Shown here one piece after another: positions 1-37,613 of a stretch of DNA of 37,613 bases. The notes under the pieces are model-generated. The model searched no databases. It was not told the DNA's origin and saw only the letters and a program-made list of their open reading frames with translations. How positions within the stretch are numbered: position 1 is the first letter of the stretch; each line of letters begins with the position of its first letter. The DNA lies in the NCBI GenBank assembly GCA_021846285.1, contig JAJZCB010000030.1, positions 1 to 37,613 of the forward strand, in the 5' to 3' direction. This DNA is from Bacillota bacterium. GTDB taxonomy: Bacteria; Bacillota; Bacilli; Alicyclobacillales; SLC66. Both the position numbers and the translations under genes were made by a program.

Positions 1-1004
1 AGAATCCGACCAATCCGGCAAAGAATGCGGTGGCGCGCTACTGGCTTTCGATGGGCGCCTCTGGCTGGCGGCTTGATTCGGCGAACAACAGCAATTTTTC
101 TGTCCAGTGGTGGACGGCTTTTCGCAAAGCGGTCAAACAGGTTGATCCAAACGCGGCGATCATCGGGGAGGATTGGAACAATCCGACAAATGACAATGGC
201 GTCGACTGGTTGACGGGCGCCACGTGGGATTCGACCATGAACTATCCGTTTCGCAATGCCGTCATCTCCTTTTTTCGCGGCAACTACGCGGATGGCAGCG
301 TGACGAACAATCAGGTGAGCGCGACGACGTTCGGGCTGGTTCTGCAGCAGATGCTGTCGCAGTATCCCCAACCGGCCATGTACGCGGAAATGAATCTGCT
401 GGGCTCACAGGACACCGAGCGCATCCTGACCATCCTGGAAGGCGCCCCCGATGCTGTGCTGTTGTCGCCCTTTCAGCAGGCGACCTGGAAACCGACGAAG
501 AGCCAGCAGTCGCTCGGCATCCGCAAACTGGAACTCGTCACAGATTTTCAGTATGGGTTCGTCGGTGTGCCTTCCATTTATTATGGTGACGAGGCGGGCA
601 TGATCGGGTTCAAGGATCCGTTGTCCCGGGGAACCTATCCGTGGGGGAGGGTCAATACGGCGTTGCTGCAACACTATCAACTGCTCGGGAAAATTCGCCG
701 GACACATCCTGTCTTGCAATCGGGCAGCTTCACACAACTCTACGCACAGGGCCACTCGTACGCCTTCGCAAGAACCATTCGCGGCGGGGTGGACGTATTT
801 GGACATAAGGCGGCGAGTGCAACGGCCCTGATTGCGGTCGACAATGGGAAGGCAGAGACGTTGGCCATTCCGGTGAATGGGTTGTTGGCAAATGGCGCAA
901 AGCTGTACGACGCGTTGCACGGGAATCGCGTCTATGTCGTCGCCAACGGCCATGTAACCGTCCATCTGGCAGACGAAGGCGGAGTGATGCTGTTTAGTTC
1001 GTGA
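1..1004 (+). CDS. GH13 alpha-amylase-family glycosidase, 3' part
   Basis: The frame is open from base 3 and runs off the left edge, so only the C-terminal ~334 residues are visible. They hold GH13 conserved region II (GWRLDSAN, with the Asp nucleophile), region III (IIGEDW, Glu acid/base), region IV (LLGSQDTER) and the GVPSIYYGDEAGM and YPWGR segments typical of neopullulanase, cyclomaltodextrinase and amylopullulanase-like enzymes. A beta-sandwich C-terminal domain follows. The enzyme should hydrolyse alpha-glucans or maltodextrins; the cell location cannot be judged without the N-terminus. Region IV normally reads HD, but here the codon is CAG, giving QD, so the conserved subsite -1 histidine is missing. 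The gene converges on the RNA methyltransferase with a 44-bp gap, and a short direct repeat (GTGACGCGCTCCG) lies at both ends of that gap. Family is certain; exact specificity is not. Confidence 0.9.
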   Translation, partial: NPTNPAKNAVARYWLSMGASGWRLDSANNSNFSVQWWTAFRKAVKQVDPNAAIIGEDWNNPTNDNGVDWLTGATWDSTMNYPFRNAVISFFRGNYADGSVTNNQVSATTFGLVLQQMLSQYPQPAMYAEMNLLGSQDTERILTILEGAPDAVLLSPFQQATWKPTKSQQSLGIRKLELVTDFQYGFVGVPSIYYGDEAGMIGFKDPLSRGTYPWGRVNTALLQHYQLLGKIRRTHPVLQSGSFTQLYAQGHSYAFARTIRGGVDVFGHKAASATALIAVDNGKAETLAIPVNGLLANGAKLYDALHGNRVYVVANGHVTVHLADEGGVMLFSS

Positions 1005-1048
1005 CGCGCTCCGTTGTTGATGGTGTTTTGCTCGCGATGCCGCGTTGT

Positions 1049-2227
1049 TCATGATCCTGGTTCGTCCGTGACGCGCTCCGGTCGTGCCTCGGCCTTTTTG
1101 CGCGGCGGCAGAGGGCCCAGATACTGATAGAAGTGACACTCGATCCGCCCGTTGTACAGCTTGCGATTCTTGTCCGCGCGTCTGCCGAACAGACGCTCGA
1201 ACGCAGGGTGCGAGGTGATGGTGAAGACTGACCAGGTCGGGTTCTGCTCTGCCACGCGGCCGAGGTCTTTGTACAGGGTGCGAACCTCTTTTTCACTGCC
1301 CATGCGTTCTCCATAAGGCGGGTTCGTGACGATGCAACCGTACTCGCCCTGCGCGGAAAACTGTGCGAGCGAGGCTCTGGTGACACGTATGGCGTCGGCC
1401 ACACCGGCGAGCTCTGCGTGTCTCGCGGTCAGGCGCGCGGCCTCGGTGTCTATGTCAGACGCGTGAATGTGTATGTCGGCGAGCGGACGCCGCAGTTCGA
1501 AGGCTTCCCGTTTCGCGGTCTCCATGGCGCTTTTGGGCATCCAGGCAAATGATTCGCAGGCGAATGTTCGCGCATGACCAGGAGCGATATTGGCGCCGAT
1601 CAGCGCCGCCTCGACGGCGAGGGTTCCCGTACCGCACAGCGGATCGGCAAATGGTCGGTGCGGAGCCCATCTGCTTAGCAAAATGAGTGCGGCGGCGAGC
1701 GTCTCCTTGAGCGGCGCGGGACCTGTGAGTGTGCGGTACCCCCGTTTGTGCAGGCCTTGACCGCTCGTGTCGAGCGCAATTGTCACCGCATCCTTTTGAA
1801 GAGACACTTCGATCGCGTAGGAATCGCCAGATTCCTCGAACCACCGCTGTCCATAACTCTCCTCAAGGCTTGCGACGATGGCCCGCTTGACGATGGACTG
1901 GCAAGCGGGCACACTGCTGAGCTGTGATTTGACGGAGCGTCCTTCGACGGGAAAGCGGGCGTCTTTTGGCAGCAGTTCCGCCCATGGCAACGCTTTTGTT
2001 CCCTCAAACAATTCATCAAACGTTGTGGCCGTAAACTGCCCAACCACCAACATGACGCGGTCCGCGGTCCGCAACCACAGGTTGCTTTTGCAGATCCCGG
2101 CTGCGTCGGTCTGATACAGTACGCGTCCATTTTCCACAGTCAACCCGCTGAAACCGAGACTCTCCAGTTCGCGCGTTACCACCGCTTCAAGGCCCAGCGG
2201 CGCTGTGGCCATCAGTGTGTATGGCAT
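1049..2227 (-). CDS. THUMP-domain class I SAM-dependent rRNA methyltransferase (YpsC/RlmL-N type)
   Basis: This 392-residue protein has the layout of B. subtilis YpsC and the N-terminal half of E. coli RlmL: an N-terminal ferredoxin-like/THUMP region (about residues 1-155) and a Rossmann methyltransferase domain. The SAM loop is DPLCGTGT at about 195-201 and the catalytic N-methylation motif is NPPYG at about 302-306. Members methylate a guanine N2 in 23S rRNA; that this one does so is family inference. Length matches the single-domain Firmicutes form, without the RlmK half of the E. coli fusion. The start is ATG at 2227. A Lys/Arg-rich tail (PPRKKAEARPERV) follows the domain. It is convergent with the glycosidase and divergent from the MaoC pair, so it is probably monocistronic. 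Confidence 0.9.
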   Translation of the reverse strand: MPYTLMATAPLGLEAVVTRELESLGFSGLTVENGRVLYQTDAAGICKSNLWLRTADRVMLVVGQFTATTFDELFEGTKALPWAELLPKDARFPVEGRSVKSQLSSVPACQSIVKRAIVASLEESYGQRWFEESGDSYAIEVSLQKDAVTIALDTSGQGLHKRGYRTLTGPAPLKETLAAALILLSRWAPHRPFADPLCGTGTLAVEAALIGANIAPGHARTFACESFAWMPKSAMETAKREAFELRRPLADIHIHASDIDTEAARLTARHAELAGVADAIRVTRASLAQFSAQGEYGCIVTNPPYGERMGSEKEVRTLYKDLGRVAEQNPTWSVFTITSHPAFERLFGRRADKNRKLYNGRIECHFYQYLGPLPPRKKAEARPERVTDEPGS

Positions 2228-2330
2228 TCGTTCACCGTCCCTTTCCTAGTCGCCACAAATTGTACCACAGTCCAGACACCGCCCCCAGTTGTGCTATGAT
2301 GACAGAGAATGAGGAACAGGAGGCAGGGTC

Positions 2331-2768
2331 ATGGATAAGAGCATCGTGGGCGTCTGGTCCCAACCGGTCGCAAACGTCGTGGAACGCGGCGCCGTCCGGA
2401 AGTTTGCGGACGCGATCGGCGATCCCAATCTCTTGTATCGCGACGAAGAGTATGCGCGCGGTACACGCTTTGGAAGAATGATTGCGCCGCCGACATTTTG
2501 CAGAACGTTTGACTTCGGAATCATTGAAGGTCTGGATATTGCGCAAGAAGGCCTGATTCATGGCGAGCAGTCGTTTCACTTTGAACGCCCCATTTACGTC
2601 GGGGAAGAACTGTGGTGCAGTGAATGTCTGTCTGATACATATACCCGCTCTGGCGGAAGCGGCAAAATGACGTTTCTGATTTTTGAGCAAAAGGGTGAGA
2701 CAAAGGATGGCGAGTTGGTCTTCACCTCCCGCGCGAATGTGATTCGAAAGGAGGGTCCGGACGCGTGA
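2331..2768 (+). CDS. MaoC-like hot-dog dehydratase, N-terminal (FAS1-like) subunit
   Basis: This 145-residue protein matches the MaoC_dehydrat_N / FAS1-like hot-dog domain: a strand-rich start, FADAIGDPNLLY, a turn at RMIAPPTF, and GEQSFHFERPIYVGEEL. It carries no obvious catalytic His-Asp pair of its own, which is usual for the structural half of heterodimeric hydratases such as the mycobacterial HadA and HadC families. It likely pairs with the product of the next gene to hydrate or dehydrate 2-enoyl/3-hydroxyacyl thioesters. The two reading frames overlap by 4 bp (GTGA), implying translational coupling. The ATG is preceded by AGGAGG about 8 bp upstream. Chain length and whether the substrate is on CoA or ACP cannot be read from the sequence. 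Confidence 0.85.
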   Translation: MDKSIVGVWSQPVANVVERGAVRKFADAIGDPNLLYRDEEYARGTRFGRMIAPPTFCRTFDFGIIEGLDIAQEGLIHGEQSFHFERPIYVGEELWCSECLSDTYTRSGGSGKMTFLIFEQKGETKDGELVFTSRANVIRKEGPDA

Positions 2769-3175
2769 ATCATTCATTGTCTGTCGGCATGGAAGTTCCG
2801 CCGCTGCGCAAGGGGCCTGTCACACACACCGATCTGGTCAAATACTCCGGAGCCTCCGGAGACTTCAATCCGATTCACACTGTGGAGTCGTTTGCGATCG
2901 AAGTGGGGTTGGGCGGTGTCATTGCGCACGGGATGCTCACGATGGCGTACGTAGGCCAGATGCTCACTGATTTTGCGGGCATGGACGCGGATCTCGTGGA
3001 TTTTCGCGTGCGCTTTCGGGCCATGGTGCGACCGGGCGACACGGTCGTTTGCCGGGGCATGGTCTCCGGAATCAAGGAAGACGATTCCGGTTCTCTGGTG
3101 ACTTTGCAGGTGGATGCCGAGACACAGCGTCAGGAGACCGTGGTCAAAGGAACTGCAACGTTACGCTATCGTTGA
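2765..3175 (+). CDS. MaoC-family (R)-specific enoyl hydratase, catalytic subunit
   Basis: This 136-residue single hot-dog protein carries the hydratase-2 motif: YSGASGDFNPIHT supplies the catalytic Asp and His, followed by GVIAHGML. The start is GTG overlapping the stop of the preceding gene, so the two subunits are probably made together and form a HadAB-like heterodimer. The reaction would be reversible hydration of trans-2-enoyl-CoA (or ACP) to the (R)-3-hydroxyacyl form. No enoyl hydratase is seen in the acyl-CoA degradation cluster 20 kb downstream, so this pair could serve it, but that link is only inference. A long imperfect hairpin begins 6 bp after the stop. Confidence 0.88.
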   Translation: MNHSLSVGMEVPPLRKGPVTHTDLVKYSGASGDFNPIHTVESFAIEVGLGGVIAHGMLTMAYVGQMLTDFAGMDADLVDFRVRFRAMVRPGDTVVCRGMVSGIKEDDSGSLVTLQVDAETQRQETVVKGTATLRYR

Positions 3176-3181
3176 CGTCAG

Positions 3182-3227
3182 GCTATCCAACCGGCAGTTG
3201 CATAACCGTCACTGTCGGTTGGATAGC
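3182..3227. terminator. 16-bp hairpin downstream of the MaoC pair
   Basis: Arms 3182-3197 and 3212-3227 pair over 16 bp with one G-U wobble, around a 14-nt loop. The position just after the MaoC stop suggests a transcript end, but no T-run follows, so it may instead be a processing site or protein-binding dyad. Bases 3228-3386 hold nothing else recognisable. Confidence 0.45.
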
Positions 3228-3386
3228 AACCCATGGAATCTAGCCATCGACACTTTGCCTTGGAGCTTCGCAGTAATCCGAAAAAGAAGATCGGAGAGCA
3301 ATGTCCGTTGCAACAGGCGAAACAGCCTTGCACAAAGCAGGGTTTTCCACGCTGGGATAGGCGAGGTTGGTCTTTGCGGGACGTTC

Positions 3387-3414
3387 GTGACAACGCACTG
3401 GATCGGGCTATAAT
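3387..3414 (+). promoter_or_regulatory. Probable sigma-A promoter for the Uma2-family gene
   Basis: The -35 box GTGACA (3387-3392) is one mismatch from TTGACA. The -10 box is a perfect TATAAT (3409-3414), with a 16-bp spacer. Transcription would start about 30 bp before the Uma2-family start codon. Confidence 0.6.
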
Positions 3415-3449
3415 GGGAATAGCGAATCAGTTCCACGGGGGTGACATGC

Positions 3450-4010
3450 ATGTCGATGGTGCAAAGAAACGGCCGATTCACGTATGCGGATTACGTGACG
3501 TGGGACGACGATGAACGCTGGGAGTTGATCGACGGCGAGGCGGTTATGATGACACCGGCGCCGAGTCCGGAGCATCAAGAAATTGTGGTGCGACTGAGTG
3601 GTGAATGGTACGCACAATTGCGCGGAAGGAGTTGCCAGATCTATGTGGCGCCCACGGATCTGACGTTTGACGCGGCAGAGGAGACGCCAACGGTGGTTCA
3701 ACCGGATCTATTTGTGATGTGTGGGACATACGACCGGGAAAAACGAATCACGGGCGTACCCGCCTTGGTCATCGAGATCCTGTCTCCCTCGACGGCGCGG
3801 CGGGACAAGATTGCAAAACTTGCGTTGTACGAACGCGTGGGCGTGCCGGAGTATTGGATTGTGGACGGGGCAAACCGCGTGATCGACGTGTTTTTACGCA
3901 ATGGAACGGCGTACGGCCGACCGAAGTCTCACGGGGAGGGTGACGTCGTGACGGCAACTTCGGTGGAGGGTGTCACGGTGGATGTCAATACGATATTCTC
4001 GTCTTCATAA
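3450..4010 (+). CDS. Uma2-family (DUF820) PD-(D/E)xK nuclease-fold protein
   Basis: This ~186-residue protein has the Uma2/DUF820 layout: an N-terminal segment with the ExxxGE-like WELIDGEAVMM, the SPEHQ helix, VQPDLFV supplying the metal-binding Asp, VIEILSPST supplying Glu, and KLALYERVGVPEYWIVD with the conserved K..Y and W. The fold belongs to the restriction-endonuclease-like superfamily. Such genes are abundant in cyanobacteria and some Bacillota and have no established function. The ATG at 3450 is chosen over GTG 3441 because GGGGG at 3437-3441 gives a proper spacing. It has its own promoter. No methylase or toxin partner lies next to it. Confidence 0.85.
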   Translation: MSMVQRNGRFTYADYVTWDDDERWELIDGEAVMMTPAPSPEHQEIVVRLSGEWYAQLRGRSCQIYVAPTDLTFDAAEETPTVVQPDLFVMCGTYDREKRITGVPALVIEILSPSTARRDKIAKLALYERVGVPEYWIVDGANRVIDVFLRNGTAYGRPKSHGEGDVVTATSVEGVTVDVNTIFSSS

Positions 4011-4079
4011 ACTCCGCGTCTTCCTTCACGGTCACGGGGCGAAGGTCCCACGGAATCGAGAGGGCGCGACGGCGACATT

Positions 4080-4108
4080 TTTCCAACAGTCAAGATTTAA
4101 GATAGAAT
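4080..4108 (+). promoter_or_regulatory. Possible promoter for the Tet(M)-like gene
   Basis: TTTCCA (4080-4085) and TAGAAT (4103-4108) are separated by 17 bp in a locally AT-rich stretch 100 bp upstream of the GTPase start. The -35 is weak, 4 of 6 matches. Bases 4011-4079 show nothing else. Confidence 0.35.
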
Positions 4109-4141
4109 GGATATATAAAACAGTTCAGGAGCGTGATCGGA

Positions 4142-4267
4142 ATGCGGCAAATTACCTACATTCGAGAGGAGAATCATACGATCTGGGAAATGAGGACTTT
4201 GTGGAATGAAAATTATCAATATAGGGATTGTCGCGCACGTGGACGCAGGAAAGACAAGTCTGACTGA
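4142..4267 (+). CDS. Possible 41-codon upstream ORF overlapping the Tet(M)-like start
   Basis: An ATG at 4142 sits 10 bp after AGGAG (4127-4131) and opens a 41-codon frame that runs out of phase across the start of the downstream GTPase gene and stops at 4265-4267. Classical tet(M) has a leader ORF and attenuator upstream, so an upstream translated frame would fit that logic, but this peptide does not resemble the known leader and no terminator hairpin was found between the two starts. The second half is Arg/Lys-rich and probably just reads the other gene out of frame. Treat it as a candidate regulatory ORF only. Confidence 0.25.
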   Translation: MRQITYIREENHTIWEMRTLWNENYQYRDCRARGRRKDKSD

Positions 4268-6188
4268 ACGTATTTTATTTGATGCTCACGTCATTGATAA
4301 AGTTGGACGCGTTGATCAGGGAAATACTCAGACAGATTCGATGGAGTTGGAGAAACAGAGAGGCATCACGATTAAGGCGTCCGTCGTTTCTTTTTACGTA
4401 AATGGGATAAAAATCAATTTGATTGACACACCTGGGCATGCGGATTTTATCGCCGAAGTAGAGCGTTCACTGTCTGTGCTGGATGGTGTTATTTTGGTTA
4501 TTTCGGCAGTGGAAGGCGTTCAGGCGCAAACCAAAGTCCTGATGTCAGTGTTGAAGAAGTTGGCTATTCCAACGATATTGTTTGTGAACAAGATTGATCG
4601 AACTGGCGCTCAGTCCGATTCCATCATTAAAAACATCCAGGAAAAACTTACTCCGAACGTAATTCCTCTATCTCAAGTTGAACAGGTGGGCTCGAAGCAG
4701 GCATTTGTAGTTGAAAATCGGTTTGATTGGACTGCGGGCGCCTCTTTTTTGGAGCAATGTATCGAACTTGCTGCGGCAACCGGCCACGAGCAATTATTGG
4801 AGTGGTATGCGAGCGGGGAAGATGTAACCGAAGATCAAGTTAAAGCGGCGTTGAAAAATCAGGTATGGAAAGCCAATTTGCATCCGATATATTTTGGGTC
4901 GGCAGTAACCGGAATGGGTGTATTGGAATTGCTTTCAGGTGTAACGGAATGGTTTCCGGTGAATCCACCTTCAGAACGGACCGCTTTATCCGGCGTCGTG
5001 TTCAAGATTGAAAAAGAACCTTCGGGCGAAAAAATCACCTATGTCAGACTTTTTTCAGGCGTCTTGCGGATGAGAGAGCAAGTTAATGTACAACGCGACA
5101 ACAATAAGAATCAGTTGGAATCATTCACTTACAAGGTGAAAAAACTCCATGCGTTTATCAGTGGCAAGTCCATGATTGCAAGCGAGGTACATCCGGGTGA
5201 TTTCGGAAAGGTATGGGGGTTGAAGGACGCTCAGATTGGGGACATCGTCGGTGAGCGATCTCACCAGATGAAGCGTGTCCACTTTGCGACGCCCCAAATG
5301 GAAACCCGAGTTGAAGCAGTGGATAAAAGCAAGACGCATCAGTTGTATCAAGCGCTTCTCAACCTGGCGGATGAGGATCCGTTAATCGAAGTGGTGAAAG
5401 CCGACATGCACCAAGAGATCTATGTGCGCATTTTCGGTGAAGTGCAAAGAGAAGTCATTGAGTTCACTCTGAAGGAACGCTACGGTGTTGATGTCCAGTT
5501 TTCCGAGTCGAGAATCATCTGCATAGAAAAACCGCGAGGTATCGGACGCGCACTGGACGTCATGGGAGCAGCGGACAATCCATTTTATGCGACTGTTAGA
5601 TTTAATGTTGAGTCCGGACTGTCAGAAAGCGGAGTGCAGTATCGATTGGAAGTTGAGCTTGGGTCGCTGCCTTTGTCCTTTCATAAAGCGATTAAGGAGA
5701 CTGTCCACGACACCCTGAAACAAGGTTTATATGGATGGGAGGTCAGAGATATTGTCGTGACGCTTACCCACACTGGCTACTCGAGCCCGGTGACGACGTC
5801 AGGCGATTTCAGAAAGCTCGTTCCCCTTGTGCTGATGGATGCGCTAGCGGAGGCGGGCACCGATGTTTATGAGCCCATTCATAAGTTCGAATTAACTGTG
5901 CCTGCCGACGCGATGAGCAAAACCATGTTCAATTTGTCCGGAATCAACGCGATTGTCAATGAATCGACTTTGCGCAAGGACATCTGTTTCATTAAAGGCA
6001 CGCTTCCCGTAGCAGCCGCAGATCGATTCAGGGCAAGTTTGCATTCTTTGGCTCAGGGTGAAGGCGTGATGGTGATCGAGCCCTGTGGATTCGCTAAAAT
6101 GCATTCCGATGCACCGATACGAACACGAACAGATCACAATCCACTTAATCGACACGAATACTTGCTCCATGTTCTTCGCGCTTATTGA
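4206..6188 (+). CDS. Tet(M)/Otr(A)-family ribosomal protection GTPase
   Basis: This 660-residue protein is an EF-G-like translational GTPase of the tetracycline ribosomal-protection family. G1 is AHVDAGKTS (10-18), G3 is DTPGH (74-78) and G4 is NKID (128-131). The switch-I GITI and the SLSVLDG segment match Tet(M) closely. Domain IV keeps the tip loop YSSPV (525-529), which in Tet(M) reaches the 16S rRNA site where tetracycline binds. These features favour a true protection protein over EF-G, which is longer and lacks this loop. It is slightly longer than Tet(M) (about 639) and the C-terminal tail differs. Base composition is visibly AT-richer than the flanking genes, suggesting transfer. The RBS is weak (GAGG about 10 bp upstream). 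It need not confer clinical resistance; many soil Bacillota carry divergent homologues. Confidence 0.88.
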   Translation: MKIINIGIVAHVDAGKTSLTERILFDAHVIDKVGRVDQGNTQTDSMELEKQRGITIKASVVSFYVNGIKINLIDTPGHADFIAEVERSLSVLDGVILVISAVEGVQAQTKVLMSVLKKLAIPTILFVNKIDRTGAQSDSIIKNIQEKLTPNVIPLSQVEQVGSKQAFVVENRFDWTAGASFLEQCIELAAATGHEQLLEWYASGEDVTEDQVKAALKNQVWKANLHPIYFGSAVTGMGVLELLSGVTEWFPVNPPSERTALSGVVFKIEKEPSGEKITYVRLFSGVLRMREQVNVQRDNNKNQLESFTYKVKKLHAFISGKSMIASEVHPGDFGKVWGLKDAQIGDIVGERSHQMKRVHFATPQMETRVEAVDKSKTHQLYQALLNLADEDPLIEVVKADMHQEIYVRIFGEVQREVIEFTLKERYGVDVQFSESRIICIEKPRGIGRALDVMGAADNPFYATVRFNVESGLSESGVQYRLEVELGSLPLSFHKAIKETVHDTLKQGLYGWEVRDIVVTLTHTGYSSPVTTSGDFRKLVPLVLMDALAEAGTDVYEPIHKFELTVPADAMSKTMFNLSGINAIVNESTLRKDICFIKGTLPVAAADRFRASLHSLAQGEGVMVIEPCGFAKMHSDAPIRTRTDHNPLNRHEYLLHVLRAY

Positions 6189-6296
6189 GGCTGTTTTTGA
6201 CCTCCTAATCCTTGAGTGTTAGACATTGAAGGTTGTCATCACATCGCATATACTATTATCAATTTAATAGCCATGAAATTTACTACTGGTTTTTCG

Positions 6297-6312
6297 TGGC
6301 ACGAATATTGCC
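6297..6312 (+). promoter_or_regulatory. Sigma-54 (RpoN) -24/-12 promoter
   Basis: TGGCACGAATATTGCC matches the -24/-12 consensus TGGCACG-N4-TTGCW at every core position except the last. The predicted start site, about 12 bp on, leaves a ~34-nt leader before the GTG of the AtzG-like gene. A dyad CTATTA-N6-TAATAG (6253-6258 / 6265-6270) lies upstream, closer than usual for an enhancer site. No enhancer-binding activator gene is in the window. Confidence 0.75.
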
Positions 6313-6356
6313 TGGTTAAAAACGGGAGAGGAAAGATATCTTGGAGGAGTGAGAGA

Positions 6357-6539
6357 GTGGAAGAGTTTATAAAGATGGCTCTTGGGTTCGCCGGAATCAC
6401 GGCGCCGGCAGAGGACCTGCCTGTTCTGGCCGCACAGCTGGCAGGGATGGGAGAGGCCGCCGCACTCGTGCAAAGCATCCATCTGAACGAGTTCGTTCCG
6501 GCGCTCATCTTTGAACCGGAGGTGGGCGCGGATGACTGA
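6357..6539 (+). CDS. AtzG-like (DUF4089) small amidase partner subunit
   Basis: This ~60-residue acidic helical protein overlaps the following amidase gene by 8 bp. Its size, the PAEDLPVLAAQL pattern and the position directly before an amidase match DUF4089/AtzG, the small subunit that pairs with the AtzE hydrolase in 1-carboxybiuret hydrolase. The GTG start is chosen because GGAGGAG (6343-6349) lies 7 bp before it; upstream in-frame codons would read through the sigma-54 promoter. The protein probably stabilises or completes the active site of the amidase. The physiological substrate is not known. Confidence 0.7.
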   Translation: MEEFIKMALGFAGITAPAEDLPVLAAQLAGMGEAAALVQSIHLNEFVPALIFEPEVGADD

Positions 6540-7935
6540 GCTCTATTACCAAACGATTGGGGAATTGGCTCCTAAGCTTCAACGAAGAGAGCTTTCTCCA
6601 GTTGAGTTGACCGAGGCCGTGTTAAAACGGACAGAAGCGCTGAATCCGAAGCTGAACGCTTACCTGACAATCCTTGAGAACGAGGCGCTTCAACAGGCCC
6701 GGCAGGCAGAGCAGGAAATTTTCTCTGGCCATTGGCGGGGGCCATTGCACGGGATTCCGATGGCATTGAAAGATCTGTTTCACACAGATGGGATCAAAAC
6801 CACTGCAGGATCTTCTATCCTTAAGGATTTCACTCCCCAAGAGAATGCGACCGTAGTGCAGCGACTGCTCGATGCAGGAATCGTCCTGACGGGCAAGCTC
6901 AATATGCACGAATTCGCCTTTGGCGTAACCAATGAAAACCCCCATTTTGGCGATGCCCACAATCCTTGGGATACAAACCGAATCACGGGCGGCTCTAGCG
7001 GCGGGAGCGCAGCGGCGGTGGCAGCGGGCCTTAGCGTCGCCTCTCTTGGAACGGACACTGGCGGCTCGATTCGTACTCCCTCGTCTCTATGCGGGGTGGT
7101 TGGGTTAAAACCTACTTTTGGGCGGGTGAGCAAGCACGGTGTGGTGCCCTTGGCTTGGTCGCTTGATCATGTTGGCCCGATTGCCCGTAGTGTGGAAGAT
7201 GTGGCTTTTCTTTTGGAAGCCATTGCAGGGCATGATAGGAAGGATCCGACGAGCAAGAAAAGAGAAATTGGCTCTTACCGGAATGCTTTGGCAAGCGGAA
7301 CTAAAGGATTGCGAGCCGGTGTGGTGCGCAATTATTATATAGGGGCTGAGCCGGATGTAGAGAACAATTTCCGGGAGGCTATCAAGAGTCTGGAAACGGC
7401 AGGGCTGCACGTTTTCGAAGTGGAAATCCCCGAACTGGATGCGGCGTTGTTTGCTGAAATGATCATGATTTCTGCAGAGGCATCAGCCTATCACCATGAA
7501 AGGCTGGCGGAGTCGCCAACCGCCTTTGGTGCAGATGTACGCATTCTTTTGGAGGCTGGCGAGCTGATTTCGGCAGTTCAGTATATTAAGGCTCAGCAGG
7601 CCAGGCGCTTAATTCAAGAAGGCTTTCACCGTGTCTTTAATCAATTCGACGTCCTACTGGCTCCATCCGTACCTCTCACAGCCACCCCGATAGGAGTGCG
7701 CCAGTTGCAGACAAGCGGAATGCCCATTGACGTAACAATGGCCTTTGTCCAATTTGCGGCGCCCGCAAACCTGGCGGGGCTTCCGGCCTTATCTCTGCCT
7801 ACCGGAGTTTCGGCGGAAGGGCTTCCTACAGGTATGCAGATTATCGGCAAGCCCTTTGATGAGGAAACGGTACTTCGCGTAGGGGTTGACTATGAGGCGA
7901 TGTCACCGTTGCAAGGGAAACACCCGCTCGGTTAG
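6532..7935 (+). CDS. Amidase-signature hydrolase (AtzE-like)
   Basis: This 467-residue amidase-signature enzyme has the full Ser-cisSer-Lys triad: Lys80 in MALKDLF, cis-Ser155 in GGSSGGS and the nucleophile Ser179 in TDTGGSIR, with the usual 24-residue spacing between the serines. It hydrolyses an amide, likely a small nitrogen compound. The pairing with an AtzG-like protein and the sigma-54 promoter both suggest nitrogen scavenging (carboxybiuret- or ureide-like substrate), but GatA-like roles are excluded only by the absence of gatB/gatC here. ATG 6532 is chosen because GGAGG lies about 10 bp upstream and the gene overlaps its partner; an upstream in-frame start at 6511 lacks an RBS. A strong hairpin 23 bp after the stop closes the unit. 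Confidence 0.88.
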   Translation: MTELYYQTIGELAPKLQRRELSPVELTEAVLKRTEALNPKLNAYLTILENEALQQARQAEQEIFSGHWRGPLHGIPMALKDLFHTDGIKTTAGSSILKDFTPQENATVVQRLLDAGIVLTGKLNMHEFAFGVTNENPHFGDAHNPWDTNRITGGSSGGSAAAVAAGLSVASLGTDTGGSIRTPSSLCGVVGLKPTFGRVSKHGVVPLAWSLDHVGPIARSVEDVAFLLEAIAGHDRKDPTSKKREIGSYRNALASGTKGLRAGVVRNYYIGAEPDVENNFREAIKSLETAGLHVFEVEIPELDAALFAEMIMISAEASAYHHERLAESPTAFGADVRILLEAGELISAVQYIKAQQARRLIQEGFHRVFNQFDVLLAPSVPLTATPIGVRQLQTSGMPIDVTMAFVQFAAPANLAGLPALSLPTGVSAEGLPTGMQIIGKPFDEETVLRVGVDYEAMSPLQGKHPLG

Positions 7936-7958
7936 GAAGGAACGAATCCTGACGAAGC

Positions 7959-8004
7959 AAAGGGGCAAGGAATCCCAACTTGCGTAGGGATTCCTTGCCC
8001 CTTT
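7959..8004 (+). terminator. 18-bp perfect hairpin, terminator of the amidase operon
   Basis: Arms 7959-7976 and 7987-8004 are perfectly complementary over 18 bp around a 10-nt loop; the 3' arm ends in CCCCTTT. The following T-run is short, but position and stability make it a probable rho-independent terminator. Of the remaining bases up to 8178, only a TATAAT at 8040-8045 without a clear -35 is notable. Confidence 0.75.
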
Positions 8005-8178
8005 GTACATAGCCAGATTCCTGATCATCGTGATTGAGGTATAATGTTCGGAAAGGACGCCGTTATTTGGATGTGACTTAAGCTGATCGACGCATGTTCA
8101 TACTCATCCTGTGCCTCGCAGAGGCATGGGCGTTTGTTGAGATGATCCGCGAACTGACCATTTGAGGAGAGATGATTC

Positions 8179-8931
8179 ATGACTGTGACCAAGCGGGTGG
8201 CCATAGTAACGGGTTCTGGACGAGGCATCGGCGCTGAAACGGCGCGCCAACTGGCTCTCCACGGAGCTAGAGTCGTTGTGACGGACATCAGCGAAGAACA
8301 GGCGGACGGCGTGGCGCAGGAGATCGTACGGGCTGGGGGCGAAGCGATCGCAAGGACTGCAGACGTCTCAAGGCGGGATCAGGTCGAAGCGTTGTTTGAG
8401 GAGTGCGTCCGTCACTTTGGCCGTGTGGACATTCTCGTCAACAATGCGGGCATCATTCGCGATAACCTGGTGCACAAGATGACAGACGATGATTTTGATG
8501 CAGTCGTCGCAGTCCACCTGAAAGGAACGTTTCTCTGTTCACAGGCTGCGCAAAAATACATGGTGCCGCAACAGTACGGGCGCATCGTGAATTTTTCATC
8601 GACTTCCGCGCTGGGCAACCGTGGCCAGGTCAATTACGCCGCCGCAAAGGCGGGAATTCAGGGCATGACAAAGACGCTCGCCATCGAGCTAGGGCGGTAT
8701 GGCGTCACCTGTAACGCTATCGCGCCGGGATTTATCGAGAGTGATATGACACGGGCCACGGCAGCGCGCATGGGCGTCGATTTCGAACAGCTAAAGGAGT
8801 ACTCTGCGAAAGAGACCGCTGTGCAGCGTGTTGGGGTTCCCGCAGATGTCGCTCATGCGGTTCTGTTTTTTGCGGCCGACGAATCTTCGTTTATCACCGG
8901 CCAGGTCCTGTACGTGCGCGGGGGCGTCTGA
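8179..8931 (+). CDS. SDR-family oxidoreductase (FabG-like)
   Basis: This 250-residue classical short-chain dehydrogenase has TGSGRGIG (cofactor loop), NNAG, and the catalytic Ser-Tyr-Lys in SSTSALG...YAAAK, ending in the usual GQVLYVRGGV. The Asp after the second strand (VVTDIS) favours NAD(H) over NADP(H). It resembles 3-oxoacyl-ACP/CoA reductases, but FabG-like annotation is generic and the substrate cannot be fixed. GAGGAGA lies 8 bp before the ATG. A TATAAT at 8040-8045 could be its promoter. Repeat-element remnants begin immediately after its stop. Confidence 0.88.
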   Translation: MTVTKRVAIVTGSGRGIGAETARQLALHGARVVVTDISEEQADGVAQEIVRAGGEAIARTADVSRRDQVEALFEECVRHFGRVDILVNNAGIIRDNLVHKMTDDDFDAVVAVHLKGTFLCSQAAQKYMVPQQYGRIVNFSSTSALGNRGQVNYAAAKAGIQGMTKTLAIELGRYGVTCNAIAPGFIESDMTRATAARMGVDFEQLKEYSAKETAVQRVGVPADVAHAVLFFAADESSFITGQVLYVRGGV

Positions 8932-8933
8932 AC

Positions 8934-8972
8934 GCCGGCAGGAACCATCATTATTTCCGGGGAAGATTTCCA
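8934..8972 (+). repeat. Partial copy (3' end) of the stem-core repeat element
   Basis: Bases GCCGGCAGGAACCATCA and the following ATTTCCGGGGAAGATTTCC resemble the 3' tail of the complete element at 9008-9150 (GGCAGGGACAATCGA, then TCGGGAAAGATTTCC). The stem and core are missing. It lies immediately upstream of that complete copy, suggesting a decayed tandem copy. Confidence 0.5.
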
Positions 8973-8975
8973 TGT

Positions 8976-9001
8976 CTGAGTTTTGCGAAGCAAAATCTCA
9001 G
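8976..9001. repeat. Short hairpin repeat, copy 1
   Basis: CTGAGTTTTGC-GAA-GCAAAATCTCAG folds into an 11-bp stem with one bulged A. Twenty-four bases of it recur in reverse-complement orientation at 20721-20744. Confidence 0.6.
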
Positions 9002-9007
9002 CGCTTC

Positions 9008-9150
9008 GCGCCACCATCAGTGGAAGGAAAAACCCGCTTGGCCGGAATCGTATGCTGTGCCGAGGCGAGTTCGGCGCAGCCGTGTTTGAGAAGCGGCGCA
9101 GCATACGATTCCTGCGGGCAGGGACAATCGATTTTTCGGGAAAGATTTCC
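9008..9150 (+). repeat. Stem-core intergenic element, copy A
   Basis: An 18-bp stem (9044-9061 with 9095-9112, one G-U) encloses a 33-nt core at 9062-9094 that contains GCGAGTTCGGCGCAGCC and GTGTTTGAG; CGGC-GCA-GCCG can form a small apical hairpin. The 5' flank (GCGCCA..CAGTGGAA..GAAA) and 3' flank (GGCAGGGA.AATCGATTTTTCGG) recur in the other copies. It lies between the SDR and nicotinamidase genes, on the same strand as both. It might be a structured leader RNA or a small non-autonomous mobile or REP-like element. Confidence 0.8.
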
Positions 9151-9187
9151 ATGGCGTCAAACGAGTGTAGGAGGGGGTGATCGCGCT

Positions 9188-9736
9188 GTGGCGCGGGCAT
9201 TGATTGTTGTGGATATGACCTATGATTTTCTTGCGGATGACGGAGCGCTCACCTGTGGACTGCCTGGCCAGCAGGCGGTTCAGCCGGTGCTCGATCTGCT
9301 TCGTGAGTTTGTCCAAACCGGAGAACTGATCGTGTTTGCCTGCGATGCGCATACGGTCGACGATCCGGAATTCGCCTTATGGCCTCCTCATTGCGTGATT
9401 GGCACAAAAGGGGCCATGCTGTACGGACAACTGGCTGACTTTTACGATCGCCATCAAAGCGATCGCGTGCGCTATCTGCCAAAGACGAAGTACGACGCCT
9501 TCTTTGACACGCCGCTGGCCGATTGGCTGACCGCCGATCAAGTGACTGAAGTCACTGTCGTCGGTGTCTGCACCTCCATCTGCTGCTATGCGACAGCCCT
9601 TGGAGCGTACTGCCGGGGCTTCTCGGTCACTGCGGACCCCGCGGCCATGGCGGACCTTACCCCAGAGGCGCACGACTTCGCCGTGAATCACATGCAGAAC
9701 GTACTGAAGGCTGAGATCATCAACAGGATTTCATGA
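9188..9736 (+). CDS. pncA: Nicotinamidase (PncA/YueJ-type cysteine hydrolase)
   Basis: This 182-residue isochorismatase-fold hydrolase resembles B. subtilis YueJ. The triad is Asp9 (VVDMTYDF), Lys99 (YLPKTKYDAF) and Cys128 (VVGVCTSICC). Metal-binding residues are Asp53 and His55 (CDAH) and His68 (WPPHC), followed by the family stretch VIGTKGAML. It would deamidate nicotinamide to nicotinate for NAD recycling; a related amidohydrolase role is possible. GTG 9188 is chosen because GGAGGGG (9170-9176) precedes it and the alignment begins at the first beta strand; the longer open frame upstream reads through the repeat element. Repeat elements lie on both sides. Confidence 0.82.
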   Translation: MARALIVVDMTYDFLADDGALTCGLPGQQAVQPVLDLLREFVQTGELIVFACDAHTVDDPEFALWPPHCVIGTKGAMLYGQLADFYDRHQSDRVRYLPKTKYDAFFDTPLADWLTADQVTEVTVVGVCTSICCYATALGAYCRGFSVTADPAAMADLTPEAHDFAVNHMQNVLKAEIINRIS

Positions 9737-9744
9737 CACTGCGC

Positions 9745-9917
9745 GGCGCCAACAGTGGAATGAAACAGCGGTTGCGGCGTCTTTCACAGATGCAATCCTA
9801 CTTGGGGAGGATTCATGGGCTGTGCCCGTCGCGAGTTCGGCGCAGCCGTGTTTGAGCAGGGGCACGGCCCATGAATCCGGCCTGGCATGGCAGGGATGAC
9901 CATCGATTTTTAGGAAC
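9745..9917 (+). repeat. Stem-core intergenic element, copy B (divergent stem)
   Basis: Arms 9809-9827 and 9860-9878 pair over 19 bp with one G-U wobble. The stem sequence (GGATTCATGGGC...) is unlike copies A and C, yet pairing is kept and the core again contains GCGAGTTCGGCGCAGCC and GTGTTTGAG. Flanks GGCGCCAACAGTGGAATGAAA and GGCAGGGATGACCATCGA are shared. It sits between nicotinamidase and pgi. Confidence 0.8.
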
Positions 9918-9956
9918 AGGCAGAGAGTCTTCGAGAGACCGGGAGTGAACGAAAAC

Positions 9957-11291
9957 ATGATCCATATGTTTGAGCGGGCAGAATCGTTCGTAAGCGCCGA
10001 AGAACTGGAAATGCAGTTGCCCTTCGTGCGGGCGGCGCACGAACTGATACACAGCGGTCGTGGCGCGGGGTCCGATTTTCTTGGTTGGTTGCGTCTGCCG
10101 CAGGAGTATGATCGCGCTGAATTGCGCCGCATCCTTGAAACCGGAAAGCGGATCGCTGAAACCGCGGAGATTCTCGTGGTCATTGGCATCGGTGGATCCT
10201 ACCTGGGGGCGCGCGCGGCGCTGTCCATGCTGCGCCACTCCTTTGCGGAACTGTTGCCGCGCGATCGGTTGCCGCTGCAGGTGGTGTTTGCCGGCCATCA
10301 GATGAGCGGCACGTACCTGACTGACCTGCTGGAAGTGCTCGACGGTCGGGAGGTGGCTGTGAATGTCATCTCCAAATCAGGTACGACCACGGAACCGGCG
10401 CTCGCGTTTCGGGTGTTGGAAGCCTACATGCAAAAGCGGTATGGCAGAGCGGAGGCGGCCAAGCGCATCGTGGTGACGACGGACCGCTCGCGCGGCGCGT
10501 TGCGAGATCTTGCGAACGCGGTCGGGTACGAGACATTCGTGGTTCCTGACGATGTCGGGGGGCGATTCTCGGTGCTGACGCCCGTTGGGCTGTTCCCCCT
10601 CGCTGCGGCTGGAATCGATGTGGAAGCCATGCTTTCCGGCGCGCAGGTCGCACAAGACGATACGGCCCGCGTCGACTTGGACGAGAATCACGCCTACGCC
10701 TATGCGGCTTTGCGACACGCGCTTCGGCAAAAGGGAAAACTCGTGGAGCTGCTGGTCAGCTATGAACCGGGACTGCATTACGTCGGGGAGTGGTGGAAGC
10801 AACTGTTTGGCGAGAGTGAAGGGAAGGACCACAAGGGGATATGGCCGGCCAGCGCCGATTTCTCGACCGATCTTCATTCGCTGGGGCAATACATTCAGGA
10901 GGGGCGCCGATTTATATTTGAGACGGCGCTGCGGGTGCGCACCCCGCGTCGCTCGCTGGTCATTGAAGCACTGCCCGGTGACGCGGACGGCCTGAACTAT
11001 CTGGCAGGGAAAACGATGCAGGATGTGAATGACACGGCGTTGCAGGCGACGATGCTGGCGCACGTCCGGGGCGGTGTGCCCAACATCGGTCTCGAACTGG
11101 CCAATATGGGGCCAGAGACATTGGGTTATCTGTTCTACTTTTTTGAAAAGGCCTGTGCTGTCAGCGCCTACTTGCAGGGAGTCAATCCGTTTGACCAACC
11201 GGGGGTCGAGGCGTACAAGACCAATATGTTTGCGCTTCTCGGGAAACCAGGTTATGAGGACTTGCGCAGTGTGCTCGCGAAGGGACGCTGA
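9957..11291 (+). CDS. pgi: Glucose-6-phosphate isomerase
   Basis: This is a Bacillus-type phosphoglucose isomerase of about 444 residues, interconverting glucose-6-phosphate and fructose-6-phosphate. Signature 1 is [14 protein letters not shown] and signature 2 is [23 protein letters not shown] is the phosphate-binding SIS loop and [10 protein letters not shown] is also conserved. ATG 9957 gives an N-terminus [11 protein letters not shown] that lines up with the Bacillus MTHVRFDYSKAL start and places GGGAG (9941-9945) at good distance; GTG 9945 is the alternative. Repeat copy B lies in its leader. cysK follows after 7 bp, so the two are probably co-transcribed. Confidence 0.95.
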
Positions 11292-11298
11292 TAATCCG

Positions 11299-12216
11299 AT
11301 GACAGTCGTGGATGATATCACAAAGCTGATTGGCAGGACGCCTTTGCTAAAACTTCGGCGGGTGCCGCCCAAGGGTGCGGCGGAAGTGTTCGTCAAACTC
11401 GAACGATTCAATCCGGGCGGCAGTGTGAAGGACAGACCGGCCGCCAACATGATTGCGGCCGCAGAACGCTCAGGGCGCTTGCGCAAGGGCATGACGCTGA
11501 TCGAACCGACAAGCGGCAACACGGGCATCGGCATTGCGATGGTGGCGGCGGCCAAGGGATACAAGGCGATCCTTGTCATGCCTGATACGATGACGTGGGA
11601 ACGCATCGCCATCCTGCGGGCGTATGGCGCGCAGGTGGTGCTCACTCCCGGAGCCTTGCGCATGACTGGCGCCGTGCAAAAAGCGGAAGAACTGCAGCGC
11701 GAAATGGGCGCGGACGCGATGATCGTGGGCCAGTTTGACAATCCCGACAATCCGGATGCGCATCGCAAGGGCACGGCGCTGGAGATTCTGGAGCAGACCG
11801 GGGGGCGACTCGATGTATTTGTGTCATCCGCCGGTACGGGCGGTACGGTGACCGGATGCGGGGAGGCGCTCAAACGCGCATTGCCGTCCGTGCAAGTGTA
11901 TGTGGTGGAGCCCAAGGGTTCGCCAGTGTTGTCCGGCGGCCAGCCGGGACCGCACAAGATGGTGGGAACGAGCCCGGGATTTATTCCGGCCATTCTCAAT
12001 ACGGGGGTCTATGATCGCATCTTGCAGGCGTCCGATGAGGATGCCATCGACATGACGAAGCGGCTGGCGCGGGATGAAGCGGTGTTGACGGGCGTTTCCG
12101 GTGGCGCGGTGGTGTGGGCGGCGCTGCAGGCGGCGCGGGAGGCAGGACCCGGAGGGCGCGTTGTTGCGCTTTGTCCAGATACGGGGGAACGTTATTTGAG
12201 CATGGATCTATTTTAA
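11299..12216 (+). CDS. cysK: Cysteine synthase (O-acetylserine sulfhydrylase)
   Basis: This 305-residue PLP enzyme has the cofactor Lys44 in GGSVKDRPA, the substrate loop PTSGNTGIGIAM, the phosphate-binding SSAGTGGTVTG and the C-terminal TGVSGGA / CPDTGERY typical of CysK. It makes cysteine from O-acetylserine and sulfide. The chain lacks the CBS regulatory domains of cystathionine beta-synthase. ATG 11299 is 7 bp after the pgi stop; its own SD is weak, so translation is likely coupled to pgi. Pairing of pgi and cysK has no evident metabolic logic. Confidence 0.93.
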   Translation: MTVVDDITKLIGRTPLLKLRRVPPKGAAEVFVKLERFNPGGSVKDRPAANMIAAAERSGRLRKGMTLIEPTSGNTGIGIAMVAAAKGYKAILVMPDTMTWERIAILRAYGAQVVLTPGALRMTGAVQKAEELQREMGADAMIVGQFDNPDNPDAHRKGTALEILEQTGGRLDVFVSSAGTGGTVTGCGEALKRALPSVQVYVVEPKGSPVLSGGQPGPHKMVGTSPGFIPAILNTGVYDRILQASDEDAIDMTKRLARDEAVLTGVSGGAVVWAALQAAREAGPGGRVVALCPDTGERYLSMDLF

Positions 12217-12247
12217 ACAAAGGCTCTTTGGAAAGGGATGTGAGCAC

Positions 12248-12712
12248 ATGCATGCAACAGTGAGTTGGCAGGGCAAACGCCGTTTTACAGGCGCGGGCGA
12301 CTCTGGGCACTCCGTGACCATGGACGCCAAACAGGAAGCGGGCGGGGAGAACAGCGGAGCGCGGCCGATGGAATTGCTCCTGCTGGGACTCGGCGGCTGT
12401 ACGGGCATTGATGTGACGATGATTCTTGAAAGAATGCGGATCGACTATCAGCGGGTCGACATTCACCTGGACGCCGAACGGGCCGCCGATCTTCCCCAGA
12501 AGTTCACCGCGATCACCCTCACGTACGAAGTCGACGCGCCGGGAGCTCCGCTGGAACGAGTCATGCGGGCGGTTACACTGTCACAGGAAAAATACTGTTC
12601 GGCGTCACACTCGCTGTCAGCTGATCTGCACGCGGTCCTCGTCCTTAACGGGGAGCGGTTTGCCGTACCTGGACTTACGGAAAAGAGCTATACGGACGCG
12701 GAAGACCGATAA
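12248..12712 (+). CDS. OsmC/Ohr-family thiol peroxidase-like protein
   Basis: This 154-residue OsmC-fold protein has the two reactive cysteines, Cys51 (LGLGGCTGID) and Cys117 (QEKYCSASHSL). The family reduces organic hydroperoxides. This sequence is closer to the YhfA-like OsmC branch, whose substrate is not settled, than to Ohr. It lies 31 bp after cysK, a plausible link with thiol metabolism. The start is ATG 12248 behind GAAAGGGA. Confidence 0.86.
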   Translation: MHATVSWQGKRRFTGAGDSGHSVTMDAKQEAGGENSGARPMELLLLGLGGCTGIDVTMILERMRIDYQRVDIHLDAERAADLPQKFTAITLTYEVDAPGAPLERVMRAVTLSQEKYCSASHSLSADLHAVLVLNGERFAVPGLTEKSYTDAEDR

Positions 12713-12725
12713 GGAGGGTGCTCGC

Positions 12726-13502
12726 ATGCGTGTACAGGAACTGCTGGACCTGACCGGCAAGAAAGCTCTTGTTACTGGCGGAGGGCGGGGTCTAGGCAAA
12801 CAGATGGCCCTGGGGCTTGCGGAGGCGGGAGCTGAGGTGATCGTCTGTTCCCGACGTTTGGAGGCGTGTTCGGCAGCGGCGCAGGAGATCGCGTCTGCGA
12901 CGGGACGGCAAGCCCATGCCCTGACGCTTGACGTCGCTGATCCGGAAAGCGTCAGTCAAACTGTCGATAAGGCGCTGTCTCTGGTTGGCCAGATTGATAT
13001 TTTGGTCAATAATGCGGGCCTCTCCTGGGGAGCAGATGTGTTTTCCATGCCGCTGGAGAAGTGGAACCAGGTGATGGCGGTGAATGCCACGGGCTCGTTC
13101 CTGATGGCCCAGGCACTGGGCAAAGGCATGGTGGATCGCGGCTGGGGTCGCGTGGTCAATGTGGCGTCGGTGGCAGGACTGTTTGGCATCGATCCCGATA
13201 TCATGAACGCCGTCGGGTATCATGCCAGCAAGGGCGCCGTCATCGCGCTAACCCGTGATTTGGCCGTGAAATGGGCGCCGCACGGGGTAACGGTCAATGC
13301 GATCGCTCCAGGATTTTTCCCTTCCCGGATGAGCCAGAGCGTGCTCAACCATGGCGGAGAAAAGATCCTGGCGGGAACTCCGATGCGCCGGTTTGGTGCA
13401 GAGCATGATCTCAAAGGCCTCGCCGTCTACCTGGCGTCTGACGCTTCAGCCTATATGACGGGGCAGGTGCTGCTCATCGATGGCGGAGCCAGCGCAGTAT
13501 AA
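12726..13502 (+). CDS. SDR-family oxidoreductase (gluconate 5-dehydrogenase-like)
   Basis: This 258-residue classical SDR has TGGGRGLG, NNAGLSW, the catalytic Ser in VASVAG and the YHASK motif. Basic residues after the second strand (CSRRLE) favour NADP(H). It resembles gluconate 5-dehydrogenase and FabG-like reductases; the substrate is undetermined. AAGGAGGG lies directly upstream of ATG 12726 and the gap to the OsmC gene is 13 bp, so it is probably in the same transcript. The frame that continues upstream overlaps the OsmC gene and is not used. Confidence 0.88.
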   Translation: MRVQELLDLTGKKALVTGGGRGLGKQMALGLAEAGAEVIVCSRRLEACSAAAQEIASATGRQAHALTLDVADPESVSQTVDKALSLVGQIDILVNNAGLSWGADVFSMPLEKWNQVMAVNATGSFLMAQALGKGMVDRGWGRVVNVASVAGLFGIDPDIMNAVGYHASKGAVIALTRDLAVKWAPHGVTVNAIAPGFFPSRMSQSVLNHGGEKILAGTPMRRFGAEHDLKGLAVYLASDASAYMTGQVLLIDGGASAV

Positions 13503-13531
13503 GGCAGGAGCCCGACCGATCGGATGGCATG

Positions 13532-13560
13532 TCCGTGCGCCAGGACGACAGGCGCACGGA
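13532..13560. terminator. Hairpin between convergent genes
   Basis: TCCGTGCGCC (13532-13541) and GGCGCACGGA (13551-13560) form a perfect 10-bp stem with a 9-nt loop, just before the 3' end of the minus-strand transporter. There is no T-run on the plus strand, so it may be a bidirectional transcript end or an mRNA-stabilising hairpin. Confidence 0.5.
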
Positions 13561-13563
13561 ACG

Positions 13564-14877
13564 CTACAGCGTCTGGACCAGCAGGAGCACAGACAAACCC
13601 ATCAGCATAACCACGATGACGCCGCCCCAAAGGCGCGCGAAGATGGTATTGGCGTAGGAACCCATAATGCTTTTTCGGCTGGTGAGGACTACCAGAAACA
13701 GAAGTATTGGAATCATCACCATGGCGCCCAGGGCCTGCGATAGCATGGCGACAAAGTTGAGCGGCAGATGGGGGATCAGGATGGCTGCGGCGGCAGCGAC
13801 AAGACTTCCCACGTAGACGGCATAAAATTTGGGCGCTCCCGATATCCTGTCATTGAGGCTGCGCGCCCACCCAAAAGCGTCTGCGATCGTCCACGACGAT
13901 GACAGGGAAATCGTGATGGCAGCGAGAAATCCCGCATTGAACAGCCCAAATGCGAACAGCACTGCCGCCACATGGCCTGAGGAACGAACCAACGCAGAAA
14001 TGATTGCCGATGGACCGAGCGCATTGGCTTGTGTCACATGTCCGTACAGCGCGGCGCCACACAAAATAATCGCGGTCGCGATGATCACTTGCAAAGCGCT
14101 GCCAAGAAGGGTGTCTATGCGCCCCGTCCGCAACTGTTTCGCCGTGATGCCCTTGTCGATCACCGCGCTGCCCTGAAAGAAGATCATCCAGGGAGCGATG
14201 GCATTGCCCACAGTGGCAATGACAAACCAGACGATGTGACCGTGCATCGCTGCAGGTATCGACCATGAGGCAAAGGCGTGACCAATGGCAGTGAAGCTTG
14301 GATGAGTCAGAAGCGCAATCAGCAGAAAGACGGCATTCAGGGCGCCTACGAACAGAGCAAGCCGTTCTTTGGTCCAATATCCCGTAAACAGGGCGAGTGA
14401 GACGACCAGAACCAAACAGGCGGCGTCAGCGATCCATAGCGGAACGCCAAGCATCACAAGTCCTGCTGTCATGCCGATAAACTCGGTCATCAGGGTCAGC
14501 AGGTTTTCAATCACCAGTGTACCGATGCTGTAGTAGCCCCACCACCGACCAAAGTGGCGAAAGATCAGTTTTGTATAGCCTGTCTGTGTCACCGCGCCAA
14601 GGCGCATGGTCATTTCCTGAATCGTATACGTGAGAGGGGCCAGGCACAAAACGAAGGGAATGAAGAAGCCGATTCCGAATTGCATGCCTGTGACAACATA
14701 CTCGATGACTCCCCCTGCGTCGTTGTCTCCGATCATGGCAAGGAGGCCAGGTCCCATCAAGACCCAAAAGAGCCACGTGTACCTGCGCCAACCGGTGGTC
14801 AAGGTTGCGGGTTGTGGCCATGCGTCTGGCGGCGAAGGGGTGATGGGGGTGAGCGTAGTCGATTCCTGATCTATCAT
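13564..14877 (-). CDS. NRAMP-related divalent metal transporter (NRMT-type), paralog 1
   Basis: This 437-residue membrane protein has about 11 TM segments with the SLC11/NRAMP fold. The classical TM1 motif DPGN is replaced by DAGG (within GDNDAGG, residues 50-56) and the TM6 metal-selecting MPH by APW (IAPWMIFFQGSA). Loss of the TM6 methionine is the hallmark of the NRMT branch, which moves Mg2+ rather than Mn2+/Fe2+. Mg2+ import is therefore the best guess, supported by the clear paralog at 29242-30588, which sits behind an M-box. No M-box is visible in the upstream region of this copy. An XRE-family gene is transcribed divergently. Mn2+ or another divalent ion remains possible. Confidence 0.85.
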   Translation of the reverse strand: MIDQESTTLTPITPSPPDAWPQPATLTTGWRRYTWLFWVLMGPGLLAMIGDNDAGGVIEYVVTGMQFGIGFFIPFVLCLAPLTYTIQEMTMRLGAVTQTGYTKLIFRHFGRWWGYYSIGTLVIENLLTLMTEFIGMTAGLVMLGVPLWIADAACLVLVVSLALFTGYWTKERLALFVGALNAVFLLIALLTHPSFTAIGHAFASWSIPAAMHGHIVWFVIATVGNAIAPWMIFFQGSAVIDKGITAKQLRTGRIDTLLGSALQVIIATAIILCGAALYGHVTQANALGPSAIISALVRSSGHVAAVLFAFGLFNAGFLAAITISLSSSWTIADAFGWARSLNDRISGAPKFYAVYVGSLVAAAAAILIPHLPLNFVAMLSQALGAMVMIPILLFLVVLTSRKSIMGSYANTIFARLWGGVIVVMLMGLSVLLLVQTL

Positions 14878-14950
14878 GTGCGTTCCCCCTAGCGTGTCTG
14901 TATCACCGTATGACTCCGCGTTGCGGGAAGTGCATGGCCGAAGTCCGACC

Positions 14951-14967
14951 GTTGCAAAAACTGCAAC
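14951..14967. promoter_or_regulatory. Inverted repeat in the divergent transporter/regulator region
   Basis: GTTGCA-N5-TGCAAC is a perfect 6-bp dyad between the two divergently transcribed genes. It could be an operator, possibly for the adjacent XRE-type protein. No convincing -35/-10 pairs were found nearby. Confidence 0.35.
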
Positions 14968-15057
14968 AGGACGTTGTTCGAAACGAGTGGAGAACGGCGC
15001 TGCACGGCTTGACTTGCATCAACCCATTTCGGGCGCGCATGACGAGGGGGATGCGAT

Positions 15058-15693
15058 ATGACTGAGCAAGCGAATGGATTCGGAGAGTATTTACGCTCTC
15101 AGTTGAGGCGGAAAGGGTTATCCATGAGAAAACTCGCGGAACGGTGCGGCGTTGACCCAGCCACAGTGTCTCGTCTTGCAAGCGGAAAACAACGGGTCCG
15201 TCCGGAACACGTCGCGATGCTGGCAGAATCGCTGGATGTTCCTGCCATCGAATTGTGGCGGGCCGCCGGATATGCGATCGGGGAGAGAGTTCCAACCGCA
15301 GTGTCGGCTGACGGCGCAAGCGATCCGTTTACTCTTCCAGTGATCACGGGACTGGATGTCTCCCGCATTGAAGCGGAGTTGCAAAAGTGCAGGGACTTTG
15401 CGAGCACATCCGAGGGACAAGAGACGATTCTGAAAAATTTTCAACGCAAGATCGATCAGGTGCAGGGTATCGGACCATTCATTGACGAGTTGAAGGCGAT
15501 GTTCGATTTCTATATCGACGAGAGCACAGATCGCGAGCAGCGATCAGTGCTTGGCAGTGCTCTTCTATATTTTATTTTGGCTACTGATATTATTCCGGAC
15601 TATTCGTTTCCGATTGGTTATGTCGACGATGCGATCGCGATTGACATGGTATGGCGTGAAGTGCAAAACTGGCGGAGGTTGACTCAAAACTGA
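15058..15693 (+). CDS. XRE-family HTH fused to DUF1232 (YkvA-like)
   Basis: This 211-residue protein joins an N-terminal lambda-repressor-like HTH (about 10-65: LSMRKLAERCGVDPATVSRLASGK) to a C-terminal DUF1232/YkvA segment (about 165-200: LLYFILATDIIPDY, then IGYVDDAIAI). DUF1232 is a short hydrophobic two-helix motif usually found in small membrane-associated proteins of unknown role, so the fusion could tether a DNA-binding domain to the membrane or sense its state. GAGGGGG lies 7 bp before the ATG. It is divergent from the NRMT transporter, which it may regulate; that is inference from position only. Confidence 0.82.
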   Translation: MTEQANGFGEYLRSQLRRKGLSMRKLAERCGVDPATVSRLASGKQRVRPEHVAMLAESLDVPAIELWRAAGYAIGERVPTAVSADGASDPFTLPVITGLDVSRIEAELQKCRDFASTSEGQETILKNFQRKIDQVQGIGPFIDELKAMFDFYIDESTDREQRSVLGSALLYFILATDIIPDYSFPIGYVDDAIAIDMVWREVQNWRRLTQN

Positions 15694-15756
15694 CTTCCGG
15701 GAGAACTGCTGGCGAGGATCGGGAGCGCCGTCTATTCGTTCGCGCTCCTGTGGGAT

Positions 15757-15960
15757 ATGAAGGTGCTGACCAATAATGCATTTCTCATGTCTCTCGTTGG
15801 TGTTGGCTGGTGACTGATGATGATGCTTGTTGGGGCCGTCGCCTTTTTGGGTGGAATTTGGGTTCCCTTTTTGCGTGACGTACGGGAAGCGCGTCTGCCC
15901 ACCGTGAGGAGTGAAAACAGTTTCAGGCCAGATGTGGCGAGAGAAGACGCTGCGCAGTGA
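15757..15960 (+). pseudogene. Small membrane-protein ORF interrupted by in-frame TGA
   Basis: One continuous frame reads MKVLTNNAFLMSLVGVGW, then TGA at 15811-15813, then LMMMLVGAVAFLGGIWVPF followed by a charged tail ending at TGA 15958-15960. The residues on both sides of the stop join into one plausible hydrophobic segment, as expected for a small membrane protein with a nonsense mutation. Alternatives are that only the downstream part is translated, from one of three consecutive ATGs at 15817-15825 (47 residues), or a sequencing error. RBS signals are weak. It shares the 516-bp gap 15694-16209 with a long hairpin. Confidence 0.35.
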
Positions 15961-15999
15961 TAAAGACCAGGCCCGAACAGGCATGGTCTTTATCACTGC
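15954..15999. terminator. 16-bp perfect hairpin
   Basis: Arms 15954-15969 and 15984-15999 (GCAGTGATAAAGACCA and its complement) pair perfectly around a 14-nt loop. It overlaps the stop of the interrupted small ORF, so it may be that unit's terminator, but no T-run follows. A possible promoter, TTGACA 16046-16051 with a weak CATTCT 17 bp on, lies downstream and could serve the alcohol dehydrogenase gene. Confidence 0.45.
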
Positions 16000-16209
16000 C
16001 ACGGGGCGAGTGTTCGACGCCTCTGCGGCGCACGAACTTTCGGACTTGACAGCATTCAGTCAATCTGCCATTCTTCGGTTGATAGGAAGCATTGTCTATG
16101 GATCTCCCATTTATTCGTCTCTACGCGGCGCATGTAGCATCACTGCAAGAACGATCGCCGCTGGTCTGGCGCTGGCGGTCAGCATGTTCTCAGTGGAGGA
16201 GAGAGACAC

Positions 16210-17388
16210 ATGATCGATTTTTTTCAGTTTTATTCGCCCACTCGCATCGTAGGCGGGAAACCGGGACTGCTTGGGCAACTGGCGCCGGAACTTGCTCCCT
16301 TTGCAGGTCTGCGCGCTGGCATCGTAACGGATCCCGTGCTTGGAACCATGATCTATTTTCGCTCTTTGGAGACCAGTTTGGCGGAGGCCGGCATTGAAGT
16401 TGCCGCGGTTTACCAGGATGTGCCCCAAGACAGTGACGTGGACGTAGTGCATGCTGTCCGCGATCTCTTCGCGGCTAACCGTTGTGACATGATCATCGCT
16501 GTTGGAGGCGGCAGCGTCATCGATACGGCGAAAGCTGTGAATATCGTCATGACGCATGGAGGTGAGCTGCGGGACTATCAGGGGGCTCACATTCTGACGG
16601 AAACACTACTGCCGCTGGTGGTCGTTCCAACCACTGTGGGAACGGGTTCGGAAGTCACCATGGTGGCAGTTATTGCGGATTCGCAGGACAAGCGCAAGCT
16701 AACCCTGTTGGATCACAGGCTGTCGCCAACCCTGGCGGTGCTCGATCCGCAAGTCACGTTCAGTCTGCCGCCTAAGTTGGTGGCGGCGACGGCGATGGAT
16801 GCCCTGACCCACGCGCTCGAAGCATATATCGATCTGGAGCATTCGCCCTTTGGCGACCTGTGGGCCGTTGCCGCAGCGGACATGATTCGCGACAATCTTG
16901 CGACGGCGTTGCAACCGGAAGGTTTTGCGGAGGCGCGAACGCGTCTGCAATGGGCCAGCACCATGGCTGGCATTGCGTTCAATCACAGCATGGTCGGAAT
17001 TGTCCACGCCATGGCGCACGCGCTCGGCGCAGTGGCGAAGATTCCGCACGGAGTGGCCAACAGCCTTATGTTGACGGAGGGTCTTCAATTCAACAGCGAA
17101 GAAGTCGCCGATAGGATTGCGGACATTGGGGTGCGTGCAGGATTTGTGAAGGCGATGGTTGACACCTCAGCTACGGCTCAGGCGACGATCGCAGCCGTGG
17201 CGGCGCTTCGCGCCACGGCGTGCCGGTCAACAGGCATACCGGAAACTCTGGTACAGGCGGGCGTTCGCAGGGATCAATTGCCGCTCCTGGTGGAGCGGGC
17301 CTGCGAAGACGGCAGTCTCCTGTATAACCCGAGGCAGGCGACGGATGACGATATACTGCAGATGTTCGAACGCGTTCTGGACGGTTGA
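16210..17388 (+). CDS. Iron-containing (group III) alcohol dehydrogenase
   Basis: This 392-residue Fe-ADH has the NAD-binding GGGSVIDTAK (99-108), PTTVGTGSEVT (140-150) and the metal ligands Asp197, His201 (DALTHALEAY), His266 and His280 (HAMAHALG...PHG). It oxidises a primary alcohol or reduces an aldehyde with NAD(H); members include butanol, lactaldehyde and 1,3-propanediol dehydrogenases. The aldehyde dehydrogenase gene follows after 15 bp, so the pair would carry an alcohol through aldehyde to acid. GGAGGAGAG precedes the ATG. Confidence 0.92.
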   Translation: MIDFFQFYSPTRIVGGKPGLLGQLAPELAPFAGLRAGIVTDPVLGTMIYFRSLETSLAEAGIEVAAVYQDVPQDSDVDVVHAVRDLFAANRCDMIIAVGGGSVIDTAKAVNIVMTHGGELRDYQGAHILTETLLPLVVVPTTVGTGSEVTMVAVIADSQDKRKLTLLDHRLSPTLAVLDPQVTFSLPPKLVAATAMDALTHALEAYIDLEHSPFGDLWAVAAADMIRDNLATALQPEGFAEARTRLQWASTMAGIAFNHSMVGIVHAMAHALGAVAKIPHGVANSLMLTEGLQFNSEEVADRIADIGVRAGFVKAMVDTSATAQATIAAVAALRATACRSTGIPETLVQAGVRRDQLPLLVERACEDGSLLYNPRQATDDDILQMFERVLDG

Positions 17389-17403
17389 GGGGGGGATCTA
17401 TCC

Positions 17404-18876
17404 TTGGACTACGAGATGTACATAGGGGGCAAGTGGGCGCCGTCCGCCAACGGGCGGCAAATGGAGATCATCTGTCCTGCGGACGGTGAGGTTGTCGCCG
17501 TCGTTCCCGATGCGGATAGAGAAGACATCCAACTCGCAGTTTCGGCGGCGCGTGCGGCTTTTGACGCTGACGACTGGTCGAGCCATCTGCACGCGCCTTC
17601 CAGAGCCAGATTGCTTCGCAAGGTGGCTGAGGCTATTCGGGAAGATGTCGACCGACTGGCGGAACTGGAATCGCTTTCGTCGGGCAAGCCAATCATTGAG
17701 ACGAGCGTCATTGACATTCACCTCGCTGCTGACTGTTTCGAGTATTATGCGGACCTCGCCGCTCACATTGGCGGCCGACAGGTTCCATTGGCCCAACAGG
17801 CCCTCGATTTCACGTTGCGCGAGCCGATTGGCGTCATTGGAATGATCGTGCCGTTTAACTTCCCGCTGCTGCTGGCTGCATTCAAGGTTGCTCCGGCGCT
17901 GGCGGCAGGGAACACGGTCGTGTTGAAGCCATCTGAATACACGCCGATCACTGCCTTGGAGTTGGCAAAAGCGTTCGAACGACTGGGTGTTCCCGCCGGG
18001 GTTTTCAATGTCGTGACGGGCTATGGAAAGACAGCGGGCGAGGCTTTGGTCACGCACGATGCGGTAGATAAAATCTCCTTCACTGGCGCCACGGCGACGG
18101 GTCGGCGCATTATGGAACTCGGGGCAAAGACGCTCAAGAAGATCACATTGGAACTGGGCGGCAAAGGACCCAATATCGTGTTTGCGGACTGTGACCTGTC
18201 GCAGGCGGTAAGCGGGGTGCTGACAGGGGCATTTATGAACCAGGGAGAAGTCTGCATCGCCGGCGCCCGCATCCTGGTTGAGCGGGCGATCTGGGATGAC
18301 TTTTTGACGGCGTTTCTTGAGCGTACTGCAAAGCTGAAGATCGGACACCCCTTATCGTGGGACACCAATGTGGGCTCGCTCATTTCTCAACAGCAGTTGG
18401 AGAAGGTCGAGTACTATGTCCGTAGGGGTATAGAACAGGGAGGCAGGGTGCTGTGCGGAGGCAAGCGCCCTGACTCGCCGGAAGTCGCTGGGGGTTTCTT
18501 CTATGAACCGACTGTATTTGTGGACGTTTCCCCCGACGCTGACATCTGTCAGGAGGAGATTTTTGGTCCGGTCGTTGTCGTGATGCCGTTTGCGGGCGAA
18601 GAAGAAGCTGTGGCGCTGGCCAATCAATCGCAGTACGGGTTGGCGGGCGGCGTTTGGACAACAGACATCAAGAAGGGGCTTCGGATGGCCCGACGCCTGA
18701 AACTCGGAACCGTGTGGGTGAACAATTATAGCCTGCTGCGGGTTGAAGCCCCTTTTGGAGGGTACAGGCAATCAGGCATGGGGCGCGAACTGGGCGTTGA
18801 AGCCCTGTTCGATTACACCCAGGTGAAAAACGTGTATGTCGAATTGGAAGACGAGATTTTATATTTATACGAGTAG
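17404..18876 (+). CDS. NAD(P)-dependent aldehyde dehydrogenase
   Basis: This 490-residue ALDH-superfamily enzyme has PFNFP with the oxyanion Asn, KPSEYTP, FTGAT, the general base Glu250 in LELGGKGP and the nucleophile Cys284 in NQGEVCIAG. It most resembles betaine-aldehyde/broad-range aldehyde dehydrogenases and yields carboxylic acids rather than acyl-CoA. TTG 17404 is used because GAGGGGGG lies 8 bp upstream; an ATG at 17416 is the alternative. Co-transcribed with the alcohol dehydrogenase. A repeat fragment follows its stop. Confidence 0.92.
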   Translation: MDYEMYIGGKWAPSANGRQMEIICPADGEVVAVVPDADREDIQLAVSAARAAFDADDWSSHLHAPSRARLLRKVAEAIREDVDRLAELESLSSGKPIIETSVIDIHLAADCFEYYADLAAHIGGRQVPLAQQALDFTLREPIGVIGMIVPFNFPLLLAAFKVAPALAAGNTVVLKPSEYTPITALELAKAFERLGVPAGVFNVVTGYGKTAGEALVTHDAVDKISFTGATATGRRIMELGAKTLKKITLELGGKGPNIVFADCDLSQAVSGVLTGAFMNQGEVCIAGARILVERAIWDDFLTAFLERTAKLKIGHPLSWDTNVGSLISQQQLEKVEYYVRRGIEQGGRVLCGGKRPDSPEVAGGFFYEPTVFVDVSPDADICQEEIFGPVVVVMPFAGEEEAVALANQSQYGLAGGVWTTDIKKGLRMARRLKLGTVWVNNYSLLRVEAPFGGYRQSGMGRELGVEALFDYTQVKNVYVELEDEILYLYE

Positions 18877-18888
18877 CAGTCTCCCATG

Positions 18889-18943
18889 CCGCAGCGCAGT
18901 ATATGAATTCGACTGGCAGGAACAATCGATTTTTCGGAACAAT
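18889..18943 (+). repeat. Truncated stem-core element (3' half)
   Basis: GCCGCAGCGCAGTATATGAATTC resembles the 3' stem arm of copies A and C, and GGCAGGAACAATCGA plus TTTTTCGGAACA match the shared 3' tail. The 5' arm and core are absent, so this copy cannot fold. It lies just upstream of the SCP2 gene. Confidence 0.6.
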
Positions 18944-18966
18944 TTTGGGGGAGAGGTGCGTACATC

Positions 18967-19389
18967 GTGATATTCAGGAATTCTGATGAGTTGTACGACA
19001 TTTTGGGCACATTCTTCAACCAACTCAAATTCGATGAAGAGATGGGCAAGCAGATCCGGAACTCGAAGATCATCGTTCAGTGGGAATACTCGGATCCGCC
19101 CGGCATCGTCACCATCGACGCGTCAGGCGATGACCCGGACGGCGGATTCTATCAGGTGATTCTTGGTCCTACAGACATTAAGCCGGAGGTCTACATGACG
19201 ATGAAAGCGGACATAGCCCATGAGTTTTGGCTTGGCAAAGTGAATTTGCTGGCAGCGCTCTCGCGGCGGCAGATTGTGGCGAAGGGACCAATCCCGAAAG
19301 CGCTGAAGCTGCTTCCGGCCATCAAACCGGCGTACAGCCGATATGCGGAGTTTTTGGCAGAGCGCGGACGCGCCGATCCGTCTGTGTGA
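18967..19389 (+). CDS. SCP2-domain (sterol carrier-like) protein
   Basis: This 140-residue protein matches the SCP2 sterol-transfer fold: an amphipathic N-terminal helix, IVTIDASG...GGFYQVILG, then PEVYMTMKADIAHEFWLGKVNLLAAL and GPIPKALKLLPAIKPAY. Bacterial SCP2 proteins bind fatty acyl-CoA or other hydrophobic ligands and often sit beside beta-oxidation genes, as here. GTG 18967 is preceded by GAGAGG. A second SCP2 protein lies at 20787-21128. Confidence 0.8.
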   Translation: MIFRNSDELYDILGTFFNQLKFDEEMGKQIRNSKIIVQWEYSDPPGIVTIDASGDDPDGGFYQVILGPTDIKPEVYMTMKADIAHEFWLGKVNLLAALSRRQIVAKGPIPKALKLLPAIKPAYSRYAEFLAERGRADPSV

Positions 19390-19440
19390 AGGTAACATTT
19401 GTTCGCGAAACAGAGGAACGGCCACGTGACCCGTGCGCGG

Positions 19441-19574
19441 GGCGCCATCGGTAGAATGAAAAACCCGCTTGGCCGGGATCGTATGCTGTTCCGAGGCGAG
19501 TTCGGCGCAGCCGTGTTTGAGCAGCGGTGCAGCATACGATTCCGGCGGGCAGAGACGATCGTATTTCCGGAACA
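19441..19574 (+). repeat. Stem-core intergenic element, copy C
   Basis: Arms 19475-19492 and 19526-19543 form an 18-bp stem with two G-U pairs and one mismatch. The core at 19493-19525 differs from copy A by a single base (A to C near its 3' end). Both flanks match copy A. It lies in the leader of the saccharopine-dehydrogenase-like gene. Confidence 0.8.
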
Positions 19575-19591
19575 GAAAGAGGGACAGCCAA

Positions 19592-20698
19592 ATGGAGAGA
19601 CATCGGATCGTGGTACTCGGCGGCGCAGGCGACATGGGGTCAAGGGTCGTCCGGGAACTCAGCGTCGAATCAGACGTAGACATTACTATCGCGGATTTCC
19701 GATCGGACCGCGCACTGGCTTTAGCGAGTAAACTGGGCTCGTCGACAAATGCCCAATTCGTCGACGCAACCAGTCGCGAATCGTTGCGTGAGGCGCTTAC
19801 GGACGCTGACGTCGTGGTCAATTGCGTAGGGCCGTTCTATAAATTTGCGTTCCCTATTGCAAGCGCTGCCATTGCAGAAGGTGTCAATTATGTCGATATC
19901 TGCGACGATGACGACGCTACGATGGAACTGCTCACGCTCGATCGCACCGCGATGCGCGCCGGAGTGACTGCGGTGATTGGCATGGGTTGGACGCCAGGCA
20001 TCAGCAATCTGCTGGCGATGCGGGGAGCCGCGCAATTGGATCGTGTCACAGACATTGACCTGACGTGGGTCGGCAGTACGGCTGACAGCGAGGGGATTGC
20101 GGTCATCGCGCACGTCATTCATGCAGTCAATCGCCCCTGCCCCGTTTACCTGCAGGGCGAATGGAAAAAGGTGCCCGCGCTCAGTCATGTGAAGCGCGTC
20201 GAGTTTCCTGCTCCGATCGGAAGCGTCTCAGCGTACGTTGCGGGTCATCCCGAGGCGGTGACCTTGCCGCGTTTTTTTCCGAATGTGCAAAACGTGGTGT
20301 CGCGTGGGTATCTGCTTCCCCACGACATTCAAAATGTTACTTCCGGGTTGCTGGATTTGGGACTGGCTGATGAAGAGCGCAAGGTAGCGGCGCTGGCGAA
20401 ACTGATCCAACCGTTACTGCCGCTGCTCGCAAGTCTGGGTGATGAACCCACGCTGCCGTTGTCGGCCATACGTGTCGATGTGACTGGGTCGCGCGCCGGG
20501 GCGCCGCGAACCGTGAGCTATGCCGCAGTGGACAGCATGGAGCGCCTGACGGGCATTCCTCCCGCCATCGTCGCGCTGATGCTGGCCCGTGGGCAAATCC
20601 GTGAGCCAGGCGTATTTCCACCCGAGGGCTGTTTGGATCAGGAGGCGGTGCTGGCGGAATTGGCGCGGCGCGAAGTCGAGATTGAACAACTGGCCTAG
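19592..20698 (+). CDS. Saccharopine dehydrogenase-family NAD(P)-binding protein
   Basis: This 368-residue protein begins with the Rossmann loop VVLGGAGDMGSRV and continues with NCVGPFYKFAFPIASAAI, YVDICDDD and GMGWTPGISNLLA, all typical of the saccharopine dehydrogenase / Sacchrp_dh_NADP group. Members include true lysine-pathway enzymes, carboxynorspermidine dehydrogenase-like enzymes and trans-acting lipid reductases. Flanking SCP2 genes lean towards lipid chemistry, but the substrate cannot be assigned. ATG 19592 follows AAAGAGGGA. Confidence 0.8.
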   Translation: MERHRIVVLGGAGDMGSRVVRELSVESDVDITIADFRSDRALALASKLGSSTNAQFVDATSRESLREALTDADVVVNCVGPFYKFAFPIASAAIAEGVNYVDICDDDDATMELLTLDRTAMRAGVTAVIGMGWTPGISNLLAMRGAAQLDRVTDIDLTWVGSTADSEGIAVIAHVIHAVNRPCPVYLQGEWKKVPALSHVKRVEFPAPIGSVSAYVAGHPEAVTLPRFFPNVQNVVSRGYLLPHDIQNVTSGLLDLGLADEERKVAALAKLIQPLLPLLASLGDEPTLPLSAIRVDVTGSRAGAPRTVSYAAVDSMERLTGIPPAIVALMLARGQIREPGVFPPEGCLDQEAVLAELARREVEIEQLA

Positions 20699-20720
20699 CT
20701 GGTTGGGATTGCGTAGCAGT

Positions 20721-20744
20721 GAGATTTTGCTTCGCAAAACTCAG
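20721..20744. repeat. Short hairpin repeat, copy 2 (inverted)
   Basis: GAGATTTTGCTTCG followed by CAAAACTCAG is the exact reverse complement of bases 8976-8999. It folds on itself, and lies between the saccharopine-dehydrogenase-like and second SCP2 genes. Confidence 0.6.
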
Positions 20745-20786
20745 GCATGAAAGTCTATCAAAGAGTCGTGCAGGAGGTTCAGGGTG

Positions 20787-21128
20787 ATGGAGAGTCCTCT
20801 GTATTTGGCATTGCAGGAGTTTACGGTCAAGGCGCAAGCGGATAAAACAGTTGTCAAGATGCTGAGAGATTGGGATCGCATGATTCACATTGAGTCGACG
20901 GACGGCGACAGCTTTACGCTCTCTGTCGCGGACCGGCGAGTAACGGTGCTCGAAGGACTGCATGCGGAGCGAGACATTGCTCTTGTGGCGCCATCGGCGA
21001 CGCTCATCGGCGTCTTTACAGGCGCCTTGAATCCGGCGCGCGAGTTCGCGGCGGGCCAACTCAAATTTGTGGGATCAAACAAGGATGAGATGAAACTTGA
21101 TGCGATCGTTCAACTGATCTGGGGGTAA
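20787..21128 (+). CDS. Small SCP2-domain protein
   Basis: This 113-residue protein is a single SCP2-like domain: WDRMIHIESTDGDSFTLSV, RRVTVLEGLHAERDIALVAPSATLIGVFTGALNPAREFAAGQLKFVG. The GALNPAREFAAGQLKFVG segment is the conserved SCP2 ligand-tunnel region. It likely binds a lipid or acyl-CoA. ATG 20787 is favoured over GTG 20784 because AGGAGG (20772-20777) is 9 bp upstream. It is 6 bp before the permease start, so the two are co-transcribed. Confidence 0.78.
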   Translation: MESPLYLALQEFTVKAQADKTVVKMLRDWDRMIHIESTDGDSFTLSVADRRVTVLEGLHAERDIALVAPSATLIGVFTGALNPAREFAAGQLKFVGSNKDEMKLDAIVQLIWG

Positions 21129-21134
21129 GAGAAA

Positions 21135-22478
21135 ATGCGCAAGCGCGGTATGGGACTTGCGACCATGGTCGCCACAAGCGCAGGGCTGGCGCTTGCCTCC
21201 AGTTCATATGCTGCGGGAATCCAGGCGGCAGGCGTCGCCTCGGGGCTTTGGGTGGTGCTCGCGATCCTCGTGGGCGGCATTGTCACGATGGCAACCGCGC
21301 TCAACTTTTCAGAGTTGGCGGCCATGTATCCGAACGCGGGAGGCGTGCAAGTGTATGTGCGCCACGCATTTGGCCGCGGCATGTCAGTCACAGTTACACT
21401 TTTATATGTGGTATTGGGATGGGCGGGCGGTTCTGCGGAATCGTATATCTTTGCGCAGGCGTTGACGTATCTCGCGCGCGCCGGGCACGTGCCCGTTCTC
21501 TCGCAAGTACCTCCGCTGGCATGGGTAGCGCTGACGCTCGCGGGGTTTTACGTTGTCAATCTATTTGGTGTGGAACTCGCTGGTATGGCGCAGACGGTGA
21601 TGACCTTCTCGATGATTGGGTTACTGATTGCTGTGTCCATCTTCGCCTGGACCAATGCCAGCGCTTCGGACTGGCATGGGGTGCTGACTACACCGTTTCC
21701 ACACTGGGGTTTTCTCATGGGAATTGCCTATACCGTTTATATGTACGTCGGTTTTGAATGGATCACACCCTTATCGGAAGACGCCCGTGACAAGCGTGTG
21801 GTGCCGCGCGCCCTGCCGATCACGGTGTTGATCCTCGCCGTATGCTACGCTCTCTTTACGGGCGCCATGGTTCTCACGGTGCCGCTTCCCGACCTGGCTG
21901 CTTCTCCCGTGCCGCACATGGTGTTTGCGCAGGCATTTGGCGGAGTTCCCCTTGTGCTGATCGTCGGCCTGATCAGCATCCTGGCGACGTTTACGTTTTT
22001 CAATGGCGGCATGATGGGGAATTCGCGACTGCTCTATGCGATGGCGCGTGAAGGCATATTGCCCAAGGCATTGTCGCGTGTGCATCTGCGCTTTTTTACG
22101 CCCTGGGTTGCGCTCAGTGTCATGTTTGCCGTTCAGTTCGTGCTGTCGACGATCGTCACTCTGACGGGCGCTTATGTAGTGCCGATTCTGCTCGCTGCGT
22201 TGATTGAAAGCTTTGTGTATGCGCTGATTGGTCTCACTGTCTTCATTTTGCGACGGCGGGAACCAGCGACTGATCGACCTGTCCGCGTGCGCGGCAGTGT
22301 TTTGGCGCTCGGCAGTTTTGTGGTCTTTCTCGCTCTCGGTGTATCGCTCATGTTTCCGCCTTCGCCGCCAGCCGTGCCACTGATCTTTTTCGTAGCAGGA
22401 ACTGCCTGTTTTTTATACGCCCATTTCGTGGCGCCCCGTTTTGAAGAGCGCGCCTCGCGCGTTGCACCGCGAACTTGA
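21135..22478 (+). CDS. APC-superfamily amino acid/polyamine permease
   Basis: This 447-residue membrane protein with about 12 TM segments has the APC hallmark ELAAMYPNAGGVQVYVRHAFG after TM2 and the TM1 unwound glycine region. TM8 carries FFNGGMMGNSRLLYAMAREGILPKALSRVH, the family signature. It is a proton- or cation-coupled importer of an amino acid or related amine. It starts 6 bp after the SCP2 stop and converges on the CoA ligase gene with a 53-bp gap that shows no clear terminator. Confidence 0.9.
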   Translation: MRKRGMGLATMVATSAGLALASSSYAAGIQAAGVASGLWVVLAILVGGIVTMATALNFSELAAMYPNAGGVQVYVRHAFGRGMSVTVTLLYVVLGWAGGSAESYIFAQALTYLARAGHVPVLSQVPPLAWVALTLAGFYVVNLFGVELAGMAQTVMTFSMIGLLIAVSIFAWTNASASDWHGVLTTPFPHWGFLMGIAYTVYMYVGFEWITPLSEDARDKRVVPRALPITVLILAVCYALFTGAMVLTVPLPDLAASPVPHMVFAQAFGGVPLVLIVGLISILATFTFFNGGMMGNSRLLYAMAREGILPKALSRVHLRFFTPWVALSVMFAVQFVLSTIVTLTGAYVVPILLAALIESFVYALIGLTVFILRRREPATDRPVRVRGSVLALGSFVVFLALGVSLMFPPSPPAVPLIFFVAGTACFLYAHFVAPRFEERASRVAPRT

Positions 22479-22531
22479 GGGATGGGCATGGACCCAAGCG
22501 TCACACCTTACCCCTTTTTTGACCATGCATA

Positions 22532-24154
22532 CTACGATTCTTCATCCGTGGACATCCAGTAGTCTCTGTATTGCTCCCGCAGTGTCCGCTTCATGAACTT
22601 CCCTACGGATGTCTTGGGAACTTCGGAGAGAAAGATGACGTCATCGGGAATCCACCATTTGGAAAACTGATCTCGCAGAAAGTCCAGCAACTCTGTTTTC
22701 TCAATCGTTCGTTCAGCGTTTTTGAGTACGACGAAAGCAAGTGGGCGCTCGTGCCACTTGGGGTGGGGCACACCGACGACGGCGGCTTCAAAGACGGCTG
22801 GGTGAGCCATCAGGGCGTTTTCCAGGTCCACGGAGGAGATCCACTCGCCCCCGCTTTTGACCAAGTCTTTGGTGCGGTCCACCAATCTGACGAATCCCTC
22901 GCTGTCGATGGTGACGACATCCCCGGTGTGCAGCCACCCGTCGACAAAGGTGTCTTTGCTGCGCTCATCATTATAATAACTGTCGGCAACCCACGGTCCA
23001 CGCAACAGCAATTCACCAAATTGTTGACCATCCCACGGAATGTCTCCCTGATCGCCCACAAGCCGCATGTCCAGACCAGGCACCAAGTATCCTTGGGTGG
23101 AACGAAAATCCAGACGTTGTTCGAAGGGCAAGTCCATGTGGTGACTCTTCAGACGTGCGACAGTGGCAAGTGGACTGGTCTCTGTCATTCCGTACGCGTG
23201 CATGAACGCAATGCCGTACTTTTCCTCGTAGGTGCGAATCAGCGCCTTTGGGGCGGCCGAACCGCCGCAAAGGGCTTTGCTCAGTTTGATGGGCCGAGGA
23301 CGCTGTTCGAGTTCCCGAAGTATCCCGAGCCACACTGTCGGCACTCCGGCTGCCAGGGTAACCCCTTCTTCCGCCATTAAGTCAAGCAAAGCGGACGGAG
23401 TCGGCGCGGAACCTGGGAACACGATCTTGGCTCCAAACCATACCGCAGCAAATGGCAACCCCCAAGCGTTGGCGTGGAACATGGGAACAATCGGCATCGC
23501 GGTGTCTGCTTCCGACAGACCAAAGGTATTGGCCAGTCCCAGGGCCATGCTGTGCAAATAGATGCCGCGATGCGTGTAGACCACGCCTTTTGGGTTGCCG
23601 GTGGTGGCGGAGGTGTAGCACATCCCCATGGGAGCGTTTTCATCAAGGTCGGTCGGATAGGCGAAGTCCGGTTTTGCGCCGCGCAACAGTTCTTCGTACG
23701 CGTAGACGGGAGACAGCGTTGTCTCTGGAACATCGGCGGCATCCCCGAAGACGACGTACGCCTGTACACTTGTCAGGCGATCGCGTATTGATTCGAGCAC
23801 GGGCAGCAGGCTCGGGTCGATCAGCAGCACGCGATCTTCTGCGTGATTGATGATGTATGCAATTTGGTCGGGAAACAGCCGGATGTTAATGGTATGCAGC
23901 ACGGCGCCCATACAGGGAATGGCGAAATACGCTTCCAGGTGGCGATGGTCGTTCCAGGCGAAGGTGCCCACGCGTTCGCCCCGCTGCACGCCAAGTTGCG
24001 CCAATGCGCTGGAGAGTTGGCGTGTGCGTCGGCCAAAGTCGGCATATGTGTAACGAAACGACCCGCTTGTCGTGCGTGTGACAATCTCCTTATTTGGTGA
24101 TACCTGCATGGAGTAATCAAATAAGTGATTGATTAACAGGGGTGTGTTCATCAT
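22532..24154 (-). CDS. Acyl-CoA synthetase (AMP-forming, medium/long-chain fatty acid type)
   Basis: This 540-residue ANL-superfamily ligase has the P-loop YTSATTGNPKGV (Ala replaces the usual Gly of SGTTG), the A5 motif YGMTETSP, A7 WLHTGDV, A8 RTKDLVKSGGEWIS and the catalytic Lys near the C-terminus in KTSVGKFMK. It activates a carboxylic acid to the acyl-CoA using ATP. It resembles the Bacillus LcfB/YngI-like fatty acid ligases. GGGAGG lies about 12 bp before the double ATG, so the second ATG (24151) is equally likely. It is divergent from the racemase-thiolase operon and should supply its substrate. Confidence 0.92.
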   Translation of the reverse strand: MMNTPLLINHLFDYSMQVSPNKEIVTRTTSGSFRYTYADFGRRTRQLSSALAQLGVQRGERVGTFAWNDHRHLEAYFAIPCMGAVLHTINIRLFPDQIAYIINHAEDRVLLIDPSLLPVLESIRDRLTSVQAYVVFGDAADVPETTLSPVYAYEELLRGAKPDFAYPTDLDENAPMGMCYTSATTGNPKGVVYTHRGIYLHSMALGLANTFGLSEADTAMPIVPMFHANAWGLPFAAVWFGAKIVFPGSAPTPSALLDLMAEEGVTLAAGVPTVWLGILRELEQRPRPIKLSKALCGGSAAPKALIRTYEEKYGIAFMHAYGMTETSPLATVARLKSHHMDLPFEQRLDFRSTQGYLVPGLDMRLVGDQGDIPWDGQQFGELLLRGPWVADSYYNDERSKDTFVDGWLHTGDVVTIDSEGFVRLVDRTKDLVKSGGEWISSVDLENALMAHPAVFEAAVVGVPHPKWHERPLAFVVLKNAERTIEKTELLDFLRDQFSKWWIPDDVIFLSEVPKTSVGKFMKRTLREQYRDYWMSTDEES

Positions 24155-24363
24155 GAGCCGTGCATGCCTCCCTTTTTATGGACACGCTTGAACAGCAGTG
24201 GTTATCGCAACGTCCGATCTGACGGTACAAACGGGTCACGAGTTATGGTCATGGAATTCTGTGAGCAGCGCGCCAAGGACGTGCATTTGCTTTATAATAT
24301 CATTTATTCTGACTGTTTGGTGTAGTCATCGATGCGCATCCGTTCGGGGAGAGGAGGTCGACT

Positions 24364-25467
24364 GTGTTCCTTGACGGCATTCGGGTCATCGATTTCAGCA
24401 CCTTGCTTCCGGGGCCGTACTGCACGATGCGACTGGCCGATCTGGGGGCGAATGTCATTAAGGTTGAACCTCCGACTGGCGATCCGGCCCGCAGCAGGAG
24501 TCGCGCGATCCATGGAAGCGGAGTGGTGTTTTTAGCTAACAATCGAAACAAGCAAAGCGTTTGTCTCGATTTGAAGTCTGACTCTGGCCAGCGCCAGGTC
24601 CAAGCATTGCTGCGGACCGCCGATGTGGTGGTGGAGGGGTTTCGTCCCGGGGTGACAAGTCGTCTCGGGATCGATTATGAAGTGGTCAAAGAACTGAATC
24701 CCGGCGTGGTGTACTGTTCCCTGACCGGTTACGGACAGTCAGGCCCCCTGGTTGAGTTTGGCGGCCACGATCTGAATTATATGGCGCAAAGCGGCATGCT
24801 CTCGCAACTGTGCGATTCGACTGGCCGACCTATCGTGCCCACCGTCCAATGGGCAGACTTGCTGGGCGGAATCGTCGCCGCCGAAGAGATTCTCGCAGCG
24901 CTGGTGCGGCGGCAGCGGAGTGGGGAAGGGGCGTATCTGGATGTGGCCATGACGGATGCTCTGCTTGGCATGTTGCATATACACGCGCTCGCGGCTGACG
25001 AATTTGGTGTGGAAACTGGTGTGGAAGAACTGACTGGCAGCATGGTCTGCTACAATCTCTACGAAACGAAAGACGGTCGAACGGTTTCCCTGGCGGCCCT
25101 GGAAGCAAAATTCTGGATAAACTTTTGTGAATCGGTCGCAAAACCGGAGTGGATCTCTCATCAGTTCTCGCAGACAGTGGATGGCAATCCTGTCTTTAGA
25201 GAAGTGAAGGAACTGTTTCAGGCGCATGATCTGTCGTTTTGGACGCAGCTCGGTGAGCGGGTGGATTGCTGTTTGCAACCTGTGTTGCAGGTGTCGGAAG
25301 CGATGCGAAGCGAGCATGCCCGGGCCAGGGGCGTCGCGTTCGACTTGGATACAGCGCTTTGGGGAAAAGTGCGGCAGGTGCTCACCCACCATAGGGGTGA
25401 GTCGGCTGGGGAGGAGCACCCGGCGATAAAGGCGCCGCCACAGTTGGGAGGGGAATCATTTGTTTGA
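24364..25467 (+). CDS. CaiB/BaiF family III protein, alpha-methylacyl-CoA racemase-like
   Basis: This 367-residue family III CoA-transferase-fold protein has RVIDFSTLLPGPYCTM, ADLGANVIKVEPPTGD and the GGHDLNYMAQSG motif. His135 and Asp165 (WADLLGG) correspond to the catalytic His and Asp of alpha-methylacyl-CoA racemases, and the GHDxNY motif favours racemase over formyl-CoA/carnitine CoA-transferase. It would invert (2R)-2-methylacyl-CoA so that acyl-CoA dehydrogenase can act. GTG follows GAGGAGG. The frame overlaps the thiolase by 8 bp. In the 209-bp gap upstream only TATAAT at 24293-24298 is promoter-like, without a clear -35. Confidence 0.85.
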   Translation: MFLDGIRVIDFSTLLPGPYCTMRLADLGANVIKVEPPTGDPARSRSRAIHGSGVVFLANNRNKQSVCLDLKSDSGQRQVQALLRTADVVVEGFRPGVTSRLGIDYEVVKELNPGVVYCSLTGYGQSGPLVEFGGHDLNYMAQSGMLSQLCDSTGRPIVPTVQWADLLGGIVAAEEILAALVRRQRSGEGAYLDVAMTDALLGMLHIHALAADEFGVETGVEELTGSMVCYNLYETKDGRTVSLAALEAKFWINFCESVAKPEWISHQFSQTVDGNPVFREVKELFQAHDLSFWTQLGERVDCCLQPVLQVSEAMRSEHARARGVAFDLDTALWGKVRQVLTHHRGESAGEEHPAIKAPPQLGGESFV

Positions 25468-26641
25468 AGCAGTGATTGTGGATGCGATGCGCACGCCGTT
25501 GGGACGGCGCAAGGGCAGTTTGTCAAACACTCATCCTGTGGATCTGTTGGCGCACGTATTGAACCATTTGGTTGACAGAAATCGCCTTGACGCGGCCACC
25601 GTGGACGACGTCATCGTAGGATGTGTGGACCAGGTGGGCGAACAGGCGGTCAACATTGGACGCAACGCATGGCTGTCCGCAGGATTGCCGGAATCTGTTC
25701 CGGCGGTCACGATTGACCGTCAGTGTGGATCCAGTTTGCAAGCGCTTCACTTTGCGGCGCAAGGAGTCATGGCGGGATCGTATGACATTGCCATAGCTGC
25801 AGGAGTGGAGTCGATGACGAGGGTGCCCATGCTCTGCACGGTGGGGATTCACGGTACGCCTATGACTGAAGATTTGGATCGGCGTTATCAGATGGACCGC
25901 TGGAATCGTACGTTTTTCGATCAGGCGCTGGGGGCGGAGATGATCGCGAAACAATGGGGGCTCACCCGCGAGGATCTGGATCGCTTCGGTCTGCGCAGCC
26001 ATCAGTTGGCGGCCGCCGCGCGTCAGGCGGGACGGTTTCAGGCGGAAATCATCGCGATGCCTGTGCGCACAACGACCGGAGATACGAAAGAGTTCTTCGA
26101 AGACGAAGGCATTCGGGCTGATACCAGTTTGGCAAAAATGGCGTCATTGGCGCCCGCGTTCCCCGATCTCGAATTGATCACCGCAGGGAACGCCAGCCAA
26201 ATTTCCGACGGCGCGAGCGCAGCTTTGGTGACCACGCCGGAGACGGCGAAACGTCTGGGATTGCGCCCGCGCGCGCGCTTCGTGTCCTTCGCTGTCGCCG
26301 GCGTCGACCCGGTGAGCATGTTGACGGGACCCATCCCGGCGACGCGCAAGGCGTTGGATCGGGCGGGACTCAAGGTTGAAGACATCGATCTGTTTGAGGT
26401 CAACGAGGCGTTCGCGTCTGTCGTGCTGGCCTGGCAAAAGGAAATTGGCGCTCCCTGGGACCGAGTCAACGTCCACGGCGGCGCCATTGCGCTGGGTCAT
26501 CCGCTTGGCGCAACTGGAACGCGCATCACGGCGAGTTTGCTGAGTGCGCTGGAGCAACGGAGCGGCCGCTATGGGTTGATGGCGATTTGCGAAGGGGGAG
26601 GCATGGCCAACGCGACCATCATCGAGCGGCTTGCAACTTGA
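25460..26641 (+). CDS. Acetyl-CoA C-acyltransferase (thiolase)
   Basis: This 393-residue thiolase has the acyl-binding Cys89 in DRQCGSSLQA, the NEAFA loop, the His of GGAIALGHPLGATG and the second Cys in CEGGGMANA. It cleaves 3-oxoacyl-CoA to acetyl- or propionyl-CoA plus a shortened acyl-CoA, and its neighbours indicate the degradative direction. TTG 25460 is preceded by GGGAGGGG and overlaps the upstream gene by 8 bp, so the two are translationally coupled. Confidence 0.94.
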   Translation: MFEAVIVDAMRTPLGRRKGSLSNTHPVDLLAHVLNHLVDRNRLDAATVDDVIVGCVDQVGEQAVNIGRNAWLSAGLPESVPAVTIDRQCGSSLQALHFAAQGVMAGSYDIAIAAGVESMTRVPMLCTVGIHGTPMTEDLDRRYQMDRWNRTFFDQALGAEMIAKQWGLTREDLDRFGLRSHQLAAAARQAGRFQAEIIAMPVRTTTGDTKEFFEDEGIRADTSLAKMASLAPAFPDLELITAGNASQISDGASAALVTTPETAKRLGLRPRARFVSFAVAGVDPVSMLTGPIPATRKALDRAGLKVEDIDLFEVNEAFASVVLAWQKEIGAPWDRVNVHGGAIALGHPLGATGTRITASLLSALEQRSGRYGLMAICEGGGMANATIIERLAT

Positions 26642-26733
26642 GTTGCATCGGCGGCCTCTGACATGCGGCCAGTCGGCACGGTGGATCGCGGAACGAACGC
26701 CGGGAGATTCATGGACAAATGGGGGAGTAGATA

Positions 26734-27495
26734 GTGGATCTGCAAGGAAAAACGTTCATCGTCACGGGCGGCGGTTCGGGGCTGGGAGCGGGCACAGCCA
26801 GAGTGTTTGCGGAGGCGGGCGCCCATGTGGCCATATTCGATGTGAACGAGACTGCCGGCAGACAATTGGCGGAGGAAATAAACGGTCAGTTTGTGCGGAC
26901 GGATGTCTCCGACAGCGACAGCGTAAAAAACGCAGTGGCTGCGGTGGTGACCGCTGCCGGTCCGCTGCACGGAGTGGTCCATTGCGCGGGCATCGGAAGC
27001 GCGGCCAAGGTGCTCGGGAAGCAGGGGCCCCATTCTGCTGACCAGTTCGCCCGAGTGATACAGGTGAATGTAATCGGAACGTTCAATGTCATTTGCTGGG
27101 TGGCGGCCGCCGTTCGCGACACGGAGCCGAACGCTGATGGAGAGCGGGGCGTTATCGTCACAACCGCCTCGGTGGCGGCCTTTGAAGGCCAGATTGGTCA
27201 GGCGGCGTATGCGGCGTCCAAAGGCGGTGTGGTGAGCATGACATTGCCCGTTGCGCGTGAGTTGGCCCCATATGGCATCCGCGTCGTCAGCATCGCGCCG
27301 GGCATCTTTGACACGCCGATGTTGGGTCAACTGCCCGCGGAGGCGCGGAGTTCCCTCGGCGCGCAGGTGCCCTTCCCGCCGCGGTTGGGGCAGCCCCGGG
27401 AGTACGGAATGCTGGCCAGGCATATTGTGGAGAATCCGATGTTGAACGGCGAGGTCATTCGCCTTGACGGCGCCATCCGCATGGCGCCGCGTTAA
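26734..27495 (+). CDS. HSD10-like SDR, probable 3-hydroxyacyl-CoA dehydrogenase
   Basis: This 253-residue SDR has TGGGSGLG, an Asp after strand two (IFDVNE) predicting NAD, HCAG in place of NNAG, and the catalytic Ser and YAASK. The segment GVIVTTASVAAFEGQIGQAAYAASKGG and the ending NGEVIRLDGAIRM are characteristic of type-2/type-10 17-beta-hydroxysteroid / 2-methyl-3-hydroxyacyl-CoA dehydrogenases. It would catalyse the third step of beta-oxidation, including of 2-methyl-branched acyl-CoA. GTG is preceded by GGGGGAG. It lies between thiolase and acyl-CoA dehydrogenase. Confidence 0.88.
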   Translation: MDLQGKTFIVTGGGSGLGAGTARVFAEAGAHVAIFDVNETAGRQLAEEINGQFVRTDVSDSDSVKNAVAAVVTAAGPLHGVVHCAGIGSAAKVLGKQGPHSADQFARVIQVNVIGTFNVICWVAAAVRDTEPNADGERGVIVTTASVAAFEGQIGQAAYAASKGGVVSMTLPVARELAPYGIRVVSIAPGIFDTPMLGQLPAEARSSLGAQVPFPPRLGQPREYGMLARHIVENPMLNGEVIRLDGAIRMAPR

Positions 27496-27574
27496 AGACG
27501 GCTCGTTATTGAATTGGCGTGCGCGCCAACGCTAGGGCATGAGAAAGGCGCTGCGCAAGAGGAGAGAGGATTCA

Positions 27575-28720
27575 TTGCGCCATCCGTATCTCACGGAAGA
27601 ACACGACATCTTTCGGCGCTCCGTGCGCCGATTCCTGGAGAAAGAAGCTGTTCCTTATTTTGACGAATGGGAACGGGAGCGGTTGATTCCTAAAGCGTTT
27701 TGGCTGAAGATGGGAGAGCAGGGGTTCTTGTGTCCGATGGCGCCCGAGGAGTACGGCGGAGCCGGTGGGGACTTTGGTTTCTCTGTAGTGGTCAACGAAG
27801 AACTGGAACGAGTGGGCTCTGGTATGGTGGGCATCGGACTGCACAACGACATCGTGGTGCCCTACCTGGTCAGTTACGGCACTGCGGAACAAAAACGCCG
27901 CTGGCTGCCTGGTTGCGTGAGCGGCGAACACATCACCGCGATCGCCATGACCGAACCGGGGGCGGGTTCGGACTTGGCAAGCATCTGCACCACTGCCTCG
28001 CGTGACGGTGATTCTTATATCATCAAGGGACAAAAGACGTTTATCACCAATGGCATCCAATCGGACTTGGTGGTGGTGGCGTGCAAAACGGATCCTCAGG
28101 CCAGTAAACCTCAAGAGGCAATCAGCCTATTCGTGGTGGAAGCGGGGATGCCGGGGTTCACCCGCGGGCGCAAGTTGAACAAAATAGGCCAGCACAGTCA
28201 GGACACGGCAGAACTGTTTTTCGAGGATTGCCGGGTGCCGGCGGACAACATTCTGGGGCGAGAAGGAGAAGGATTCCGCTACCTGATGGAGAAACTTCAA
28301 CAAGAGCGTTTGGTGGTTGTGCTGGTTGCGCAAGTCGCGATGGAAGAGGCTCTACGCGTCACCATCGATTATGTGAAGCAGCGTAAGGCTTTTGGGCAAC
28401 CCATCAGCAAGTTCCAAAACACTCGTTTCAAAATGGCCGAGATGGCCACTCAGGTGGAAATCAGTCGCGCCTTCCTCAGTCAATTGATTGTCCGCCACAT
28501 GGCCGGAGAGAATATTGTTGCGGAGGTTTCCATGGCCAAGTGGTGGTCAACCGATACGGCCAAACAGGTGATCGCCGAATGCCTGCAATTGCACGGTGGA
28601 TACGGGTACATGGAGGATTACGAGATCGCTCGCCGCTACCGGGACATCGCCGTAATGTCCATTTACGCAGGCACCAATGAGATTATGAAAACCATCATCG
28701 CGAAGAACCTGGGTTTGTAA
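27575..28720 (+). CDS. Acyl-CoA dehydrogenase
   Basis: This 381-residue FAD enzyme has MTEPGAGSDLA (FAD/substrate signature 1), QLHGGYGYMEDY and the catalytic base Glu369 in YAGTNEIM, the position used by short/medium-chain ACADs. It makes trans-2-enoyl-CoA, passing electrons to ETF. TTG 27575 is preferred over ATG 27539 because GGAGAGAGGA directly precedes it and the protein then begins RHPYLTEEHDIFRR as in homologues. It ends the degradation gene set. The gap after it, 28721-28789, shows no convincing terminator. Confidence 0.92.
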   Translation: MRHPYLTEEHDIFRRSVRRFLEKEAVPYFDEWERERLIPKAFWLKMGEQGFLCPMAPEEYGGAGGDFGFSVVVNEELERVGSGMVGIGLHNDIVVPYLVSYGTAEQKRRWLPGCVSGEHITAIAMTEPGAGSDLASICTTASRDGDSYIIKGQKTFITNGIQSDLVVVACKTDPQASKPQEAISLFVVEAGMPGFTRGRKLNKIGQHSQDTAELFFEDCRVPADNILGREGEGFRYLMEKLQQERLVVVLVAQVAMEEALRVTIDYVKQRKAFGQPISKFQNTRFKMAEMATQVEISRAFLSQLIVRHMAGENIVAEVSMAKWWSTDTAKQVIAECLQLHGGYGYMEDYEIARRYRDIAVMSIYAGTNEIMKTIIAKNLGL

Positions 28721-28789
28721 CAGTGAGTATCCTATGTGGATTTTTTCCCGATGGCGATTGTTTCCGGGAGGAGAACCCATAAAAATCCA

Positions 28790-28818
28790 TTGACAACAGT
28801 CTCAAGCGATGGTATACT
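28790..28818 (+). promoter_or_regulatory. Consensus sigma-A promoter of the M-box transcript
   Basis: TTGACA (28790-28795) is perfect and TATACT (28813-28818) is one base from consensus, with a 17-bp spacer. A small hairpin GCGGCAA/TTGCCGC (28823-28829 / 28846-28852) precedes the riboswitch. Confidence 0.85.
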
Positions 28819-28861
28819 GCACGCGGCAAGACAGATTGGAGTTTTTTGCCGCATATAACCA

Positions 28862-29010
28862 GTCCTCGTTAGGCGAGGCTTCTATACGAATATATGCCAC
28901 TGCCCGGAAACGTCGAAAGACGCCAATGGGTTGACCAGGTATTGCCGGCTTAAGGCTTTACTTAATGTGGCTGAGCATCGCTCAAAGTCGTATAGTGCCA
29001 AAGCTCAACC
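28862..29010 (+). promoter_or_regulatory. M-box (ykoK) Mg2+ riboswitch aptamer
   Basis: The sequence carries the conserved M-box blocks in order: CTCGTTAGGCGAGGCT, TGCCACTGCCCGGAAACGTC, GAAAGACGCCAATGGGT, then CTTAATGTGGCTGAGC and GTATAGTGCCAAAGCTC. These match the B. subtilis mgtE (ykoK) leader nearly base for base in the core. M-box RNAs bind several Mg2+ ions and compact when Mg2+ is plentiful, allowing a terminator to form. Here an intrinsic terminator follows at 29062-29090, and CAGGGG just after the aptamer (29011-29016) could pair with its 5' arm as an antiterminator. The gene controlled is the NRMT transporter. Confidence 0.95.
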
Positions 29011-29061
29011 AGGGGGATTGTATAAGCTGTGCACTTTGGTTACGGTGCGTGGGTTACAATG

Positions 29062-29090
29062 CCCCTGAACATGTTCAGGGGTTTCGCTTT
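29062..29090 (+). terminator. Riboswitch-controlled intrinsic terminator
   Basis: CCCCTGAA-CATG-TTCAGGGG (29062-29081) is a perfect 8-bp stem followed by TTTCGCTTT. Placed between the M-box and the transporter gene, it is the expected expression platform, off when Mg2+ is high. Confidence 0.88.
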
Positions 29091-29241
29091 GCGTACGCGC
29101 GACTTTCATTCTCTCCCCGAGAGGCGGTGGTAGGTTTGGATTCGGACTCGTGCAGTCGAAGTACAGGCAGAACAACCGTGTTGCCGGCTGACTGTTTTAT
29201 GCTGAACTTCAGCCTACTACGCCTACGGGAGGGAACCCGCG

Positions 29242-30588
29242 ATGAGCAAACACGTTGCGTACACCCAATTTATCGACTTCGAAGAAGATGTGAAAATACG
29301 CGCTAGAGATCAGGCCAGAGTTGTAGCTTTGCGGGAAAAGAAGGGTTGGCTGTTTCGGTTGATGCTTGGACTGGTCCTGATCGGTCCAGGGGTGCTTGTG
29401 ATGATCGCGGACAACGATGCCGGCGGCGTGATTACTTACGCGCAAACAGGCGCTGCCTATGGGATTGGGTTCTTCATCCCAGCCCTGCTGCTTTCGGGAT
29501 TCATCGCCTATGTCGTTCAGGAGATGACGGTTCGTTTGGGGGCTGTCACGCATCGCGGGCATGCGGAAATGATCTGGGGCCGTTATGGCGCGTTTTGGGG
29601 CTGGTTCTCTCTTGTCGATTTGGTGCTCGCCAATATTTTAACGTTGATCACGGAATTTATCGGCGTCACCCTTGGCCTCGGAGTCTTTGGCGTACCGCAT
29701 GCGGTGAGCGCCGCCGCGGCGATTGCCGTTGACGTAGTTGTGCTGCTCGTTTTGCGTTACTATGCCTGGGAGCGGGTATCACTGTGGATTGCCCTGGGTA
29801 ATCTTGTGTTTATTCCACTGGCGTTAATGGCTCATCCGCACTGGTCAACCGTTGTGGCCGCTTTCTCCACTTGGCGCATTCAAGGGGGTTTTACACCCGC
29901 ATTTCTGTTTATTGTGCTTGCGAATTTTGGAACAACGATTGCCCCGTGGATGCTCTTCTTCCAACAATCGGCTGTTGTGGACAAAGGGTTGACTGTCCAT
30001 GACATTCACCACGGACGCATGGATACGGCGATTGGAACAGTTGCGATGGTGGCCGTGGCTGTGGCGCTGGTCATTTTGACGGGAAGTCTTGTCCACGGCA
30101 TGCCAGGCGCTTCGAATCTGGACATCCAGCAGATTTTGCGGGTGCTCGGTCAACGCCTTGGCCCCATCGGTGAGGATCTGTTCGCTCTCGGTTTAGTCGA
30201 GGCGGGCATGATTGCGGCGATTGCGCTGACCGCCAGCACGTCGTGGGCGATGGGGGAAGCGTTTCAGTGGCCAAAGAGCATCAATATGCCAGCTCGCAGA
30301 GCGTGGCGCTTTTACTTGCCGGGTCTTTTGAGCGCCGTGATCGCCGCTGCCGTCGTACTGATTCCGCATGCTCCCCTCGGATTTCTCAATCTGACGGTGC
30401 AAGTGGTCGCATCGATTTTCATGCCGGCCGCCATGCTCTTCTTACTGCTGCTTCTCAACGATGCAACCATTATGGGCGAGTACAAAAATCGGAAATGGCA
30501 AAATATAGCCGCCTTTAGCATCGTGGGGTTGCTTGTAGCGCTCAACGGTGTGTATGGATTGTCAGTCGTCATGCCGCATCTTTTTTAG
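29242..30588 (+). CDS. NRMT-type Mg2+ transporter under M-box control, paralog 2
   Basis: This 448-residue SLC11-fold membrane protein with about 11 TM segments is closely similar to the minus-strand paralog at 13564-14877. TM1 reads DNDAGG (57-62) in place of the DPGN core, and TM6 reads IAPWMLFFQQSAV with Ala replacing the Mn/Fe-selecting methionine. NRMT proteins with these changes transport Mg2+ and are known M-box targets; the riboswitch 230 bp upstream supports that assignment strongly. It should import Mg2+ at low cytosolic concentration. GGAGGG lies about 10 bp before the ATG. A 56-residue membrane protein follows 66 bp downstream. Confidence 0.92.
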   Translation: MSKHVAYTQFIDFEEDVKIRARDQARVVALREKKGWLFRLMLGLVLIGPGVLVMIADNDAGGVITYAQTGAAYGIGFFIPALLLSGFIAYVVQEMTVRLGAVTHRGHAEMIWGRYGAFWGWFSLVDLVLANILTLITEFIGVTLGLGVFGVPHAVSAAAAIAVDVVVLLVLRYYAWERVSLWIALGNLVFIPLALMAHPHWSTVVAAFSTWRIQGGFTPAFLFIVLANFGTTIAPWMLFFQQSAVVDKGLTVHDIHHGRMDTAIGTVAMVAVAVALVILTGSLVHGMPGASNLDIQQILRVLGQRLGPIGEDLFALGLVEAGMIAAIALTASTSWAMGEAFQWPKSINMPARRAWRFYLPGLLSAVIAAAVVLIPHAPLGFLNLTVQVVASIFMPAAMLFLLLLLNDATIMGEYKNRKWQNIAAFSIVGLLVALNGVYGLSVVMPHLF

Positions 30589-30654
30589 AGCTTGTTCGCC
30601 AGTGTTCAGATCCATGGACGGAATCCACGTCAAGGTATACGAGGGGTGATTGCG

Positions 30655-30825
30655 GTGAAAAAGGATACGCTTAATCTTGTCACACGATCGGACTACCCGG
30701 CGCCCGTGGAACTGACAAGAGCTCAGTTGAGAGGCTGGGTTCGAGTTGTGTTTTGGGGCCTTCGCGTCTATATCGTTGTCATGATCGCGCTCGTTGCCAT
30801 CGGATTTGCTCGCGGTCACGCATGA
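30655..30825 (+). CDS. 56-residue single-pass membrane protein, downstream of NRMT
   Basis: This small protein has a polar N-terminal half (LVTRSDYPAPVELTRAQL) and one C-terminal TM helix (VVFWGLRVYIVVMIALVAIGF). GAGGGG (30641-30646) precedes GTG 30655 by 8 bp, a convincing initiation site. It follows the Mg2+ transporter with no terminator between, so it should be under the same M-box. A regulator or accessory subunit of the transporter, by analogy with small proteins that act on other Mg2+ transporters, is a guess; no family was recognised. Confidence 0.7.
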   Translation: MKKDTLNLVTRSDYPAPVELTRAQLRGWVRVVFWGLRVYIVVMIALVAIGFARGHA

Positions 30826-30835
30826 ATCTAGATGA

Positions 30836-30899
30836 CTCGGAAACACCTCTGTGATGAGTGTTCGTCCGAATGCGGGAGTCCGCAGAGGGAGCATCCGAG
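30836..30899. terminator. Nested inverted repeats between convergent genes
   Basis: CTCGGA/TCCGAG, CCTCTG/CAGAGG and an inner TGCGG/CCGCA nest into one interrupted fold between the small membrane protein and the 3' end of the dipeptidase gene. No T-run; a weak candidate transcript end. Confidence 0.3.
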
Positions 30900-30918
30900 G
30901 CGCGGCTCCCGGTTCCGG

Positions 30919-32250
30919 CTAGCAGCAGTAGCGCCGACTGCGCTTCTGGCGCTCGTCGCGGTCGGGGAAGTCGTCAGGATCGTCCTCATCAGGGCTTATC
31001 ATCGGTCGTCCGCGATGGGCATTCGTTTGACCAGCGCTATCTTTGCTGTCTGGCGAACCTGGGATGCCGGAGGCATTTTCAAATGTGCCAAATACGATCG
31101 GTTCGCCGTCTTTCACCATCTGCCTACCCTTGGCAAACACGTGGCGGATCTGATACCGCTCGTCAGTCAACAGCAAATCGGCGTCGTATCCTGGATGGAT
31201 CGCGCCCTTGTGTTCCAGCTTCAGGACTCTCGCAACGTGTCTTGTCACGATGCCTATGGCCACTTCGATGGGAACTTCCTCATCGACGATTGCGTCGCGT
31301 GTTTCTTCCCATAGAGTCGTAATCGACCCAATGCCCATGACCACCAATTTGCCCTTGTCGTCAAAGATCGGAGAACTGCCGTTGCTGTCTGAACTCATCG
31401 TGATCAAATGCGGCTTCACGCCCGCATCGAGCAGTCGTCGAATGGCCAGCGACGGCTTGACGGAAACGTGATCGTGTTCATCCGGACGGATTCCCGACGT
31501 GACGTCTACGATTCCGCCGTCCCTGCCGTAACGGATGGCTTCCTTCAACAGGTCCGCGTTGCGGTTCAGATGCGTCGGAGTGAACGTTGATTTTGGCAAT
31601 TCGGTTTTCTTGAGCACTTCAAAGAGGATGTCCAGTTTGCTGTCGTCATCCCCGACATGCAGGTGCACTACGCCAGCCTTTCCGGATAACAGCCCGCCAA
31701 CGCGAGCTTCACTGGCGAGTTCCGAAAGGTCATGGTCGCTGGGGTGGCTGGAACGCATGTCGGAAATCGCGATTTCCCCTACTCCAATTACTTTATCGAT
31801 CAGGACAATATCGGACCGTGGCATCCCGGTGATTGTACGCGTGGGGATCTGATAGGCGCCACAGTAGATGTAGGTGCTCACCCCTTCAAAATCCAGCGCC
31901 ATAGCCTTGGCCAACAGTTCACGGGTGGTCCTCGTCACACCGTCCGTACCGAGGACTCCGACAGCTGTCGTCACGCCTGACGCAGTGATGTGGCTGAGTG
32001 AAATTTCCGGCGTCCGATAGTGAAACCCTCCCTCTCCGCCGCCTCCGGCCATGTGCACGTGTTGGTCGACCAGACCCGGAAACAGCGTCAGGCCGTCGGC
32101 GTCGAGTTCAACAATGCCAGGAAATGAGCCATGGAGACTGAGATCGTCGGCAATGGCCAATATGTGGCGGCCGCCGATCAAAATATCTTTCTGACCCAAC
32201 GGTTTTGGCGCGTATACGGTGGCGCCGCGAATCAGGGTGAGCAAGGCCAT
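30919..32250 (-). CDS. iadA: Isoaspartyl dipeptidase (beta-aspartyl peptidase)
   Basis: This 443-residue amidohydrolase-superfamily enzyme matches IadA: HVHMAGGGGEGGFHYRTPE with the metal-binding HxH, THLNRN, the catalytic Asp in MSSDSNGSSPIFDD and PGYDADLLL. It releases isoaspartate from beta-aspartyl dipeptides arising from damaged proteins. In E. coli IadA the metal-bridging residue is a carbamylated Lys in IGVKCAISD; here the segment reads IGVGEIAISD, aligning Glu with that Lys. A ~50-residue acidic/basic tail ending RRYCC extends beyond the usual ~390 residues. Start 32250 is chosen because GGAGG lies 7 bp upstream; the frame continues 61 codons further without an RBS. Confidence 0.88.
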   Translation of the reverse strand: MALLTLIRGATVYAPKPLGQKDILIGGRHILAIADDLSLHGSFPGIVELDADGLTLFPGLVDQHVHMAGGGGEGGFHYRTPEISLSHITASGVTTAVGVLGTDGVTRTTRELLAKAMALDFEGVSTYIYCGAYQIPTRTITGMPRSDIVLIDKVIGVGEIAISDMRSSHPSDHDLSELASEARVGGLLSGKAGVVHLHVGDDDSKLDILFEVLKKTELPKSTFTPTHLNRNADLLKEAIRYGRDGGIVDVTSGIRPDEHDHVSVKPSLAIRRLLDAGVKPHLITMSSDSNGSSPIFDDKGKLVVMGIGSITTLWEETRDAIVDEEVPIEVAIGIVTRHVARVLKLEHKGAIHPGYDADLLLTDERYQIRHVFAKGRQMVKDGEPIVFGTFENASGIPGSPDSKDSAGQTNAHRGRPMISPDEDDPDDFPDRDERQKRSRRYCC

Positions 32251-32521
32251 GCCACAACCTCCATCGTGGATTTCCTTACCCAGTATGGTCCAGGAACGGG
32301 TTGTTTCAGACACAGGTGCGGGGGTAAAAGGAACTTGGGTTTCCTGTGGAATTCGCTTTTCTGCCGAGGGGCTGCTCACAGGCGTCGTGTATCCGGAGGT
32401 TTTCCCGGGTCGCGGGCCAGAACATGAAAACATGAACTATCGCAGTAGTGTAACAACGGGAATGCGAGTATGATAGATGTTGATGATTATCACCGCTTTA
32501 CTGGGAAAGGGGTTCGTGTTT

Positions 32522-33709
32522 ATGAACATAATGGTGAGCGACGTTGAAAACTTGGTGGAAAGTGTAAAACATGATGTGATGAAGTGGCGTCGGCACTTAC
32601 ATCAAAATCCGGAACTCTCCTTTCAGGAAACGCGGACAGCGCAGTTTGTCTACGATACGCTGCAGTCGTTTGGCGGACTCGAAGTGTCTCGACCCACGGC
32701 GACGAGTGTCATGGCGCGCCTGATCGGGGCGCGTCCTGGTAAAACGCTGGCCCTCCGCGCCGATATGGATGCTTTGCCCATCACTGAGGAAAATACGTTT
32801 GATTTTGTGTCGGATAATCCAGGCGTGATGCATGCGTGCGGGCATGACGGACATACAGCGATCCTGCTTGGCGCCGCCAGGATTTTGAGCGGCATGCGGG
32901 GCGAATTGGCGGGAGAAGTGCGATTTCTGTTCCAGCACGCGGAAGAACTCTTTCCCGGCGGCGCGCAACAGATGGTTGACGCGGGCGTTATGGAGGATGT
33001 TGATCTTGTTATCGGCGCACATCTGTGGGCCCACATGGAAGTGGGGTTGATCGCAGTGCGCGCCGGTGAACTCATGGCCGCGCCTGACACATTCGGGATC
33101 ACGATTATCGGCAAGGGGGGCCACGCCGCAGATCCGGAGCACACCGTGGACAGCATCGCCATCGGGGCGCAGGTGGTGACCAACCTTCAGCACATTGTAT
33201 CGCGCCAAACGGATCCACTAAAATCCATGGTGGTCTCTGTCACAAAGTTTATCGGAGGCACCGCCGACAATGTCATTCCAGGCGCCGTAGAACTCACGGG
33301 CACTGTGCGGACATTTGACCCACAATTGCGTGAGATGGCGCCCGTTCTTATGGAACGAATCATTAAGGGCGTCACCGAAGCGCATGGAGCTGCGTACGAA
33401 TTTCGTTATCAAAACGGGTATAGCCCTGTCATCAATAATGACGAAGTCACTAAACTGCTCGAAGAGAGTCTGAAAGAGGCGTTTGGCGAGACAGTGGTGC
33501 GCCCGGCGTTGCCCACAATGGGCGGCGAGGACTTTTCGGCGTTCCAGAAACAGGCTCCCGGGAGTTTCTTCTTAATCGGCGCGGGCAACGGGAGTAAAGG
33601 AATTACGGCTCCTCATCATCATCCCCGCTTCACGGTGGACGAAGATGCGCTTGCGATAGGGGTCAAGGCATTTGTTGCGGTGACACGCCACGTCTTATCC
33701 AATGCGTAG
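32522..33709 (+). CDS. M20D-family amidohydrolase (hippurate hydrolase / N-acyl amino acid deacylase type)
   Basis: This 395-residue M20D metallopeptidase has RADMDALP, HACGHDGHTA, QHAEELFPGGA, GAHLW and the C-terminal metal-binding HHHPRF. It deacylates N-acyl amino acids or cleaves similar amides; homologues include hippurate and indole-acetyl-amino-acid hydrolases. ATG 32522 follows AAAGGGG; the frame starts earlier but without an RBS. The 271-bp divergent gap to iadA shows TATGAT (32469-32474) without a good -35. With iadA and the S9 peptidase it forms a peptide-catabolism group. Confidence 0.88.
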   Translation: MNIMVSDVENLVESVKHDVMKWRRHLHQNPELSFQETRTAQFVYDTLQSFGGLEVSRPTATSVMARLIGARPGKTLALRADMDALPITEENTFDFVSDNPGVMHACGHDGHTAILLGAARILSGMRGELAGEVRFLFQHAEELFPGGAQQMVDAGVMEDVDLVIGAHLWAHMEVGLIAVRAGELMAAPDTFGITIIGKGGHAADPEHTVDSIAIGAQVVTNLQHIVSRQTDPLKSMVVSVTKFIGGTADNVIPGAVELTGTVRTFDPQLREMAPVLMERIIKGVTEAHGAAYEFRYQNGYSPVINNDEVTKLLEESLKEAFGETVVRPALPTMGGEDFSAFQKQAPGSFFLIGAGNGSKGITAPHHHPRFTVDEDALAIGVKAFVAVTRHVLSNA

Positions 33710-33757
33710 AAAGGGCCACATCGGCAGTATTCTGTGTTTCGAAGGACGGCGACCACT

Positions 33758-36079
33758 GTGAGGACTGATGAGTATGCGCGCGCCAAAGCGGTTTTGCCCA
33801 AGGAACTGGGAAAATTGGCGTATAACCTGAGTATCGAAGCGCACTGGCTGAAGAACGAACGACTCGTATACTGTCGGGAGGTTCGAAGTGACGCGGCAAA
33901 AGGCAATCAATTTGTGATTGTGAGTACGGTAGATGGAACGAAGGAAGCTGCGTTTGATCACGACAGGTTGGCTAAAGCACTACAAACATCCCGGAGTGAT
34001 CGGACAGTGGTCGCAAATCCTGGCGGCGGGATTACAGGGAGTGCGACTGATTCTGGTGCTGGCAGTGGCGCTCATGTTGACCCTCTGCATCTACCATTTG
34101 ACGCCATCGAGGTCGAAAATGAGGGCGCCGCCGTCTCGTTTCTGCTCGACAACGAGCGATGGCGCTGTGACTTGTCATCATACAACTGTGAACCTGTAGC
34201 TGGATACGTACCCGTCAGGTCGCATGAACTCTGTTCGCCCGATGGGAAATGGGCGCTCTTCGTCCAGGACTACAACCTGTGGCTTAAATCGCTGGAAACT
34301 GGCGCGTTGACTCAACTGACGCGTGACGGCGTAGAGAACTATAGTTATGGAACGCTGCCTGACGCCTATGGCGCGAAAATCATGGACGCACTGAAGGAGA
34401 GCCGCTTGCCCCCCATGGCGATCTGGTCGCCGGATTCAACGAAAATATTTACACATCGTACGGATCAACGCCTGGTGCGCGAGATGCATGTCAACCAATT
34501 TGTTCCGGAGGGGGAAACGGCTCCTCCTGTTCTTCACAGCATGAGGTACGCACTTCCAGGGGATCGCCATGTGCCAAGGTTCGAACTCGTGATCTGCGAT
34601 CTGATCGGAGGGCAGCAGTGGCTCGACGTACAGCCACTGGCCATGAGCGCCCTGCAGTATTCGCTGTTTGATCCACATGTACCCATCGCCTGGTGGTCCA
34701 GGGACAACACTTCCGTTTATTATCTCGATGTCGAGCGTGGGGCGCAGGTTACGCGACTGCGCCGCGGCGATGTGTTCTCAGGAGAGGTGCAAACCCTGGT
34801 ACAGGAACGGTCGGACACTTTTTTGCAGTTGGACTATGTACCGCTGGGCGCGGCGTTTGCGCAGGCGGACAGCGATGCGTCGTTCATCTGGCTGTCGCCG
34901 CGCACGGGCTTTGATCACCTCTATCTGTATGATGGGAAAACAGGCGACGCAAGGGTTGCTCTGACCAGCGGAGAGTGGCGAGTGGAGGCGATCTTCAGCG
35001 TCGATCAGCAGGGAGGATGGGTTTATTTTCTTGGCAGCGGGAGAGAGGCTGGCCGTCATCCCTATTATCGACACCTCTACAGAGTCAGCATGAAAGGGGG
35101 GGCGCCGGAGCTTCTTACACCCGAAGACGCCGAGCACAGCATCCAAATGGCGCCTGATTGCTCCTGTTTTGTCGACACCTATTCCCGCGTAGACACGGTT
35201 CCGGTGTCTGTGTTGCGACGCGCTGACGGTACATTTGTCACAGTGCTCGAAGAGGCTGACATCGAGTCGCTGTTATCCGCAGGATATCAGATGGCCGAAC
35301 CGTTTTCAGTGAAGGCGCGCGACGGCGAAACAGACTTGTACGGCGTCATGATCAAACCGGCCAATTTTGACCCCAGGAAGAAATATCCGGTGATCGATTA
35401 CGAATATGGCGGCGTTCATATAACGCTTGCGCCTGTTGCCTTTCCTCTCGCCAAACACGGTCGTGAGCGAACGCATATCGCGCAGTCATGGGCGCAACTA
35501 GGTTTTGTGGTCATTGTCATGGACGGACTGGGCACACCTGGACGATCGCAGGCATTCTACGATGTTTGTCGCGGTCACCTGGGTGACGCTGCGGGATTGT
35601 CCGACCACGTGACTGGCGCGAAACAGCTGGGAGAACGGTTTCCCTTTCTCGATTTGGAGCGAGTCGGCATCTATGGATTCTCGGGCGGGGGCTACGGCAG
35701 CGCGCGCGCCATCCTGCAGTTTCCTGAGTTTTACAAAGTGGCTGTGGCGGGGTGCGGCGATCACGAAAACAGTCTCTATTCTGTGGAGTGGGGAGAGCGC
35801 TATCAGGGGTTGTACGATGCGGACAGCTATGCCGAGCAGTCCAATGAACGCTTGGCCGCTCAACTCCAGGGAAAGCTGATGCTCATTCACGGTGACATTG
35901 ATGACAATGTGCATCTCTATCACACCATGCGACTCGTGGACGCCCTGATCAAGGCCGATAAAGACTTTGATCTGCTGATCCTCCCAAACAGAGGTCACAG
36001 TATCGCCAGTGATTCCTATCTGATCCGCAGACTGTGGGACTACTTTATCACTCACCTGCGCGAATCCGCTCGGGAATGA
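33758..36079 (+). CDS. S9-family (DPP IV-like) serine peptidase
   Basis: This 773-residue protein has an N-terminal beta-propeller region with WSPDSTKIF and SPDGKWALF blades and a C-terminal alpha/beta-hydrolase domain. The triad is Ser642 (YGFSGGGYGS, in place of the commoner GxSYGG), Asp715 (HGDIDDNVH) and His747 (NRGHSI). It would remove dipeptides or cleave short peptides after proline or similar residues. No signal peptide is apparent, so it is probably cytosolic. GTG 33758 is chosen over GTG 33734 because AAGGA precedes it at about 11 bp. The stop codon lies inside a 13-bp hairpin. Confidence 0.9.
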   Translation: MRTDEYARAKAVLPKELGKLAYNLSIEAHWLKNERLVYCREVRSDAAKGNQFVIVSTVDGTKEAAFDHDRLAKALQTSRSDRTVVANPGGGITGSATDSGAGSGAHVDPLHLPFDAIEVENEGAAVSFLLDNERWRCDLSSYNCEPVAGYVPVRSHELCSPDGKWALFVQDYNLWLKSLETGALTQLTRDGVENYSYGTLPDAYGAKIMDALKESRLPPMAIWSPDSTKIFTHRTDQRLVREMHVNQFVPEGETAPPVLHSMRYALPGDRHVPRFELVICDLIGGQQWLDVQPLAMSALQYSLFDPHVPIAWWSRDNTSVYYLDVERGAQVTRLRRGDVFSGEVQTLVQERSDTFLQLDYVPLGAAFAQADSDASFIWLSPRTGFDHLYLYDGKTGDARVALTSGEWRVEAIFSVDQQGGWVYFLGSGREAGRHPYYRHLYRVSMKGGAPELLTPEDAEHSIQMAPDCSCFVDTYSRVDTVPVSVLRRADGTFVTVLEEADIESLLSAGYQMAEPFSVKARDGETDLYGVMIKPANFDPRKKYPVIDYEYGGVHITLAPVAFPLAKHGRERTHIAQSWAQLGFVVIVMDGLGTPGRSQAFYDVCRGHLGDAAGLSDHVTGAKQLGERFPFLDLERVGIYGFSGGGYGSARAILQFPEFYKVAVAGCGDHENSLYSVEWGERYQGLYDADSYAEQSNERLAAQLQGKLMLIHGDIDDNVHLYHTMRLVDALIKADKDFDLLILPNRGHSIASDSYLIRRLWDYFITHLRESARE

Positions 36080-36090
36080 GCGGATTCGCG
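36059..36090 (+). terminator. 13-bp hairpin spanning the S9 peptidase stop codon
   Basis: Arms 36059-36071 and 36078-36090 are perfectly complementary with a 6-nt loop; the TGA stop (36077-36079) straddles the loop/3'-arm boundary. No T-run follows. Downstream, 36091-36308 holds only tandem TTGAC motifs (36106, 36115) without a well-spaced -10. Confidence 0.5.
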
Positions 36091-36308
36091 GGGGTGGGCG
36101 ATGGATTGACAGTATTGACTACCGCGAAGGAGATTGGCGCCATATACCGGATGATGAAGCTGACCTCGTAAGGCATCCACACAGTTTTGATCTCACGCCA
36201 GAATTACGCGAATGACTCTGCCACCATTGCCAATCTGACAGCATAGAATATTAGCAAATGCACTTGTCCTCAAAGGGCTATTTTTTATGCACATTGGAGG
36301 TGCTCCCC

Positions 36309-36827
36309 ATGTCCCGCGAACTGCAACCCGGCGATCTCCTGCAGTGCTACAGCGCCAGTCTGTTGAGGGACGCGATTGTTGCCGCCGAACGGATCGGCGC
36401 ACTGCGCGATGGCGTCCGACCACCGCGAGGACGACCGATCTACAGCCACACCGCCGTCTACATCGGGAACGATTTTGTCATCGAGGCGCTTGGCGCCGGT
36501 CTGGTCCGTTCTCCGGTGTCCAAACATCTCGGCAATGCGGATATATGGACGCGCGATGTCAGCGCGTACGGTCGCGAGCAAATCACGGCGCGGGCAGAAG
36601 ACATGTACAGAACCGGATACAAGTATGCCTGGATGGATCTCGGTGTTCAACTTGCTTACCTGACCCTCGGCCTAAAGATCTCGTATCACTTTGAGCACAG
36701 CATCATCTGTTCGGTATTTGGATACGATTGTTGGGCGGCGGACGGCTGGAAAGTGGCCAAGCGCAGGAACTGCGACCCGGAAGACATCGCTCTTGGCGGT
36801 GTTCTGCACTTTGCCGGAGAGTTTTAG
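36309..36827 (+). CDS. Permuted papain-like (YiiX/NlpC-P60 superfamily) hydrolase
   Basis: This 172-residue protein begins LQPGDLLQCYSAS and has the His motif IYSHTAVYIGNDFVIEAL, then IICSVFGYDCWAADG near the end. That order (His first, Cys-Ser last) fits circularly permuted NlpC/P60 or YiiX-type thiol hydrolases, which cleave peptidoglycan peptides or lipid amides/esters. The exact substrate is unknown. GGAGG (36296-36300) is 8 bp before ATG 36309; upstream in-frame ATGs lack this. The XhlA-like gene follows after 13 bp, giving a lysin-plus-membrane-protein arrangement that hints at phage origin. Confidence 0.7.
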   Translation: MSRELQPGDLLQCYSASLLRDAIVAAERIGALRDGVRPPRGRPIYSHTAVYIGNDFVIEALGAGLVRSPVSKHLGNADIWTRDVSAYGREQITARAEDMYRTGYKYAWMDLGVQLAYLTLGLKISYHFEHSIICSVFGYDCWAADGWKVAKRRNCDPEDIALGGVLHFAGEF

Positions 36828-36840
36828 GGGGGGATAGCCG

Positions 36841-37212
36841 ATGGGCGTAAGAACGCCAGAAGAGCGTCTCTCTTCATTGGAGGAGAGCTTTACCTTCATG
36901 AGGGAGGGGATCTCTCGGGTGGAAAAGACATTAGACAAGCTCGATCTGACCGTATCGAGCATCGTTGAGAAATTAGACGGGCGCTATCCTTCCAAGGAGA
37001 GTGTCGACCTGCGCATCCGGGAACTCACGACGGAATTGCAGACGGCGCGAGACGTGAATGAGAAACTCACCGAGGAAGTGCATTCGCTGCGCAAGGACGT
37101 AGATATACTCAAAAGTTGGCGGAGTTGGCTTACGGGCACTCTGGCAACAGTGGTGACCGTCGGTGTGTTGGCGTTTGAATACTTGCGGCAGTGGTTGGGG
37201 GTGGTGCATTGA
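36841..37212 (+). CDS. Coiled-coil protein with C-terminal TM helix (XhlA-like)
   Basis: This 123-residue protein is heptad-rich over residues 5-95 (EERLSSLEESFTFM, ISRVEKTLDKLDL, LTTELQTARDVNEKL) and ends in a single TM helix (WLTGTLATVVTVGVLAFEYLRQWL). The layout is that of phage XhlA/hemolysin-type proteins, which assist holins. It may tether or release the hydrolase encoded just upstream. A plain structural membrane coiled coil is also possible. AGGGGGGG lies directly upstream. Confidence 0.65.
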   Translation: MGVRTPEERLSSLEESFTFMREGISRVEKTLDKLDLTVSSIVEKLDGRYPSKESVDLRIRELTTELQTARDVNEKLTEEVHSLRKDVDILKSWRSWLTGTLATVVTVGVLAFEYLRQWLGVVH

Positions 37213-37299
37213 CACGGGCTGACGACGGGTCTGCGCGAGTGAAGTTTGGGCACACAAGGACCGCGAAACACTGATGGTCGAGGTTTCCGGCGCAATGCG

Positions 37300-37449
37300 A
37301 TGCTCATGGAGCAGGCAAAGGAGTTGGCGGAAAATCCGCGTAAATACCACGAAATCAGGACTCTTGTCTGCGTCGGCCATGGGTACGGACAACGTATTAT
37401 ACATTATCCCGAAAACCTTATGATTCTGAAAGTGAGGCACTACTTATGA
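37300..37449 (+). CDS. Small hypothetical protein, coupled to next gene
   Basis: A 49-residue frame (MLMEQAKELAENPRKYHEI...) ends in an ATGA overlap with the next gene, which is a sign of translational coupling. No family was recognised and no good RBS precedes ATG 37300; a TTG at 37246 would extend it. The sequence is charged at the start and shows no TM segment. Confidence 0.4.
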   Translation: MLMEQAKELAENPRKYHEIRTLVCVGHGYGQRIIHYPENLMILKVRHYL

Positions 37450-37613
37450 CCGACGTCAAAGAACACGTTATAACCCGAACTTTGCACGAAGTCGTCATTA
37501 CTCCTGATCATGTACAGCGTTCGGAAACGGAGGAGTTTCGCCGCACAAAAGAGCGGCTCAAAGCAGACGCCCACTATCGGTGCTGGGTATGCGGGGCTAC
37601 GGAAAACCTCCAG
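37446..37613 (+). CDS. CxxC zinc-finger protein, possibly HNH endonuclease, 5' part
   Basis: ATG 37446 follows GTGAGG at a good distance and opens a frame running off the right edge (56 codons). After a helical, charged N-terminus the visible part ends HYRCWVCGATENLQ. A CxxCG followed by ..ENL. is the usual opening of HNH nuclease zinc-binding domains (the HH would come next, outside the window). It could equally be another zinc-ribbon protein. Confidence 0.55.
   Translation, partial: MTDVKEHVITRTLHEVVITPDHVQRSETEEFRRTKERLKADAHYRCWVCGATENLQ

Follow-up and report, generated by a model that had tools for sequence, protein, structure and literature searches.

Introduction

To our knowledge, carriers of the SLC11 family have been studied as single proteins. 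The described systems closest to the locus treated here belong to the NRMT branch of this family. In Clostridium acetobutylicum, two NrmT operons, Ca_c0685 and Ca_c3329, are under M-box control according to the main text of Shin et al. 2014 (PMC4072509), where the M-box precedes an Nramp-related transporter, control by a terminator is proposed and an extra gene encodes a homologue of the MgtE N-terminal cytoplasmic domain. The same text describes an NrmT without M-box, from Acidobacterium, which behaved as a Mn transporter, and it mentions neither Alicyclobacillus, Sulfobacillus and Acidithiobacillus nor archaea. EleNRMT of Eggerthella lenta (7qia, 7qji) carries Mg2+ and Mn2+, not Ca2+, and does so without H+, as stated in the main text of eLife 74589 (PMC8806188), which gives the NRMT signature as DxxG in TM1 and TxxA/T in TM6.

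We analyzed a window of 37,613 nucleotides from a Bacillota bacterium (assembly GCA_021846285.1, contig JAJZCB010000030.1). An original prediction, made from the letters of the DNA alone, had placed a complete Mg2+-responsive unit at 28790-30825, and these boundaries proved correct. Promoter, M-box, terminator hairpin, NRMT-type gene and a gene for a 56-residue protein form one unit with the following parts, all on the forward strand:

28790..28818, +, sigma-70 type promoter with extended -10 (TTGACA-17-TATACT; 11/12 match, TG before the -10)
28858..29022, +, M-box (ykoK) Mg2+ riboswitch aptamer, RF00380 (covariance-model match)
29010..29015, +, CAGGGG, part of the P1 3' strand, candidate antiterminator (sequence, duplex energy)
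29061..29082, +, terminator hairpin of 9 pairs, then an interrupted T-tract (sequence, predicted fold)
29227..29233, +, likely ribosome-binding site of the transporter gene, GGGAGGG (judged by eye)
29242..30588, +, NRMT-type SLC11 transporter, 448 aa (Pfam Nramp, EleNRMT match, site residues)
30641..30646, +, likely ribosome-binding site of the small gene, GAGGGG (judged by eye)
30655..30825, +, gene of the proposed NRMT partner, a small membrane protein of 56 aa with one helix, GTG start (homologues, pN/pS)

The layout resembles that of the C. acetobutylicum NrmT operons, and since M-box control of NRMT genes has been published (Shin 2014, PMC4072509), the core unit is another member of a known arrangement. 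The extra gene is different. In place of the homologue of the MgtE N-terminal domain described in that main text, the unit encodes a single-helix membrane protein without Pfam match, and no MgtE-N or CBS-domain homologue is found in the operon (Pfam on the small protein; both flanking genes identified otherwise). The upstream neighbor is an acyl-CoA dehydrogenase gene (Pfam) and the downstream neighbor a beta-aspartyl peptidase gene on the opposite strand (30919-32433, NCBIfam). The Mg2+-responsive NRMT unit of the original prediction is thus real but already published, and the small protein had been named there while its unusual nature was missed. It is this protein that stands out, and we newly propose it as a subunit or regulator of its transporter lineage, taking the place of the MgtE-N-like protein of Shin 2014.

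Results

The prediction of a canonical M-box was borne out by a search with Rfam RF00380, which returned 153.4 bits against a gathering threshold of 44 (E 2.7e-35) and covered model positions 1-169 of 169. This match is the only one in the genome. Judging from the Rfam family and the NRMT literature, the ligand would be Mg2+. The consensus promoter likewise stood, and comparable promoters accompany related M-boxes: at least 10 of 12 matches within 100 bases upstream were seen for 30 of 41 M-boxes (that of the window plus 40 M-box loci among 80 homologous loci) compared with 1.5% of single-base shuffles.

The predicted intrinsic terminator is present as well, with a 9-pair hairpin and a weak T-tract that is interrupted in the window (TTTCGCTTTG). 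A terminator scan of the 41 leaders found the hairpin in 38 and none in 3. A strong terminator, defined by at least 8 pairs, at least 5 G-C and at least 5 T in 8, was found in 27 leaders and was absent in 14; shuffled leaders (20 single-base rounds) yielded a mean of 0.1 and never more than 1. When 28826-29095 was folded in silico, P1 and the terminator appeared together (z-score -2.05), as would be expected for the OFF state, and the hairpin appears in both the minimum-free-energy and the centroid structure. The CAGGGG strand, first proposed as an antiterminator at 29011-29016, actually lies at 29010-29015, and its pairing with the 5' arm of the terminator was upheld (computed duplex energy -12.9 kcal/mol). 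Across 38 leaders, duplexes of the P1 3' strand with the terminator 5' arm averaged -12.6 kcal/mol, versus -7.4 (sd 0.4) for shuffled arms. Arms taken from foreign loci still paired at a mean of -11.5 kcal/mol, and the own arm did better than the median foreign arm in 27 of the 38; own arms being only slightly better, the pairing is conserved with modest covariation. As far as the sequence goes, the expression platform is predicted to be able to switch between an antiterminator and a terminator, and a hairpin of this kind is kept in nearly all leaders.

The small open reading frame begins with a GTG at 30655 and its stop codon ends at 30825. Searches with its product against Pfam, NCBIfam and PDB sequences gave nothing significant; PDB matches at E 0.7-1 were taken as chance, and identity with a known family was rejected. 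The protein is under purifying selection, with pN/pS values of 0.06-0.34 compared with 0.03-0.19 for the transporter (14 scorable pairs of 15; uncorrected, several near saturation). The pair L135/L138 could not be scored, having 0 synonymous changes and 1 replacement change. Homologues are 49-112 residues long, depending on the start codon chosen, and share a core W-x-L-R-x-Y-x3-M in which W, L, R, Y and M are invariant across 95 aligned rows. In each of the 78 unique sequences, lysine and arginine are more abundant before the helix, on its N-terminal side, than after it; the predicted topology is thus N-terminus inside and C-terminus outside.

An AlphaFold2 model of a read-through chain of window transporter and small protein (pLDDT 77.8, pTM 0.80) shows residues 499-526 as a helix (block means 75, 84 and 81), preceded by 34 residues below 50. 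In a fold alignment, 9f6q, 9f6n, 9f6p, 8ont and 5m87, which we take to be 12-helix NRAMPs, reach model residues 511-527; other NRAMPs, presumably of 11 helices, stop at 441-448. The model thus hints that the helix of the small protein may sit near the place of TM12. We did not rely on this idea because unrelated carriers of the same fold also extend to 509-527, because the alignment gave first and last residues only and the AlphaFold2 chain no interface error, and because the N-inside charge rule fits the direction of TM12, which in NRAMPs runs from outside to inside, poorly. An archaeal counterpart of the model, built on 8 sequences, reached a pLDDT of only 38.6. Structure prediction is compatible with a helix beside the carrier, and is not a test of such contact.

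The linkage of the small protein to SLC11 genes is close and nearly exclusive. From 552 transporter relatives in a genome collection the best 80 were retained (57-98% identity), so that more distant relatives are under-sampled, and in all 80 of these NRMT loci the small protein lies directly downstream on the same strand. Among these best 80, the gap between transporter stop and small-protein start has a median of 29.5 nt and measures at most 60 nt in 59 loci and at most 220 nt in 79, the exception (L148) having a stop inside its transporter frame. By record titles, the bacterial loci come from Alicyclobacillus, Sulfobacillus, Sulfoacidibacillus, Ferroacidibacillus, Acidithiobacillus and an Acidiphilium metagenome-assembled genome (MAG), and the archaeal ones from 1 Micrarchaeota and 8 Thermoplasmata MAGs, although MAG labels in such titles may be wrong. 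These genera and archaeal groups are acidophiles. An M-box was matched in 40 of the best 80 loci (18, 18, 2 and 2 per 20) and in none of their Acidithiobacillus and archaeal loci by RF00380; three Bacillota-type loci (L103, L104, L121) also gave no match, and upstream sequence is too short at L097 and L145 for absence to be read. With the M-box in 40 and the small protein in all 80, the two proteins stay together at loci that show no riboswitch.

The small protein of the window was matched in 20 of 61 relative genomes, which are those of loci L022-L041 (transporter identity 51-100%), and all 20 of these close NRMT orthologues carry an M-box; the 61 relatives and the 80 loci overlap in several genomes (e.g., L084 and G001). 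A profile built from 17 small proteins (A1) matched 8 of 398 genomes from the phylum of the window, 4 of 194 from that of a Thermoplasmata record and 3 of 299 from that of an Acidithiobacillus record. Across these three phylum samples there were 12 + 4 + 4 = 20 matches, 19 of them right behind an Nramp-type gene, counting 2 from the window's own genome and 3 from the two centre genomes. The match at L078 was judged to be chance, as it lies inside a 496-residue frame at a locus without Nramp gene.

The pair is also found on plasmids. The A. caldus SM-1 megaplasmid carries transporter and small gene with a 10-nt gap, and the conjugative A. cryptum plasmid pACRY04 (L165) carries transporter, small gene and then an MgtC/SapB gene, a row that is possibly a mobile Mg2+ module. 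In the A. caldus and A. cryptum records, the transporter has a generic name as a divalent metal transporter, and its partner is called 'hypothetical protein'.

A longer relative of the small protein accompanies a second transporter group, whose ion site reads ENDAPS or ENDGPS in TM1 and GATITPW in TM6. Judged by eye, the longer protein follows the transporter in 12 of 16 such loci; at the other four, a frame that we take to be methyltransferase-like occupies its position. The group is present in the window's own genome on contig 119 (L052, 1331-2924), as an ENDAPS / GATITPW transporter with a longer small membrane protein.

In a FastTree phylogeny of 91 tips, rooted on ScaDMT and using 41 of the 80 loci, all carriers of the small protein fall into one clade of 65 tips (support 1.0), of which 58 have the protein and 7 lack it; the clade shows their shared ancestry. 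The 7 tips without it form two lineages, one of which includes a second SLC11 gene of the window at 13564-14877 on the reverse strand. In this tree EleNRMT lies in a separate clade, joined to that of the window transporter at a node with a support of only 0.58. Together with the 17 EleNRMT-type sequences that were sampled in the window's phylum, EleNRMT forms a clade of support 0.993. The small protein had no match at E 1 in 22 EleNRMT-type and DTDAGS-type loci. In 2 of 20 scanned loci of these two types, M-boxes cut by the sequence edge were seen (L201:1-145, L204:1-83); the transporter is over 1.3 kb further downstream, and there may be an intervening gene, as Shin 2014 describes for its operons.

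The product of 29242-30588 matched the Pfam Nramp family with 212.1 bits. Its best match among PDB sequences was EleNRMT (7qia, 195.6 bits, about 32% identity), the next being MntH at 60, and a fold search with the model tied EleNRMT with human NRAMP1 (Z 40.7 and 40.2). The cut-offs of NCBIfam were missed for MntH (115 vs 430 bits), nramp (60.9 vs 272.5) and Nramp_1 (46 vs 50). In the alignment, the ion site reads DNDAGG in TM1 and GTTIAPW in TM6, so DAGG and TTIA match the NRMT signature, DAGG and APW stand where classical NRAMPs have DPGN and MPH, and the TM6 methionine of Mn/Fe NRAMPs is replaced. Both TM6b histidines of the H+ path are lost relative to ScaDMT, one to W and one to Q, as they are in EleNRMT (W and N), with which the transporter also shares the DxxG/TxxA site. 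The TM3 glutamate is retained, the E of TEFIG aligning with Glu 133 of EleNRMT as numbered in that main text. In contrast to the window locus, no partner protein of EleNRMT is mentioned in the main text of eLife 74589 (PMC8806188).

The view of the transporter as an SLC11 protein with motifs of the NRMT branch was therefore confirmed by alignment. The TM1 and TM6 motifs are present as claimed but not decisive alone, because the paralogue at 13564-14877 (41% identity to the first transporter) shares DNDAGG and APW, and the only M-box of the genome belongs to the other gene. This paralogue has GNAIAPW in TM6, hence NxxA instead of TxxA, and no small protein. The transporter is of the SLC11/NRMT type, and the Rfam family together with the NRMT literature suggests Mg2+ as its main cargo; as the protein falls outside the EleNRMT clade in this tree, the case for Mg2+ is based on the M-box, together with the site residues and the transporter content of the genome. 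The further claim that a Mn2+/Fe2+ NRAMP label would be wrong holds for the most part, given the replaced H+ histidines and the unmatched CorA and MgtE, but is too strongly worded, since EleNRMT moves Mn2+ besides Mg2+. Databases label such transporters 'NRAMP family divalent metal transporter' or 'divalent metal cation transporter'.

Neither CorA nor MgtE was matched at E 0.001 in the window's own genome (98% complete, 164 contigs). All 14 control genomes had a CorA match, 13 of them above the cut-off, and 9 had MgtE. Of the 61 relatives, CorA was present in 4 of the 20 with a close small protein versus 27 of the 41 without (Fisher p 0.001, kinship uncorrected), where 'with' denotes a match to the window's own small-protein sequence and some of the 41 carry the longer relative (e.g., G011, G013). 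MgtE exceeded its cut-off in 1 of the 61, and weak matches below the cut-off occurred in three genomes with the small protein (G001, G002, G051). For 14 of the 61 (e.g., G003, G004, G006, G024), several of which are incomplete assemblies, CorA, over-cut-off MgtE and the window-type small protein were all unmatched.

Discussion

The small protein follows its transporter across acid-loving bacteria and archaea and may thus be an overlooked part of the transporter. We think it probable that an attenuation OFF switch drives a two-gene Mg2+ uptake cassette in which the small protein is the dedicated partner of the transporter. At low Mg2+, the P1 3' strand (29010-29015) would be free to pair with the 5' arm of the terminator, and RNA polymerase would continue into both genes. 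When Mg2+ is high, the M-box would fold, P1 would capture 29010-29015, and the terminator would form and stop transcription. The riboswitch step would proceed as published in the main text of Shin 2014 (PMC4072509). The transporter would act as an SLC11/NRMT-type Mg2+ importer devoid of H+-coupling histidines, and the 56-residue protein, with its N-terminus inside and its C-terminus outside, would bind the transporter and stabilize or gate it.

A bolder version, which we put forward tentatively and consider possible rather than probable, is that acidophile NRMTs in general are two-component systems, an SLC11 carrier with a gating or stabilizing single-helix subunit. They would have spread as a two-gene cassette among bacteria and archaea of acidic sites and would be the main route of Mg2+ import in cells that have neither CorA nor MgtE. 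In acid-loving cells the membrane potential is small or positive inside. Unless gated, a Mg2+ carrier without coupling would leak under such a potential, and the small protein is our proposal for the gate. Against the two-gene Mg2+ uptake cassette with a dedicated partner stand the 7 of 65 transporters in the small-protein clade that lack the protein, among them the paralogue in the window, the 4 of 20 small-protein genomes that also keep CorA, the weak T-tract of the window and the modest covariation.

Small single-helix regulators that are co-made with transporters or act on them are known from other transporter families, namely MgtS, MgtR, MntS and KdpF. The protein described here is likened to them by size and transporter link, and unlike them it follows SLC11 proteins, in bacteria and archaea. 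The precedent also suggests another reading, in which the small protein would serve the response to low Mg2+ independently, for example by acting on another transporter or the membrane, and would merely share the operon. Co-transcription under the M-box would suffice to explain its presence in Bacillota, and E. coli MntS, co-made with MntH, is proposed to act on the exporter MntP. At each of the 40 loci among the 80 that gave no M-box match (upstream sequence being short at L097 and L145), the protein nevertheless adjoins NRMT, the linkage recurs in archaeal records, on plasmids and beside the second transporter group, and elsewhere in the three phylum samples the protein was not found, bar the one chance match; we regard independence as unlikely. 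Far less probable still is that the frame is no gene and only a chance or decayed C-terminal piece of the transporter. In the window it does lie in the transporter frame, 22 codons away, but the frames differ in 49 of the best 80 loci, a Shine-Dalgarno-like sequence precedes the ATG or GTG at many of 20 loci inspected, and the low pN/pS, the invariant residues and the annotation in A. caldus and A. cryptum also speak against a remnant.

The other point that has to be weighed is the cargo. The transporter could be mainly a Mn2+ or broad divalent importer, with the M-box only tuning its expression. EleNRMT moves both ions according to the main text of eLife 74589 (PMC8806188), and the Acidobacterium NrmT without M-box rescued Mn uptake fully and Mg uptake only at low millimolar Mg, as described in the main text of Shin 2014 (PMC4072509). 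Members of the sister transporter group point the same way. At two of their loci (L059, L071) the downstream frame is presumably MntR-like. The M-box at 20 of 20 close orthologues among the relatives, the unmatched CorA and MgtE of the genome and the replaced TM6 methionine argue against such a role, to which we give little credence.

If the two-gene cassette with a dedicated partner is correct, the conserved one-helix protein would be the first dedicated SLC11 subunit, as far as the open-access papers searched show; among these we found no conserved single-helix SLC11 partner. The pair could explain Mg2+ uptake at low pH in organisms without CorA and MgtE, and it would help to separate Mg2+-type from Mn2+-type SLC11 genes in databases.

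Two minor observations are added here. On the Citrobacter freundii plasmid pPSV, an unannotated frame (L166:3683-3851) gave a weak match to the small protein (E 0.0026) and was left out of all counts; it sits between an NRMT gene (46.8%) and a CBS-domain gene, and if it is real, the partner extends beyond acidophiles. Elsewhere in the window, 4206-6188 on the forward strand encodes an elongation-factor-G-like GTPase that resembles tetracycline ribosomal protection proteins and scores 738 bits with NCBIfam tet_protect, just below the cut-off of 775.
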